Shown here in pieces: positions 1-64,000 of a DNA stretch of 64,000 nucleotides. The notes beneath the pieces were generated by a model, which saw only the letters and a list, made by a program, of their open reading frames with translations, did not search any database and was not told the origin of the DNA. Made by a program: the position numbers and the translations under genes. The first letter of the stretch is position 1; each line of letters begins with the position of its first letter. The stretch is from Sphingobacterium sp. ML3W (lineage in GTDB: Bacteria; Bacteroidota; Bacteroidia; Sphingobacteriales; Sphingobacteriaceae): contig NZ_CP107036.1 in the NCBI RefSeq assembly GCF_029542085.1, forward strand, positions 2,108,001-2,172,000. Reading direction: 5' to 3'.

Positions 1-1107
1 GTATTTATGAAGTAGACGCCCAAAATAAACGGCGGCATCATAACCCTTATAAGAAAACTCAGAAGGATCTACTTTATACAGTGATTTGTAATTTGATATA
101 AACTTTTTCGTATCACCGTCAGAATCATTGGCTAAGCTCGAAGAAGTGATCGTCAAACTATAAAAATCCATGTTTTCAAAATTTTCAAAGGAAAGTTTTG
201 AAAGATTTGGATGGCCATATAGCTTGAACTGGTTACCAGGATTCAAGAAACGCTCATCCATAGCATCCAACAATCCTTTGACCAAGTTCTTATTGGCAGT
301 TCCGGATACAACATGATTTGTTCCTGTCAGCACCAGGCTATTATTGAGCTCATTTAGGCTCATAACCGTTTTTACTTTTGCCTGTGCATTCGCCTTTGTG
401 ACCTCGCTGGCAAAATTGACCAGGAATTGTTTGCTTTCATCATCTCCGGCATCATAGATCAAAATCTGATCTCCATTATAATACTGATCAGCGACATATT
501 TTGCCATTGTTTCGGAATGGGTCCGTATCGATGGCGTCATGGACACCAAGTTAGGGACACTAAATTCCGAAGCCATCGTAGCCGCTAATGGAGACACCTG
601 GAGGACATTTTTATTCGCAAAGGTCTGTGCAAAACTTCTGATTTCCCGTGGGTAAACTGGACCGACAACAAGTGCAGCATCCTTTACCGTAGCCGCAGTT
701 CCCAAAGACGCATTGTAAGCTACATTATCGCGCGAGTCGATGACCTGCAAATCAAACAGCATTCCATCCTTAGCGATCTTGTCTAGGCCTGCTTGAAAAC
801 CCTGGTAAAAGTCCAATGCCAAAGCAGATCGCTCGACATCTTCAGTAGTCACCGTTTTAGCAATGCTATTTAGTTCAAACGGTAAAAGAAGTGCAATTTT
901 ATTGTTTTTAACCGAATGGCCATTTACATTTTGCACATCGCCAACTTTTACAGCAGGCTTATCTTTCTCACTGTTTGGTTTGGTGACAGCAGTTTGCTGT
1001 TCGCCCCGACTAGAAGAGGGCGAACGCAATACTGTGCTTTTTTTGGTTGTACAGCTGGCGAGGCATAATGCCACGAGTGCTGCAACCCATATTTTATTCC
1101 CACTCAA
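1..1107 (-). CDS. Periplasmic-binding-protein-like lipoprotein (partial, runs off the left edge)
   Basis: The reading frame is open on the minus strand from 1107 to the window edge, so the C-terminus is missing. The chosen start is a TTG at 1105-1107 overlapping the last codons of guaA. It gives a short basic start, a hydrophobic stretch and a lipobox (LASC, Cys at residue 19), so I infer a lipoprotein. After a Ser/Thr/Lys-rich linker the protein contains IALLLPF, then [10 protein letters not shown] and [13 protein letters not shown]. This pattern fits type-1 periplasmic binding proteins, such as branched-chain amino-acid binding proteins and the LpoA-like penicillin-binding-protein activators. 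No ATG fits the frame upstream. It is probably co-transcribed with guaA. The ligand is unknown; the fold call is fairly safe, the role is not. Confidence 0.75.
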
Positions 1108-2644
1108 TCGTAGCGGGTGGTTTTGAACTGATATCATATACAACTCTGTTTATTCCTTTCACATGGTTGATAATTTCATTTGAAATTTTTGCCAACAGGT
1201 CATATGGTAGATGTATCCAATCTGCAGTCATTCCATCAAGAGACCCTACAGCTCTTAAGCTCACAACATGCTCGTAAGTACGTTCGTCACCCATTACCCC
1301 TACCGAACGCACAGGTAAAAAGATTGTACCAGCTTGCCATACTTTATCATACCATCCTGATTCCTTCAAGTTACTGATAAAGATTGCATCTGCTTCCTGA
1401 ACAATCCGTACTCTTTCGGCTGTAATATCACCTAAAATACGAATGGCTAAACCAGGACCTGGAAATGGATGTCTACCTAAAATCGCCTGATCTACCTCTA
1501 ATGCCTTCCCAACTCTTCTGACTTCGTCTTTAAATAAAGTCTTTAATGGTTCAACAACTTTCAGTTTCATAAAATCAGGCAAACCGCCGACATTATGGTG
1601 TGATTTTATTGTTGCTGAAGGTCCTTTAACCGAAACTGACTCAATGATATCGGGATAGATTGTACCTTGTCCCAACCATTTCGCTTCGATTCCTTCTGGT
1701 AATTCTTTTTGAATTTCCTTCGCAGCTTCATCAAACACATCAATAAAGGAATTACCAATGATCTTACGTTTTTCCTCAGGTTCAGAAACTCCTGCCAAGC
1801 GACCATAAAACAGATCTTTCGCATTAATTCCCTTAATATTTAAACCCATATTTTTGTAAGAATCCAATACCTGCTCATATTCATCTTTACGAAGTAAGCC
1901 ATGATCTACAAAAATACAATGTAATTTCTGTCCGATTGCATGGTGTAACAATACTGCGGCAACAGTAGAATCTACACCTCCAGATAAAGCCATGATCACA
2001 TGGTCATTACCCAACTGCTCTTTCAGTGATGCTACAGTAGTCTCCACAAATGCATCTGGAGTCCAGTCCTGCGCACAACCACAGATACCAACAACGAAGT
2101 TTTTCAACAAAATAGCACCATCTGTACTATGTGTTACCTCTGGGTGAAACTGTATACCAAAAGTACGTGTACCCTTAACCTGATATGCTGCAACACGCAC
2201 TTTGTCTGTGCTGGCAATAATATCAAAATTTGCTGGTACCTCTTTGATCGTATCGCCATGCGACATCCATACCTGAGACTGCACAGGTACACCTGCCAAT
2301 AATTCATTTTCATTATTGACAAATTGCAGATTTGCGCGACCATACTCACGGATTTCAGATGGCAATACATCTCCGCCCGATTGTTGAGCAATGTATTGTG
2401 CACCATAACACACTCCTAAAAGTGGAAAACGCTCCTGAATAGCGACAAAATCAATTTGAGGTGCATCCTCTTGTCGAACGGAAAAGGGACTTCCTGAGAA
2501 TATAACACCTTTCACAGATTCGTCAAAATCTGGCAATTTATTAAACGGGTGTATCTCACAATACACATTTAGTTCTCTGACACGTCTTGCAATTAATTGC
2601 GTGTACTGAGACCCGAAGTCTAGAATGATAATTTTTTCTGGCAT
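1094..2644 (-). CDS. guaA: GMP synthase (glutamine-hydrolysing)
   Basis: Converts XMP to GMP using ATP and glutamine, the last step of guanine nucleotide synthesis in the cytoplasm. At 516 residues it is the usual length for a fused GMP synthase. The N-terminal class-I amidotransferase domain shows the nucleophile Cys79 in GVCYGAQ and the His167-Glu169 pair in FHPEVTHS. The ATP-pyrophosphatase P-loop SGGVDS lies at 221-226, and the C-terminal dimerisation domain ends normally in TIEWE. The gene follows pyrF on the same strand, so two nucleotide-biosynthesis genes are adjacent. Its 3' end overlaps the start of the next lipoprotein gene by 14 bases. Confidence 0.98.
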
Positions 2645-2686
2645 GCTGCAAAGGTAAGTATTACGAATGAATTATTAAATGTCAAA

Positions 2687-3523
2687 TCAGGAAATAATAC
2701 CTGCTTTTAACAGTTCAATTTCCATTTCTTTTTGTAGTTTTAGGGCCTCTTCACGTGCGCGTTCTGCAAAATCACGTCCTTTCGAAGCATATATAATTCC
2801 TCTTGTGCTATTGACCAAGAGTCCACAGTCTTTATTCATACCATATTTGCAAACATCTTCCAATGACCCCCCCTGTGCACCGACCCCCGGTACCAATAGG
2901 AAATGTTCTGGAGCATGCTCACGAATTTTAATAAAGCCTTCCCCTCTCGTTGCACCGACCACATACATTAAATTGTCGGTACTGCCCCAGGTATTTACTT
3001 TATCGATGACTTGTTCAAATAACTGAAGCCCTTCCTTGTTTTCAAAATTCTGAAAATCTAAACTTCCCTCATTAGAGGTCAAGGCTAATACAATAGCCCA
3101 TTTATCTTTGAACTCCAAAAAAGGTGTAACCGAATCTTTTCCCATGTAAGGAGCAATGGTTATGCTATCAAATCCTAAACCGGAGTTTGACTCATCAAAA
3201 AAAGCCATAGCATAACGACCTGAAGTATTTCCAATATCACCCCGTTTGGCATCAGCAATACTAAAACAATCTTTCGGTAATGCTGCCCAAGTTTTTTGAA
3301 GCGACTGCCACCCTTTTAATCCGTAACATTCATAAAAGGCAATATTGGGCTTATAAGCGACACATAAATCAGCTGTAGCATCAATAATAGCTTTATTGAA
3401 ACTATAGATCGGATCCTCATCATCCAAAAGGTGCTCAGGAATCTTAGTAAGGTCTGTGTCCAATCCGACACATAAAAACGAACGTTTCTCTTTAATTTGA
3501 TGGATAAGTTCTGCTCTGGTCAT
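2687..3523 (-). CDS. pyrF: Orotidine 5'-phosphate decarboxylase (long, type 2 form)
   Basis: Decarboxylates OMP to UMP in de novo pyrimidine synthesis. The 278-residue length and the start FLCVGLDTD match the longer bacterial subfamily. The catalytic Lys93 lies in [10 protein letters not shown] (residues 91-100). A phosphate-binding segment is visible as VPGVGAQGG, followed by [10 protein letters not shown]. It sits between the thioredoxin-like gene and guaA on the same strand, with spacing of about 20 and 42 bases, compatible with one transcript. Confidence 0.97.
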
Positions 3524-3542
3524 GCTAATGTATAGATCGTAA

Positions 3543-4136
3543 TTATTTATTGATTAAATCTTGAATAAAGGTTGCCACATCGGGTGTAGAGTAATCGGCC
3601 ATACCCTCATGCCGTGTCGCTAACTTGCCATCCTTGCCCAAAATCACGGTACTTGGAATAGACTCTGAAAGCCATTCTTTGGGAATATCGCTGTTTGGGT
3701 AACTAATCGGCAAGGTTAACTTCTCATTCTTGACAAAAGCAGCAGCCTTCTCTTTATCACCCTCTATCTCCACAATCAGAAATACAATATTCGGATTGTC
3801 CTTAAATTTATCGTAAAGCACATTAATAGAAGGCATCTCGGCTCGGCATGGCCCACACCAAGTCGCCCAAAAGTTGATAAAAACGACCTTACCCTTTAAG
3901 TCCGCTACTTGAATGGTTTCGCCCATCGGATTAACAAAAGAAACGGTGTTGCTGACAGGTTTCGCTACAGCATCAATTGGCTCGGCAACCTCTTTTGGTG
4001 CTTCCAATGTCGGTTTAAATAAACCGATTTTCATCAGCATCTGTTGAAAATAGCTCCTACTCGTCGGCCATATTAATAAACCAATAAGTAGTACAAATAC
4101 AACATTCCCGATTATCTTTTTTGTTTTTGGATTCAT
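3543..4136 (-). CDS. TlpA/ResA-like membrane-anchored thiol-disulfide oxidoreductase
   Basis: A 197-residue protein with one N-terminal membrane segment (about residues 9-24) followed by a linker and a thioredoxin fold. The redox motif WCGPC is at 93-97 in [16 protein letters not shown], and the cis-Pro region is [12 protein letters not shown]. By family this is an envelope reductant facing the periplasm (TlpA/ResA type), used in cytochrome c or disulfide maintenance. The substrate cannot be told from the neighbours, which are housekeeping genes. It lies 19 bases upstream of pyrF on the same strand. Confidence 0.88.
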
Positions 4137-4155
4137 AAAGAATAATTACGGCAGA

Positions 4156-4899
4156 TTAAGCGTCAAATTTGTCCAACAATTTTAGCAAAGTCGCAAAGTC
4201 TTTTGGATAAGGCGCCTCAAACACCATCTTCACACCATTCAATTCAAACTCAACATGTTTGGCATGTAGGGCAAAACGTTTCATGATCGGTTGCTCCTCC
4301 TCATCCTTGGATAAGGTATAGCCCCTTTTCTTTATTTGTGACAAATAAACGGGTTTACCGCGGTACATGCTATCTCCTACGATTGCAGCGTGCTGCGTTG
4401 CCAAGTGGATACGGATTTGGTGCATACGTCCGGTAATCGGTTTACACTCCACCAAGGTGTAATTCTTATAGTATTTAAGCGAATTAAAGATAGTTTCGGC
4501 TGGTTTACCATTGGCACGGTCAATAGAGACACTTTTGTTGCCCTGATTCAAAATAGGCAAATCAACCACGAGATCCTGAAAAGTGTGTGTACCACCAATG
4601 ATTGCATGGTAGATCTTGTTAACTCTCCTTTTTTCGAATGCAATGGAAATCGAGCGGTAAGTTTCCGGATTTTTCGCAATCAATAAAATACCTGAAGTCT
4701 CCTTATCCAAACGATGGCAGACTTGAGCGTCAGCATGATATTTCTTTGCCAAACGGAGAATGTTAATCTCTCCCCCCTCCCTTTCGTCCAAAGAAGCAAC
4801 AAAAGGTGGTTTATTTATAACAATCAAATTTTCATCCTCATGGATTATTAATTCTGAAAATTTGGGAAATTTAAATAGACGGGTTTCATTCTGTATCAT
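4156..4899 (-). CDS. RluA-family RNA pseudouridine synthase
   Basis: Isomerises uridine to pseudouridine in rRNA or tRNA. The catalytic Asp is in the family signature HRLDKETSGIL, preceded by the VINKPPFVAS segment, and GRMHQIRIHLA follows. I chose the ATG at 4899 (247 residues), which begins MIQNETRLFKF. An in-frame ATG at 4938 would add 13 hydrophobic residues not typical of the family. There is no S4 domain, so this is a short RluA-type enzyme of unknown target site. It is divergent from panB. Confidence 0.9.
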   Translation of the reverse strand: MIQNETRLFKFPKFSELIIHEDENLIVINKPPFVASLDEREGGEINILRLAKKYHADAQVCHRLDKETSGILLIAKNPETYRSISIAFEKRRVNKIYHAIIGGTHTFQDLVVDLPILNQGNKSVSIDRANGKPAETIFNSLKYYKNYTLVECKPITGRMHQIRIHLATQHAAIVGDSMYRGKPVYLSQIKKRGYTLSKDEEEQPIMKRFALHAKHVEFELNGVKMVFEAPYPKDFATLLKLLDKFDA

Positions 4900-4930
4900 T
4901 TTACAAAAATACAAAACACAAGGCAGAATA

Positions 4931-4962
4931 TTGGCCAATGTATGATAAAAACCTTACTTTTG
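4931..4962 (+). promoter_or_regulatory. Candidate Bacteroidota-type promoter for panB
   Basis: TTG at 4931-4933 and an exact TAnnTTTG match (TACTTTTG) at 4955-4962 are separated by 21 bases. The ATG of panB follows 20 bases later. The -33 element lacks the first T of TTTG, so the match is good but not perfect. Confidence 0.5.
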
Positions 4963-4982
4963 GGCATATAATATAAGTTAAG

Positions 4983-5798
4983 ATGTCTGTAAACAAAGAA
5001 ATAAAACGAGTAAGCACAGCGATGCTACAAGCAATGAAAGACCGCAAAGAGAAGATTTCTATGCTGACGAGCTACGATTACTCCATGGCCAAAATGGTGG
5101 ACAGCGCTGGTGTGGATGTCATTCTAATCGGAGATTCTGCAGCCAATGTATTCGCCGGCTATGAAACTACCCTGCCCATTACCCTCGACAATATGATCTA
5201 TCACGCAGCAGCAGTTGCCCGGGGTACCGAACGCGCCATGGTCTTAGCAGACTTACCTTTTGGTAGCTATCAAGGCTCGGCCAATGAGGCTTATAATGCT
5301 GCTGTTCGCATGATGAAGGAATCTGGTGCCCACGCCCTGAAATTAGAAGGTGGCCTAGAGATCATCGAAAATATCAGAAAAATTATTTCCGGTGGAATCC
5401 CCGTTTGTGGACATTTGGGCTTAACACCGCAATCCATTAATAAGTTTGGAAATTTTGGTGTACGTGCCAAAGAGGAACAAGAAGCAGCCAAGCTTATGGA
5501 AGATGCCTTAGCCCTACAAGAAGCAGGTTGTTTTGCCATCGTATTGGAGAAAATTCCAGCAGCTCTAGCAAAGACAGTAACCGAAAAATTGGCTATTCCA
5601 ACAATTGGAATCGGTGCTGGCGCAGATTGTGATGGACAAGTGCTCGTGATCAATGACATGTTGGGCATGAATGCTGACTTTAAACCTAAGTTTATGCGGC
5701 ATTTCGCCAATCTACATGAGCAGATCACTACAGCAGTAAGTAATTATGTAGCTGAAGTCAAAGCAGTCCAATATCCAAACACTGAAGAACAATACTAA
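4983..5798 (+). CDS. panB: 3-methyl-2-oxobutanoate hydroxymethyltransferase
   Basis: First committed step of pantothenate (vitamin B5) and CoA synthesis: transfers a hydroxymethyl group from methylene-tetrahydrofolate to 2-oxoisovalerate. The 271 residues carry the expected signatures: KISMLTSYDYSMAKMVDSAGVDVILIGDS cut into its known blocks, the metal-binding Asp of GDS, the KLEGG block, and GHLGLTPQS. The C-terminal IPTIGIGAGADCDGQVLV segment is also typical. panC and panE are not adjacent. A small membrane-protein gene follows 10 bases downstream. Confidence 0.97.
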   Translation: MSVNKEIKRVSTAMLQAMKDRKEKISMLTSYDYSMAKMVDSAGVDVILIGDSAANVFAGYETTLPITLDNMIYHAAAVARGTERAMVLADLPFGSYQGSANEAYNAAVRMMKESGAHALKLEGGLEIIENIRKIISGGIPVCGHLGLTPQSINKFGNFGVRAKEEQEAAKLMEDALALQEAGCFAIVLEKIPAALAKTVTEKLAIPTIGIGAGADCDGQVLVINDMLGMNADFKPKFMRHFANLHEQITTAVSNYVAEVKAVQYPNTEEQY

Positions 5799-5808
5799 GT
5801 AAAGCGCT

Positions 5809-6411
5809 ATGAGATTGTTGATTATAGGACTAATTCTCCTTGTGGCCTATCTGATGCTTCGAAAAAAGTTTAATTTTTTCGAAGCATCAGACACGAGTTC
5901 CAAAAACTTAAAATCGGGATTCCAATTGATAGAAGCACCAGCTGCTCTTATTCAATCCACCTTAAAGAAAACAATCTCCAATGTCATCATGGGCCTGGTG
6001 CTGATCCTCATCACGGTGTTACTCTTTGTCAAAATTAAAATCGTGTTGCTTCTCCTCCCCATAGCCTTCTTTTTAATTGGATACCTCTTTCTTTTCAACA
6101 ATCACTTCAGCAAGATCAAAAGCCAACAGATCTGGTTTAACGCCAAAACAAATGAAGTTTTTGTTGAGCAGCTTAAGGCAGAAAACTATGCTTTTAACAT
6201 TTTCCAAGATGTACGAGCTGTACAAAAGATTGAATCTGTCCAAACAACAAGAGGTTTACTCTATGGCTATTATCGGATAAAACTAAAAGATCAGCTCTTA
6301 GAAATCCCCTATTTACTGGCTGAAAATAAACCGACCAACAATCTGTTTTTTGATACGCTTACCCAAAACTTTAAAATTGAAACACAGAAAAGAATTTTCC
6401 CAATCATTTAA
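5809..6411 (+). CDS. Hypothetical membrane protein
   Basis: A 200-residue protein I do not recognise. It begins with a membrane segment (about residues 2-17). Two more hydrophobic stretches lie at roughly 60-79 and 82-100, the latter rich in Leu and Phe. The remaining 100 residues are polar and probably form a soluble domain. It starts 10 bases after panB and is likely co-transcribed, but nothing in the sequence links it to pantothenate synthesis. Confidence 0.7.
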   Translation: MRLLIIGLILLVAYLMLRKKFNFFEASDTSSKNLKSGFQLIEAPAALIQSTLKKTISNVIMGLVLILITVLLFVKIKIVLLLLPIAFFLIGYLFLFNNHFSKIKSQQIWFNAKTNEVFVEQLKAENYAFNIFQDVRAVQKIESVQTTRGLLYGYYRIKLKDQLLEIPYLLAENKPTNNLFFDTLTQNFKIETQKRIFPII

Positions 6412-6496
6412 CACTTAGTAAATTGCAAATACAAAAGAAAAATGGTACATTTAGGTTAATCAATAATACATTGTTAAAACCAAAATATTTTATACT

Positions 6497-6652
6497 ATGG
6501 GAAAAGGTGATATCAAAACCAGAAGAGGAAAAATATCAAATGGTTCTTTTGGAAAAAGAAGGCCACATTTATCGAAAGCTTCCATCAAGCCGAAAGTAGG
6601 TGATGCAGCACCAAAAGAAGTTGAACAGAAAGCAGCTAAAACGAAAAAATAG
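6497..6652 (+). CDS. Small ribosomal subunit protein bTHX
   Basis: A 51-residue very basic protein starting MGKGDIKTRRGKI and continuing NGSFGKRRP, the hallmark of the small 30S protein THX (bTHX) first known from Thermus and widespread in Bacteroidota. It binds 16S rRNA at the head of the small subunit. The Lys/Ala-rich tail (KAAKTKK) is a common extension. A clear hairpin terminator follows within 10 bases, so it is probably a short independent transcript. Confidence 0.9.
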   Translation: MGKGDIKTRRGKISNGSFGKRRPHLSKASIKPKVGDAAPKEVEQKAAKTKK

Positions 6653-6660
6653 TACACATA

Positions 6661-6688
6661 AAGCTAGAACAGGTTTCTAGCTTTTTTT
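6661..6688 (+). terminator. Intrinsic terminator after the bTHX gene
   Basis: Perfect 9-bp stem AAGCTAGAA / TTCTAGCTT with a 5-base loop, followed by a run of T. Confidence 0.85.
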
Positions 6689-6837
6689 ATAGCATGTAGT
6701 CCCATTAGTGGATATACGGGCAAATTCATTGTTATCTTGTAGTCTGTATTGTAAAATCCTTTTGACAACCGGTATCATCATTAGAATAAACCTATCTTTA
6801 TCCGTCAAATCAAAAAACCACATAAGGACTATACCGC

Positions 6838-7899
6838 ATGAATAAAAAAACGACCCTCTACATCATTTTAGCCTGTGCTGTCATTGGAGGGGGATATTTC
6901 CTCTTAAATCCAAAAAAAGACAAGAAAGAAAGCGATAAATCTGCTATCAGAAAGGATGCCCCTATCCCTGCACAGGCGATTATTGCAAAGTCATCTGTAG
7001 CGGATCGTTCCATCAATTTGTCTGGAAGTATTGATGCCGAAGAAAAGGTGGAGATCAGAAGCGAAGTCAGTGGTCGAATTACAAAAATCTACTTTTCTGA
7101 GGGGCAGCGAATCCAACAAGGACAGCCCTTGATCAAGATTGATGATATCGAGCTACAGGCGCAGATTAAACAGGCGCAAACAACAAATCAGTTAAATGCC
7201 GAAAATGAGCGTCGTGCAAAACTTTTGCTCCAAAAGGGCGCGATCAGCCAGGAAGAATTTGATATCGCCAGTGCAGCACTTAAAACTTCGCAGGCCCAGA
7301 TCCAGCTGATTCAGGCACAGATTTCCAAAACAACCATACGTGCACCATTTAGCGGGATGATCGGCTTAAGGAATATTTCCGTTGGTGCTATCGTCTCATC
7401 CAATACGCTAATCGCAAATTTGGTCAAGGACAATTCAGTTAAGATTACCTTCGCTATTCCAGAGAAATACAGCAACGTCGTCAAACTAAACACTCCCATC
7501 GAATTTAGTGTTGCCAATGACCCTACAGTCATCAAAGCAAATATCTATGCCATAGAGCCTGAAGTATCCCTGAATACCCGCACCCTGACTGTCCGTGCGC
7601 GGGCAGCAAATGAACAAGGTCGACTTCGGGTAGGGTCTTTTGTCAATGTCATCCTTCCGATAGAAGTGGAAAACGACGCTATCGCTATCCCAACAGAAGC
7701 GATCGTTCCGGTCCAAGATGGAAAAAAAGTCTTTATATTACAGAATGGACTGGCCAAAGAAACCAAAGTTGAAACTGGCGCCCGCACCGATAAGGAGATT
7801 GTTATCCTATCGGGTATAAGTGCTGGAGATACCGTATTGACAACAGGTGTTCTCGCATTAAAAGATGGAGTGAAGGTTAAAGTATCATTAGCTAACTAA
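6838..7899 (+). CDS. RND efflux periplasmic adaptor (membrane fusion protein)
   Basis: A 353-residue HlyD/AcrA-type adaptor that would bridge the inner-membrane RND pump and TolC. It has an N-terminal membrane anchor (about residues 5-23), a biotinyl-lipoyl half-motif (EVSGRITKIYFSEGQRI), a coiled coil (about residues 110-165) and a returning lipoyl half (TIRAPFSGMIGLRNISVGAIV). The beta-barrel and membrane-proximal domains follow, ending VKVSLAN. It lies 6 bases before the pump gene. No lipobox Cys was seen, so anchoring is probably by the N-terminal helix. Confidence 0.94.
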   Translation: MNKKTTLYIILACAVIGGGYFLLNPKKDKKESDKSAIRKDAPIPAQAIIAKSSVADRSINLSGSIDAEEKVEIRSEVSGRITKIYFSEGQRIQQGQPLIKIDDIELQAQIKQAQTTNQLNAENERRAKLLLQKGAISQEEFDIASAALKTSQAQIQLIQAQISKTTIRAPFSGMIGLRNISVGAIVSSNTLIANLVKDNSVKITFAIPEKYSNVVKLNTPIEFSVANDPTVIKANIYAIEPEVSLNTRTLTVRARAANEQGRLRVGSFVNVILPIEVENDAIAIPTEAIVPVQDGKKVFILQNGLAKETKVETGARTDKEIVILSGISAGDTVLTTGVLALKDGVKVKVSLAN

Positions 7900-7905
7900 C
7901 TGTAC

Positions 7906-10900
7906 ATGAATTTATCTGCCGTTTTTATTAAGCGCCCTGTGCTAACCATTGTCGTCAATATTACGATTATTCTATTTGGCTACATTGGCTTTAGCTTTCT
8001 GGGTGTGCGTGAATACCCTTCCATTGATCCGGCGATCGTATCGGTGCGCACCAACTATGCTGGTGCCAATCCCGATATTATCGAATCCCAGATCACCGAG
8101 CCTTTAGAGAAAGCGATTAACTCCATCGATGGTATCCGCAACATATCCTCCTCCAGCAATCAGGGATCCAGCAATATCACCATCGAATTTGATTTAAAGA
8201 AAAATCTGGAAGAGGCCGCCAATGACGTCCGTGACAAGGTGTCCCAAGCAGTGAGAAGTTTGCCTCAGGATATCGATGCTCCTCCCGTTGTGTCAAAAGC
8301 CGATGCGGACTCCGACCCCATCATTACGCTCACCTTGCAAAGCGAAACGAGGGATAAACTATCATTGAGCGACTATGCCGAAAATGTTATCTCCGAAAGA
8401 TTACAGACCATCCCCGGCGTCAGTAGCACGCAAATCTATGGTCAAAAACGATATGCCATGCGGCTATGGCTCAACCCCGACCGGATGGCAGCCTACGGCA
8501 TTACCGCCTCCGATATTCGTACCGCACTAAATAACCAAAATGTTGAATTACCTTCTGGTAAAATTGTTGGTAATACCACCGAATTAACTGTAAAAACAGT
8601 AGGAAACCTTTCAACACCGGAGCAATTTAACAATATTGTCCTAAAAGCAGATAGTACGCGCTTGGTTAAGTTTATAGACATTGGCCGTGCCGAAATTGAC
8701 GCAGAAAATTTAGAGACCAAAATGGTCAGTAATGGCAAACAACTGGTCGGCGTTGCCATTATTCCACAGCCAGGTACAAATTACCTTGATATAGCCGACA
8801 ATTTTTACAAGATGCTCGATCAGATGAAAGAAGATATCCCACAGGATATCAGTATCAATATCGCATCCGACAACACCAAATTCATCAAAAAATCCGTTGT
8901 AGAGGTTGCTGAGACCTTACTGATTTCCATCGTCTTGGTTACGCTGATCATCTATTTCTTCTTTCGCGACTGGGGAATAGCCTTGCGACCGCTATTGGAT
9001 ATCCCAGTTTCATTGATCGCGACTTTTTTTATCATGTACATTTTTGGCTTTTCGATCAATGTACTTACCCTGCTTGCAATTGTATTGGCCACAGGGCTCG
9101 TAGTCGATGATGGGATTGTCGTTACCGAAAACATTTTTAAGAAAGTTGAAGAAGGCATGTCCCCTATTGAAGCTGCTTTAAAGGGCTCAAAGGAGATTTT
9201 CTTTGCTGTTATTTCCATTTCCATTACACTTGCTTCTGTTTTCTTACCTGTCATATTTCTGGAGGGATTCGTCGGCCGACTGTTTCGGGAATTCGGTGTG
9301 GTCATCGCGTCGGCTGTATTGGTATCAGCCTTTGTTTCACTGACGTTGACTCCTATGCTTAATGCTTACCTGATTAAGGGCGGCGGTCACAAAAAGACCC
9401 GCTTTTATGAATGGACTGAACCGATGTTTGTGAAAATGAACAAAGGTTACGCCAATTCCCTGGATAAATTCATGAAATTCAAATGGATAAGCTTCCCCAT
9501 CTTATTGATCTGTTTTGTCATCATTGCGGTGATTTTCTCCTCGATCAAAAAAGAAACAGCTCCTTATGACGACCGGAGTGCCATAATGGTCAATGTTACT
9601 GGACCCGAGGGAGCAACCTATGAATACATGGATCGTTATATGCAGGAACTGGATAAACTGGTTTACGATTCGATTCCGGAAAATAAGATCAGTTTGAATA
9701 TCACCTCTCCAGGTTTCGGGGCAAGTTCTGTCAACTCTGGGCGTATTCGGATGACCCTGGTCGATCCGGAAGAACGCACAAGGTCACAAGATGATGTTGC
9801 AAAAGAGCTGACCAAATGGACAAAAAAATACGATGGGGTACGTGTCAATGTATCGCAGACGCCAACCATTTCAATGAACCGTCGAGGCGGTTTACCAGTG
9901 CAATATATTATTCAGGCACAAAACTTTGAAAAGCTTCAGGAAAAAATACCGGAATTTATGAATGAGGTGAATAATGATCCGACATTCTCAACAACAGATA
10001 TCAATCTGAAGTTTAACAAACCCGAACTTCATGTCGAGATCGATCGCTTAAAAGCCTTAAGTATGGGCGTATCTGTACTCGATGTATCCCAATCCCTTCA
10101 ATTATTGTTAAGCGGTCAGCGTTTTGCTTATTTTATGCGTGATGGCAAGCAATATCAGGTGATTGGGCAGGTTGATAACAATAGACGGGCAACACCAACA
10201 GATCTGACTTCAATTTATGTGCGCAATAATATCGGACAGCTCATACAACTCGATAACGTTGTCAATGTCAAAGAAGAAAGTAGTCCGCCTCAACTATACC
10301 ACAATAATCGGTATATGTCTGCGACAGTGTCTGCAGGCTTGGCTCCGGGCATGAGTATGAGTGACGGTATCGCTGCAATGGATCGTATCAAGGAGAAAGT
10401 ATTGGATCAAAGTTTTACCACTGACCTCAGTGGCGAATCCCGTGATTTCGTCGAAAGTAGTTCCAATACTCTATTTGCTTTTGGATTGGCCCTACTGTTG
10501 ATCTATTTGATATTAGCAGCTCAGTTTGAAAGCTTCCTAGATCCTTTTATCATCATCCTTACAGTCCCAATGGCTGTCGCCGGTGCACTGATCAGTCTAT
10601 GGTTATTTGATCAGACCTGGAATATATTCAGCCAGATCGGAACCATTATGTTGATAGGTCTCGTGACGAAAAACGGGATCTTGATTGTTGAATTTGCCAA
10701 CCAGATGCGGGAAGAAGGTATGGAAAAATTTGAAGCGATCATGCACTCGGCCGAATCACGCTTGCGACCGATCTTAATGACCAGTCTGGCCATTGCACTC
10801 GGTGCATTACCCATTGCGATGTCCCTAGGTGCGGCCTCTACGAGCCGTATAGGTATGGGGGTTGTCATCGTCGGTGGTACCATATTCTCGTTGATACTGA

Positions 10901-10989
10901 CCTTGTTTATTATCCCTGCAATTTATTACATGTGGTCAAGACCAAAGAAACACAGACCTGAATTTGATAACATAAAAAGCTACGAATAG
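7906..10989 (+). CDS. RND-family multidrug efflux pump, inner-membrane subunit (HAE1-like)
   Basis: A 1027-residue proton-driven transporter of the hydrophobe/amphiphile efflux class. It has the standard layout: first membrane helix, large periplasmic porter domain, a block of helices, then the repeat. The proton-relay aspartates are Asp401 and Asp402 in GLVVDDGIVV, and the second-half motif LIGLVTKNGILIVEFANQ is present. Adaptor and TolC genes flank it at 6- and 7-base gaps. Substrates cannot be predicted, and no regulator gene is adjacent. Confidence 0.95.
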   Translation: MNLSAVFIKRPVLTIVVNITIILFGYIGFSFLGVREYPSIDPAIVSVRTNYAGANPDIIESQITEPLEKAINSIDGIRNISSSSNQGSSNITIEFDLKKNLEEAANDVRDKVSQAVRSLPQDIDAPPVVSKADADSDPIITLTLQSETRDKLSLSDYAENVISERLQTIPGVSSTQIYGQKRYAMRLWLNPDRMAAYGITASDIRTALNNQNVELPSGKIVGNTTELTVKTVGNLSTPEQFNNIVLKADSTRLVKFIDIGRAEIDAENLETKMVSNGKQLVGVAIIPQPGTNYLDIADNFYKMLDQMKEDIPQDISINIASDNTKFIKKSVVEVAETLLISIVLVTLIIYFFFRDWGIALRPLLDIPVSLIATFFIMYIFGFSINVLTLLAIVLATGLVVDDGIVVTENIFKKVEEGMSPIEAALKGSKEIFFAVISISITLASVFLPVIFLEGFVGRLFREFGVVIASAVLVSAFVSLTLTPMLNAYLIKGGGHKKTRFYEWTEPMFVKMNKGYANSLDKFMKFKWISFPILLICFVIIAVIFSSIKKETAPYDDRSAIMVNVTGPEGATYEYMDRYMQELDKLVYDSIPENKISLNITSPGFGASSVNSGRIRMTLVDPEERTRSQDDVAKELTKWTKKYDGVRVNVSQTPTISMNRRGGLPVQYIIQAQNFEKLQEKIPEFMNEVNNDPTFSTTDINLKFNKPELHVEIDRLKALSMGVSVLDVSQSLQLLLSGQRFAYFMRDGKQYQVIGQVDNNRRATPTDLTSIYVRNNIGQLIQLDNVVNVKEESSPPQLYHNNRYMSATVSAGLAPGMSMSDGIAAMDRIKEKVLDQSFTTDLSGESRDFVESSSNTLFAFGLALLLIYLILAAQFESFLDPFIIILTVPMAVAGALISLWLFDQTWNIFSQIGTIMLIGLVTKNGILIVEFANQMREEGMEKFEAIMHSAESRLRPILMTSLAIALGALPIAMSLGAASTSRIGMGVVIVGGTIFSLILTLFIIPAIYYMWSRPKKHRPEFDNIKSYE

Positions 10990-10996
10990 ATCAGAC

Positions 10997-12298
10997 ATGA
11001 AGAGAAATGTAATCATAACACTGCTGCTTAGTTTCATCCTAATTCAAGCCCATGCACAACAAATGTTGACGCTAGAAGAAGCATTGACAACCACTTTGAG
11101 CAACAACTTTAATATCCTTTTGGCCAAAAATGACAACAAAATAGACATTGAAAACACAAGCCTCGGTAGTGCTGGAATGCTGCCTGCAGTCACCGGAACT
11201 TTTAGCAGGAGCAATTCTATCCAAAATTCCCGGCAAGTAAGAAATGACGGGCAGGTGCAGCAGATTTCCAACGCGAAAAACGACAACATGTCCTATGGAG
11301 TCAATCTCAACTGGACAGTATTTGACGGATTCGGTATGTTTGCCCGTCGCGATAGGTTCAAAGAAATACAGCGTCAAGGTGAGGCCGAAATCAAATTTGA
11401 GGTAATCAGTCAATTGAGTGAAGTTATCGCTACCTATTACGGTTTAGTGCAACAAAAGCGTTTATTGAATGCTTTAGATACGACCATTACCCTGTCTCAA
11501 TATCGCGTTACCCTAGCCGAGAACCGTTTGGAGATCGGAAAGGGATCTAAATTAGATTTACTGAATGCAAAAGTAGATCTAAATACTGATCAGACCAATT
11601 TGCTACGTCAACGGGAGAGTTTCCAAAACACCAAGACCTACCTGAACCAGCTCATGACCCGTGATCTAGGCATAGATTTTCAAGTTGAAGACGAAATGAA
11701 ATTGAATACCGACCTTAAACTGGGCGATCTGATCCAGATCGCGGATCAACAGAATCCGCAGGTACAGCTCGCGCTTATCAACAGACGAGTTGCCGAACTA
11801 AACCTAAAAGCAGTAAAAGCAGAACGTTATCCCAAAATAGGCCTGAATACAGGCTATAACTGGAATGAATCCCACTCCTCATTGGGTTTCTCCACTGAGA
11901 ACAAAAATAAAGGTCTCAACTACGGCGTTACTGCTTCCCTGAATATCTTTAATGGATTTATTCAAAACAGAAATGAAAGGATTGCCAAATTTCAGGTACA
12001 AAGCACCGAAATACAGATCCAACAACAAAAGCAGAGTATACAGGCACAAGTTAGGACACTATTTCAAACCTATATCACTAACATCGAATTAGCGGACGTA
12101 GAAAAAAAGAATGAGGAGCTCGCCAAAGAAAATCTAAATATCACCATGGATAAATTCCGTATAGGAACAATCACGACCCTTGAGGTTAGAACGGCGCAAC
12201 TAAATTATATCAATGCCATGACACGAAGCTATACTGCACAATACGATGCAAAGGTTTCGGAAATACGCCTGAAAGAATTAACAGGCGAAACATATTAG
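10997..12298 (+). CDS. TolC-family outer-membrane efflux channel
   Basis: A 433-residue protein with a cleavable signal peptide (LLLSFILIQAHAQ) and two copies of the TolC helical repeat. It begins MLTLEEALTTTLSNNFNI, a usual family start, and ends in a coiled-coil segment with ANLEVRTAQ-like spacing (TTLEVRTAQLNY). It completes the tripartite pump encoded upstream. A strong terminator follows. Confidence 0.94.
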   Translation: MKRNVIITLLLSFILIQAHAQQMLTLEEALTTTLSNNFNILLAKNDNKIDIENTSLGSAGMLPAVTGTFSRSNSIQNSRQVRNDGQVQQISNAKNDNMSYGVNLNWTVFDGFGMFARRDRFKEIQRQGEAEIKFEVISQLSEVIATYYGLVQQKRLLNALDTTITLSQYRVTLAENRLEIGKGSKLDLLNAKVDLNTDQTNLLRQRESFQNTKTYLNQLMTRDLGIDFQVEDEMKLNTDLKLGDLIQIADQQNPQVQLALINRRVAELNLKAVKAERYPKIGLNTGYNWNESHSSLGFSTENKNKGLNYGVTASLNIFNGFIQNRNERIAKFQVQSTEIQIQQQKQSIQAQVRTLFQTYITNIELADVEKKNEELAKENLNITMDKFRIGTITTLEVRTAQLNYINAMTRSYTAQYDAKVSEIRLKELTGETY

Positions 12299-12365
12299 TT
12301 TTCATGAATTATTTTGCTGCAAGTGAGCAGCAGAACCAATCTGTTCACATTGGAAATTGACTATT

Positions 12366-12400
12366 AAAAAAGCTCCTGAAAAATTTCAGGAGCTTTTTTT
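12366..12400. terminator. Bidirectional terminator between the RND operon and the 12.4 kb gene
   Basis: Long hairpin: AAAAAAGCTCCTGAAA pairs with TTTCAGGAGCTTTTTT. A-run on one side and T-run on the other serve both converging genes. Confidence 0.9.
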
Positions 12401-12417
12401 ATCGGAAGTCGTTCTTA

Positions 12418-12684
12418 TTAATAGTCAATTGCAATAATAGACCGAAGTGGGATCAATACGCCACTTTTGATCTGGATATATCTATCGGTTAATGACCACA
12501 CTGTGGTTTCGATACGCTTTGGTCCGGAATCTGTTTGAAAGGCTATTTCAGTCTTGGATTTAAATTCGTTTCCCAACCGAAGGGCCCCTTTCAATTTATC
12601 CATAAAACTCGATGACTTATCTTCACTCGCAGGGATAAATTTAAATTGAGGAATTTCCTCTTTAGCTATTAGTTCTCCAACCAT
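12418..12684 (-). CDS. Small conserved-looking hypothetical protein
   Basis: An 88-residue polar protein with no signal peptide or membrane segment and no motif I recognise. The C-terminal half alternates hydrophobic residues (TTVWSLTDRYIQIKSGVLIP), suggesting a small beta domain. It has a proper ATG start, is bounded downstream by a bidirectional terminator and has its own upstream region, so it is likely real. Confidence 0.6.
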   Translation of the reverse strand: MVGELIAKEEIPQFKFIPASEDKSSSFMDKLKGALRLGNEFKSKTEIAFQTDSGPKRIETTVWSLTDRYIQIKSGVLIPLRSIIAIDY

Positions 12685-13007
12685 AATATTAGCATTTAAT
12701 GTGTAAATTTAATGTTTCGCGTTACACTAGATATAACGTGATAAAACCAATCTTATTTTATTATTTTATGCCATTGGCTTATTTAAATCTACCTAATCCG
12801 ATGATAATAATCAATTAAATATTTGAAAACTATCATTTATTTTACAATAAAAAAACGATTGACAGCTTTCCGCTTTTTTGTCTATTTATGCCCAAAAACT
12901 ACCCAACAGTTTATATTATCGGAATATCTTAAAATTTTGTCATTTCATTTTGAATTTAAGCCACAAATCAGTCATATTGCCTAATTTTGCAAAAAACTAA
13001 ACAACAG
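12685..13007. other. Divergent AT-rich intergenic region (323 bases)
   Basis: Separates the 88-residue hypothetical gene from the thioesterase gene. It is very AT-rich and holds no supportable reading frame. A TAATTTTG element (TAnnTTTG consensus) at 12982-12989 sits 18 bases before the thioesterase ATG, but no TTTG was found at the expected spacing. No other structure was seen. Confidence 0.4.
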
Positions 13008-13733
13008 ATGGAAAAATCAGTCTTTGAGAAAAACTGGGAAATTTATTTCACACAATGTTACTCCAATGGTCGTATCCGTTTCTCCGACTTGTCAAATATT
13101 CTTCAACTTACTGCTGGCGAACATGCGACCAATGTTGGTTTCGGTTTTAAAGAAATGGCCAAACACAACCAAACTTGGGTGCTCAGTCGAATGCGTATTG
13201 AAATCAACAGATTACCCAAATGGATGGACATTGTCCAGGTAAAAACATGGATACAAGAACTAGAAGGTGCGCGCTCTACACGTAATTTCGAAATTTTGGT
13301 GAATGGGCAGGTGTATGTCACGGCGACAAGCTATTGGGCGGTAATCAATACCGTAAAAAGAAGTTCCGAAGATCTGGCTATTTCGGCTGCGGGCTTTACA
13401 ACTTACCCCGATCGCCCTGCAACACAACGACCATTCTCAAAGTTGGATATTTCTCAGCTTGTCAAAAATATAGATCAATATATTGTCAAGTTATCCGACC
13501 TTGATATTGTCAATCATGCCAATAATGTCAAATACCTGGATTGGTGTATGGATAGACTCCCAATCGAACTCGTGCTGACCAATCAGATCAAATCGTTGGA
13601 GATGAATTACCTCAGAGAACTTCGTTACAATGACACAGTGGACATTAACGGCGATTCAACGGATAAAGGCTATTTTATGACCGTGACAAAACAACAACGT
13701 ATTCATTTTGCACTGGAAGTAGAAACTAAATAA
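13008..13733 (+). CDS. Acyl-ACP thioesterase family protein
   Basis: Predicted to release fatty acids from acyl carrier protein. About 241 residues in two hot-dog folds: the first contains WEIYFTQCYSNGRIRFSDLSNILQ and the second restarts at DLDIVNHANNVKYLDWCMD, where Asn-His-Asn is the typical active-site segment. I chose the ATG at 13008. A TTG start at 12987 would overlap the likely promoter element TAATTTTG and adds only Lys/Gln residues. It is monocistronic, ending at a terminator shared with the convergent cluster. Confidence 0.82.
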   Translation: MEKSVFEKNWEIYFTQCYSNGRIRFSDLSNILQLTAGEHATNVGFGFKEMAKHNQTWVLSRMRIEINRLPKWMDIVQVKTWIQELEGARSTRNFEILVNGQVYVTATSYWAVINTVKRSSEDLAISAAGFTTYPDRPATQRPFSKLDISQLVKNIDQYIVKLSDLDIVNHANNVKYLDWCMDRLPIELVLTNQIKSLEMNYLRELRYNDTVDINGDSTDKGYFMTVTKQQRIHFALEVETK

Positions 13734-13742
13734 CAATAAAAT

Positions 13743-13770
13743 AAAAAAGGAGGCTTGGGCCTCCTTTTTT
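13743..13770. terminator. Bidirectional terminator
   Basis: Hairpin AAAAAAGGAGGC-TTGG-GCCTCCTTTTTT between two convergent genes. Confidence 0.9.
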
Positions 13771-13791
13771 ATTTTGCGCAAAGCATATGTA

Positions 13792-14421
13792 CTATGCAAA
13801 TGCCTTGTCTCCTTTTTTGTAAGGAAAGTTCCCGTCATATTTTCCAGGAATTTTGACAAAACGTAATGCTTTTGTACAACCCAATTCTGAGTTAAAGAAA
13901 CCTGTCAACGTCAATTGCTTAAACATTGTGAACCAGTGTGGTGGATCATTTTCTACGTAATTATACAATTGATTTTGTTTTTCTTTGTTTTTCTCCAGGA
14001 TGTCCTTTTGCTCTTCAGCTTGTTTCTTATTAAACTCATTTGCTTCTTTATCCAAAGCTGCTGCTACCGCTGTGCGATCTGCAGCCGAAAGCTCAAGGAA
14101 AGGTTTTCCTTTGACTTCTTTTGCTTTATTATCCAAGCTTGCAAGACCAGTTATAAATGCTTTTTGTTGCTTTTCAGTGTAACAGTCACGGACCATCACA
14201 GGAATAAAGCTTCCTACACCAGCTTCTTTCGCTCCAGGAGTAGCTGTCGCAGGTAAAATAGCCTCAGCTAGATCGCCCAACAAATCTGTCGTTTTTGCTT
14301 CAAATAAGCCTTCCACATCCTTTGTAGCCGAACGCGTACAGCCTTCCAAAAATAAATTGGCGCCGATAACGGTACCTCCTAAAATCAAGGCAACCCGTTG
14401 TAATGCTTCTCTTCTATTCAT
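13792..14421 (-). CDS. Gluconate 2-dehydrogenase subunit 3-like lipoprotein
   Basis: A 209-residue small subunit (Gluconate_2-dh3 family) that accompanies GMC-type flavin dehydrogenases and aids their Tat export. The N-terminus has a twin-arginine start (Arg3-Arg4 in MNRREALQ), a hydrophobic stretch and a lipobox (LEGC, Cys28), so export as a Tat lipoprotein is likely. The body contains ILPATATPGAKEAGVGSFI, typical of the family. It is the last gene of the exported sugar-oxidation cluster; its partner is most likely the GMC protein encoded at 15894-17579. Confidence 0.86.
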   Translation of the reverse strand: MNRREALQRVALILGGTVIGANLFLEGCTRSATKDVEGLFEAKTTDLLGDLAEAILPATATPGAKEAGVGSFIPVMVRDCYTEKQQKAFITGLASLDNKAKEVKGKPFLELSAADRTAVAAALDKEANEFNKKQAEEQKDILEKNKEKQNQLYNYVENDPPHWFTMFKQLTLTGFFNSELGCTKALRFVKIPGKYDGNFPYKKGDKAFA

Positions 14422-14440
14422 ACTACTAAATATCTTAATT

Positions 14441-15874
14441 TTAGAAATTATATTTCATTTCCCAACCTTGTCTGTAATTACGTTTGACATACTGATTCAC
14501 ATGATCAAAGTTTGTCACACGCATATTGTCATTATCCCATAACAATTTTAGATTACGTCCTGGATATTTTCCATCTAAACGTAAATCAGCGCCTCTAATT
14601 GCTAGGTTAGCCATCAACAAAGCTTCAGTTAATGGACCAGCAATTTCAAATGGTGAACTTACTTCTTTTTTACCATAACCAGCTTGACAAGCTTCCACCC
14701 ATTGTGCATAGTGGCCTGACTCTTGTCCCGGTACACGTGCATATTTCTGAGCAACTTGATCTTTTCTTGATGTTGGTAACAAACGTGCATTTTGACCGTA
14801 AGTATCCGCAAGGATCTTACCTTTGGTACCGACTAACAAGATACCGTTACCACCATCACCGAAGATTTCATTTGGTCCCAGTTCATCCGGACGTGCAGGT
14901 TGAATACCACCGTCCATCCAATGTAATGTTACAGGACCATTTGTACGCGGTGTTTTAGGGAATGTTAATGTCGCATGACTTGATGGCGGGCAGCTCTCAG
15001 GGAAATAACCACGTTTGAACTCATCCACATAAACAGAACCTACAGTTGCCTGTACATCTTGCACATAAGTCAGACCTAAGGTACTGAAAGGAACTTCCAA
15101 CAAGTGACAACCCATATCACCCAATGCACCAGTACCGTAATCCCACCAGCCACGCCAGTTGAACGGCACCAATTTATCTACATACTCCTTGTGAGGAGCA
15201 GTTCCCAACCAAAGATCCCAATCCAATTCTTTCGGAATTTCAGCCTTACCTGTAGGCCATGCAATACCGGAAGGCCATACTGGACGGTCAGTCCAGCAAT
15301 ATACTGTATGTACATCACCGATTAAACCAGCTTCGTACCATTCACGGACAAAACGTGGCCCATCGTTGGATGCCCCTTGGTTTCCCATCTGGGTTACAAC
15401 TTTATATTTCTTCGCGGCATGCGTCAGTGCTCTTGCTTCCCAGACATCATGAGTCAATGGTTTCTGAACATAGACGTGCTTGCCCAATTGCATCGCTGCC
15501 AAGGCCTGAATCGCATGTTGATGATCTGGAGTAGAAACAGAAACAGCTTCAATGCGTTTATGCTCTTTGTCCAACATCTCCCGATAATCTTTATAATATT
15601 TTGCTTTTGGGTAACGTTTCAACGCACCCGCAGCACGACGATCATCCACGTCACATAAGAAAGCGAGATCCGCTTTACCTGAATCATGAAATGAGTTAAT
15701 GTCGCTGAATCCTTTACCACCTACACCAATACCAGCTATTTGTAACTTATCACTAGGAGCGATGAAACCATTTCCTCCTAATACATGACGAGGAACGATC
15801 ATAAAGGCTGCCGCAGCGGTTGCCGCAGTCTTTAAGAAATCTCTTCTACTCGACTTATTTGAGTTATTTTCCAT
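14441..15874 (-). CDS. Exported Gfo/Idh/MocA-family oxidoreductase
   Basis: A 477-residue NAD(P)-dependent sugar oxidoreductase-like protein. It has a twin-arginine signal (SSRRDFLK) followed by an Ala-rich hydrophobic stretch, so the mature protein is probably periplasmic. A Rossmann block (IAGIGVGGKGF) and the catalytic Lys of the KPLTHD segment are visible; the usual Glu before Lys-Pro is Gln here (VQKP). I chose the ATG at 15874, since an earlier ATG at 15883 adds only three residues. The cofactor is usually tightly bound in exported members. It sits between the GMC gene and the small-subunit gene. Confidence 0.88.
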   Translation of the reverse strand: MENNSNKSSRRDFLKTAATAAAAFMIVPRHVLGGNGFIAPSDKLQIAGIGVGGKGFSDINSFHDSGKADLAFLCDVDDRRAAGALKRYPKAKYYKDYREMLDKEHKRIEAVSVSTPDHQHAIQALAAMQLGKHVYVQKPLTHDVWEARALTHAAKKYKVVTQMGNQGASNDGPRFVREWYEAGLIGDVHTVYCWTDRPVWPSGIAWPTGKAEIPKELDWDLWLGTAPHKEYVDKLVPFNWRGWWDYGTGALGDMGCHLLEVPFSTLGLTYVQDVQATVGSVYVDEFKRGYFPESCPPSSHATLTFPKTPRTNGPVTLHWMDGGIQPARPDELGPNEIFGDGGNGILLVGTKGKILADTYGQNARLLPTSRKDQVAQKYARVPGQESGHYAQWVEACQAGYGKKEVSSPFEIAGPLTEALLMANLAIRGADLRLDGKYPGRNLKLLWDNDNMRVTNFDHVNQYVKRNYRQGWEMKYNF

Positions 15875-15893
15875 TGTTATCAATCTTTAGCTA

Positions 15894-17579
15894 TTAGATA
15901 TTACCTTTTTTCAATTCACTAACTGCATAATCGACCGCACGCGCAGTAAGTGCCATATAAGTAAGTGAAGGGTTGACACAACCAGCAGAAGTCATACAAG
16001 CACCGTCTGTAACAAATACATTCAACGCATCCCAAACCTGGTTATTACCGTTCAATACCGATGTTTTAGGATCGAGCCCCATACGCGCTGTTCCCATCTC
16101 ATGGATACCTTGGCCAAGTCCATATACGTTGTCATATGTATAGGTATCTTTTACGCCAATGCTTTCCAGCATTTCCTTCATTTCATTTTGCATGTCAGCA
16201 CGCATCTTCAATTCATTATCTTTGATTTCGGCATCAAATGATAATACAGGCAAACCCCATTTATCTTTTTTGCTTTTATCAAGCGTAATTTTATTTTCAT
16301 GGTACGGTAAGGTTTCTCCGAAAGCCGTAAAGCCCACGTTCCAGTTACCTGGTTCACAGATAGCATCTTTCCATGCACCACCAACTTCCATCTCTGCAAC
16401 AGCACCAGACCAACGGCCTCTACCTGCGGCACCTTGATAGCCAAATCCACGAACGTAATCACGTTTCTTCGTATCGCCATCAACGTTTACAAAACGTGGC
16501 ACATATAAGCCTGTTGGACGACGTCCAAAAACATAGCTATCCAAATATCCTTCCACATTACCACCGGCACCACAACGGAAGTGGTGATCCATTAAATTGT
16601 GACCAAGCTCTCCACTGCTACTTCCAAGACCACCTTCCCATACGTCGGTAGCTGAGTTCATCAATACCCAAGTCGAATTTAGTGCCGATGCGCACACAAA
16701 AATAACCTTAGCAAAGAACTCATAGGTTTTGTTTGTTTCAGCATCAACAATTTCAACACCCTTCGCTTTTTTCGTATTTTTATCGTAGATAATCTTTGTA
16801 ACAATAGAAAACGGACGTAATGTTAGGTTGTTCGTTTTTTTCGCTGCCGGTAAAGTTGCCGATTGTGTACTAAAATAAGCACCAAAGTTACAACCTAACC
16901 AACATTGATTTTGATATTGACAGTTGACACGGCCCTCATGTGGCACAGTGATATTCGCTGTCCGTCCCATAATGAAATGACGCTTGCCACCGTATTGTTT
17001 TTTCAATCGTTCAGCCAAATCCTTTTCAACAATATTCATCGGCATTGGCGGCATATAATCACCGTCAGGAAGCGAAGCAACCCCGTCTCTATTCCCAGAG
17101 ATACCAGCAAATTTTTCCGCATAGCTATACCAAGGTGCAATATCTTTATAACGGATCGGCCAATCTACCCCATGCCCATCTTTCAAGTTAGCCTCGAAAT
17201 CTAGGTCACCAAGGCGATAAGATTGTCTACCCCACATTAATGATCTACCACCTACATGATACCCACGATACCAATCAAAACGCTTCACCTCTGTATAAGG
17301 ACTATCTTTCTCATTCGCCCAAAGGTCAAGGTTCTTTTCGTTCAATGGATAATCTCTGCGCAATACTGGATAATCCTCAATCATTTGCTGGGTACGACCA
17401 CCAGCATGAGGCCATTCCCATGGCATTTTGTTTGGCGCAGTATAATCCTTAATGTGTTCGATGTTACGACCACGCTCTAGCATAATTGTTTTCAGTCCTT
17501 TTTCTGTCAATTCTTTCGCAGCCCATCCACCACTTATCCCAGAACCGATTACAATCGCGTCATAAGTATTTGTTGCCAT
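15894..17579 (-). CDS. GMC-family FAD oxidoreductase (sugar dehydrogenase-like)
   Basis: A 561-residue flavoprotein. The FAD-binding Rossmann motif GSGISGGWAAKEL is at residues 12-24, the GGRSLMWGRQS block at 110-120, and the C-terminal GMC domain has His493 (HEMGTARM) and Asn536 (CVNPSLTYM) in the active-site positions. Cysteines 220, 226 and 230 form C-x5-C-x3-C, resembling the iron-sulfur segment of FAD-dependent glucose dehydrogenases. No signal peptide is visible, which fits piggy-back Tat export with the small subunit encoded downstream. It likely oxidises a sugar or glycoside, possibly at C3. No cytochrome subunit gene is nearby. Confidence 0.88.
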   Translation of the reverse strand: MATNTYDAIVIGSGISGGWAAKELTEKGLKTIMLERGRNIEHIKDYTAPNKMPWEWPHAGGRTQQMIEDYPVLRRDYPLNEKNLDLWANEKDSPYTEVKRFDWYRGYHVGGRSLMWGRQSYRLGDLDFEANLKDGHGVDWPIRYKDIAPWYSYAEKFAGISGNRDGVASLPDGDYMPPMPMNIVEKDLAERLKKQYGGKRHFIMGRTANITVPHEGRVNCQYQNQCWLGCNFGAYFSTQSATLPAAKKTNNLTLRPFSIVTKIIYDKNTKKAKGVEIVDAETNKTYEFFAKVIFVCASALNSTWVLMNSATDVWEGGLGSSSGELGHNLMDHHFRCGAGGNVEGYLDSYVFGRRPTGLYVPRFVNVDGDTKKRDYVRGFGYQGAAGRGRWSGAVAEMEVGGAWKDAICEPGNWNVGFTAFGETLPYHENKITLDKSKKDKWGLPVLSFDAEIKDNELKMRADMQNEMKEMLESIGVKDTYTYDNVYGLGQGIHEMGTARMGLDPKTSVLNGNNQVWDALNVFVTDGACMTSAGCVNPSLTYMALTARAVDYAVSELKKGNI

Positions 17580-17621
17580 CTCTCTTCTAATTATTTGTTT
17601 TTAAATAGTTATTTTTTCTGT

Positions 17622-18863
17622 TTAGTGTGCAGCCTTGGCATTATCTACTTTCTCATCTTTAAAGAGAGCTAGAAAGATAAAAAACACCACTGCGGCAATA
17701 ATCGCTGGAACAACCCAAGTATGATTCCAAAATCCAGCTAAATCTGTTGTCTTCAAATCTTTGTATTTGTCACCTACATAACCCGCGACCCAAAAGCCAA
17801 TCAACTGACCTACACCGTAAGTTGCCAATGTAATCAATCCCTGTGCAGCAGATTTATACTTAACTCCAGCTTTGCTATCTGTATAAATCTGTCCTGAAAC
17901 AAAGAAAAAGTCATAACAGATTCCATGTAAAGCGATACCGATAATTAACATAAATGAAAGTTCCCCTGCATTGCCATAAGCAAACAGTAGGTAACGGATT
18001 ACCCACGCCAACATTCCTACCAAGATTGTTTTCTTGAATCCAAATTTTGTAAAGAAAACCGGAAGAGCCAATAAGAAAAGTACCTCAGATGCTTGACCTA
18101 TCGTCATTTTACCAGTAGCATTTTCCAGCCCAATCTCAGAAAGAAAAGGATTTGCATTGGAATAATAGAATGCTAAAGGAATACAGATTAATACAGAGGA
18201 TACAAAAAAGATCAAAAAGTTTTTGTCTTTCAACAATTTGATAGCATCTAAGCCAATGATTGATGCAAATGATGGTTTCTCACCTTCGTCCAATTTAACG
18301 GGTGGTGTTTTAGGCAATGCGAAAGAGAAGATACCCAATACCAAAGAAGCAATACCCGATAGTAAGAAGGTATTTTTTAATGCGCCTTCAGAAGCCTTTG
18401 CATCCCAAAAATAGCTGATAACTAAACCTGCAATGATCCAACCAATTGTTCCCCAGATACGTATTCCTGAGAATTGCTTTTCCGGATTTGTTAATTGGCG
18501 AAATGAAACTGAACTAGTTAAAGCCAACGTTGGCATATAAAGAATCATATAAGCCAATACATAAGGATAAAAAGTAGACATATCGGCCGCACCATACATC
18601 TGATACATTAATACGGCACCGACCAAGTGCAAAACACCCAAAATACGTTCGGCATTAAAATAACGATCGGCAATCATTCCTACAATAAAGGGAGCGATAA
18701 TCGCACCCAATGACTGTGTCGAGAATACATTGGCCTTTTCAAATTCTGTTGCATGCAGATTCTTACTCAAAAAAGTGCCTAATGTGACAAACCATCCCCC
18801 CCAAATAAAAAATTCAAGGAACATCATGAAGGATAGTTTAAATTTTATTGTTGATGAAATCAT
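17622..18863 (-). CDS. NupG-like nucleoside:H+ symporter family transporter (MFS)
   Basis: A 413-residue inner-membrane protein with about 12 hydrophobic segments. The start FFIWGGWFVTLGTFL and the SLGAIIAPFIVGMIADRYF loop are typical of the NupG branch of the major facilitator superfamily. In this neighbourhood a sugar or sugar-derived substrate is as likely as a nucleoside. It is encoded 42 bases upstream of the GMC gene and may start a sub-operon, because a 91-base gap precedes it. Confidence 0.85.
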   Translation of the reverse strand: MISSTIKFKLSFMMFLEFFIWGGWFVTLGTFLSKNLHATEFEKANVFSTQSLGAIIAPFIVGMIADRYFNAERILGVLHLVGAVLMYQMYGAADMSTFYPYVLAYMILYMPTLALTSSVSFRQLTNPEKQFSGIRIWGTIGWIIAGLVISYFWDAKASEGALKNTFLLSGIASLVLGIFSFALPKTPPVKLDEGEKPSFASIIGLDAIKLLKDKNFLIFFVSSVLICIPLAFYYSNANPFLSEIGLENATGKMTIGQASEVLFLLALPVFFTKFGFKKTILVGMLAWVIRYLLFAYGNAGELSFMLIIGIALHGICYDFFFVSGQIYTDSKAGVKYKSAAQGLITLATYGVGQLIGFWVAGYVGDKYKDLKTTDLAGFWNHTWVVPAIIAAVVFFIFLALFKDEKVDNAKAAH

Positions 18864-18954
18864 AAATAAATGGTGTTTTACAATACTACTAATTGGTTTT
18901 ACCTGCTCAATTTAAGAAATTAAATCTAATTGTCAATAGTACACTATTAAAATA

Positions 18955-19878
18955 TTACAAAAAGCTATCGACCTCACGGTAGGCAGTTACCAATCTGTCT
19001 TCTCCCTCTTTACCGGGCTTAGAATTACCATGTTCCATACCCATTATACCCCTATATCCTTTAGTATGAATATGTTTGAAGACATTTTTATAATTGATCT
19101 CTCCTGTAGTGGGTTCTTTACGGCCCGGATTATCACCAATTTGAATATAGGCAATTTCATCCCAGCAACGGTTCATGTTAGCAATCAAATCCCCTTCTGT
19201 ACGTTGCATATGGTAGATATCGTACAATATTTTACAAGAAGGACTATTGACAGCCTTACACATCGCATAGGTTTCATGCGTCTGTTGTAAAAATAATTCC
19301 GGCGTATCACTTAGAGTCTCTAGCACCATCACCAGACCATGTGGTTCGAAGATCTCTGCCCCTCTACGCATCGCCTCAAGGATATTGCTGAATTGATTTC
19401 CCCAAGGTAATCTCCGTTCATAAAATCCAGGGACTACCGTAAGCCATTTTGCATTACAGCGCTTGGCCGCTTCTACAGACTTATGACAGGTTTCGACAAA
19501 TTTGTCTAAGAACTCTTTTTTACCTGTCGCTAAGGAAGGCATCCAATTTTGACCGCCATCAACGACAAATACACCCATCGTCATTCCCAATTTAGCCAAT
19601 AGGTCTCCTACTTTCTTTTGCTCGTCCAATGTACGACCGAGGTAACCGTTATCTTCAATTCCCCTGAAACCCAAATCATGCATATAGCGGATTTCGTCCA
19701 GAAAGTTGTCCCCTGCGTGATTCTTGAACATCCCTTGATGTGGTGCATAATTTAGATTGAATGTCTTTCCTTTATCCATCATATTGGTCGCATTTTGGTT
19801 TGTTGAGGCAAATGTATGCCCAGATAATCCGGCTCCAGCGGCCAAAAGGCCACTTTTTATAAAATCAGATCTTTTCAT
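18955..19878 (-). CDS. Exported sugar phosphate isomerase/epimerase-like TIM-barrel protein
   Basis: A 307-residue AP-endonuclease-2-fold TIM barrel resembling hydroxypyruvate isomerase and ketose epimerases. An N-terminal signal (MKRSDFIKSGLLAAGAGLSG) directs export. Metal-binding acid residues are plausible in VLETLSD, LYDIYHMQ and MGMEHGNS. By context it may act on the keto-sugar made by the oxidoreductases of the cluster. Family members in similar clusters have varied activities, so the exact reaction is open. Confidence 0.84.
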   Translation of the reverse strand: MKRSDFIKSGLLAAGAGLSGHTFASTNQNATNMMDKGKTFNLNYAPHQGMFKNHAGDNFLDEIRYMHDLGFRGIEDNGYLGRTLDEQKKVGDLLAKLGMTMGVFVVDGGQNWMPSLATGKKEFLDKFVETCHKSVEAAKRCNAKWLTVVPGFYERRLPWGNQFSNILEAMRRGAEIFEPHGLVMVLETLSDTPELFLQQTHETYAMCKAVNSPSCKILYDIYHMQRTEGDLIANMNRCWDEIAYIQIGDNPGRKEPTTGEINYKNVFKHIHTKGYRGIMGMEHGNSKPGKEGEDRLVTAYREVDSFL

Positions 19879-19893
19879 TTTGTTTATAGTTGA

Positions 19894-20919
19894 TTAATTT
19901 TTAAATAATTTACCAAATCCATCTGAATAAATCGTCTGAATGGCTTGGTTTTTATTCTTATAAATGACAAAAACTTCCACGTCTTTCAATTTCCTGGCCT
20001 TCGCGATAATCTCTGTCGGTTCCATTCCCATAAAGTAGTTGTCCAAAGCATCAGCATCCATGGCGGTTCTGGTATATACAGTAACACTTAATACACTGGT
20101 TGTATAAGGGAATCCTGTAACTGGATTAATATGATGCCCTAGTTTTTTATCCTTATATTTAATAAATTTCTCAAAACTACCAGCTGTGGTTAGCGCACCG
20201 GAGTTGAGTTGGACAACCGCTGTCATGATATCCTCCTGCTTGTTTTCGTCGGGCTGGACAATCCCAATGGAAAAGCCCTTTTGTCCTGGTGGAGTTCCCG
20301 AAGCTCTAATTTCACCGCCTACTTCCACCATATAATTGGAAATTCCTTTATGTTCGAGGTAATCAGCCAGCACATCGACGGTATACCCTTGTGCGATACC
20401 ATTGACATCAATCTTAACCCCCTGCTTTTTCTTGATTAGCTGCTTGCGATTGACTTTAAGATGATGCATGCCTACAAATTGTTTCGCGGCGTAAACTGTT
20501 GCCGAATCCGGAGCAACCTGACTTTTTTTAACACCAAAGCCCCAAAGGTTGACCAGTGGGGCAATAGTAATATCGAATTGGCCTTTAGATAGTTTGTTGT
20601 ATCGGAATGAAGCCGCAATGACATAGGCCATATGCTTATCCATTTCAATCTGCATAATGCTGTCTTGGTTGAACAAGGATATTTTCGAATCCTTGCGATA
20701 GATCGACATGGATAGATCGATAACTTTTAAGATGCTATCAATCTCCGACCGCCTGACAAGACTATCCGAAGCGAAATAAGTAACGTGAAACTGCGTGCCT
20801 TGTGCGGGGCCTTCCAGGCGAATCTTGCTTAACTCTTTTTGACCAGTTTGTGCCTGTAAACCAAGCGCCCCAATAATAAAAAAGAATATACAGCAGATTT
20901 CCCTATTTAGCCCCATCAC
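19894..20919 (-). CDS. apbE: FAD:protein FMN transferase
   Basis: Attaches FMN covalently to Thr/Ser of target flavoproteins in the periplasm. The 341 residues begin with a signal peptide ending LGLQAQ; no lipobox is seen. Family blocks are clear: FDITIAPLVNLWGFG, DVNGIAQGYTVDVLADYL, VEVGGEIRASG, and the metal-binding DADALDNYFMG near the end. Its position inside a carbohydrate-oxidation cluster is unusual; apbE more often sits with NQR or RNF genes. None of the neighbouring proteins shows an obvious (S/T)GA(S/T) acceptor motif, so the target lies elsewhere. Confidence 0.93.
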   Translation of the reverse strand: MMGLNREICCIFFFIIGALGLQAQTGQKELSKIRLEGPAQGTQFHVTYFASDSLVRRSEIDSILKVIDLSMSIYRKDSKISLFNQDSIMQIEMDKHMAYVIAASFRYNKLSKGQFDITIAPLVNLWGFGVKKSQVAPDSATVYAAKQFVGMHHLKVNRKQLIKKKQGVKIDVNGIAQGYTVDVLADYLEHKGISNYMVEVGGEIRASGTPPGQKGFSIGIVQPDENKQEDIMTAVVQLNSGALTTAGSFEKFIKYKDKKLGHHINPVTGFPYTTSVLSVTVYTRTAMDADALDNYFMGMEPTEIIAKARKLKDVEVFVIYKNKNQAIQTIYSDGFGKLFKN

Positions 20920-20929
20920 TGCACTGCTA

Positions 20930-22243
20930 TTAAATATAAAGGTTTGTATTTTGACCGGGGTTTGCTACAGCGTAAAAACCCTCTGTATCAGGAAGTAATT
21001 TCGGTTTAGCATCCCACGCCAGTACATCCGGCCCCAATTTGATCGTTGATTTCAATGCCTCATCCCATTTGATAACCTTACCTGTATAACAAGCAATACG
21101 TCCGATGATCCCCGTTAACGTGCTATAAGCACCATATTCTGCATTGTCAAACTTATACTCACCTTTAGTGATTGCTTCAAAAAGTTCTTTGTGTTCTTGT
21201 TGGTAAGGATTTGGATTACCTTTCGCGTCATGGCGATAGATCTCCTTACCTTTCCAATCATACAATACAGCCTGTCCACCAGCCGAAAGATATACACGAC
21301 CTTTTGTCGCCTGAAACTGCTCATCAACGCGATTTTGTATTCCTTCAAAATGTCGACATTGGCTATATACCACACTGTTGTCTGCATAGGTCAGTTCGAG
21401 CGCAAAATTATCATAGATTTCGCCGTATTCTTTACCTGTACGGTGTGCTCTACTTCCTGTACCTTGGATCGATACCGGATAAGAACCTTTCACCCAGTTG
21501 GCAATGTCAATGTTGTGTACATGTTGCTCAACGATGTGGTCACCACACAACCAGTTGAAATAATACCAGTTACGCATCTGATATTCCATTTCAGATTGTT
21601 CTGGTTTACGTGGGCGTACCCATACCCCGCCCGAATTCCAATACACCTGTCCTGAAGTAATATCACCGATTGCGCCGTCATGGATACGCTTGATCGCTTC
21701 ACGATAGTTGGTCTGATAGCGACGTTGCAAACCGACGACAACATTCAATTTTTTGCGTTTAGCCTCAGCAGCCGCACGTATAACTTGTTGCACACCTGGA
21801 ATATCAACAGCAACAGGTTTCTCCATAAAAACATGTTTTCCCTGACGGATTGCTTCTTCAAAATGTGTTGGTCTAAACCCTGGAGGCGTCGCTAAAATAA
21901 CAACATCAGCTAATTTAATAGCCTCTTTATAAGCATCAAATCCTACAAATTTATGGTTATCGCTGACATCGATTTTATCTTGCCATTTCTCTTTAAGCGT
22001 ATTATATGTACTATCTAAATTATCTTTAAATGCATCAGCCAAAGCAACAACTTTGATGTTCGCTCCTGAGCTTAGGGCGTCAAATGTAGCACCGGTACCT
22101 CTACCTCCACAGCCAACTAAAGCCACTTTGATGACATCAGAACCAGCAGCATAGGCTCCGGATAAAGGCAGTGAGCTTAACATGGCACCGCCTGCGACCA
22201 TGGCAGAAGTTTTAATAAAATCTCTTCTTTCTAGATTTTCCAT
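20930..22243 (-). CDS. Exported Gfo/Idh/MocA-family oxidoreductase
   Basis: A 437-residue protein with a Tat-like leader (ERRDFIKTSAMVAGGAM), a Rossmann motif (VALVGCGGRGTG, residues 40-51) and the catalytic EKP at 141-143. It ends in a dimerisation domain typical of the family. It is a paralogue of the 477-residue protein in the same cluster; two exported members in one cluster suggests sequential oxidation/reduction steps on a glycoside. It precedes apbE by 10 bases. Confidence 0.9.
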   Translation of the reverse strand: MENLERRDFIKTSAMVAGGAMLSSLPLSGAYAAGSDVIKVALVGCGGRGTGATFDALSSGANIKVVALADAFKDNLDSTYNTLKEKWQDKIDVSDNHKFVGFDAYKEAIKLADVVILATPPGFRPTHFEEAIRQGKHVFMEKPVAVDIPGVQQVIRAAAEAKRKKLNVVVGLQRRYQTNYREAIKRIHDGAIGDITSGQVYWNSGGVWVRPRKPEQSEMEYQMRNWYYFNWLCGDHIVEQHVHNIDIANWVKGSYPVSIQGTGSRAHRTGKEYGEIYDNFALELTYADNSVVYSQCRHFEGIQNRVDEQFQATKGRVYLSAGGQAVLYDWKGKEIYRHDAKGNPNPYQQEHKELFEAITKGEYKFDNAEYGAYSTLTGIIGRIACYTGKVIKWDEALKSTIKLGPDVLAWDAKPKLLPDTEGFYAVANPGQNTNLYI

Positions 22244-22271
22244 AACAGTTTTATATTGATTATTTTATTTT

Positions 22272-23240
22272 TTAAAAATCTTTAATTGGTTTTTTATCAT
22301 AATAAGCCATAATTTCTTCATGACTAGGTGGATTCAACGGTCGTACTAAACGCATACCGACAAATGGTGCTTCGGGAAACCACCAATTACTTTTTGGAAC
22401 CTGAGGGTCCAATTGTTTCCAAATTGGGTCTGAGGCTCCACGGGCAGCCGAACGAAGATCTGCTGCAGCATGATCGAACGCTCCACCACGGACAACATGC
22501 GGATACAAAGTCGTTGGAACGACAACTGGATTCGTTAACACCTTATCTTTACCTTCAGTATAGCTATCGGCTTTGTATTGGTCATAGGTCCATTCCCCCA
22601 CATTACCATAAATATCATAAAGGCCCCAAGGATTAGGTTTCTTCTCTCCTACAGCATGCGTTTTTTGCTCCGAATTATCTTTAAACCAGGCATAATCACC
22701 TAATTGAGCCTCTTTATCTCCAAAAAAATAAGCGGTCTTAGCCCCGGCACGTGCAGCATATTCCCATTCCGCCTCCGTTGGCAGACGATAGAATACACCT
22801 GTACGTACATATAACCATTTACAAAATTGAATCGCATTATAGTGCGTCATGGCAAGTGCAGGATGCCCTTCTTTACCAAAACCAAATGTCATATCAAGGT
22901 AGGGTTTCGTGGGTCTGGTGACGGCGTCTATTTCCGGCGCAACCTTACCATCTTTGCTTTTTGCGATTTCGTAATCTTTGTACAAAAAAGGCTCAAACAA
23001 ATCCCAGGTCACTTCATACTGCCCCATCCAGAACGGATCAAGTTTAACCTCATGTACCGGCTTTTCATCATCCTTCCCGCCAGTGACAGATCCCATTTTG
23101 AAGCTTCCGCCCGGGATTGCTACCATTTTAAACGAAAGATTGGTCCCTTCAATGGTCTGCTCATAAGGATCAAACTTCTTTTGAGCAATAGCATGTACCC
23201 CGGCAAACAGCAAAACAGGAATTAAGAATCTTTTTAACAT
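22272..23240 (-). CDS. SUMF1/FGE-domain protein lacking the FGE cysteine pair
   Basis: A 322-residue exported protein (signal ending AIAQ) with a formylglycine-generating-enzyme fold: IPGGSFKMGS, MGQYEVTW, CKWLYVRTGVFYRLPTEAEWEYAAR in blocks, WGLYDIYGNVGEW, and VRGGAFDH. True FGE uses two cysteines near the final RC motif; here that end reads VGMRLVRPL with no Cys, so sulfatase activation is unlikely. A binding or other role in the carbohydrate cluster is more probable. It is the first gene of the cluster and has a palindrome 38-54 bases upstream. Confidence 0.85.
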   Translation of the reverse strand: MLKRFLIPVLLFAGVHAIAQKKFDPYEQTIEGTNLSFKMVAIPGGSFKMGSVTGGKDDEKPVHEVKLDPFWMGQYEVTWDLFEPFLYKDYEIAKSKDGKVAPEIDAVTRPTKPYLDMTFGFGKEGHPALAMTHYNAIQFCKWLYVRTGVFYRLPTEAEWEYAARAGAKTAYFFGDKEAQLGDYAWFKDNSEQKTHAVGEKKPNPWGLYDIYGNVGEWTYDQYKADSYTEGKDKVLTNPVVVPTTLYPHVVRGGAFDHAAADLRSAARGASDPIWKQLDPQVPKSNWWFPEAPFVGMRLVRPLNPPSHEEIMAYYDKKPIKDF

Positions 23241-23277
23241 ATTTAGGTTTCTATTTAAAGACTAAAATATAAAATAA

Positions 23278-23294
23278 GGTGTATACTTTACACT
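23278..23294. promoter_or_regulatory. Palindrome GGTGTA-N5-TACACT upstream of the sugar-oxidation cluster
   Basis: 17-bp inverted repeat, five of six arm positions pairing perfectly. It lies 38-54 bases before the first gene of the cluster. A near-identical palindrome lies between the NrtR-type gene and pfkA (46774-46790). Candidate operator; the binding protein is inferred only. Confidence 0.5.
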
Positions 23295-23421
23295 TTGACA
23301 TTATAACTTTTTTATTACAGTTTAATTCTTACACAAAGGAACCTTTTGTAATAACGGTTTAGCAAGCAGACTTGCCCACTCCACAGGGAGGTTAAGGTTA
23401 GTCAAAAAAAGTTCCTTCAAT

Positions 23422-23456
23422 AAAAAAGGTTTTCCATTCGCATGGGAAACCTTTTT
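23422..23456 (-). terminator. Intrinsic terminator of the 24.8-23.5 kb lipoprotein genes
   Basis: 10-bp stem GGTTTTCCAT / ATGGGAAACC (one G-T pair), loop TCGC, with A/T runs on both flanks. Confidence 0.85.
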
Positions 23457-23479
23457 ATCTTTTTACTGATCCGTACCCC

Positions 23480-24070
23480 TTATAGCAGGATTTTTCGGCT
23501 CACCGCCTTATCTATGGTAATATATCCAGGATAGAATACCGATTGGCCAGCAATATTGATCGAAGGTTTAATTTTTAACGTAAATATTCCCTTTTTATTC
23601 TCGTCGCTGGACATTAAAAAATTTTGCAGATCCGAATTCACCAAAAGATCATAAATATTGGTTGCAATACGTACATTGGCCACAGTAGATTCACCAGGTT
23701 CAATTTGCAAGGATTGATTGACAATTCCTTCGACAAGCTGCTGGCCACCATATAGAATGATATATTGAAACTTATTGATGGATGCTTTCTTTAGTGTTGG
23801 ATTATCTATTTTAAGACGAATTACGGCATCCAAAGGAATATCCTTTCGTAAGTAGGCCAAAGCCAGACTCGGTGCCGCCCCGAGGTCAATCTGATTATTT
23901 TTAATCAGACGCTGCAGCGACGTCCCTGCCAATCGAATACTGTCCACTGATTCTACGTCAAACTTACATTTCGCCAAGTTCTCGATCTGTGCTTTTTGTC
24001 TATTTACTCCGCATCCGGAAATGAATAAGCCCAAAAAGACCAAACATCCAAATAAAATTTTCTTGCTCAT
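23480..24070 (-). CDS. Lipoprotein, possibly LEA14/WHy-like
   Basis: A 196-residue protein with a lipoprotein signal (lipobox ISGC, Cys20). The mature part has alternating hydrophobic beta-strand patterns and a segment AVIRLKIDNPTLKKASINKFQY that resembles LEA-14/WHy-type domains, in which an N-P pair follows a strand. That family call is tentative. It overlaps none of its neighbours and lies 5 bases after the next lipoprotein gene, so both are likely co-expressed envelope proteins. Confidence 0.65.
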   Translation of the reverse strand: MSKKILFGCLVFLGLFISGCGVNRQKAQIENLAKCKFDVESVDSIRLAGTSLQRLIKNNQIDLGAAPSLALAYLRKDIPLDAVIRLKIDNPTLKKASINKFQYIILYGGQQLVEGIVNQSLQIEPGESTVANVRIATNIYDLLVNSDLQNFLMSSDENKKGIFTLKIKPSINIAGQSVFYPGYITIDKAVSRKILL

Positions 24071-24075
24071 AGCCG

Positions 24076-24819
24076 CTATTTTCCTCCAAATTTATACAAA
24101 ACTCCCAGTGTAAACAATGGGTAACCAGCTTTTAAATATGTATTGCTTTTAAAACCGAAAACCATACCATTTGTGTATTGCAACTTCCACCCTTTTCCAA
24201 GCCCCATCCTGGTATAAAACACAGGCTCAATAAGCATATTATCTTCGTTCTCGACTGGAAGGCCATCTATCGCAAAGTTCTTCATACGCATATTGCTCAA
24301 TCTAATGATTGTACCGTAGTCAATATCATGTCTATTACCAAACAATTTCAGAGCATCCTTCTTTTCCGATGAAAAATTCACCTGCACGAAAATCTTGTCA
24401 AAGTCCATGTCTTGTGTCTCCACAATTGCTTGCCCCATCGTTGACGATCTTTTATCAATTACACTTGTGGTCCCAAGTCCATACCCACCATATACTTCAA
24501 ATACCCGATTATTTTTCTTACCAAAACGCGTATAGTAACCTATGCCCGCTTCCCCCATTTTCTGCGCGTAGTCCTTGGTATTGGATCCATTGTCTACATA
24601 GGATCCATTAGCAATCACAGCAACGTGATCCGTCACTGCCACACCCAAATTTGCTGATACATTTGCCTTTGTATTTATATTTCCGGAGACATAAACCTCA
24701 CCAGCTTCTGTAAACATAGGTGCCGAAGGAACATTGGGCATATAGATCGAACTACAGGAATATAGAGAGCAGGCAAACAATCCAGCACACAGACCATATC
24801 CAAACTTGTTGTATTTCAT
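24076..24819 (-). CDS. Outer-membrane-associated lipoprotein of unknown function
   Basis: A 247-residue protein with a lipoprotein signal (lipobox YSC, Cys22). The mature part is rich in amphipathic strands with Gly and aromatic residues (GIGYYTRF, VYGGYGLG, LGVLYKFGGK at the C-terminus), which suggests a small beta-barrel in the outer membrane. The ending with an aromatic residue two from the end partly fits such barrels. No family name is certain. Confidence 0.65.
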   Translation of the reverse strand: MKYNKFGYGLCAGLFACSLYSCSSIYMPNVPSAPMFTEAGEVYVSGNINTKANVSANLGVAVTDHVAVIANGSYVDNGSNTKDYAQKMGEAGIGYYTRFGKKNNRVFEVYGGYGLGTTSVIDKRSSTMGQAIVETQDMDFDKIFVQVNFSSEKKDALKLFGNRHDIDYGTIIRLSNMRMKNFAIDGLPVENEDNMLIEPVFYTRMGLGKGWKLQYTNGMVFGFKSNTYLKAGYPLFTLGVLYKFGGK

Positions 24820-25058
24820 AAATCGGTATTTATCTTAAAAACACATATCCTTTATAAAAATTGTACCAAAGCGGTTACATTTAACAGAAAATAACAATTT
24901 ACCTCATAAATAAAGACCCGTTTTTTTCCCTTATGAGAGCATCCACGAGTTTTTCTAACCAGCAAACAACTCTGATCCAATCAGATGGAACATTCCTTGA
25001 TTTCGGCCGAATCATTGAATCTGTTAAAAATAAAATTTGGCAACAAAAAGTGATATAC

Positions 25059-25090
25059 ACAAAAAAAGGCATCAATTGCTTGATGCCTTC
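25059..25090 (-). terminator. Intrinsic terminator of the rplU-rpmA operon
   Basis: Perfect 10-bp stem AAGGCATCAA / TTGATGCCTT, loop TTGC (25076-25079); on the minus strand it is followed by a run of T. Confidence 0.9.
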
Positions 25091-25110
25091 TTCAAATATT
25101 GTTGCAAACC

Positions 25111-25374
25111 TTATGCTTGTTCTGTAGGAACTACAGATACATAAGATTTATTGTTAGCTTTTTTACGGAAAACTACTTTACCGTCTACTAGAGCGAACAA
25201 TGTGTGGTCTTTACCAATACCAACATTTGTGTCAGGATTGTGTTGTGTACCGCGTTGGCGTACGATGATGTTACCAGCGATTGCTTGTTGACCACCGAAG
25301 ATTTTGATACCTAAACGCTTGCTATGTGACTCACGGCCGTTCTTAGAACTACCCGCACCTTTTTTGTGTGCCAT
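25111..25374 (-). CDS. rpmA: 50S ribosomal protein L27
   Basis: 87 residues beginning [19 protein letters not shown], the standard L27 start with the flexible N-terminal tail reaching the peptidyl-transferase centre. The body includes [11 protein letters not shown] and [13 protein letters not shown]-like ([13 protein letters not shown]) segments. It lies 43 bases after rplU, the usual order L21-L27. Confidence 0.98.
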
Positions 25375-25417
25375 TTCTTTATCTTAATTTAAGACTAATG
25401 TCTGATTAAAAATTCAA

Positions 25418-25729
25418 TTATAACGTAATACCAGTGATCTGGATTTTAGAAAATTGTTGACGGTGACCGTTTTTCTTTTTGTAGCCTTTACGACGTTTTT
25501 TCTTGAAAACGATAACTTTATCGCCTTTTAAATGAGACAAAATTTTAGCCGAAACTTTTGCACCAGCAACGCTAGGTGTACCAATGGTAAATTTACCACC
25601 GTCTTCTGCTAACAATACATTGTCAAATTCAATACTAGCGCCTTCATCTCCTTGTAAACGGTGTACAAAAAGGAACTGGTCTTTTGCAACCTTAAATTGC
25701 TGTCCTGCTATATTTACTATTGCGTACAT
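25418..25729 (-). CDS. rplU: 50S ribosomal protein L21
   Basis: 103 residues starting [17 protein letters not shown], typical of L21, with the C-terminal basic block [17 protein letters not shown] that binds 23S rRNA. First gene of the rplU-rpmA operon, with a good promoter upstream. Confidence 0.98.
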
Positions 25730-25763
25730 TGTTAATTAATTAAATGTGTTATTAAATGAAGGG

Positions 25764-25794
25764 CAAAAGTAATTAGTTTTTATCACAATTCAAA
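25764..25794 (-). promoter_or_regulatory. Bacteroidota-type promoter of rplU-rpmA
   Basis: On the minus strand TTTG (25791-25794) and TACTTTTG (25764-25771) are separated by 19 bases, an exact fit to TTTG-N19-TAnnTTTG. The rplU ATG is 35 bases downstream. Confidence 0.7.
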
Positions 25795-25877
25795 GATAAA
25801 TCTATCTTTTTCCCTTCATTCTTCATCAACCAGTGTGTCTCTCCATCGGAAATAACAGACTAGCAAGTATTAACCTC

Positions 25878-27920
25878 TTACCAAACTAAAATTCTTTTTT
25901 CCGGTGCAACGTACATTTTAGCTGTAGGCTGCACATTAAATGCCTTATAAAATGCTTCCATATTATAAACAGGGCCATTTACACGGAACTGTTCCGGGCT
26001 ATGTGGATCAACTTTCAAACGTAAACGCATGCGCTCATCGCTGCTTTTCACCCGCCATACCTGTGCAAAACTCAAAAAGAAACGCTGATCACCTGTAAAA
26101 CCGTCAATCTTCTCATTCCCCTGCCCTTGTTTAGTCAGTTTAAATGCATCATAAGCAATGTTCAATCCACCAATGTCAGCTAGATTCTCCCCAAGGGTTA
26201 ATTCTCCATTGACATGTTGATTATCCAATAAGGTGAAGCTGCCGTACAATTTCGTTACTTGATTTGCACGTTCGGTAAACTGTTTGGCATCTACTGCTGT
26301 CCACCAATCATTCAAATTACCAGCCTTATCATACTGTCTGCCCTGATCATCAAAACCATGTGTCATCTCATGACCTATGACAGCACCAATAGCACCATAG
26401 TTGATCGCATCATCCGCATTGGCGTCAAAGAATGGAAATTGTAGGATTCCCGCTGGGAATACAATCTCATTGTAGGGCGGATTATAATAAGCGTTCACGG
26501 TCGGTGTTGTCATGAGCCACTCCTTCTTATCAACAGGCTTACTTATTTTACTGACCATCTCCTTATAAGCATGCTTAGCTGAAGACTGCAGATTCGCATA
26601 ATACGTATCTTTTGCAACTTCTACATCACTATAATCCTTCCATTTTTCAGGATAACCGATTTTCTTGACAAAAGCTTCCAATTTCTCGATTGCCTTTTTC
26701 TTGGTTTCTGGTGTCATCCAGTCTAATTTCTCGATTCTTGTCTTGTAGACCTTTTGCAAATTATCGACCAATTCCATCATGCGTTGTTTTGCCTCAGGTT
26801 TGAAATAGTCATCCACATAGAGCTTACCAACAATCTCACCCAGGTTTTCGTCAGCAGAACTAACCATCAGCTTCCAACGTTCTTTTTGTTGCTTTTGTCC
26901 ATTGAGCGTCTTGCCAAATAGTTCAAATTTTGCATCGCGAAACTCCTTGCTCAGCGCAGTCGCAGAACCATTTGCCAAATCAGCTTTTAGTTTTGTTTTC
27001 CAGATATCTACAGGCTGTGATTTCAACAAATTATTTAATGCTAGATAGAACTTAGGTTGCTGTACCAAAATCGTATCAGTCTTCACCTCCAATCGCCCAA
27101 GAATATCTTTCCAATTCAAATTTGGGGTTTGTTTCTGGAAATCCTGAACGGCAAACTTATTGTAGTTTTTAATCGGATCCCGCAATTCAACAGGCGTTAA
27201 ATGGGATTTTGCGATTTCCGTTTCCAGTTTTAGTACCTCTTCAGCAGATTTCTGGGCATTTGCTCCCTCACCGATCAATCCAAACAATTTAACCAAATAG
27301 GCCACATAAGCTTCCCTAATCTTTTTGGCTTTATCATCCTGATCCAGATAGTAGCTTGCCTCTGGCAGATTCAAACCACCTTGAAAAAACTGAAGTGCAT
27401 TTTTATTGCTGATCCGATCATCAGCAGCCACATAAAAACTGAAAAGATCACCATCGCCATCTTTGAATCCATCTGCAGCATAGGCGATTAGTTCATCGAC
27501 AGTTTTCAATGCATTGATTTTCTGAATCGTTCCTTCTATCGGCTTGGCTCCAAGTTTATCAATGGTGACGGTATCCATACCGCTCGCATAGAAATCACCG
27601 GCTTTCTGCTGATCTGATCCCTTCTTACTGTTGGACTGAGCAGCATTTTCCAATACTGTTTTTAATTTCTGCAAATTTTCATCCGCTAGAATATAAAATG
27701 AACCCCAGCCCGTTTCGGAAGCCGGTATCTGGGTATTTTTCATCCATGCACCATTCGCATATTGGAAGAAGTTATCACCAGGATTGACTGTTGTGTCCAT
27801 GCCAGAAACATCAAAAAAATTGGTTCTGACTTCTTGTGCACCCTCTTTGCTCTTATTGGATTGACATGACAGCATCATTAAGACGATCGAGAGCGTCCCC
27901 CATTTGACTTTTTGTATCAT
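25878..27920 (-). CDS. M13-family zinc metallopeptidase (neprilysin/PepO-like) lipoprotein
   Basis: A 680-residue endopeptidase with a lipoprotein signal (lipobox LSC, Cys19), so it is probably anchored in the envelope. The zinc motif HEMTH is at residues 517-521, followed by the third-ligand region GENLADIGG. The substrate-binding segment NAYYNP and the C-terminal VW are also typical of M13 enzymes. It degrades peptides; the physiological substrate is unknown. Monocistronic by position. Confidence 0.95.
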   Translation of the reverse strand: MIQKVKWGTLSIVLMMLSCQSNKSKEGAQEVRTNFFDVSGMDTTVNPGDNFFQYANGAWMKNTQIPASETGWGSFYILADENLQKLKTVLENAAQSNSKKGSDQQKAGDFYASGMDTVTIDKLGAKPIEGTIQKINALKTVDELIAYAADGFKDGDGDLFSFYVAADDRISNKNALQFFQGGLNLPEASYYLDQDDKAKKIREAYVAYLVKLFGLIGEGANAQKSAEEVLKLETEIAKSHLTPVELRDPIKNYNKFAVQDFQKQTPNLNWKDILGRLEVKTDTILVQQPKFYLALNNLLKSQPVDIWKTKLKADLANGSATALSKEFRDAKFELFGKTLNGQKQQKERWKLMVSSADENLGEIVGKLYVDDYFKPEAKQRMMELVDNLQKVYKTRIEKLDWMTPETKKKAIEKLEAFVKKIGYPEKWKDYSDVEVAKDTYYANLQSSAKHAYKEMVSKISKPVDKKEWLMTTPTVNAYYNPPYNEIVFPAGILQFPFFDANADDAINYGAIGAVIGHEMTHGFDDQGRQYDKAGNLNDWWTAVDAKQFTERANQVTKLYGSFTLLDNQHVNGELTLGENLADIGGLNIAYDAFKLTKQGQGNEKIDGFTGDQRFFLSFAQVWRVKSSDERMRLRLKVDPHSPEQFRVNGPVYNMEAFYKAFNVQPTAKMYVAPEKRILVW

Positions 27921-27988
27921 ACTTTATTAGATTAAAGAATATAATTAAAGCTAAGCATATTTTGAAGCGCTTCAAAAATACAGCGTAA

Positions 27989-29497
27989 TTATTTCAAAAG
28001 TTTTACTTCATACAGGTCTTTGCGTCGATCTTTTTTGACTTTTACGGTACCATATTCATGTAAATCACGCAATGCATAAAGATCCACATCTGCGATCAGC
28101 ACCATTTCCGCATTAGGTGTTGCTTCGGCTTTGATTGCATTGTTTGGAAATGCAAAATCTGATGGCGTAAAGACGGCAGATTGTGAATATTGAATATCCA
28201 TATTATTGACGCGTGGCAGGTTACCCACGGACCCTGCAATGGCCACATAACATTCGTTTTCGATAGCCCGGGCCTGCGCACAAGTTCTGACCCGAATATA
28301 GCCATTCTGTGTATCGGTCATAAAAGGTACAAATAGAATCTGCATTCCCTGATCGGCCAAAATGCGGCTCAATTCCGGAAATTCTACGTCATAACAGATT
28401 AACAGGCCGACTTTCCCACAGTCTGTATCGAATACCTTTACCTCACTCCCCCCAACCATGCCATAGTATTTAAATTCATTTGGTGTGATATGAATTTTCT
28501 TAAATTCATCCAGCTTACCATTTCGATGACAGAGATAAGAAACATTATAAAGCTTCTTATTTTCCATCAGTGGCATAGATCCAGCAATAATATTCACGTT
28601 ATAGGAAACCGCAAACTGCTGGATACGATCAATAATATCGGAAGTATGCTGCGCCAATCGTTCCATCGCCAAGCGTTCGGGAAGGTCATTGTAAGGGCTC
28701 ATTAGCGGTGTGTTAAAAAACTCTGGAAACATGATAAAATCCGTTCCATAATCACTAACGGTATCCACAAAGAATTCGATCTGGTCGTAGAAAGCTTCAA
28801 TATTATCAAATAAGCGCATCTGCCACTGCACCAGTCCCAGACGGATGGTCTGTTTTGTTGTCGAGATCGAACGAGTCTCCGATTCATAATAAATATTATT
28901 CCATTCCAGCAAGGTCGCAAATTCCATCGACTCAGCATCCTCTGGCAAATAATGTTTTAGGATCTTTTTAACATGAAAATCGTTGGAAAGTTGAAATGTC
29001 AAAGTCGGATCATATATTTCCTTGCGTTTTACCTTCTCAATATAAACCCTTGGACTCATTTTTTCCGCATAATTATGGTAGTTTGGAATCCGGCCACCAG
29101 CGACAATACATTTTAAGTTCATCTGCTCGCACAGTTCCTTACGTGCATCATATAGGCGCCGCCCCAGTCGCAATGCACGATGTTCCGGGTGGACAAATAC
29201 CTCAATACCATACAACGTATCTCCCTCGTTGCTATGTTTGCTGAATTTACCGTCATCAATAATATCATAATAACTATCGTAGATGTTATTCTTTTTAGAA
29301 TTGAGGATAATGGACAGCGCACAGGCAACCACATGCCCATCGATCTCCACACACAATTGTCCCTCTGGAAATATTTCGATCAGATCCAGAATATTTTCCT
29401 TTGACCAGGTCTCCCCCACACCATCATAAGCTTGCTCCATTGATTCCTTCAAACCAACATAATCCTTCTTTGTCAAGTTACGCACTTGAATATCCAT
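27989..29497 (-). CDS. GNAT acetyltransferase-nitrilase fusion protein
   Basis: A 502-residue two-domain protein. Residues 1-160 form a GNAT fold with the acetyl-CoA loop in VHPEHRALRLGRRLYDARK. Residues from about 215 form a carbon-nitrogen hydrolase with the catalytic triad Glu259 (MFPEFFN), Lys334 (KKIH) and Cys368 (LLICYDVEFPE). Fused GNAT/C-N hydrolase proteins of this kind occur in many bacteria; amide hydrolysis and acyl transfer may be coupled, but no substrate is indicated here. It is encoded alone. Confidence 0.93.
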   Translation of the reverse strand: MDIQVRNLTKKDYVGLKESMEQAYDGVGETWSKENILDLIEIFPEGQLCVEIDGHVVACALSIILNSKKNNIYDSYYDIIDDGKFSKHSNEGDTLYGIEVFVHPEHRALRLGRRLYDARKELCEQMNLKCIVAGGRIPNYHNYAEKMSPRVYIEKVKRKEIYDPTLTFQLSNDFHVKKILKHYLPEDAESMEFATLLEWNNIYYESETRSISTTKQTIRLGLVQWQMRLFDNIEAFYDQIEFFVDTVSDYGTDFIMFPEFFNTPLMSPYNDLPERLAMERLAQHTSDIIDRIQQFAVSYNVNIIAGSMPLMENKKLYNVSYLCHRNGKLDEFKKIHITPNEFKYYGMVGGSEVKVFDTDCGKVGLLICYDVEFPELSRILADQGMQILFVPFMTDTQNGYIRVRTCAQARAIENECYVAIAGSVGNLPRVNNMDIQYSQSAVFTPSDFAFPNNAIKAEATPNAEMVLIADVDLYALRDLHEYGTVKVKKDRRKDLYEVKLLK

Positions 29498-29590
29498 ATA
29501 AATCTCTTTTTGAAATAAGTTTTTCTAAAAATAGCAAAAGTCGGGCCCAAGCCCAAACCTCCGGGTAGTCCGGTATCCACAAATGGAGAC

Positions 29591-29623
29591 AAAAAAAGGC
29601 GCCAATTGTTTTATTGGCGCCTT
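29591..29623 (-). terminator. Intrinsic terminator after the DUF3467 gene
   Basis: Perfect 11-bp stem AAGGCGCCAAT / ATTGGCGCCTT with a 6-base loop; on the minus strand followed by a T run. Confidence 0.9.
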
Positions 29624-29648
29624 AATTATCGATAGATTATGCTATTGA

Positions 29649-29990
29649 CTATGCTTGACCTTGAGGAGTTCCGAAAGGAAATGCTACTGTTGGATCACCA
29701 CCTTGTTGTGGCTGTTCAGCAACACCCATATCCATTTTAATTGGACCGTTCAATGCTTCGAAACGATTTACGTTATCAACCAATGCACCTAACAAGCGTT
29801 TTGCGTGCTCTGGAGTCAAAACGATTCTTGATTTCACTTTTGCTTTTGGCACTCCTGGCATCACACGGATAAAGTCAACCACAAATTCTGTATTAGAGTG
29901 AGTGATAATCGCAAGATTTGAGTAGATTCCTTCTGCTACTTCTTCTGTCAACTCGATGCTCAATTCGTTTTGATTTTGGTTATTTTCCAT
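29649..29990 (-). CDS. DUF3467 domain protein
   Basis: 113 residues beginning with an Asn/Gln-rich stretch, then LTEEVAEGIYSNLAIITHS, FVVDFIRVMPGVPKAKVKSRIVLTPEHAKRLL in its known blocks, and a Pro/Gly-rich tail. This is the widespread small DUF3467 family, of unknown function. No signal peptide. It follows the M42 peptidase gene by 36 bases and precedes a terminator, so it is probably co-transcribed with it. Confidence 0.85.
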   Translation of the reverse strand: MENNQNQNELSIELTEEVAEGIYSNLAIITHSNTEFVVDFIRVMPGVPKAKVKSRIVLTPEHAKRLLGALVDNVNRFEALNGPIKMDMGVAEQPQQGGDPTVAFPFGTPQGQA

Positions 29991-30026
29991 AATAATTCTA
30001 AATGTAAGTTAATATAATCCTAAATT

Positions 30027-31145
30027 TTATTTTGTAAATGTTCTAAAGTCCTGTCCATCCTCGATATTCAACAATGTTTGATAGATCAAACGGATCACAT
30101 TGTCTACGTCTTCTTTATGTACCATCTCAACCGTTGTATGCATATAACGCAAAGGCAAAGAAATCAACGCTGAAGGCACCCCACCATTGCTGTAAGCAAA
30201 AGCATCGGTATCTGTCCCCGTATAACGTGAACATGCCTGACGTTGGAATGGGATATTGTTTTCCTCAGCAACTTTAACCAACAGTTTATTCAAATTCACC
30301 TGAACCGCTGGAGCATAAGACAATACCGGACCTTTTCCAGAGAATAAATCTCCCTGTGTGATCTTGTTGATCATCGGCGTTTGGGTATCATGTGTCACGT
30401 CTGTAACAATGGCAACATTCGGCTTTATGCGGTCTGCAATCATTTCAGCACCACGCAATCCAATCTCTTCCTGCACCGAATTTACGATATATAATCCAAA
30501 TGGCAATTTCTTTTTATTCTCTTTTAGCAGGCGCGCAACCTCGGCAATCATAAAGCCACCAGCACGATTGTCTAAGGCCCGTCCAATATAGTAACGATCA
30601 TTTAAGATTGAAAAAGTGTCTTCATAGGTAATCACACAACCCACATGTACACCTAAGGCTTCCACCTCTTCTTTGGAACTGCATCCACAATCCAAAAAGA
30701 TATTTTTTAGGGAAGGATTTTCTTCTTTCTCACCCGAACGTGTATGAATGGCAGGCCAGCCAAATACCGCTTTAACGATTCCTTTTTCTGTATGAATGTT
30801 CACCCGCTTGGAAGGCGCAATCTGATGATCAGAACCACCATTACGTACCACGTAGATCAATCCATCTTTTGTAATGTAATTAACAAACCAGGAGATTTCA
30901 TCTGCGTGCGCTTCGATCACTACTTTATAGCTCGCTTTTGGGTTGATAACACCAACTGCTGTACCATAGTTATCCACGAATGTTTCGTCCACATAAGGCT
31001 TCAGATAATCCAGCCATAAACGTTGACCTTCCCATTCAAAGCCTGTGGGAGAAGCGTTGTTTATATATTTTTCAAAAAATGAAAGCGAATCTTTTGTCAC
31101 GACCGCAGTCGTTTTCTGTTCTTTTTTCTTATTCTTTTCAGCCAT
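30027..31145 (-). CDS. M42-family metallo-aminopeptidase/glutamylpeptidase-like
   Basis: A 372-residue cytoplasmic enzyme of the tetrahedral-aminopeptidase (M42) family. Metal-binding residues are visible: His80 (IEAHADE), Asp192 (LDNRAGG), the Glu226-Glu227 pair (VQEEIGLRGA), Asp249, and His336 (LRYMHTTVE). It removes N-terminal residues from peptides; the substrate preference is unknown. The N-terminal dozen residues are Lys-rich. Followed by the DUF3467 gene. Confidence 0.93.
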   Translation of the reverse strand: MAEKNKKKEQKTTAVVTKDSLSFFEKYINNASPTGFEWEGQRLWLDYLKPYVDETFVDNYGTAVGVINPKASYKVVIEAHADEISWFVNYITKDGLIYVVRNGGSDHQIAPSKRVNIHTEKGIVKAVFGWPAIHTRSGEKEENPSLKNIFLDCGCSSKEEVEALGVHVGCVITYEDTFSILNDRYYIGRALDNRAGGFMIAEVARLLKENKKKLPFGLYIVNSVQEEIGLRGAEMIADRIKPNVAIVTDVTHDTQTPMINKITQGDLFSGKGPVLSYAPAVQVNLNKLLVKVAEENNIPFQRQACSRYTGTDTDAFAYSNGGVPSALISLPLRYMHTTVEMVHKEDVDNVIRLIYQTLLNIEDGQDFRTFTK

Positions 31146-31213
31146 CTTTTCCTTTTCTATTTACTTTCGTCAAAATATGAAAATTTCAATGAAATGCAAA
31201 AGTAAAAATGTTT

Positions 31214-31243
31214 TTTGGAATATTCCTTTTACATTTAACTTTG
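31214..31243 (+). promoter_or_regulatory. Bacteroidota-type promoter of lgt
   Basis: TTTG (31214-31217), 18-base spacer, TAACTTTG (31236-31243), an exact consensus match. The ATG of lgt lies 65 bases downstream. A second weaker TATCTTTA is nearer the gene. Confidence 0.6.
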
Positions 31244-31307
31244 ATTTTATTGAAAAATAAGATTAAACCTTATCTTTACCATGGTAATTTAAATAGACAT
31301 AAAATAT

Positions 31308-32123
31308 ATGAATTCAATACTAAGTGCTATACATTGGAATATAGATCCCGAGATGTTCAACCTTGGCGCATTTGCCCTACGTTACTACGCCTTATGCTGG
31401 CTCCTCGCTTTTTTTGTTTCCTATGTTATTATGTTGCGTATTTTTAAAAAAGAGGGCCGCACGCAAGAACAACTGGACCAACTTTCCATCTATATCTTCC
31501 TCGGCACGCTGATTGGCGCACGACTTGGTCATTGTCTGTTCTACGATTTTGATTATTATAAAGACCATATTCTGGAAATTTTCCTACCTTTCAAATGGGA
31601 TAAAAACGGTTTCCAAGTCACAGGTTTCGCCGGATTGGCTTCTCATGGGGGGGCTATCGGTATCCTCACAGCACTTTACCTCTTCTGCCGCAAAACAAAA
31701 ACAGACTTTTTATGGTTGGCAGACCGATTGGTTGTGGTTGTTCCTATTGCTGGTGCGCTGATCCGTATCGGAAATTTTTTCAATTCCGAGATGGTCGGCA
31801 CCCCTACGGATTTACCTTGGGCAATAATTTTTGACCGTCATGACAATATCCCTCGCCATCCGGGTCAGCTCTATGAAGCCATCGCCTATATTATCATCTT
31901 TATTATTATCGGCTCCTTATTCAAGTCAAACCCGAATCGTCAAAAAGGAAAATTATTCGGCATTTTTATGGTCTTGCTATTTGGTGCACGGATGGTATTG
32001 GAACATTTTAAAATTGATCAGGAAGATTTTGAACAAAGCATGTTGCTTAATATGGGCCAACTCTTGAGTATACCTTTTATTTTGGTTGGTCTCTATTTTA
32101 TCTTTCGCAAACCAAAAGCGTAA
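31308..32123 (+). CDS. lgt: Phosphatidylglycerol-prolipoprotein diacylglyceryl transferase
   Basis: Transfers a diacylglyceryl group from phosphatidylglycerol to the lipobox cysteine of prolipoproteins, the first step of lipoprotein maturation, in the inner membrane. 271 residues with about seven membrane helices. Signature features: GLASHGGAIG (His113), RIGNFFNSE (Arg153, Glu161) and PRHPGQLYEA (Arg183, His184). The many lipoproteins in this window would be its substrates. Followed by a strong terminator; monocistronic. Confidence 0.97.
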   Translation: MNSILSAIHWNIDPEMFNLGAFALRYYALCWLLAFFVSYVIMLRIFKKEGRTQEQLDQLSIYIFLGTLIGARLGHCLFYDFDYYKDHILEIFLPFKWDKNGFQVTGFAGLASHGGAIGILTALYLFCRKTKTDFLWLADRLVVVVPIAGALIRIGNFFNSEMVGTPTDLPWAIIFDRHDNIPRHPGQLYEAIAYIIIFIIIGSLFKSNPNRQKGKLFGIFMVLLFGARMVLEHFKIDQEDFEQSMLLNMGQLLSIPFILVGLYFIFRKPKA

Positions 32124-32166
32124 AACAAACAGCGATCAAGTATTGTTCACAAAATACAAATTTAAC

Positions 32167-32199
32167 AAGGCATCTTTTCTGCGAAAGATGCCTTTTTTT
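32167..32199 (+). terminator. Intrinsic terminator of lgt
   Basis: Perfect 11-bp stem AAGGCATCTTT / AAAGATGCCTT, 6-base loop, T run. Confidence 0.9.
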
Positions 32200-32650
32200 C
32201 ATCATGCCCTAGCAGTTCAGGTTCCCTTACACTTTCGGGCCGCGATATTCCTTCGACAATGATGGCAGGCTCCTCCGACCCTCAGTCGAGGCGTCCTCAC
32301 TATAAATCCATAATGAATCCGACATGAGTCCGTGGTGAGTCCGAGTTTAACACGGATTCAGGCTGCTGTCACCTTACTGACAAACTACTCGCACCTGCTC
32401 TCAGATACGAATCAGCCATGAATCAGGCTCGAATAAGAACAGAACAGTTGTTATATCCGGCATTAAACACGGACTCTATTTATATAAAACATATGAATAT
32501 ATACCATAAATAAATTATTGAATTTAAAACACCTACTTTCAATTTTCTATTAGATCTGTTCAATGCTTTATATAGCTGTTATGAATCACCTAGCTCAATA
32601 ATAATTACTGCATCCATATTAATTAGCAAAATTAGCGCGTTGTATAGCTA
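32200..32650. other. Gene-free stretch with an 11-bp-period repeat
   Basis: No supportable reading frame on either strand. The left part (32200-32460) is less AT-rich than its surroundings and holds four degenerate tandem 11-bp units at 32302-32345, described separately. The right part is AT-rich and leads into the trpB upstream region. No mobile-element signature was seen. Confidence 0.6.
32302..32345 (+). repeat. Four degenerate 11-bp tandem units
   Basis: Units ATAAATCCATA, ATGAATCCGAC, ATGAGTCCGTG and GTGAGTCCGAG follow head to tail; the TCCG core recurs exactly every 11 bases. Function unknown. Confidence 0.65.
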
Positions 32651-32725
32651 AAGCCTACAAAGATTACTATATTTAGGCTTCTTTTATTATCAAACATTTT
32701 TACAACAAGAAAACTTAAGCCTAAA
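32651..32725 (+). promoter_or_regulatory. Candidate control region of trpB with three complementary heptamers
   Basis: AAGCCTA (32651-32657) is complementary to TAGGCTT (32674-32680), which is also complementary to a second AAGCCTA (32717-32723). The pairing with the second copy extends to 9 bp (32672-32680 with 32717-32725) and ends right before the trpB ATG. Either an operator or a leader-RNA hairpin could be meant. A weak -7-like TATATTTA overlaps the middle copy. Confidence 0.4.
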
Positions 32726-33916
32726 ATGAGTCTAGAAAAGTGTGCATCTGTCGAAGCGAACGAAAACATGCTTCAATACAATGGTAAATATGGTGAATAT
32801 GGTGGGTCTTTTATTCCACCTGTTTTGGAAAGTCAGTTAAACAAGTTAGCTGAATTTTTCGATAGCCATGTACAGAAAGAAGAATTCCAAAAAGAATTTA
32901 TTTCCATCCTTAAATATTATGTTGGACGTCCGTCTCCATTGTATTTCGCAAAAAATTTAAGTGACTATGTAGGTTCAAAAATCTACTTAAAACGAGAAGA
33001 CCTGAACCACACAGGTTCACATAAAATCAATAATTGTATTGGTCAGATTTTATTGGCCAAGCAGATGGGTGCTACTGAGATCATTGCGGAAACTGGTGCA
33101 GGGCAACATGGTGTTGCAACAGCCACGGCGGCCGCATTGCTCAATATCCCGTGTAAGGTATTTATGGGTGAAATTGATGCTGCCCGCCAGGCATTAAATG
33201 TAAAACGTATGGAGCTTCTGGGCGCTGAAGTCGTCACGACAAATCTTGGAAGCCGCACATTGAAGGATGCTGTTGATGCAGCCTTGATGTACTATGTCGA
33301 AAACCCAACTTCTTATTACCTTTTGGGTTCGCACGTCGGCCCCCATCCTTATCCAAAAATGGTTGGCTATTTTCAGAGCGTTATCGGGAAAGAAGCCAGA
33401 CAACAGATCCTTGAACAAGAAGGACGTCTTCCAGATAGTATCTTTGCATGTGTAGGCGGTGGATCAAATGCCATTGGATTATTTTCAGGCTTCCTAGAAG
33501 ACCAGGAAGTTGAAATCAACGGTGGCGAAGGTGGTGGTTCGGGAACATATCCGAAAACGGCTGCGACCCTGTCATTCGGTAAACCAACCGTCTTTCAAGG
33601 CACTTATTCCTACTGCCTGGTCGACGATGAAGGCAATCCAATTCCTTCGACCTCGGTGTCTGCAGGACTGGACTATCCGGGTATATCACCCCAACATGCA
33701 GCTTTAAAGGACAGCAATAGAGCAAACTATTACCCAGTAACAGATGATGAAGCCATCGCAGCTTATAAACTGCTTTCAAAATTAGAGGGAATTATTCCGG
33801 CAATCGAATCATCACATGCTGTTGCATTAGCAGTTAAGCTGCTAAAAGATAAAAATAAACTCGCTATCGTCAATTTATCCGGACGTGGCGACAAGGATGT
33901 GGATCGTGAATTTTAA
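32726..33916 (+). CDS. trpB: Tryptophan synthase beta chain (orphan copy)
   Basis: PLP enzyme that condenses indole with serine to form tryptophan. 396 residues; the PLP-binding Lys100 is in HTGSHKINN, the glycine-rich phosphate cup is CVGGGSNAIG, the catalytic Glu lies in AETGAGQHG, and the C-terminal GRGDKD block is present. No trpA or other trp gene is adjacent, and the gene is bounded by its own upstream region and a terminator. It may be a stand-alone paralogue or the only trpB; the segment VEINGGEGGGSG departs from the usual VEAGG form. Confidence 0.93.
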   Translation: MSLEKCASVEANENMLQYNGKYGEYGGSFIPPVLESQLNKLAEFFDSHVQKEEFQKEFISILKYYVGRPSPLYFAKNLSDYVGSKIYLKREDLNHTGSHKINNCIGQILLAKQMGATEIIAETGAGQHGVATATAAALLNIPCKVFMGEIDAARQALNVKRMELLGAEVVTTNLGSRTLKDAVDAALMYYVENPTSYYLLGSHVGPHPYPKMVGYFQSVIGKEARQQILEQEGRLPDSIFACVGGGSNAIGLFSGFLEDQEVEINGGEGGGSGTYPKTAATLSFGKPTVFQGTYSYCLVDDEGNPIPSTSVSAGLDYPGISPQHAALKDSNRANYYPVTDDEAIAAYKLLSKLEGIIPAIESSHAVALAVKLLKDKNKLAIVNLSGRGDKDVDREF

Positions 33917-33938
33917 CAACTGACCATTTCAAATAGCA

Positions 33939-33969
33939 ATACAAAGTCCCTTATACAGGGACTTTGTAT
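33939..33969 (+). terminator. Hairpin terminator after trpB
   Basis: Perfect 13-bp stem ATACAAAGTCCCT / AGGGACTTTGTAT, loop TATAC; the following T tract is weak. Confidence 0.75.
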
Positions 33970-34032
33970 CTTAATTAATATGAATTAGGCACTTGCCAAA
34001 TACACAAAACAACGATATTAAATATAGACCTT

Positions 34033-34575
34033 ATGAAGCGAAGTAAAAGTCGTAGCAGCTGGCTAAAAGTTGGTATTGCCGTATTCCTCCTATCCATTTT
34101 GGCGTTGACGGTCTACAACCGCTATCCAGAATCCCGTTTATCAAAAAATGTTGTCATTGACAGGCTTGTGGTGTATAAATCCAAAAGGACCTTATTGGCT
34201 TATGCACACGGAAAATTACTCAAATCCTACCGTATTTCACTCGGTGGAAAGCCCGTAGGTGCAAAAGAAATTGAAGGTGACCTAAAAACTCCAGAGGGAT
34301 TATATTATATCAACGATAAGAATCAACACAGTGGGTACCATAAAAACTTAGGGGTCTCCTATCCCAATGAGAAGGATATCGCCCATGCTAAAACTCTAGG
34401 TAAAACTGCTGGTGGTGATATCAAAATTCATGGACTGCGAAACGGAATGGGCTTCATTGGCAAACTACAACGTTGCGTAGACTGGACCTTCGGTTGTATG
34501 GCATTGACCAACACAGAAATTGATGAGATCTACCGCGCTGTTCCCATAGGCACCCCTATTGAGATTAATCCATAG
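34033..34575 (+). CDS. L,D-transpeptidase (YkuD domain)
   Basis: A 180-residue envelope protein with one N-terminal membrane anchor (about residues 11-27). The YkuD domain holds the catalytic His133 (IKIHGLRNG) and Cys155 (TFGCMALTN), the pattern of enzymes that make 3-3 crosslinks or attach proteins to peptidoglycan. The segment LGGKPVGAKEIEGDLKTPEG is also typical. No peptidoglycan-binding domain is fused, so this is the minimal form. Function in this organism is unknown. Confidence 0.9.
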   Translation: MKRSKSRSSWLKVGIAVFLLSILALTVYNRYPESRLSKNVVIDRLVVYKSKRTLLAYAHGKLLKSYRISLGGKPVGAKEIEGDLKTPEGLYYINDKNQHSGYHKNLGVSYPNEKDIAHAKTLGKTAGGDIKIHGLRNGMGFIGKLQRCVDWTFGCMALTNTEIDEIYRAVPIGTPIEINP

Positions 34576-34737
34576 TGTCACTGCTGTACACCTTAGTGAT
34601 CAAGACATACGGCATCTCAATCATTCCGTTTTACCGCACCAAAACTCTACAACATAAGTCCCAAATCTTACAACAGAATGTCCGATTAATTTGCGATTTT
34701 TGGGTTTAGATTTGTAACTTGTATTAAAAAAAATCGA

Positions 34738-35310
34738 ATGAAACTCGCAATAAAGAATATGGTATGCAATAGATGCATCATGGTTGTCGAAAACGAATTG
34801 GCCAAGCTTAATCTTCACATTAAACATATTTCTTTAGGACAGGTCGAAATAGAAGAAACGTTGAACAGAGAACAATCTGCACAATTGGCCGAGAGCTTCT
34901 CTGCCCTTGGCTTTGAATTGATCGACGACAAGAGAACAGTACTTATTGAACAGGTCAAGCATTTGGTGCTGGATCTAATCCGCAACCAAAATAATAACAC
35001 CAATCTCAATTTATCAGAAATAATAAGTAATCAAATTTATCACGATTACAACTATATTTCGAATCTATTTTCGGATGTGGAAGGCATGACAATTGAGAAA
35101 TATTTCATCAGCCAAAAAATCGAATATGTCAAGGAATTATTGGTCTACGACGAATTGACTTTAAGCGAGATCGCCTATCAACTGAATTACTCCAGTGTCG
35201 CCTATTTGAGCAATCAATTCAAAAAAGTAACTGGGCTGACTCCAAGTCATTTTAAGCATATCAAGGAGAATAAAAGGAAACCGTTGGATAAGATTCAAGA
35301 TGCTGGATAA
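34738..35310 (+). CDS. HMA-like domain fused to an AraC-type HTH regulator
   Basis: A 190-residue protein. Residues 1-65 resemble a heavy-metal-associated domain: beta strand, NMVCNRC with Cys10 and Cys13 (CxxC), helix, strands, and ALGFELIDD at the end. Residues 91-176 form an AraC-type double HTH: YNYISNLFSDVEGMTIEKYF and LTLSEIAYQLNYSSVAYLSNQFKKVTGLTPSHFK in blocks. It would be a one-component metal-responsive regulator, perhaps for copper, but no metal transporter gene is adjacent. Monocistronic; the upstream region has a TAGATTTG element at 34707-34714. Confidence 0.82.
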   Translation: MKLAIKNMVCNRCIMVVENELAKLNLHIKHISLGQVEIEETLNREQSAQLAESFSALGFELIDDKRTVLIEQVKHLVLDLIRNQNNNTNLNLSEIISNQIYHDYNYISNLFSDVEGMTIEKYFISQKIEYVKELLVYDELTLSEIAYQLNYSSVAYLSNQFKKVTGLTPSHFKHIKENKRKPLDKIQDAG

Positions 35311-35372
35311 CTATCCTGCATGCATGCGCTGAATTGATCAGATCATGATTTGGCACCTAAAGATAAAAAAGA

Positions 35373-35396
35373 AAAGGCTTCCGAGCGGAAGCCTTT
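35373..35396. terminator. Bidirectional terminator between convergent genes
   Basis: Stem AAAGGCTTCC / GGAAGCCTTT with loop GAGC. Confidence 0.9.
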
Positions 35397-35399
35397 CTT

Positions 35400-37580
35400 T
35401 TAAAATTGCCCTTTCAAATTAGCAACCCTTATTTTAAATATCTCTAGTTCTTTTTGCTGTTGATTGATAAAGGAGTTTTCTGTCAATTTCCCAACCACTA
35501 TATCGCGTTCTTCATCATTGGCATACACCATATTCTTGAACGGATTTTTGTAATCTTTAGCGCGGGATTTATAGATCTGCTCGCCTATCCAGATTCGGTG
35601 TCCCAAAGCCTGATCCAACAAAGATACAATTTTATCTCTGGATATTTCCATACCTTCCAAAGTCAGAATTTCAATCAGTGACAATAAGGCATGCTTTCGT
35701 TTATCCAATGGATAGTCCTTGCTACGCTCGTGATAAAACTCATGAATATCGTCCCAGGAGTCTATCTTTTTGGACTTGATATCATCCAGAAAAATCTGCA
35801 ATGCAGTACTTTCGATAAGCTGTCCACCGATATTTTCCCAGTTTGTCCGTTGTTCACCGGCAAGGCTCGCAATGATATCATCTAGTGATCGTCCTTCCTC
35901 CAATGCATCCATCAAGTGCAAAACACCATAATACTTGATAAATGAACGATAAAGATGATAGGCCTCACCAACTTTTTGAATCACTGTAGGTCGGCGTGAA
36001 TTTTCCGCTCCGGATAAAACAATCGTCTTATCTTTTAGATCAATATTGTTGGCAAGCAAGGCTCGCCCTGCCACAATGCGTTCCTCCCTTGTCTTATCCT
36101 CTTCCTGTTGAAGGCTTTCCGATACTGCAAAGGCAAGTGTTTCCATTCCGGCAAACATCTCATTGACGGTATCAGGAGCCAACATAGCGTACTCAAAATA
36201 TTGATTTTTAAAATGTCTATTGTCCCGAGCTTCATACTTATTGGCATTACGCACTAAGGCGTACATATTATACATAAACCAATACCCTGGGATAAGTACA
36301 AGCCGATCGTGCTGTACATCGTTGCTTACCAACGTAAAAGGCAGTTGGATATCCAGCTCGTGTAAAAAGTCACCCTTGACAATTAAACAGTAAGAGGCAA
36401 ATCTCGAGTTGTGTTTGAGGCTTACACATAAGCCCGGCCAGAAACCGCGTCCTGCGATAATCTCACCATCAGCTGCCCTAGAATTGTGGTTTGACCCGAC
36501 AGTAGCCCCAGCCGCCATATTACTTTGTCCCATCACCAATGCGGCACATAGGAATGAATTATTATGGTGTTGTTCATGTGCCGGAAAAATTAGGGAATTG
36601 AGCACTTCACAACAGGATATCGTCGAATTATCACCCAGATAAGAATTGATCAACCGTGCGCCATATTTCAGTTGCGAATAAGAGGCCAAAATAAAACGTA
36701 CCGCTTTGACTCCATAGAATATACGGCAACCGTAGCCAATAATACCATTAACCAGCTCACAGCCCTCACCAATTTGGGTATAGGATTCCTGTGATGAGTT
36801 AACAGTTACATTCTTCAGCTTATTCACCCCTTTGATGTAGGCATCGGTACCAATCTTCACATTTTTGATCGTGAATGTATTTTTGATAACGCAGCGATCA
36901 CCGATCTGACTATAATATCCCCGTTGTGTACCGATTTTTTGGTCGGTCAGCTCTTCAAAACGATGTTGTAGCTTCCGATCATGGCGATTTCGTGTCCACA
37001 GATAGACATCTGCCGCCTGCATCCCATCAAAAGGATACACCGAGCGTGCACCGTTTTCGTTGCAGAGCTCCAATTGAATACGTTTACCCGATTCTTCACC
37101 ATCACGTAGAATTCCATTTCCAAATTTAGCGGTGCTACCGGTCTCCATCTCCTTGATTTGACTCAACAGCACTTCATTACCCACAATAAAATAGGATAAA
37201 TAACCGATATGATGTACAGCCACATCATCGCCAAAATCAGAACTGATAATGGTCGAATGATATAAACCGATGGGAAGTTGCAGGTTACGGTATTCCAAAT
37301 AGCTGGGGTTGAGATTTCCGATGCGCACCAAACCATAGAATTTACAACCTTGGATTTGCTTGGGATCGAAGACTGCTGACACCTTTACCCTGGACCAGTC
37401 GCTCGACCAATTGCCATTGGCGATCAGCTCCTGAACCTCATTTGCTGTAAGGTCACGGTAATCATTGCGTGGATTCTGCTGAAAACGCAGGGTGTACTCA
37501 TCCTGCCCTTCCCGGAGAAATTCATTTGGGATAAAATCATATCCCAAATGCTCCAAAGGTCTTTTCTTTAACACACTCAT
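35400..37580 (-). CDS. DUF4954 family protein, left-handed beta-helix
   Basis: A 726-residue protein of the uncharacterised DUF4954 family. The middle part (about residues 230-400) has hexapeptide-like repeats of a left-handed beta-helix (IGTDAYIKG, IGEGCELVNGIIGYGCRIFYG, LGDNSTISCCEVLNS), the fold of sugar-nucleotide acyl- and nucleotidyl-transferases. The C-terminal third is helical and charged. It lies 8 bases after glmS on the same strand, which suggests a role near UDP-GlcNAc metabolism. No catalytic residues could be assigned. Confidence 0.88.
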   Translation of the reverse strand: MSVLKKRPLEHLGYDFIPNEFLREGQDEYTLRFQQNPRNDYRDLTANEVQELIANGNWSSDWSRVKVSAVFDPKQIQGCKFYGLVRIGNLNPSYLEYRNLQLPIGLYHSTIISSDFGDDVAVHHIGYLSYFIVGNEVLLSQIKEMETGSTAKFGNGILRDGEESGKRIQLELCNENGARSVYPFDGMQAADVYLWTRNRHDRKLQHRFEELTDQKIGTQRGYYSQIGDRCVIKNTFTIKNVKIGTDAYIKGVNKLKNVTVNSSQESYTQIGEGCELVNGIIGYGCRIFYGVKAVRFILASYSQLKYGARLINSYLGDNSTISCCEVLNSLIFPAHEQHHNNSFLCAALVMGQSNMAAGATVGSNHNSRAADGEIIAGRGFWPGLCVSLKHNSRFASYCLIVKGDFLHELDIQLPFTLVSNDVQHDRLVLIPGYWFMYNMYALVRNANKYEARDNRHFKNQYFEYAMLAPDTVNEMFAGMETLAFAVSESLQQEEDKTREERIVAGRALLANNIDLKDKTIVLSGAENSRRPTVIQKVGEAYHLYRSFIKYYGVLHLMDALEEGRSLDDIIASLAGEQRTNWENIGGQLIESTALQIFLDDIKSKKIDSWDDIHEFYHERSKDYPLDKRKHALLSLIEILTLEGMEISRDKIVSLLDQALGHRIWIGEQIYKSRAKDYKNPFKNMVYANDEERDIVVGKLTENSFINQQQKELEIFKIRVANLKGQF

Positions 37581-37588
37581 ACGCCTCC

Positions 37589-39430
37589 CTATTCTACTGT
37601 GACAGATTTGGCGAGATTACGAGGTTTGTCAACATCTAATCCTAACTCCACACCAATATAATAAGACAATAACTGCAAAGGAACAACAGAGATTAAAGGA
37701 GCAATAATCTCATCTGCCTCTGGAATTTCCATAAAGTCATCCGACAGCTCTTCGGAAACGGCGTCACCTCTTGTGACTACAGAAATAATTTTCCCTTTCC
37801 TTGCTTTTATCTCCTGGATGTTGGAGACAATCTTTTCATGATAGGCATCCTTCGTTGCGACGAATACAACAGGTAGATTCTCATCGACCAAAGCAATAGG
37901 GCCATGTTTCATCTCTGCTGCAGGATAGCCTTCGGCATGAATATAAGAGATCTCTTTGAGCTTTAGCGCACCTTCCAGGGCAACCGGGAAGTTATACCCT
38001 CTACCAAGAAACAGGAAATCCCTTGCGTCTTTATATTTTTTTGCAATTTGTTGGATCTTTTCGATCTGCGTATCCAATATCCACTCAACCTTTTCAGGAA
38101 CTGCATGCAATTCCTCCGATAGTTTCAGAAAGCGTTCTTCCGAAATCGTTCCTTTTAAGGCTGCAATTTTTAATGCGATCAGATTTAGGACAGTTAGCTG
38201 TGCGGTAAAAGCTTTGGTACTTGCCACACCGATTTCAGGTCCAGCATGTGTATAAGCTCCTGCATCAGAAAGACGGGCGATTGAAGATCCAACGACATTA
38301 ACGACACCAAGAATGATGGCACCCTGCTTTTTCGCATTTTCCAGCGCCACCAACGTGTCCGCAGTCTCACCGCTTTGTGAAATAGCCAAAATTACATCTC
38401 CAGGATGGATCACAGGATTCCGGTAACGGAACTCCGAAGCATACTCCACCTCAACATTAATGCGGCATAATTCTTCAATCACATATTCGGCAATCAAGCC
38501 AGCATGCCAACTCGTACCACAGGCAACAATGACAATACGATTGGTGCTGCTAATTTCATTCGCATACTTCTCAATTCCACTCAGAATAATTTGCTTCGCT
38601 TGCAGATCCAGACGCCCACGCATCGAATCGTAGATGGTATGTGGCTGTTCGAAGATCTCCTTTAGCATAAAGTGATCGTAACCACCTTTTTCAATAGCCG
38701 ATAACTCCAGATCCAATTTTTGGATGTACGGTGTAATCCGTTCATTTCCTAAATTCTTGAGGATTAGTTCATCGGGCGTGATAATCGCAAGTTCATAATC
38801 ATTGATGTAAACAACTTCTTTGGTATAAGCTAACATCGGCGAAGCATCTGAACCCAAGAAATGTTCATTTTTACCTATTCCAATTACCAGGGGACTTCCC
38901 TTTCTTGCCGCAATAATCCGATCTGGATGACCAGCCTCCAATACAAGGATCACATAGGCACCAACAACCCTTTTTAAGGCAATACGGATCGCCTCCTCCA
39001 GGGAGCACTCATTTTGTAACTGGATTTCTTCGATAAAGTTCACGAGCACTTCAGTATCCGTATCACTTTTGAATTGGTAGCCTTTGCTAATTAATTCTGC
39101 TTTTAGGGAAGCATAGTTTTCGATGATACCATTATGGATCATTGCAATGCGTCCACTATTTGAATAATGCGGATGGGCATTGCGGTCAGAAGGTTCACCA
39201 TGGGTGGCCCAACGCGTATGCCCTATTCCTGTTGTTGATTGGAGATCCTGACCGTAAACGAATTCTTCTAGATTCACTACTTTGCCGGTCTTTTTGTAAA
39301 CATCAACCTGTTCACCTTTGTGCAGTGCCACTCCCGCACTGTCATATCCACGGTATTCTAATTTTTTCAATCCATCAATGACGATACCATACGCCTGACG
39401 GTAACCTGTGTATCCTACAATTCCACACAT
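37589..39430 (-). CDS. glmS: Glutamine-fructose-6-phosphate aminotransferase (isomerising)
   Basis: Makes glucosamine-6-phosphate from fructose-6-phosphate and glutamine, the entry to UDP-GlcNAc. The start is set by MCGIVGYTG at 39430, where Cys2 must become the N-terminal nucleophile; upstream in-frame codons to 39499 are not used. 613 residues: an N-terminal glutamine amidotransferase domain with TRWATHG, then two SIS sugar-isomerase domains (CGTSWHAG, SQSGETADT, LGRGYNFPVALEGALKLKEI in blocks), ending in the conserved LAKSVTVE. No glmS ribozyme is recognisable upstream. Confidence 0.98.
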   Translation of the reverse strand: MCGIVGYTGYRQAYGIVIDGLKKLEYRGYDSAGVALHKGEQVDVYKKTGKVVNLEEFVYGQDLQSTTGIGHTRWATHGEPSDRNAHPHYSNSGRIAMIHNGIIENYASLKAELISKGYQFKSDTDTEVLVNFIEEIQLQNECSLEEAIRIALKRVVGAYVILVLEAGHPDRIIAARKGSPLVIGIGKNEHFLGSDASPMLAYTKEVVYINDYELAIITPDELILKNLGNERITPYIQKLDLELSAIEKGGYDHFMLKEIFEQPHTIYDSMRGRLDLQAKQIILSGIEKYANEISSTNRIVIVACGTSWHAGLIAEYVIEELCRINVEVEYASEFRYRNPVIHPGDVILAISQSGETADTLVALENAKKQGAIILGVVNVVGSSIARLSDAGAYTHAGPEIGVASTKAFTAQLTVLNLIALKIAALKGTISEERFLKLSEELHAVPEKVEWILDTQIEKIQQIAKKYKDARDFLFLGRGYNFPVALEGALKLKEISYIHAEGYPAAEMKHGPIALVDENLPVVFVATKDAYHEKIVSNIQEIKARKGKIISVVTRGDAVSEELSDDFMEIPEADEIIAPLISVVPLQLLSYYIGVELGLDVDKPRNLAKSVTVE

Positions 39431-39530
39431 GCTTGTCTCAATTTTAAGTATATATATTTTGTTAATGCGGCCGCAATGTAATAAAAAATATTTACGCAAT
39501 CGATTGATTAACCTAAAATTAACACAAAAA

Positions 39531-39558
39531 AAAGGAGGCCAATAACTTAGCCTCCTTT
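39531..39558 (-). terminator. Intrinsic terminator of the second RND operon
   Basis: 9-bp stem AAAGGAGGC / GCCTCCTTT with a 10-base loop; on the minus strand followed by a T run. Confidence 0.85.
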
Positions 39559-39580
39559 CCTTTGTAAAATTGATTTATGT

Positions 39581-42500
39581 TTAATGTTCTGCTACATCAA
39601 CATGATCATAATCCTCTACAATCAATGCCTCATAGTCAGTTTTCTTCTTTTTACCAAAGCGGTCAAAGATCGAATATACGACCGGCACGACAACTAGGGT
39701 CAAGAATAGGGACGACAATAGACCACCAATGATAACGATTGCCAGACCTCTGTTCATATCGGCACCATCACCAGTAGCAATGGCAATTGGAATCATACCG
39801 AATACCATGGCAATTGTCGTCATCAAGATCGGACGAAGACGGGCATGGTTAGCAGCAACCAGTGCATCGTGTGTACTATCGCCAGCTTCTTTTCGATGGT
39901 TCGCAAAATCGACGAGCATGATCGCGTTCTTGGCCACCAAACCAATCAGCATGATAATACCCAAGATGGTAAAGATGTTCAACGTCTGATTACCCAATGC
40001 TAGGAACAATAAGGCACCGATAAAGGATAGTGGAATGGAGAACAATACCACAAAAGGTGTGATAAAGCTATCATATAGCGCCACCATCACAAGGTATACC
40101 AAGATAATTGAGGCCAATAATGCAATTCCCAATGTACCGAAACCTTCTGACTGATTTTCCATGTTACCACCCCAAATGAAGACGATTCCAGGTTTGCGTG
40201 GAAGCTTCTCAAATTGAGCCTGCCATTCCTGTGCTACAGTACCCATTGGTCTACCGATTGCCTGACCTTGGATAGATACCGCTGGCGATTTATCACGACG
40301 CTCCAATAAGGTAGGTCCTGAACCATAAGAAACTGTTGCAAATTGTTCCAATGAAATCGAAGCTCCCTTGCTATTGATAAATTTCAGGTCACGCACGTTA
40401 TCTATACTGGCACGACCACTTTCTGTATAGCGAATATTGATATCATATTCATTATCACCCGCTCTATATTTATTGTCCGTATTTCCAGAAAATGCGGTCT
40501 GCATCGTCATACCGACTGTGGATACGTTCAATCCCAAAGATGTCATCTTATCGCGGTCAATTTTCACATTGATCTCCGGGTTACCAGCTTCGGAGGTTAA
40601 CTTCACTCCTGCTGCTCCTGGAATCTTACGCAATTGATCTGCCGCTTTCTCCGCAAATTCTTGTGCATCTTCCACCGAAGAACCGATGATGGTCAATTTC
40701 AACGGTGCCTGTTCTGCCCCCATGATACCAACATTCACGGTTTTAATCTTGGCACCGATCAGCTTGTTTTCCAATTCACGTTTTAAAGTCGCAGAATACA
40801 CCTGAGAATTACCTTCAAAATTCTCCTTATCTAGAATAACGTGGATTTCAGATTTATAACGTGAACCTGTTGTGGAAGCCATACCATCCGAAGACTGCCC
40901 TACAGTGGTGATGATTTCTTTCACATCTGGCTTAGATTTAATATAAGCTTCGGCCTTTTGCGTCAATAAGTTGGTTTTCTCCAAAGAAGCATCTTTGTCC
41001 AATTCCAATTGGATGAAAAATTCCTTCCGGTCTATTCCTGGGAAGAAGTCCGAACCGATATAACCTTTGACCACAAGCATAAAAGAAGCAACCAATAAGC
41101 CTACTGCTAGTCCGAGTGTTGCCAATTTATTCATCCGGCTTTTTAGTGCCCAGACCAACAATCCGGATACCCAATGTGTAAATGCATTCAGACCACTTTC
41201 AAATCCATGAATGATACGTCCAAAGAAGGAGGTTTTGCTCAAATGTTCCAGTTTTCCGAAACGAGAATATAACCAGGGAACAACGGTAAATGAAACAAGC
41301 AAGGACAGCAAAGTGGAAATAATTACGGTCACACAAAACTGAGCAAGGATGTTTGCCACCAAACCAGTTGACATTGCAATCGGCAAAAACACCACCACGA
41401 TAACCAAGGTAATCGCTGTTACTGTAAACCCGATCTCTGAGGCTCCATCAAATGCCGCGCGCACTTTATTTTTTCCCATCTCCATGTGACGGTGGATATT
41501 CTCGATAACAACGATCGCATCATCCACCAGAATACCTACAACCAGTGATAGTCCCAATAAAGACATCAAGTTTAGGGTATAGCCCATCAGCAACAAACCA
41601 ATAAATGTCGCGATCAGTGATAATGGAATCGCAACCATGGTAATCGCAGCATTACGCAAACTCTGCAAGAAGAACAACATGATAAAACCTACCAGGGCAA
41701 TCGCAATCATCAAGTCATGGATTACGTTATTGGCAGCATTCAATGTAAAATCAGAAGAGTCATTTGCGACAAGAATCTTGATCTTGTTGCTTGCATAATC
41801 TTTTTCCACCTGCCCAATTGTCTTTTTAACGCCTTCAGATACAGCTACTGCATTGGCATCAGATTGTTTAAAGACTTGTAACAAGATGGTGTTCTGACGA
41901 TCCAAACGAGCCACCTTCTCAATTTCTTTGATTCCATCCTGCACATCAGCAATATCGCGCAAATAGATCTGCACACCTGCTGGCGTCGTAATCGGTAGAT
42001 TACGTAATTCTTCGATCGAAGTTACTTTACCCGCCAAACGGATTGTTGTTCTGTTGTCACGTGTACTTACGTTACCTGTTGGAAAATCAAGATTGGAGGA
42101 AGCAACAGTCTGTTGTACCTGAGCGATTGTTAAGCCATAGCCTTCAATTTTCTTAGGATCTACAGAAATCTGAATTTCACGCTCCTCACCCCCGATCATA
42201 TCCACTTTGGCTACCCCATTGATCCGTGCGAAAACTGGCTGGATCTTATTGTCCAATAAGTCATACAATTCTTTTTCGGATAAGTTTGATGTTACCGCCA
42301 GACTCATGATCGCAACATCATCCAAAGAGAATTTGGATAAGGATGGTGTTTTTACATCATCCGGCAGATCGTTGACAACCGCATTGATCTTCCGTTGCGC
42401 ATCAGTGAGCAGGAAGTTGACATCCGCACCGTTATTTAAGGTAATCATTACAATGGATACCCCTTCGAGGGAAGTCGACTCTACTTTCTTAATACTCTCC

Positions 42501-42721
42501 AGCGAGGAAATCGCATCTTCAATTTTTTTGGTAACAGAGCTTTCCACCTCAGCAGGCGATGCTCCCGGATAGACAGTCTGCACCGTGATTACGTTGATCT
42601 CAAATTTAGGGACTAACTCGTACCCCAACTGAGTATAAGAAAACAACCCACCTAATGTCAGTATTATAAATAATACGATAATTATACTGGGACGTTTTAT
42701 CGATATTTCGGTAATTTTCAT
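39581..42721 (-). CDS. RND-family efflux pump, inner-membrane subunit (second system)
   Basis: A 1046-residue proton-driven transporter. Standard RND architecture; the relay aspartates are Asp400 and Asp401 in GILVDDAIVVIEN, and the second half has LIGLVAKNAIMLVDFANHRKEAG in blocks. It differs clearly in sequence from the pump at 7906-10989, so the two are distant paralogues. Gene order on the minus strand is tetR, tolC, adaptor, pump. Substrates unknown. Confidence 0.95.
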   Translation of the reverse strand: MKITEISIKRPSIIIVLFIILTLGGLFSYTQLGYELVPKFEINVITVQTVYPGASPAEVESSVTKKIEDAISSLESIKKVESTSLEGVSIVMITLNNGADVNFLLTDAQRKINAVVNDLPDDVKTPSLSKFSLDDVAIMSLAVTSNLSEKELYDLLDNKIQPVFARINGVAKVDMIGGEEREIQISVDPKKIEGYGLTIAQVQQTVASSNLDFPTGNVSTRDNRTTIRLAGKVTSIEELRNLPITTPAGVQIYLRDIADVQDGIKEIEKVARLDRQNTILLQVFKQSDANAVAVSEGVKKTIGQVEKDYASNKIKILVANDSSDFTLNAANNVIHDLMIAIALVGFIMLFFLQSLRNAAITMVAIPLSLIATFIGLLLMGYTLNLMSLLGLSLVVGILVDDAIVVIENIHRHMEMGKNKVRAAFDGASEIGFTVTAITLVIVVVFLPIAMSTGLVANILAQFCVTVIISTLLSLLVSFTVVPWLYSRFGKLEHLSKTSFFGRIIHGFESGLNAFTHWVSGLLVWALKSRMNKLATLGLAVGLLVASFMLVVKGYIGSDFFPGIDRKEFFIQLELDKDASLEKTNLLTQKAEAYIKSKPDVKEIITTVGQSSDGMASTTGSRYKSEIHVILDKENFEGNSQVYSATLKRELENKLIGAKIKTVNVGIMGAEQAPLKLTIIGSSVEDAQEFAEKAADQLRKIPGAAGVKLTSEAGNPEINVKIDRDKMTSLGLNVSTVGMTMQTAFSGNTDNKYRAGDNEYDINIRYTESGRASIDNVRDLKFINSKGASISLEQFATVSYGSGPTLLERRDKSPAVSIQGQAIGRPMGTVAQEWQAQFEKLPRKPGIVFIWGGNMENQSEGFGTLGIALLASIILVYLVMVALYDSFITPFVVLFSIPLSFIGALLFLALGNQTLNIFTILGIIMLIGLVAKNAIMLVDFANHRKEAGDSTHDALVAANHARLRPILMTTIAMVFGMIPIAIATGDGADMNRGLAIVIIGGLLSSLFLTLVVVPVVYSIFDRFGKKKKTDYEALIVEDYDHVDVAEH

Positions 42722-42786
42722 TAGAATTATTTGTTTTTAATGGTCATGAAACCACGACTTCATTTGCTACTGGTTTTCAGTATACA

Positions 42787-43842
42787 TTATTTAATAATTT
42801 CAACAGGGCTCTGATCAAACAAATTGATTTGACCCGAAACAATCACTTGATCGCCATTTTGTAGGCCACCCAAGATTTCAATGTGATCACCAAAGTTTCT
42901 TCCGGATTTCACATTGGTTTCGATTGCTTTACCATTTTTAAGCACGAATATTTTATTATCACTCACACTACCCACAAATGCATTGCGAGGTACGATCAAC
43001 GTATTACCGGCAACCCCTTCCCCAAACATTGCTGTACCATACATACCGGCACGCAATTGGTTTGATGAGTTGTTCACTTCGATTTCTACCGGGAAATTCA
43101 AACTTCCATCAGATTTAGGAGCAATAAATGTCACCTTACCTGTGAATCTTTGGTCTGCATACACACTTGCTGATACATCAACAGACTGACCAACTCGTAA
43201 CGTAGCAACATTTTTCTCATCGACATTCACACGTAATTTTAAGGTACCAACATTTACGATATCAAAAGCCGCTGTTCCAGGACTTACATAAGCGCCTGGT
43301 TCAATTTTACGTGAATTGACTACTCCAGCCACAGATGTTTTGATTGTCACATCCCCAGCATTCAGTTTAGCTGAACGTAGGCTATTTTTCGCACTTTCCA
43401 ATTTCAACTTTACTTCATCTACTTTTTGCTGTGTGACACCGCCTGTTAAAAAAGCATTCTCATGACGTTTCATATCGGCCAAAGCATTATCATAAGATGC
43501 CTGCGCGTTTGCGACATTCACATTTAGCTTGTCACCTTCTATAATAGCCAATGTCTGACCAACACTCACATGTGCACCCTCGTCTACTAATACACGGACA
43601 ACACGTCCTGCAGTTTCTGCACCGACCGTCACTTCCTGTTTAGGCTCGAACGTTCCGTTAGCGATGTAACGTAAGTCCATTGAGCTTACTTTCGCAGTGT
43701 CAATACGGACCGCGATAGCCGCATTTGTCTTAGCAACTTCTGCTGTTTCGGCTTCATTTTTCTTTTTATTTTTGTTCAGCACAAAAAATATACCTGCCAA
43801 CCCGGCAGCAATAATCAATAAGGTAATAATTCCGCGTTTCAT
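42787..43842 (-). CDS. RND efflux periplasmic adaptor (second system)
   Basis: 351 residues: N-terminal membrane segment (about residues 4-22), lipoyl halves GAETAGRVVRVLVDEGAHV and TSVAGVVNSRKIEPGAYV, an intervening coiled coil, and a C-terminal barrel domain. It connects the pump with the TolC protein of the same operon. The gap to the pump gene is 65 bases, longer than in the first RND operon. Confidence 0.93.
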   Translation of the reverse strand: MKRGIITLLIIAAGLAGIFFVLNKNKKKNEAETAEVAKTNAAIAVRIDTAKVSSMDLRYIANGTFEPKQEVTVGAETAGRVVRVLVDEGAHVSVGQTLAIIEGDKLNVNVANAQASYDNALADMKRHENAFLTGGVTQQKVDEVKLKLESAKNSLRSAKLNAGDVTIKTSVAGVVNSRKIEPGAYVSPGTAAFDIVNVGTLKLRVNVDEKNVATLRVGQSVDVSASVYADQRFTGKVTFIAPKSDGSLNFPVEIEVNNSSNQLRAGMYGTAMFGEGVAGNTLIVPRNAFVGSVSDNKIFVLKNGKAIETNVKSGRNFGDHIEILGGLQNGDQVIVSGQINLFDQSPVEIIK

Positions 43843-43856
43843 ATAGTTGTAGTCAA

Positions 43857-45173
43857 TTATTCTTTAATTAATGATTTCAGTTCACCATTTGCCTTTATAA
43901 TCTGTACTTCGGCAACCTTATAATTCAATAAGCTGGTATTTAAATTGTTTTCAGCATCTGCCAAGGCTTTCTCAGCATCCAATAGCTCCGTCAATGTTGC
44001 GAGTCCGTTGTTAAAATTATTTTGCGTATCACTCAAAACATCCTTCGCTAATACTACATTGCGACGGTTATTATCAATATTCAATAAGCTGATCTTAACC
44101 TGCGATCTTGCATTCTCTTTTGCCAAATTCAGGCCAAGCTTTGTATCTTCCAAATCTACCTCGGCCTGTCTGATCTGAATATCTGCCTGATTGATTTTCG
44201 CTTTAGTAGTTCCACCTGTGAAAATTGGAACAGAAAGGTTTAAACCAATGCTCGATGTTTTAGGCCAATTGAAACTGCTACCAATTGGAAAACCTTTACC
44301 AAAACCATTAAAACCAAAATCACCACCTAAAGATAGCTTTGGGTAAAGATCTGCAACTTTAGATTTTTTATTGAGTTGATACAATTCAATTTGCTTTTTA
44401 GCCAACTGCACCTCTGTGCGATTTTCAACATTGGCAGTTTCCGCAGTTAGTGCTGGATTCAGTTCGAATGTTTCTTTCGACAGCTCAATATCCTCTTCAA
44501 TTGGCTTACCGATTGCGAATTTCAAGGCATTCTCTTTAATCTGCACTGAATTTAATGATTGTTGCCGTTGTGCTTCCAGATTATTGACATTAACAACCAG
44601 CCGATCCAGATCAATTCGCTTGGCCAATCCTGCATTGACCATTCCCTCGGTTACATTCTTTGTTTTTGTTGTACTTTCAAGATTATTCTCGATTGTCTGT
44701 AGTTTCAGATGCTCCTGATAAATTTCATAATACGCATTTGCCACTTTTTCGATGACCTGCTCATCCGTCAGCTGTGCATTGATTTGGTAAAACTCTTTCG
44801 TTGTCTTTGCTGCTTTTAAACCGGTAAATAGCGATTGATTAAACAGTTGTTGATTCAGTGAGACCATCGCCGTCGAATTCCAGGGCTGCCCCATTTTGAT
44901 TGTTTGCGTCTGCCCACCTGCTTCCAATACCATTTCCGGAATCAAAACATTATACTTTAAGGATCCGTTCGCTGTAATTTGTGGCAATGCACCACCTCTG
45001 ACTTCATCAATTTGATATTGGGCATTTTCTAAATCCAATTTAGCTTTTTTAGCTTCCTTTTTATTCTGCAAAGCAAATTTGATCGCATCACTTAGGCTTA
45101 ATTGCTGCTGTGCATGACTTTGGAAAACCATCGTACCTAATAAAAGGCTGGCTAGTATTCTGATTGTTTTCAT
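43857..45173 (-). CDS. TolC-family outer-membrane efflux channel (second system)
   Basis: 438 residues with a signal peptide (FQSHAQ) and the LSLSDAIKFALQNKKEAKKAKLDLENAQYQ start typical of TolC homologues in blocks. The second helical repeat ends in LATLTELLDAEKALADAENN. It follows the tetR gene by 28 bases and precedes the adaptor by 14, so all four genes form one operon. Confidence 0.94.
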   Translation of the reverse strand: MKTIRILASLLLGTMVFQSHAQQQLSLSDAIKFALQNKKEAKKAKLDLENAQYQIDEVRGGALPQITANGSLKYNVLIPEMVLEAGGQTQTIKMGQPWNSTAMVSLNQQLFNQSLFTGLKAAKTTKEFYQINAQLTDEQVIEKVANAYYEIYQEHLKLQTIENNLESTTKTKNVTEGMVNAGLAKRIDLDRLVVNVNNLEAQRQQSLNSVQIKENALKFAIGKPIEEDIELSKETFELNPALTAETANVENRTEVQLAKKQIELYQLNKKSKVADLYPKLSLGGDFGFNGFGKGFPIGSSFNWPKTSSIGLNLSVPIFTGGTTKAKINQADIQIRQAEVDLEDTKLGLNLAKENARSQVKISLLNIDNNRRNVVLAKDVLSDTQNNFNNGLATLTELLDAEKALADAENNLNTSLLNYKVAEVQIIKANGELKSLIKE

Positions 45174-45201
45174 TCCTAATTTATTTGTCCTAATTTTATA
45201 T

Positions 45202-45801
45202 CTACTTTTTATTTATACCATTAAAAAACAGCTTAGTAGCCAGTTTTTGTTTCTGTAAAACTTCATCAAAACGATCCTGATTTGGTATTCCAGAAATGAT
45301 ATCGGAAATATTGCACATCAGGGATAAACTTTTCATCAGTTCCACATAGATTTCAGCTGTCTCGTAGAGATGCTCTTCATTGAGTTCTCCTTTCTCCGCG
45401 CCAACCTTAAGTATCTCATAAAGCGCCTGTACGTCGCGATTGTGGAGACACTGGAAAAACTCTTGCATCGAAAGCCCTTTAATCCACTCCAGGTTTTCGT
45501 TCATATGCAAAATATAATACTTGCGTACAAAAGCATCCCGTAATTCCAAAATCTTCATGATCAGATCGTAGGTTATACCTTTATGCACAGCTACCAACTT
45601 CTCCTCCTCTTCTCTGTACTCATCCGTCAAACGTATAATAACATCCCGTATAAGTGCATTCTTCTCTGAGTAATAATAATATAAATTCGCTTTGGTGATT
45701 TTTATATCCTCCGCAATCTCATTCATTGTTGTCTTACTAAAACCATAATGCATAAAGCGTCTTATAGCAGCATCAATGATCTGGTCTTTTCTATCTTCCA
45801 T
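45202..45801 (-). CDS. TetR-family transcriptional regulator of the RND operon
   Basis: 199 residues; the N-terminal HTH is at about residues 8-54 (IIDAAIRRFMHYGFSKTTMNEIAEDIKITKANLYYYYSEK in blocks), followed by a helical ligand-binding domain. It is the first gene of the efflux operon, so autoregulation is expected, and a palindrome (45824-45843) lies just before its start. Confidence 0.93.
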   Translation of the reverse strand: MEDRKDQIIDAAIRRFMHYGFSKTTMNEIAEDIKITKANLYYYYSEKNALIRDVIIRLTDEYREEEEKLVAVHKGITYDLIMKILELRDAFVRKYYILHMNENLEWIKGLSMQEFFQCLHNRDVQALYEILKVGAEKGELNEEHLYETAEIYVELMKSLSLMCNISDIISGIPNQDRFDEVLQKQKLATKLFFNGINKK

Positions 45802-45823
45802 TCTTCAAAAAACTCCTTTCTAC

Positions 45824-45843
45824 TTTCTGACTTTTATCAGAAA
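45824..45843. promoter_or_regulatory. Candidate TetR operator
   Basis: Perfect 7-bp arms TTTCTGA / TCAGAAA separated by 6 bases, 23-42 bases upstream of the tetR ATG. Confidence 0.5.
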
Positions 45844-45926
45844 TTGTTCAAAAATATAAAAAGTAACTTCTCGTACAAAATATATTTTGAAATCGCTATT
45901 ATTTTGATATTTAGTTGACAACAAAA

Positions 45927-45953
45927 AAAGGCAAACTTTGGAAGTTTGCCTTT
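45927..45953 (-). terminator. Intrinsic terminator of the NrtR-type gene
   Basis: 12-bp perfect stem AAAGGCAAACTT / AAGTTTGCCTTT with a 3-base loop; followed by T on the minus strand. Confidence 0.88.
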
Positions 45954-45974
45954 TCTCTAATAACTCAGATTTTA

Positions 45975-46646
45975 TTAAAACGCTACAGTATTCTGGAAAT
46001 GTTTGAGGAATTTTCTTTTGTCCAATTTATACAGCCTTGCAGCCCGATAAGCGACACCGGTCTGCACTTCATCCAACTCCTTTAGGAAGCCATAATTCTG
46101 CATTTTCTTTCGAAAATTGCGTTTATCCAATGTTTTATTCAATATACCTTCATACACCAATTGCAATTGGGTCAGGGTAAATTTTTCAGGTAACAATTCA
46201 AAAGCGATCGGTTTGTAGGCCAAACGACGCTGCAATCTTTCCAAACATAAATCCAAAATCTGCTTATGGTCAAATGCCAATTCCGGAACATTTCTAACAG
46301 GAAACCATTTCGCCTGCTTCATGTAGTTTGTAACAGGCTTTGTTTTCAGTTTTGTGCTATCAAGCTGGACTAGGGCATAGTAAGCTACTGTCAGAATACG
46401 CCCTTTTGGATGCCGTTTCAAGCCCGCAAAAGAATGTAATTGGTCCATAAATACATCCTTCAAACCTGTATTTTCATACAAAATTCTCTTTACGGCATCT
46501 TCCATCTCTTCGTCATTATCCACGAAAAAGCCTGGCAATGCCCACCAATCCTTAAAAGGATATTCATTTCTTTCAGCCAAAAGAACCTTTAATTCTCCTT
46601 CATGAAAGCCTAATATGACACAGTCTACGGTAAAATTACTATACAA
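45975..46646 (-). CDS. NrtR/AraR-type regulator (degenerate Nudix domain plus winged helix)
   Basis: A 223-residue protein with a Nudix fold (about residues 5-130) and a C-terminal winged-helix DNA-binding part (about 150-215, FTLTQLQLVYEGILNKTLDKRNFRKKM in blocks). The Nudix box at residues 39-62 lacks two key glutamates (RILYENTGL in place of RELxEExGU), so it is probably a ligand sensor, not a hydrolase. Proteins of this class control NAD or sugar genes. It is divergent from pfkA, and a palindrome lies between them, so it may control glycolysis. Confidence 0.83.
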   Translation of the reverse strand: MYSNFTVDCVILGFHEGELKVLLAERNEYPFKDWWALPGFFVDNDEEMEDAVKRILYENTGLKDVFMDQLHSFAGLKRHPKGRILTVAYYALVQLDSTKLKTKPVTNYMKQAKWFPVRNVPELAFDHKQILDLCLERLQRRLAYKPIAFELLPEKFTLTQLQLVYEGILNKTLDKRNFRKKMQNYGFLKELDEVQTGVAYRAARLYKLDKRKFLKHFQNTVAF

Positions 46647-46773
46647 AACTTCTAAATTTATTTATGTGCGATATACTGAGCTAAATTTATTGGCTACTAA
46701 TCATCGGGTTACCTGTAACAATTATACGCTTCCTAAACGTCATGCGCAAAAAAATAATGAAAAATTTATTCAA

Positions 46774-46790
46774 AGTGTAGAATATACACT
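46774..46790. promoter_or_regulatory. Palindrome AGTGTA-N5-TACACT before pfkA
   Basis: Perfect 6-bp arms, 5-base spacer, in the NrtR/pfkA divergent region. It overlaps the likely -33 region of a promoter whose -7-like TATATTCG is at 46801-46808. The same palindrome (one change) occurs at 23278-23294. Confidence 0.55.
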
Positions 46791-46828
46791 ATAAAAATCT
46801 TATATTCGTAGAACCTAAAATATAGAGT

Positions 46829-47809
46829 GTGATAAAAGAAATAAAAAAAATAGGCGTATTAACATCTGGCGGTGACGCCCCCGGCATGAATGCTTGCATT
46901 CGTGCAGTTGTCCGTACAGCGCTTCACAAAGGCCTTCAGGTCACTGGGATTTACCAGGGGTATCAGGGTTTGATTGACGCAAATTTCAAAGAAATGGATA
47001 CCCGCTCTGTGAGCAATATCATACAGCGTGGTGGTACAATACTAAAAACAGCACGTTGTCTGGAGTTTAAAACAACTGAAGGACGAAAAATCGCATACGA
47101 CAATTTAAAAGCAGCAGAAATAGATGCGTTGGTGGTGATTGGTGGTGATGGGACTTTTACTGGTGCAAATTTTTTCTCCAAAGAATTCGAGATTCCTATT
47201 GTGGGGATCCCCGGAACGATTGACAATGACCTTTATGGATCAGACTATACCATTGGTTATGATACGGCAAACAATACCGTTATTGAAGCCATTGACAAAA
47301 TCAGAGATACAGCGGCATCGCATGAGCGCCTCTTCTTTGTTGAGGTAATGGGTAGAGATTCCGGATGTATCGCATTAAACGCAGGAATTGCAGGTGGTGC
47401 TGAAGCCATCTTGCTTCCAGAAAAAGAGACGGCTATTGATGATTTAATCAACCACCTGGAAGATGGAGCCATCAAAAAGAAATCTTCATCCATTGTTATT
47501 GTTGCAGAGGGCGATCAAAACGGTGGTGCTTATTATGTAGCAAAAAAAGTAAAGGAAAAATTTGATCATTACGACACGAAAGTTAGTATATTAGGGCATT
47601 TACAACGTGGTGGATCTCCAACGAGTTTTGACCGCGTACTGGCTAGTCGATTGGGTTTTGCTGCCGTTAATGAAATTTTAGCAGGCAATACGCGGATCAC
47701 CGTTGGTCTCCGTGGTAATGAAATCAAAACTACTCCGATCGAGGAAGCTATCAGCAATAAGGAAATTAAACTTAGCCCTGATCTATTGGAAATGGCTGAG
47801 ATTTTATAA
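46829..47809 (+). CDS. pfkA: ATP-dependent 6-phosphofructokinase
   Basis: Phosphorylates fructose-6-phosphate to the 1,6-bisphosphate, the committed step of glycolysis. 326 residues with GVLTSGGDAPGMNA at 9-22, GGDGTF at 105-110 (Gly pattern of ATP-type enzymes) and the catalytic PGTIDND at 128-134. The start is a GTG at 46829; no ATG is available in frame. It leads an operon with a kinase-like gene and gapA. Confidence 0.96.
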   Translation: MIKEIKKIGVLTSGGDAPGMNACIRAVVRTALHKGLQVTGIYQGYQGLIDANFKEMDTRSVSNIIQRGGTILKTARCLEFKTTEGRKIAYDNLKAAEIDALVVIGGDGTFTGANFFSKEFEIPIVGIPGTIDNDLYGSDYTIGYDTANNTVIEAIDKIRDTAASHERLFFVEVMGRDSGCIALNAGIAGGAEAILLPEKETAIDDLINHLEDGAIKKKSSSIVIVAEGDQNGGAYYVAKKVKEKFDHYDTKVSILGHLQRGGSPTSFDRVLASRLGFAAVNEILAGNTRITVGLRGNEIKTTPIEEAISNKEIKLSPDLLEMAEIL

Positions 47810-47827
47810 TATAAAATAAAGCAGACT

Positions 47828-49682
<1,855 letters not shown>

Positions 49683-49704
49683 TAAGATCCACCTAGACAA
49701 TATC

Positions 49705-49740
49705 AAAGGGCTATTCGATATGAATAGCCCTTTATTTTTT
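49705..49740 (+). terminator. Intrinsic terminator of the pfkA-gapA operon
   Basis: 12-bp perfect stem AAAGGGCTATTC / GAATAGCCCTTT, loop GATAT, T run. Confidence 0.92.
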
Positions 49741-49794
49741 CCACTTAGGAATCAGCGGGTTGGCGTTTAAACGCAAAAAAAAGCACTTTTGCCT

Positions 49795-49824
49795 TTTGTA
49801 TTTCAAATAATCCCTCTATATTTG
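49795..49824 (+). promoter_or_regulatory. Promoter of the tRNA array
   Basis: TTTG (49795-49798), 18-base spacer, TATATTTG (49817-49824): exact match to the Bacteroidota consensus, 34 bases before the tRNA-Phe gene. Confidence 0.7.
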
Positions 49825-49858
49825 CAGCATCAATAAGGCAAACAGCCAATATTGAAAA

Positions 49859-49931
49859 GGTGCCATAGCTCAGTTGGTAGAGCAAAGGACTGAAAATCCT
49901 TGTGTCGCTGGTTCGAATCCAGCTGGCACCA
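49859..49931 (+). tRNA. tRNA-Phe (GAA)
   Basis: 73 bases. Acceptor GGTGCCA / TGGCACC, discriminator A; D arm AGCTCAGTTGGTAGAGC; anticodon stem AAGGA / TCCTT with loop CTGAAAA giving GAA at 49892-49894; T arm CTGGTTCGAATCCAG. CCA is not encoded. Confidence 0.97.
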
Positions 49932-49983
49932 CCGAAAGAAGCAGAACGCAATGTTCTGGAATACTTTGAAAAATAATTCCAAT

Positions 49984-50056
49984 GCGAAAATAGCTCAGCT
50001 GGTAGAGCACAACCTTGCCAAGGTTGGGGTCGCGAGTTCGAATCTCGTTTTTCGCT
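49984..50056 (+). tRNA. tRNA-Gly (GCC)
   Basis: 73 bases. Acceptor GCGAAAA / TTTTCGC, discriminator T; anticodon stem CAACC / GGTTG with loop TTGCCAA giving GCC at 50017-50019; T arm CGAGTTCGAATCTCG. CCA not encoded. Confidence 0.97.
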
Positions 50057-50061
50057 CACCT

Positions 50062-50146
50062 GCCTAGGTGGTGGAACTGGTAGACACGCAGGACTTAAAA
50101 TCCTGTTCCCGTTAAGGGAGTGCGGGTTCGATTCCCGCCCTAGGTA
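50062..50146 (+). tRNA. tRNA-Leu (TAA)
   Basis: 85 bases with a long variable arm, as in class II tRNAs. Acceptor GCCTAGG / CCTAGGT (first pair G-T), discriminator A; anticodon stem CAGGA / TCCTG with loop CTTAAAA giving TAA at 50096-50098; T arm CGGGTTCGATTCCCG. Confidence 0.97.
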
Positions 50147-50184
50147 CAAGAAAGCTCATCAGTCGATGGGCTTTTCTTGTTTTA
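50147..50184 (+). terminator. Intrinsic terminator after the tRNA array
   Basis: Long hairpin CAAGAAAGCTCATC / GATGGGCTTTTCTTG (one bulge, one G-T pair), loop AGTC, followed by TTTT. Confidence 0.8.
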
Positions 50185-50216
50185 TAGCTTTTTCTCCAAC
50201 GCTCCCCTCCTTCGCC

Positions 50217-51170
50217 TTAAATTTCGTTATCCGAACTTACCCGTGCCCTATAAAGCTCAATCTTTTGATAAATCTTGTTAAAAAACATTTTCTTATCCCG
50301 CGTGCCTGCTGTATTTAACAACCTGGAATTTTTAAGCTGATGCTGATAAAAGTTTGACGCATGCTGACAGCTATCTGTATCATTTGTAATAAAGTAGCCC
50401 AGCATCGTATGGGGCACAAATAACGCCTTTCTGTCCTTGTTCCCAACCAAAACATTATTGTTTAAGATCAATAGTTCATGATAATATAGTTGATACTGCT
50501 CATTATTCGGAACGCATTTTTTTTCCAGTGAAAACACCAGTTCCTTTATCTGGTCACAAAGGATCTTCCCATTGTCAGCTGTCAATAGACCCGCTTGGGA
50601 AAAATACATAATCTGCTGTAGCGTACTATTGATTGTCGTATCATTCCAGATCTCTTTTACCCTGATGGACGAATAATAATCATTCAGCTTTTGTCCCCGA
50701 TTATCCATCGGTGTTTTTAACAAAAACGACTCAAAAGATACCTCCAACTCATCCGGGCTCAATAAATTGAGCCAAACATAGCGTTTAAAACGAGATAATA
50801 ATCCTGTATTTATCGTATAGAAGATCGGTATATCCTTAGCCGAATAATACAGGAACGTCTCTAGGTTGGGTTTAAATTCTGTTAAAGACTTAAAGGAATT
50901 CTCAAGGTAATTTGACAGGTCATTGAATGACTGGATTTCCGTTGTCCTTTTCACTAAAACATGATCACTATGCTGAAACATCTTATCCAAAGAAAGTGAA
51001 AAGTGATTCGCGAGTTGTACCGTCTCCTCTATTGAAAATTTGCTCTTCATCGAAATCCGCCGATGCGCCGCATCATAGCTAATATCAAGAGCGCTTGCTA
51101 TAGCCTCAATGATAGACTTTGTTGCATCTATTTTTCGTTGTATTTCCTGGATCAGCTTTTCTTGATACAT
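50217..51170 (-). CDS. HTH-type regulator divergent from the HMG-CoA reductase operon
   Basis: A 317-residue protein. The N-terminal part (about residues 15-60) looks like a Cro/BetR-like HTH: IIEAIASALDISYDAAHRRISMK, then FSIEETVQLANHFSLSLDKMF. The long C-terminal part, rich in Tyr, Phe and Lys, matches no domain I know. I chose the ATG at 51170 (MYQEKLIQEIQ). The ATG at 51227 would add 19 unusual residues and put one of two identical repeats inside the coding region. It likely controls the divergent operon. Confidence 0.75.
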   Translation of the reverse strand: MYQEKLIQEIQRKIDATKSIIEAIASALDISYDAAHRRISMKSKFSIEETVQLANHFSLSLDKMFQHSDHVLVKRTTEIQSFNDLSNYLENSFKSLTEFKPNLETFLYYSAKDIPIFYTINTGLLSRFKRYVWLNLLSPDELEVSFESFLLKTPMDNRGQKLNDYYSSIRVKEIWNDTTINSTLQQIMYFSQAGLLTADNGKILCDQIKELVFSLEKKCVPNNEQYQLYYHELLILNNNVLVGNKDRKALFVPHTMLGYFITNDTDSCQHASNFYQHQLKNSRLLNTAGTRDKKMFFNKIYQKIELYRARVSSDNEI

Positions 51171-51185
51171 AGGCTTATTGGTTTT

Positions 51186-51250
51186 GCGATTATCACAAAA
51201 ATAAAAATATTTTTTATTGTTTACCACAATTTAGAATGCGATTATCACAA
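51186..51250. promoter_or_regulatory. Two identical 13-bp repeats in the regulator/HMG-CoA reductase divergent region
   Basis: GCGATTATCACAA occurs at 51186-51198 and again at 51238-51250, 52 bases (about five helical turns) apart, in the same orientation. The second copy directly abuts an exact TAACTTTG (-7 element, 51251-51258) for the rightward operon. Candidate operators of the adjacent regulator. Confidence 0.6.
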
Positions 51251-51296
51251 TAACTTTGTTAAACAAAACAAATAGTCATTTTATTAAAAGCTGAAT

Positions 51297-52514
51297 ATGA
51301 AAACATTATTAAAAATACCTGCGCGAGCAGTTGATCAAACGGAAAACTTATGCGCTTTACCCCTTTCGTCGGAAATTAGCACCGAAGGAACGAAAACACT
51401 ACGAAGCTATCTAAGCGAAGAAACGAACAAGCAATTTCCTACATTGACCTATACCAACATCGACCTATCGCTATTAAATGGAAATATTGAGAACTTCATT
51501 GGTATGAGTCAAGTTCCGACAGGGATTATTGGTCCATTAAAAGTCCACGGAACCGCAGCCAACGGTGCATACTATGTGCCATTGGCCACCAGTGAGGGGG
51601 CATTGGTCGCATCTTATCATCGTGGAGCGAGGGCATGCTTGCTAGCAGGGGGAGTTACTTCGATCTGCCTAAAAGAAGGTGTCCAACGAAGTCCGGTATT
51701 CAAATTTGAAAACTTAAATGATTTAAGCCTTTTTGTGTCGTGGTTCCTTGCTGAGAAAGACATTCTTCAGGATATCGTTAAGAAAACAAGTCGCTTTGCA
51801 AAATTAACGGACACAAGAATCCAAATCGAAGGCAATCATCTGACCATATCATTTGAATACTTCACCGCAGATGCGGCGGGACAAAATATGGTCACCATCT
51901 GTACAGATGCCATCTGTCGGTTTATGGTCGACCTATGTCCGGTCAAGCCTACACACTGGTTTATTGAAGGGAACAGTTCCGGCGACAAAAAGGCAACAGC
52001 ATATTCCTTCAACAACGTTAGAGGTAAGAAAGTAACGGCAGAAATAGAACTATCAGCCAGCATTGTATCGGAAGTACTCAAAACATCATCCGAACTGATG
52101 GATAGATACTGGCGCAGCTCCACCATGGGGATCATCCAAAGCGCTGCCATAGGTGCACATGGTCATTATGCCAATGGGCTGGCCGCACTATTTTTAGCTA
52201 CTGGCCAGGATGTTGCCTGTGTAGCCGAAGCTGCAACAGGTATCACAAGAATGGAATTAAATAAAGATGGTTCACTATACGCCAGCGTCACCTTGCCAAA
52301 CCTGATCATAGGGACTGTCGGTGGTGGCACAAACCTCCCTACCCAAAAGGAATGTTTGGAGATCATGGACTGTTACGGAGAAGGAAATTCAATAAAATAT
52401 GCAGAGATAGCCGCAGCTCTTGTACTTGCTGGGGAATTATCTATTGCTGCTGCCCTGTCAGCAGGCCAGTTTACGCAGGCACATCAAAAATTCGGCAGAA
52501 AAAAATCGGTATAA
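51297..52514 (+). CDS. Hydroxymethylglutaryl-CoA reductase (class I-like)
   Basis: Reduces HMG-CoA to mevalonate, the key step of the mevalonate route to isoprenoids. 405 residues, no membrane anchor. Catalytic residues can be matched: Glu100 (ATSEGALVAS), Lys232 (SGDKKATAY), Asp305 (ATGQDVAC) and His396 (QAHQKFGR). ENFIGMSQVPTGIIGPL and GTVGGGTNLPTQ are class I-type blocks; DAAGQNM replaces the common DAMGMNM. It leads a four-gene operon with lipid-headgroup-type enzymes; no other mevalonate genes are in the window. Confidence 0.92.
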   Translation: MKTLLKIPARAVDQTENLCALPLSSEISTEGTKTLRSYLSEETNKQFPTLTYTNIDLSLLNGNIENFIGMSQVPTGIIGPLKVHGTAANGAYYVPLATSEGALVASYHRGARACLLAGGVTSICLKEGVQRSPVFKFENLNDLSLFVSWFLAEKDILQDIVKKTSRFAKLTDTRIQIEGNHLTISFEYFTADAAGQNMVTICTDAICRFMVDLCPVKPTHWFIEGNSSGDKKATAYSFNNVRGKKVTAEIELSASIVSEVLKTSSELMDRYWRSSTMGIIQSAAIGAHGHYANGLAALFLATGQDVACVAEAATGITRMELNKDGSLYASVTLPNLIIGTVGGGTNLPTQKECLEIMDCYGEGNSIKYAEIAAALVLAGELSIAAALSAGQFTQAHQKFGRKKSV

Positions 52515-52515
52515 A

Positions 52516-53097
52516 ATGGAAACGAAAAAAGAAAATAGATGGAATGTGCCAAATGCACTTTCTATCTACCGTATACTTGCAATACCTTTTATTAGCTATG
52601 CCATATTAACTGAAAACAGGAATCTCTTTATAGTATTATTGTCTGTAAACCTTATAACGGATATCCTCGACGGATTAATCGCTAGACTATTTAAACTTCA
52701 AACAGAATTTGGCGCTAAACTGGATTCGGTCGCGGACATAGGGACATACCTGATGGCCTTTATGGGAATGATAACACTGGAAAAAGCTTTCGTAGCAGCA
52801 TATAAAATCGAATTTATCCTCCTTATTGTCTTATGGATTGCTCCCCAAGTATATGCCCTTATCCGATTTCAACGGTTCCCCAGCTTTCATTTATGGTCTT
52901 ATAAGATAACTGGTTACTTACAGGGCATATTTATCTTTAGCTACTTCGTATTCGGATTTCATACAATCTACTTTCACTTGATGTTAATCGTGAGTTGCCT
53001 GGCTTATCTGGAAGAATTATTTCTAGTGATTACCTTACCAAAGCTGCAATCCAATTTGAAGAGCATATTCCTTATCCAACAACAAAAAGGAGGTTGA
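52516..53097 (+). CDS. CDP-alcohol phosphatidyltransferase family protein
   Basis: A 193-residue membrane enzyme with about six hydrophobic segments. It carries the full family signature D-x2-DG-x2-AR-x8-G-x3-D-x3-D at Asp49, Asp52, Gly53, Ala56, Arg57, Gly66, Asp70 and Asp74. Such enzymes exchange CMP of a CDP-linked lipid for an alcohol such as glycerol phosphate, inositol phosphate or serine. It starts one base after the HMG-CoA reductase stop codon. The acceptor alcohol is unknown. Confidence 0.92.
   Translation: METKKENRWNVPNALSIYRILAIPFISYAILTENRNLFIVLLSVNLITDILDGLIARLFKLQTEFGAKLDSVADIGTYLMAFMGMITLEKAFVAAYKIEFILLIVLWIAPQVYALIRFQRFPSFHLWSYKITGYLQGIFIFSYFVFGFHTIYFHLMLIVSCLAYLEELFLVITLPKLQSNLKSIFLIQQQKGG
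53087..53094 (+). promoter_or_regulatory. Strong Shine-Dalgarno sequence
   Basis: AAGGAGGT, 5 bases before the ATG at 53100. A full anti-SD match is unusual here, where most starts have none. It also encodes the Lys-Gly-Gly end of the preceding protein, so chance is possible. Confidence 0.55.
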
Positions 53098-53099
53098 TC

Positions 53100-53810
53100 A
53101 TGTATTTGTTTATTGCGAACATATTGCTATTATTTTTTGGAATAGGTGCTTTAGTGACACTGTATCTCAATAAGGACAGTCAAGCTGATCGAGCCAAAGA
53201 GCGTTGGCTAAAACTGGGAGTGTATTTTCTGGTGCTGGTCCTGGTATTTTCGTCCATTTATTTTGAACAAATAAAACTCCTGGCTATTTGCATAGGAATC
53301 GTCGGCCTTTATGAAATTTTTAAAGCCCAATCATTTTCCAGACAAACAGTTCCTTTCTGCTATTTTGTGTTATTCATTTACCTCAGTATCCTATTTGCAT
53401 TCGTTAAGTTCAGCAATCAGATACCAACAGAGCATATATGTTTTGTCTACTTTATAGTTGTCACCTTTGATGGGTTTAGCCAACTTAGTGGTCAATTATT
53501 GGGAAAACGAAAACTGATCCCCAAGATTAGTCCCAATAAAACTTTTGAGGGTTTGATTGGTGGTATGATATTGACACTATCGACCAGTCTTTTCCTTTTT
53601 CATTATATCCATCCTTCAATCGGATCAACAGTAGGGACAGCAGTATTCATCTGTATTTCCGCACTTGTTGGAGATCTCTTGGCTTCCTGGTACAAGCGCA
53701 GATGTCAAATTAAGGACTACAGCCGATTAATCCCGGGACATGGTGGAATATTGGATCGCTTCGACAGCTTTATGTTCTCCGGAGCAATGTATTGGTTAGT
53801 TTATTTATAG
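53100..53810 (+). CDS. Phosphatidate cytidylyltransferase (CdsA-like)
   Basis: A 236-residue membrane protein with about seven helices. It has the family segments PKISPNKTFEGLIGG (residues 141-155) and the C-terminal CDS signature SWYKRRCQIKDY...PGHGGILDRFDS at 196-223. It activates a phospholipid or lipid phosphate with CTP to form a CDP-lipid. The start ATG at 53100 follows a strong Shine-Dalgarno site and lies 2 bases after the previous stop. It is shorter than typical housekeeping CdsA and is probably a second, specialised copy. Confidence 0.9.
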   Translation: MYLFIANILLLFFGIGALVTLYLNKDSQADRAKERWLKLGVYFLVLVLVFSSIYFEQIKLLAICIGIVGLYEIFKAQSFSRQTVPFCYFVLFIYLSILFAFVKFSNQIPTEHICFVYFIVVTFDGFSQLSGQLLGKRKLIPKISPNKTFEGLIGGMILTLSTSLFLFHYIHPSIGSTVGTAVFICISALVGDLLASWYKRRCQIKDYSRLIPGHGGILDRFDSFMFSGAMYWLVYL

Positions 53811-53862
53811 CAACGTAAATACCCTAATCTTAAAATAATTGATAAACAAATAATTTATACAG

Positions 53863-54534
53863 ATGAAAAGCGAATTATCAAATATGCTCCTATTGGCAAT
53901 GATCTTTTTGCTGCTATTTGCCCTTTCTGAAATATTATACCATTGCTTTAAGATTAGAGTTGAATTCACGAGAAAACTCGTGCATATGGGCACGGGCATT
54001 ATTTCACTGTTATTCCCTATTTTACTTATAAGTCATTGGTCCGTATTGTTGCTTTGTGGATTATTTACCGTGATTTTGGTCTTATCCCTAAAATTTAATT
54101 TATTGCGATCTATACATGCGATTGACCGGAAATCCGCAGGTAGCCTTGCCTATCCTGCCGCAGTGTATCTTTGCTTTCTGACTCAGGCCTATCTGGATGA
54201 TCGATATATTTTCTATTATCTACCTTTAGCTACCTTAGCTATCTGCGATCCCATGGCCGCATTATCTGGCAAAAAATGGCCATTGGGTTCCTATATGATC
54301 CTTGGCGCAAAAAAGACTATGTTAGGATCTATTGTTTTCTTTATCAGTGCAGTTATTGTGGCTTTTTTGATCTGGAAATACACGCATGATTCGAATCTCG
54401 GCTTTCAGGAACTTACCATCATAGCTGCGATTGCACTCATGGCTACACTCGCTGAAGCAATGAGCAAAGATGGCTATGATAATCTAACCATCCCCATAAG
54501 TACAATCGTAAGCTTGTATATTCTTCTTCCTTAA
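53863..54534 (+). CDS. Dolichol/phytol kinase-like membrane protein
   Basis: A 223-residue protein with about seven membrane helices. Family features of the CTP-dependent lipid kinases (SEC59/DGK1/VTE5 group) are visible: RVEFTRKLVHMGTG (residues 32-45), CDPMAALSGKKWP (128-140), KKTMLGS (150-156) and TLAEAMSKDGYDNLTIP (195-211). It would phosphorylate an isoprenoid alcohol or diacylglycerol. It is the last gene of the operon, 52 bases after the cytidylyltransferase gene. Confidence 0.85.
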   Translation: MKSELSNMLLLAMIFLLLFALSEILYHCFKIRVEFTRKLVHMGTGIISLLFPILLISHWSVLLLCGLFTVILVLSLKFNLLRSIHAIDRKSAGSLAYPAAVYLCFLTQAYLDDRYIFYYLPLATLAICDPMAALSGKKWPLGSYMILGAKKTMLGSIVFFISAVIVAFLIWKYTHDSNLGFQELTIIAAIALMATLAEAMSKDGYDNLTIPISTIVSLYILLP

Positions 54535-54784
54535 GCCCCTTTTTCTTCGTATCAAAAGCGTACCATATTCGCTAACAGCCAGATCAGAAGCCTACTTCAA
54601 GCAGACTAATACCGGATATTGAGCAGGAATTGTTTGGTCAACATCTGATCAACATCGATACCCAACTTGGTCCGCACCGCCAGTAATCCGAATAAGGTCC
54701 GAAGACAATACGAAGAAATGCTCAACAAACGATAATAGCTTATAGATTTCCTCAATTATTCAAAAAGACTGCTAACCAGACCTA
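54535..54784. other. Convergent intergenic region with TCCG units
   Basis: 250 bases without a gene or a clear terminator. TCCG cores at 54687, 54698 and a variant TACG at 54709 recur every 11 bases, the same period as in the repeat at 32302-32345. Confidence 0.45.
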
Positions 54785-57424
54785 TTATTTCAATTCCAAA
54801 TCCATTCGATGTCTCCCTGCCTCCAATTGGATTACTTTGCCATCGCGAATATTTGCTGCTGGATAAAACGTAGCCGTGGCATTTGGCGGGATCTCTACCT
54901 GATATTCGACCTTGTTTCCGCTTACCTTCCAATTGGATACAATGTTTCCATAAGGCGAATTGTAAGTAATAGAAGACTCCTTGAGTTCCTTTGGGAAAAT
55001 AGGCTTTAATAATACATGTTTAAAACCAGCCTGTGACGGATCGGGCAGGATACCACCAATGGATTTAAAAAACCAGCCACCTATCTCACCAAACATCATG
55101 TGATTATCAGAGATATCTCTTGTTGCCTTCAGATCCCAGTTTTCGAGTAAGGTGGTCGCGCCATTGACAATCCACCATCCCCAGGAGGGATAGGTATCCT
55201 GTACCGCAACTTTATAGGCTGTTTCGTCATAGCCATTATCCTTCAATGCATTCAGGAGTGCTTTCGCCCCCAACACACCAACATCCAGATGAAAATTGGC
55301 CTCTTCTACCCTGCTATTTAAGTTGGCGGCAACTTTGGCTTTCATCGCTTCCGGAACCACGCCCCAATACAAAGGTACACTCAATTCTGTCTGCGTCCCA
55401 GTACTATAGATCCCTTTTGAACGATCCAAAAACTTCGCATTGATGGCATCTTTGATCTTCCTGCCCAGCATTTCGTATTTCTGCTGATCAGCTGTTTTTC
55501 CAAACATTTTTGCTGCGGATGCCAAAATTGTTGCGTCGACGTAAAAGTACACCGATGAGGTAAGCTCAAGATTAGATTGCGATTTGACCGGCACCCAATC
55601 TCCACGACCGAAGGTTGTTAAGCCATTGGGACTGATTCCATCCACGTAATCCACATACCGTTTGATATTTTCATAACATTCAGCTAGCAAGCTGGCATCG
55701 CCGTAAAACAAATAAGTTTGCCAAGGAATAATGGCAATGGTACTTGTCCAGTCCAAGCCATTTGCTGTACCATACCCCCAACCTCCTGTTGGTATGATAT
55801 CAGGCAGTACACCGTTTTCTTGCTGTTCGTCCCGATGATCCGCCATCCACTTCTCATAGACAGTGATGCCGTCAAAATTATAATAGGCTGTTTCGATTGC
55901 GAGATGGCCATCACCAGTCCAGCCATTTTTCTCCCGTTGCGGACAATCCGTGGGATAACCCATCAAGTTGGACAGGTAGGCATTATTGGTTGCCGCCCAT
56001 AAACCGTTTATTAAGGGGGATGAAGTTTTCAGCTGGCCAATTGGACCTACATCACTATGCATGAAATAAGCCGTAATAGCGGAATCATCCAATACAATCG
56101 ACTCACTGCTGCTTACTTCGACATAGCGAAAGCCTTTATAACCAAATTTCGCCATAAATTCGTCCTCTCTTCTGCCACTCAGCGTCAAGATATCGGTCTG
56201 AAAGGGCTCCAGGTCTTTATTCCCACGATAATATACATCAATATTGGACAAATCTAAGCGTCCATTTTCCTGTAATCGTTCACCATGCTTGATTTTGATC
56301 ACCGTCCCCGCCTTACCACTAACCTTTATCTTTGTCACCCCGGCCATATTCTGTCCCATGTCAAAGACGTAGGTTTTCTCATCCATCTTTTTCATCGATT
56401 TCGGCGAATAGGATCGAACCAGGCGTATGGGTACCATTTGCTGCGAGACAATATGTGTAGAGGGTGGGTTCCGATACTGAATGGCATGCCACTGTGAATC
56501 GTCAAACTGTGGAGTATCCCATCCCGGCATCTCCAGACGGGCATCATAATGCTCTCCAGTGTAGATATTATTATAACGGATAGGTCCCCCCGCCGTCTTC
56601 CATTGTTGATCTGTAATTAGCGTTTCTTCACTACCATCCTGATAGACAATACGCAGGTTCAAACAAAATGTGGGACGATTACGCCAAGGGGCTTTGTCAA
56701 AATTCCATACCGCCAATGGTTGGTGATTATACCAGCCATTCCCCAAAACTACAGCAACTGCATTGTTTCCCTGCTGGATCTGACGGGTCACATCTTCCAC
56801 CACATATAGTGTACGTCTATCAAATCGGGTATACATCGGATCCAGACGATGGTCACCTATTTTTTTGCCGTTTATAGAAAGTTCGTAAAGTCCCGCCACA
56901 GCAATATAGGCGCGGGCAGACTTAATCGGTTTGGTCGTTTTAAATGCTCTTCTGAAATACGGTGCTTCCTGCTCGTGAATATCCTGATTATCACTGATCC
57001 ATTTCCCTTTCCAGTTCTCCATCCCCATCATACCGGTCTCAAATGAAGCGATGGAAGATGTACTTTCATTACTATTTTTGTCCCAGACAAGCACTTTCCA
57101 ATAGTACTTTGTCTGCTGTTTCAAGCTAGTGCCACTATAGTGAATCAACATAGCCGAACTCTTTTGCTTTCCGCTATTCCAGATATTAGCTTTATTTTTC
57201 ACCAATGCAAGTGAATCACTACTTACCAAGATTTGATAAGCAGATTGCTTCGCCCCCTGTCGTTTATCGGCCAGTCTCCAACTTAAACGGGGATTTGATT
57301 TATCCACACCCAATGGATTCACAAGATGTTCACAGCGTAGTTCAATTGGCAGACATTCTTTTTGTTTTTGTGCATACAGTATTGTGCTTACACACAGCAT
57401 CGTCATCAGTAAAATTTTTCGCAT
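54785..57424 (-). CDS. Alpha-L-rhamnosidase (GH78)
   Basis: An 879-residue exported glycosidase (signal peptide ending STILYAQ). It has N-terminal beta-sandwich domains (PRLSWRLADKRQGAKQSAYQI in blocks; RAYIAVAGLYELSINGKKIGDHRLDP), a central (alpha/alpha)6 barrel with DCPQREKNGWTGD carrying the likely general acid Glu, and FGEIGGWFFKSIGGI with the likely base Glu. A C-terminal beta domain follows. It removes terminal rhamnose from glycans or plant glycosides. It is a lone gene with no SusC/SusD partners nearby, divergent from the thiamine operon. Confidence 0.93.
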   Translation of the reverse strand: MRKILLMTMLCVSTILYAQKQKECLPIELRCEHLVNPLGVDKSNPRLSWRLADKRQGAKQSAYQILVSSDSLALVKNKANIWNSGKQKSSAMLIHYSGTSLKQQTKYYWKVLVWDKNSNESTSSIASFETGMMGMENWKGKWISDNQDIHEQEAPYFRRAFKTTKPIKSARAYIAVAGLYELSINGKKIGDHRLDPMYTRFDRRTLYVVEDVTRQIQQGNNAVAVVLGNGWYNHQPLAVWNFDKAPWRNRPTFCLNLRIVYQDGSEETLITDQQWKTAGGPIRYNNIYTGEHYDARLEMPGWDTPQFDDSQWHAIQYRNPPSTHIVSQQMVPIRLVRSYSPKSMKKMDEKTYVFDMGQNMAGVTKIKVSGKAGTVIKIKHGERLQENGRLDLSNIDVYYRGNKDLEPFQTDILTLSGRREDEFMAKFGYKGFRYVEVSSSESIVLDDSAITAYFMHSDVGPIGQLKTSSPLINGLWAATNNAYLSNLMGYPTDCPQREKNGWTGDGHLAIETAYYNFDGITVYEKWMADHRDEQQENGVLPDIIPTGGWGYGTANGLDWTSTIAIIPWQTYLFYGDASLLAECYENIKRYVDYVDGISPNGLTTFGRGDWVPVKSQSNLELTSSVYFYVDATILASAAKMFGKTADQQKYEMLGRKIKDAINAKFLDRSKGIYSTGTQTELSVPLYWGVVPEAMKAKVAANLNSRVEEANFHLDVGVLGAKALLNALKDNGYDETAYKVAVQDTYPSWGWWIVNGATTLLENWDLKATRDISDNHMMFGEIGGWFFKSIGGILPDPSQAGFKHVLLKPIFPKELKESSITYNSPYGNIVSNWKVSGNKVEYQVEIPPNATATFYPAANIRDGKVIQLEAGRHRMDLELK

Positions 57425-57559
57425 GTTTAGTTTATACTCCGTTCAACTTTTTATATTTCCTATCATAGCATTTAGGTCATCTTCTAGGAGACAATGCGCG
57501 CATTCAACAGGAATACAAAAGTGTTAAATTGTTTTAGTTGATTTAAAAACGAATATATC

Positions 57560-57578
57560 AATTATTATCAAAATAATT
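57560..57578. repeat. Inverted repeat A in the rhamnosidase/thiamine divergent region
   Basis: AATTATT-ATCAA-AATAATT, perfect 7-bp arms. It shares its core with the repeat at 57629-57650. Confidence 0.5.
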
Positions 57579-57625
57579 AAACTGTACTGTCCTGCTACCT
57601 AGTTGCTGAAAATTAACAGCAATAT

Positions 57626-57658
57626 TTTGGATTATTCATCAAAATAATCCTATATTAG
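57626..57658 (+). promoter_or_regulatory. Promoter of the thiamine operon with an internal inverted repeat
   Basis: TTTG (57626-57629), 21-base spacer, TATATTAG (57651-57658, one mismatch to TAnnTTTG). Transcription would start at about 57665, right at the riboswitch P1 stem. GGATTATT / AATAATCC (57629-57636 and 57643-57650) forms a perfect 8-bp inverted repeat between the two promoter elements. Confidence 0.5.
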
Positions 57659-57663
57659 TCTCG

Positions 57664-57742
57664 ACTTTAGGGGTGTCTGCATATGCGGGCTGAGATTTTA
57701 CCCTTATAACCTGATCCAGATCATACTGGCGTAGGGAAAAGT
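57664..57742 (+). ncRNA. TPP riboswitch (THI element)
   Basis: All conserved blocks of the thiamine pyrophosphate riboswitch are visible: P1 ACTTT / AAAGT closing the element, GGGGTG, the invariant GCTGAGA, ACCC, ACCTGATCCAGATC-like pyrophosphate/pyrimidine sensor segment, and TACTGGCGTAGGGAA. It senses TPP and lies in the leader of thiS and the following thiamine genes. Confidence 0.95.
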
Positions 57743-57754
57743 AAGTTATCTTCC

Positions 57755-57818
57755 AGATACATTACTGTATCTTGTTGTAGCCATTCCTAAAGTTTTACCA
57801 AAAAAATAAAAGGAATGG
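57755..57818 (+). promoter_or_regulatory. Expression platform: hairpin hiding the thiS start codon
   Basis: After the riboswitch comes a small hairpin AGATAC / GTATCT (57755-57760 with 57767-57772). Then CCATTCCT (57781-57788) is perfectly complementary to AGGAATGG (57811-57818), which contains the thiS ATG at 57815-57817. This fits translational control by start-codon masking. No intrinsic terminator T-run was seen. Confidence 0.6.
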
Positions 57819-58021
57819 AACTTACAATCAATCATCAAATCCGATTTTTCGACCCTGCTCCGAGCTCTCTAGCCGAACTTTTACAGACGGAACTATCCGG
57901 TAAAACCCAAGGTATTGCCGTGGCCCTCAACAACTGCGTTGTTCCCAAAGACAACTGGACCGCAACAGTTTTACAACCCAATGATCATATCCTACTCATA
58001 ACTGCTACACAAGGCGGATAA
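57815..58021 (+). CDS. thiS: Sulfur carrier protein ThiS
   Basis: A 68-residue ubiquitin-fold protein ending in Gly-Gly (TATQGG), the site that is adenylated by ThiF and charged with sulfur for thiazole synthesis. It starts with MELTINHQIRF and has the LAELLQ and IAVALNNCVVPKDNW blocks of the family. First gene of the riboswitch-controlled operon. Confidence 0.95.
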   Translation: MELTINHQIRFFDPAPSSLAELLQTELSGKTQGIAVALNNCVVPKDNWTATVLQPNDHILLITATQGG

Positions 58022-58056
58022 TATCGTATGGAGCATATTCAATTCAATATACCTAA

Positions 58057-60494
<2,438 letters not shown>

Positions 60495-61074
60495 CACTGG
60501 CAGAACAGAAGAACAACATCCTAAAGGCATTGGATGCAGGCGCCACCTGGATACAAATCCGGTGGAAACAAGCTGATGAGCAGGATTTCCTTCGGCTTGC
60601 ACAGGAGATAAAACAGGTATGCGAACAATTCGCAGCCAAATGCATCATCAATGACCACGTAAAGCTTGCCAAGGAACTGGATGTTGATGGTGTACATCTC
60701 GGACTAACGGATTGTGGTATCGCCGATGCGCGTCTGCTATTGGGGTCAAAAAAAATCATTGGCGGTACGGCAAATAGCCTGGAAGATGTGCTAGGTCGAA
60801 TAGCAGAACAATGTGACTACATCGGACTCGGCCCCTATAAACATACCCATACAAAACAAAAGCTCAGTCCGTTATTAGGCCTAGCGGGATATGAAAATAT
60901 CATCAACCAAATCAGGCAGCAGGGACTCCCGTCTGTTCCGATTTTCGCCATCGGTGGGATCAGCAGTCTCGAAGACATTCAAAATCTGCTACAGACAGGA
61001 GTTTATGGTATAGCTTTATCTGGACTGGTGACCCAAACACCAAACATTATTTCATCTATTAAAAATCTCTTACC

Positions 61075-61845
61075 ATGAGCACATTACAAATAGCCGATCG
61101 CAGCTTTGAATCCAGATTATTTATGGGGACGGGCAAATTTGGCAATCTAAACGAAATGAGTGAGGCCATTCAGGCTTCTGGTTCGCAGCTGGTTACCGTT
61201 GCACTCAAGCGGATTGACCAACTTGCTGTGCATGACGAATTAATCGCTGCAATTGATCTAACAAAAATAGATTTGCTTCCCAATACTTCGGGGGCCAGAA
61301 CGGCGGAGGAAGCCGTTTTGGCAGCCCAACTGGCCCGAGAGGCCCTTGAAACAAACTGGATCAAATTGGAAATCCATCCTGATCCACGCTACCTATTACC
61401 TGATCCGATTGAAACATTACGGGCAACAGAAGCGCTGGCAAAATTGGGTTTTGTTGTCATGCCATATATCCATGCAGATCCTGTGCTCTGCAAACGACTG
61501 GAAAATGCGGGCACTGCTGTTGTCATGCCCTTGGGTGCTCCCATTGGTAGTAACAAAGGGCTCCGTACATTGGACTTCTTGGAGATCATTATCGAAGAAA
61601 GCAATGTACCTGTAGTTGTCGACGCTGGAATTGGCGCTCCTTCCGACGCAGCTAAGGCTATGGAAATCGGTGCTGATGCCGTATTGGTCAATACCGCAAT
61701 TGCCGTTTCCAATAATCCGCTATACATGGCAGAAGCTTTTAAAGAGGCCGTCATTGCAGGACGTAAGGCTTATGAAGCTGGTTTGGGCCCTATCAATTCC
61801 CGAGCGGTCAGTTCGAGTCCGTTAACCTCATTTTTATTTGATTGA
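61075..61845 (+). CDS. thiG: Thiazole synthase
   Basis: Makes the thiazole phosphate from deoxyxylulose-5-phosphate, dehydroglycine and ThiS-thiocarboxylate. 256 residues; the Schiff-base Lys97 is in [10 protein letters not shown], and GTGKF at the start, [10 protein letters not shown] and [11 protein letters not shown] are the expected phosphate-binding blocks. It starts ATGA-overlapped with thiE. Confidence 0.97.
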
Positions 61846-61854
61846 TATAGAGCT

Positions 61855-62979
61855 ATGAACGATTTTAAAGAGATACTTGACCAATATAGCTGGGAAGAAG
61901 TCCAAACAAAGATCTATGGAGCCTCCGATCAAGATGTACGTCGTGCATTAAACCGGGTGAATTTGACACTCAACGATTTCATGGCACTTATTTCTCCTGC
62001 TGCAATACCTTATCTGGAGCAAATGGCACTCAAAGCGCAACAGATCACGCAACGGCGATTTGGCAAGACCATCCAGCTTTATGCGCCACTGTATCTCAGT
62101 AATGAATGTCAGAATATCTGCACCTACTGTGGGTTTAGCATGGACAATAAGATTAGACGGAAAACACTGAACAACACAGAATTACTACTGGAAGCGATGG
62201 CTCTCAAATCCATGGGTGTCAACCATGTATTGCTGGTCAGTGGGGAAGCAAACAAAACTGTGGAAATCAATTATTTCTTAAATGCAATTGAACTGCTGAA
62301 ACCTCATTTCTCCCAAATATCGATCGAAGTCCAGCCCCTAGAACAGGAAGAGTATCAATTATTACAGACCGCAGGGGTATATGCTATTTTAGTCTATCAA
62401 GAAACTTATCATCGGGACGTGTATAAGAAATACCACCCGAAAGGGAAGAAATCTAATTTTGATTATCGCCTTGACACCCCCGACCGCATCGGACAGGCCG
62501 GCATTCATAAAATTGGATTGGGGGTATTACTCGGATTAGAGGATTGGCGTGTAGATAGCTTCTTTACGGCTGCTCATATCGCGTATTTGCAAAAACAGTA
62601 TTGGCAAACCCGGTATTCCATTTCCTTTCCAAGGCTGCGACCGGCCGAAGGCTCTGTAGCACCCAATTTCCATCTTTCAGACAAGCATTTGCTCCAATTG
62701 ATCTGTGCTTACCGCTTATGGAACGAAAATCTGGAAATCTCAATTTCCACCCGGGAAAATGAAAGCTTTAGGGATCATATCATTCCTATCGGGGTGACAA
62801 CAATGAGTGCAGCCTCCAAAACAAACCCCGGTGGCTATGTTGTAGATCCACAAGCCCTGGAGCAATTTGAGGTCAGTGACGAACGGGATATGGAAACCAT
62901 AAAAAATCAAATCCGAAAAATGGGATACGACCCGGTGATGAAAGACTGGGAAAGCAATTACTCAGGGTTAGTACGTTAG
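61855..62979 (+). CDS. thiH: 2-iminoacetate synthase (tyrosine lyase)
   Basis: Radical SAM enzyme that splits tyrosine to dehydroglycine for the thiazole ring. 374 residues with the cluster motif CxxxCxxC at Cys85, Cys89 and Cys92 (NECQNICTYCGFS). The choice of thiH instead of thiO suggests an oxygen-sensitive route. It lies 9 bases after thiG. Confidence 0.96.
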   Translation: MNDFKEILDQYSWEEVQTKIYGASDQDVRRALNRVNLTLNDFMALISPAAIPYLEQMALKAQQITQRRFGKTIQLYAPLYLSNECQNICTYCGFSMDNKIRRKTLNNTELLLEAMALKSMGVNHVLLVSGEANKTVEINYFLNAIELLKPHFSQISIEVQPLEQEEYQLLQTAGVYAILVYQETYHRDVYKKYHPKGKKSNFDYRLDTPDRIGQAGIHKIGLGVLLGLEDWRVDSFFTAAHIAYLQKQYWQTRYSISFPRLRPAEGSVAPNFHLSDKHLLQLICAYRLWNENLEISISTRENESFRDHIIPIGVTTMSAASKTNPGGYVVDPQALEQFEVSDERDMETIKNQIRKMGYDPVMKDWESNYSGLVR

Positions 62980-62983
62980 ATCG

Positions 62984-63694
62984 ATGAAAGAGGATCTTAT
63001 TTTTGAACGGTATAGCCGACAGATTTTTATAGAGGAAATCGGTGTCGAGGGGCAACGAAAAATCATGAATTCCAAGGTGCTTATTGTAGGTGCTGGTGGA
63101 TTGGGAAGCCCCGTTTTACAATATTTAGCTGCTGCTGGCATCGGTAGGCTTGCCTTAGTTGACTTCGACAAGGTAGAACTACATAACCTCAATAGGCAGG
63201 TGATCCATAGCGAAAAGCAGTTACATGTCAGTAAAACAAAAAGTGCAGCCGATTACATCGAGCAACATAATAGTACCATTGACTTTCAACCGATGCAGCT
63301 GAAGCTCGAGGCTGGCAATGCAACAGAAGTCTTAGCACCCTATGACATCGTTGTGGATTGCTGCGACAACTTTAAGACGCGTTATCTGCTCAATGAAACC
63401 TGCATCAGGCTGAACAAGCCATTGGTATATGGAAGTATATATGGATTCGAGGGGCAATTGGCTGTATTTAATTATAAGGGCAGTAAACATCTCCTAGACC
63501 TCTTTCCGACAGTTCCTCCTCCCGAACAAGTACCCAACTGTGATAAGAATGGCGTATTGGGGCCACTACCAGGTATAATAGGGAGCATGATGGCTATGCA
63601 GGTGCTCAAAATGGCTGCCGGGTTACCGGTAGACTGTAATCAATTAACTATTGTAGATACATTGCATTGGCGCTTTACAAAGCTTTCTTTTTAA
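62984..63694 (+). CDS. thiF: ThiF/MoeB-family adenylyltransferase
   Basis: Activates the C-terminus of ThiS by adenylation. 236 residues: ATP-binding GAGGLGSPVLQYLA (residues 37-50), Arg/Asn of LHNLNRQ, Asp of VDCCDNF, and GVLGPLPGIIGSM. The usual zinc-binding CxxC pairs are not seen; a single Cys186 lies in VPNCDKNG. Last thiamine gene, 4 bases after thiH. It could also serve molybdopterin synthesis, as the two families overlap. Confidence 0.93.
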   Translation: MKEDLIFERYSRQIFIEEIGVEGQRKIMNSKVLIVGAGGLGSPVLQYLAAAGIGRLALVDFDKVELHNLNRQVIHSEKQLHVSKTKSAADYIEQHNSTIDFQPMQLKLEAGNATEVLAPYDIVVDCCDNFKTRYLLNETCIRLNKPLVYGSIYGFEGQLAVFNYKGSKHLLDLFPTVPPPEQVPNCDKNGVLGPLPGIIGSMMAMQVLKMAAGLPVDCNQLTIVDTLHWRFTKLSF

Positions 63695-63831
63695 AACATT
63701 GCTTCACGGGCTCTCCCACCTGCGGGGAGCTTCTCCTTAAAATTAAAATTCATTTAAAACAGGTGTCTGCAAACAATATTTTCTAATTTTAGTTTATATT
63801 AGCAAGCTAAATGTCAACTATACAATCTGGA

Positions 63832-64000
63832 ATGAAAAAAGTAATTTATCCATTACTATCACTCGCTTTATTACCTTTATTTTCAATTGCCCAAGAGACA
63901 AAAATCACCGCTGATGATCTCTTTGCCAAAGCACGTAAGGTCGCTTTTGATTCAAAAGACTACCCGCAGGCCATTCAATTATCGAAACAGGCGCTTCTAC
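63832..64000 (+). CDS. Exported TPR-like protein (partial, runs off the right edge)
   Basis: The open frame starts MKKVIYPLLSLALLPLFSIAQ, a clear signal peptide; an upstream in-frame ATG at 63811 would add seven residues. The mature part begins with a helical hairpin (LFAKARKVAFDSKDYPQAIQLSKQALL) like a tetratricopeptide repeat, similar to the start of YaiO-type outer-membrane proteins, but only about 35 residues of it are in the window. Confidence 0.6.
   Translation, partial: MKKVIYPLLSLALLPLFSIAQETKITADDLFAKARKVAFDSKDYPQAIQLSKQALL

Follow-up and report, generated by a model that had tools for sequence, protein, structure and literature searches.

The closest known counterparts of the reductase described here are the FcrA enzymes (Grossi et al. 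2025, PMC11948995), which have the fold of HMG-CoA reductase (HMGR) and its catalytic tetrad, and which occur in bacteria without a mevalonate pathway. Three pocket changes are diagnostic of FcrA: Ser684 is replaced by Glu, the pocket lysine is lost, so that no salt bridge can form, and Leu862 gives way to a bulky aromatic residue (PMC11948995). The pocket lysine, Lys735 (numbered Lys795 in PMC11948995), binds the HMG carboxylate in HMGR (PMC9500038), and the assayed FcrA did not reduce HMG-CoA (PMC11948995). Two further systems are related to the locus by the enzymes that follow the reductase. The CDP-diacylglycerol (CDP-DAG) phospholipid pathway uses CdsA and a CDP-alcohol phosphotransferase, and archaeal ether phospholipid synthesis uses a UbiA-type DGGGP synthase, CarS and a CDP-alcohol phosphotransferase, with an analogous order of lipid alcohol, CTP activation and head-group transfer.

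The window, a stretch of 64,000 nucleotides from Sphingobacterium sp. ML3W, contains four plus-strand open reading frames whose intergenic gaps, read from the window sequence, are 1, 2 and 52 bases:

51297 to 52514, plus strand: predicted FcrA-type fatty acyl-CoA reductase with class I HMGR fold, 405 aa, PF00368 HMG-CoA_red at 371 bits
52516 to 53097, plus strand: CDP-alcohol phosphotransferase (CDPAP), 193 aa, ATG start, PF01066 CDP-OH_P_transf at 75 bits
53100 to 53810, plus strand: CdsA-type CTP:phosphate cytidylyltransferase, 236 aa, PF01148 CTP_transf_1 at 147 bits
53863 to 54534, plus strand: DK, a membrane protein of the CdsA / dolichol-phytol-kinase superfamily, 223 aa

In each of the four frames most codon differences from two close relatives are synonymous; the frames thus evolve as coding genes. 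The initial annotation had described four real genes with these same gaps, and the ORF coordinates and the Pfam matches to the first three agree with it. The full signatures it had reported for CDPAP (DILDGLIARLFKLQTEFGAKLDSVAD, complete for the pattern Dx2DGx2ARx8Gx3Dx3D) and for CdsA (SWYKRRCQIKDYSRLIPGHGGILDRFD, complete for SxxKRx4KD...HGGxxDRxD) are both intact. As in the CDP-DAG pathway, both enzyme families are represented, here by consecutive genes; unlike the copies of that pathway, those of the window are accessory and tied to a putative fatty-alcohol-forming reductase and to DK.

The catalytic tetrad of the reductase consists of Glu100, Lys231, Asp305 and His396, equivalent to human Glu559, Lys691, Asp767 and His866. 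Three of these had been named correctly at the outset; the lysine had been placed at Lys232, which corresponds to human Lys692. The best PDB matches have 32-40% identity, and the fold is that of 6hr8. For the pocket comparison, the window protein and 86 relatives were aligned with human, plant and archaeal HMGR. The catalytic residues are kept across these 87 family members, except for two incomplete rows at His866, and three pocket positions carry the changes diagnostic of FcrA:

51966 to 51968, plus strand: codon of Glu224, which replaces human HMGR Ser684
52116 to 52118, plus strand: codon of Ser274, at the column of human HMGR Lys735
52470 to 52472, plus strand: codon of Phe392, which replaces human HMGR Leu862

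The Ser684 column is acidic in 87 of 87 members (Glu in 77, Asp in 10), none of the 87 family rows shown in the alignment has Lys at the Lys735 column, and the Leu862 column holds Phe in 84 members and Trp in one, two rows being incomplete. The window protein carries all three substitutions, and its family shares them throughout. Compared with class I HMGR (human, Methanothermococcus), the fold and the catalytic residues are common, whereas the HMG-carboxylate pocket is missing and the pathway partners are absent from the genome. Judged by its residues, the window protein almost certainly does not function as an HMG-CoA reductase, and it is very likely an FcrA-type enzyme that would reduce long-chain acyl-CoA to a primary fatty alcohol with NADPH. 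It lies in a putative CTP-dependent lipid operon, a setting on which the main text of PMC11948995 is silent. In the reductase tree, which covers the family and three HMGR controls, the controls cluster (SH-aLRT 99) and L030 and L031 have no settled place.

The last gene is the least easily classified. DK gave no Pfam match above the cut-off, its PF01148 match falling below it, and no match in a PDB profile search. Its structure model has a pLDDT of 93.9, and the best fold match is TmCdsA (4q2e) with a Z of 9.3, which is middling for a helical protein. DK is probably a CTP-dependent lipid-alcohol kinase; in size, membrane topology and CdsA-like fold we take it to resemble the dolichol and phytol kinases SEC59 and VTE5, from which it would differ in having a fatty alcohol as its substrate. 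The CdsA-like fold fits a kinase and a cytidylyltransferase alike. In Bacteroidota that lack FcrA, homologues of DK with a length near 500 aa are common, so the DK family as such is not tied to fatty alcohols. An assignment of the C-terminal half of these long proteins to DUF92/phytyl-phosphate kinase was rejected, the match being weak (E 0.04) and confined to one protein. As to the subtype of CDPAP, the structures of PgsA, PssA and PI synthase gave weak matches that did not discriminate between them.

Of 37 Sphingobacterium genomes, the same 11, each a species, carry FcrA, CDPAP and DK, and the others lack all three apart from one remnant; among these 37 genomes the CDPAP orthologue is restricted to those that bear FcrA. 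The gene order is conserved in relatives, and in the close relative G023 the whole set is gone through a single deletion. In a member of the Flavobacteriaceae (L065), an in-frame fusion of CdsA with DK adjoins FcrA and CDPAP. Because of this conserved order, shared occurrence, joint loss and fusion, the four genes can be regarded as one functional unit, as the initial annotation had proposed; relatives do not carry them scattered, and no complete mevalonate operon lies elsewhere. Three unrelated kinase families accompany FcrA, namely DK, a YegS/DagK-like kinase (L075, where a PS-decarboxylase-like gene is also near FcrA, both as read from sequence) and an APH domain (L031, fused to the reductase). 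A CarS-like protein stands in for CdsA in L031, L048 and L109.

Upstream of the operon lies a divergent gene, followed by two copies of a short repeat and a promoter-like element:

50217 to 51170, minus strand: putative regulator reg336 with a weak BetR/HTH-like N-terminus, start re-assigned to MYQE
51186 to 51198, plus strand: operator-like site 1, GCGATTATCACAA, exact 13-mer
51238 to 51250, plus strand: operator-like site 2, GCGATTATCACAA, with a related sequence at the equivalent place in the relatives compared
51251 to 51258, plus strand: promoter-like TAACTTTG, directly 3' of operator-like site 2

The BetR match of reg336 (E 0.003) is below the cut-off. In most Sphingobacterium operons, as in L065, the gene adjoins FcrA. 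The 13-mer GCGATTATCACAA has these two exact copies and no other in the 64 kb window; site 1 is identical or near-identical in relatives, L065 included; regulator and sites are conserved even there. The -7 promoter element of Bacteroidota has the consensus TAnnTTTG, which TAACTTTG fits. The operon is probably controlled by reg336 through the two operator-like sites. Both the regulator and the sites between it and the operon had been overlooked in the initial annotation.

The reading preferred here, with a probability of about 0.5, is that this regulated operon builds a fatty-alcohol-based phospholipid by a full four-step chain. In the first step, predicted from homology and the pocket residues, FcrA would convert long-chain acyl-CoA and NADPH into a primary fatty alcohol. 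For the chemistry past the fatty alcohol, we infer that DK would phosphorylate it, probably with CTP, that the CdsA-like enzyme would form a CDP-alkyl intermediate, and that CDPAP would replace the CMP with a head-group alcohol to yield an alkyl phosphodiester lipid. The CdsA-DK fusion, the three unrelated kinases near FcrA and the two-site operator with its divergent regulator support this chain. The proposal of the initial annotation that the last three genes phosphorylate a lipid alcohol, activate it with CTP and attach a head group is judged the best reading of them. If the chain is true, Sphingobacterium should contain a membrane lipid derived from a fatty alcohol.

A rather unlikely alternative is that the alcohol enters an ether glycerolipid: the substrate of DK would be an alkyl or alkyl-acyl glycerol, whose phosphate CdsA and CDPAP would turn into an ether phospholipid. 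FcrA may indeed supply ether lipids according to Grossi et al., and some genomes have PlsC-like or AGPS genes close to it (PMC11948995); the YegS/DagK-like kinase and PS-decarboxylase-like gene of L075 also fit glycerolipids. However, neither an AGPS-like gene nor any other gene recognised as ether-forming lies in the short operon itself, and the host genome (G000) as a whole has neither UbiA nor the PEP-synthase-like gene of a longer FcrA cluster described below.

It is quite improbable that the fatty alcohol is instead the acceptor of CDPAP, which would join it to CDP-diacylglycerol to give a phosphatidyl-alkanol while DK and CdsA supply extra CDP-diacylglycerol. A family-typical CDPAP could take an unusual alcohol, and CdsA with DK could boost the CDP-DAG supply, but the L065 fusion beside FcrA and CDPAP is more simply explained if its two parts act one after the other on a single lipid alcohol. 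We know of no citable precedent for such a route.

The initial annotation suggested that the operon could make mevalonate with a true HMG-CoA reductase and phosphorylate an isoprenoid, perhaps for a special lipid, which now appears very improbable. Family similarity to class I HMGR (371 bits, fold 6hr8) and the intact catalytic residues speak for it; against it stand the family-wide replacement of Ser684, Lys735 and Leu862 and the inactivity of the assayed FcrA on HMG-CoA (PMC11948995). In addition, the genome has no match to HMG-CoA synthase (PF08540), its best match to mevalonate-PP decarboxylase (TIGR01240) scores 24 bits where the cut-off is 171, and DXR of the MEP pathway is present. Mevalonate supply was rejected on the lost pocket residues and these two missing enzymes.

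Wax esters, the fate of alcohols from the same enzyme family in Halobacteriales (PMC11948995), are the least credible product, because WS/DGAT is absent from the genus (from G000 and all searched congeners), and the window protein lacks the N-terminal long-chain carrier domain of wax-ester FcrAs, whereas the FcrA homologue of G037, the sole relative with WS/DGAT, bears an extra N-terminal domain.

Why many bacteria that lack the mevalonate pathway encode "HMG-CoA reductases" has been a puzzle, to which gene context adds that a large group of these proteins may be fatty-alcohol-forming enzymes of dedicated lipid pathways besides wax esters. The same reductase belongs to a long cluster of seven genes (FcrA-UbiA-PEP-synthase-like-BtaA-like-DK-GNAT-AMP-ligase) in many phyla, including Bacteroidota, Verrucomicrobia, Planctomycetes, Gemmatimonadetes and Proteobacteria. 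What sets these clusters apart from archaeal ether phospholipid synthesis is their fatty-alcohol reductase and the unusual character of their UbiA, and no GGGP-synthase-like gene was noticed in them. A search of the open-access literature found no description of the short operon or of the DUF3419, UbiA and HMGR combination. We tentatively suggest that FcrA-type reductases could anchor an undescribed family of membrane-lipid pathways in bacteria, the short form (FcrA-CDPAP-CdsA-DK) leading to an alkyl phosphodiester lipid, maybe glycerol-free, and the long form to a second new lipid class. ORFs of 94 and 93 aa near Vibrio and Flavobacterium reductases were considered as acyl carrier proteins and rejected, their sequences being unlike ACPs. 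In G000, BtaA is likewise absent genome-wide, and the only relative of the cluster-type PEP-synthase-like protein is a diverged family member of 814 aa (34%).

The four genes beside the divergent regulator gene reg336 (50217-51170, - strand) lie on the + strand with intergenic gaps of 1, 2 and 52 bases, and the ORF positions agree with the coordinates and spacing of the initial annotation:

51297-52514, + strand, reductase of the HMG-CoA reductase (HMGR) fold (Pfam HMG-CoA_red)
52516-53097, + strand, CDP-alcohol phosphotransferase, CDPAP (Pfam CDP-OH_P_transf)
53100-53810, + strand, CdsA-like cytidylyltransferase (Pfam CTP_transf_1)
53863-54534, + strand, kinase-like membrane protein DK (below all curated family cut-offs)

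The CDPAP and CdsA signatures are both complete, as first annotated, while the catalytic lysine of the reductase is Lys231 and not Lys232. The host genome is a single contig of 6.55 Mb.

In an alignment of 87 family members with human, Arabidopsis and Methanothermococcus HMGR (human numbering), Glu559, Arg590, Asn686, Asp690, Lys691, Lys692, Asn755 and Asp767 are invariant across the family, and His866 is kept in all but two truncated rows. The Ser684 column contains Glu (77) or Asp (10), the Leu862 column Phe (84) or Trp (1), and Lys735, which in HMGR forms a salt bridge to the HMG carboxylate (PMC9500038), is Lys in none of the 87. The Ser684 and Lys735 changes, recognised in the alignment before comparison with the FcrA paper, are also reported there; FcrA, an HMGR relative, forms fatty alcohols from acyl-CoA of C14 or longer and does not reduce HMG-CoA (PMC11948995). 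Judged by these residues, the window reductase is not a typical HMG-CoA reductase, and the first enzyme of the operon is very probably an FcrA-type fatty acyl-CoA reductase. Of the MEP pathway, the genome encodes DXR (494 bits). An HMG-CoA synthase was not found in it, and its best mevalonate-PP decarboxylase match reached only 24 bits. With the pocket residues also lost, the mevalonate-making role first proposed for the reductase was abandoned.

The reductase, a close CDPAP orthologue and an intact DK orthologue occur in the identical 11 of 37 Sphingobacterium genomes, although these 11 species are akin to one another and do not represent independent events. In the close relative G023, DK residues 169-223 are fused straight to regulator residues 82-336:

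L155 (G023 contig 116), around 3196-4126, deletion scar, truncated regulator joined to the DK end

The sequence of this one short contig indicates that FcrA, CDPAP and CdsA were lost in a single deletion, together with the start of the regulator and the larger part of DK. In the Flavobacteriaceae locus L065, CdsA and DK form one 451-aa protein adjoining FcrA and CDPAP. The co-occurrence, the deletion and the fusion bear out the functional link initially drawn from spacing; the operon is real and conserved as a unit.

The operon is also probably regulated, as its upstream region suggests. Between regulator and operon, GCGATTATCACAA occurs twice, and nowhere else in the 64-kb window; similar sites occupy equivalent positions in the other loci compared that carry the regulator, L065 included. 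The second copy sits immediately upstream of TAACTTTG, which we take to fit the Bacteroidota -7 element. Elsewhere in the window, a TPP riboswitch (57659-57754) lies upstream of thiC (58069-59883).

The structure model of DK (pLDDT 93.9) has as its best solved neighbour the CDP-DAG synthetase TmCdsA (Z 9.3, a modest value for a helical protein), with CarS at Z 6.5. Judged by these matches, DK is probably a CTP-using membrane enzyme. Its presumed resemblance to dolichol/phytol kinases, together with gene context, suggests a kinase. In loci without DK, its place can apparently be taken by an unrelated kinase: a YegS/DagK-like protein, as read from its sequence, adjoins FcrA in L075, and an APH-type kinase domain is fused to the FcrA-like reductase in L031 (L031:3188-5503). 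CdsA is replaced by CarS-like proteins in L031, L048 and L109. The L031 fusion adjoins CarS-like, PEP-synthase-like, methyltransferase, acyltransferase and desaturase genes. In L062, L073, L053, L071, L080, L094 and L099, DK is longer, about 440-470 aa, and has an additional membrane half at its C terminus; one of these proteins has a weak DUF92 match (E 0.04).

The best explanation, to which we give a probability of about 0.5, is synthesis by the operon of a phospholipid based on a fatty alcohol, via phosphorylation and CDP activation. FcrA would reduce acyl-CoA to a fatty alcohol, a step supported directly by homology; the alcohol would then be converted to alkyl phosphate, CDP-alkyl and finally an alkyl-phospho-head group, substrates and order that we infer. 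The main rival product is an ether glycerolipid. Wax esters are unlikely, because WS/DGAT is absent from the Sphingobacterium genomes searched and the reductase of G037, the one relative with WS/DGAT, has an extra N-terminal domain (PF25653).

The FcrA paper names WS/DGAT, PlsC-like and AGPS genes as neighbours, and its main text gives no kinase, CDP or UbiA genes there (PMC11948995), whereas the window operon has DK and CDP genes. FcrA itself is published (PMC11948995), and neither the short operon nor the long cluster considered below was found described in the open-access literature.

A search that used the window reductase as query yielded 80 loci across many phyla. In 58 of them the sequence extends 7.5 kb or more downstream of the reductase, and 38 of these carry at least four of six partners: UbiA, PEP-synthase/PigC-like, BtaA-like DUF3419, DK, GNAT and OleC/FadD-like AMP-ligase. 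Catalytic residues are kept in these partners, and the UbiA group keeps the first Asp motif and has an unusual second one. The syntenic seven-gene cluster, made up of FcrA and these six partners, spans many bacterial phyla (for example L035, L036, L037, L046, L071, L076, L077, L099 and L102). None of the six partners was found at 12 loci (Vibrio, Photobacterium, Flavobacterium and a planctomycete). At L082, L083, L084, L088, L098, L100, L106 and L108, Vibrio and Photobacterium encode 'HMG-CoA reductases' that have the FcrA residues and no cluster around them; to judge from these residues, they are probably also fatty acyl-CoA reductases. Flavobacterium FcrA-like reductases (L050, L054, L057, L063, L070) form a separate branch without lipid-cluster neighbours.

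The short form (FcrA-CDPAP-CdsA-DK) was found in Sphingobacterium, Flavobacteriaceae (L065) and Saprospiraceae (L059) loci and requires at least three changes on the reductase tree; UbiA, BtaA and cluster-type PEP-synthase are absent across the whole source genome. Among 296 Bacteroidota genomes sampled, nine have a closely related reductase (54% or more); in eight of these DK lies on the same contig within about 6 kb, and the ninth has no DK. Where the reductase is more distant and longer, DK homologues lie elsewhere in the genome or are missing altogether, and such homologues are also common in genomes without FcrA. In some long clusters, a family of small proteins, about 194 aa long and with an N-terminal membrane segment, lies between GNAT and AMP-ligase (members L035_10, L040_14, L048_16, L049_7 and L079_12).
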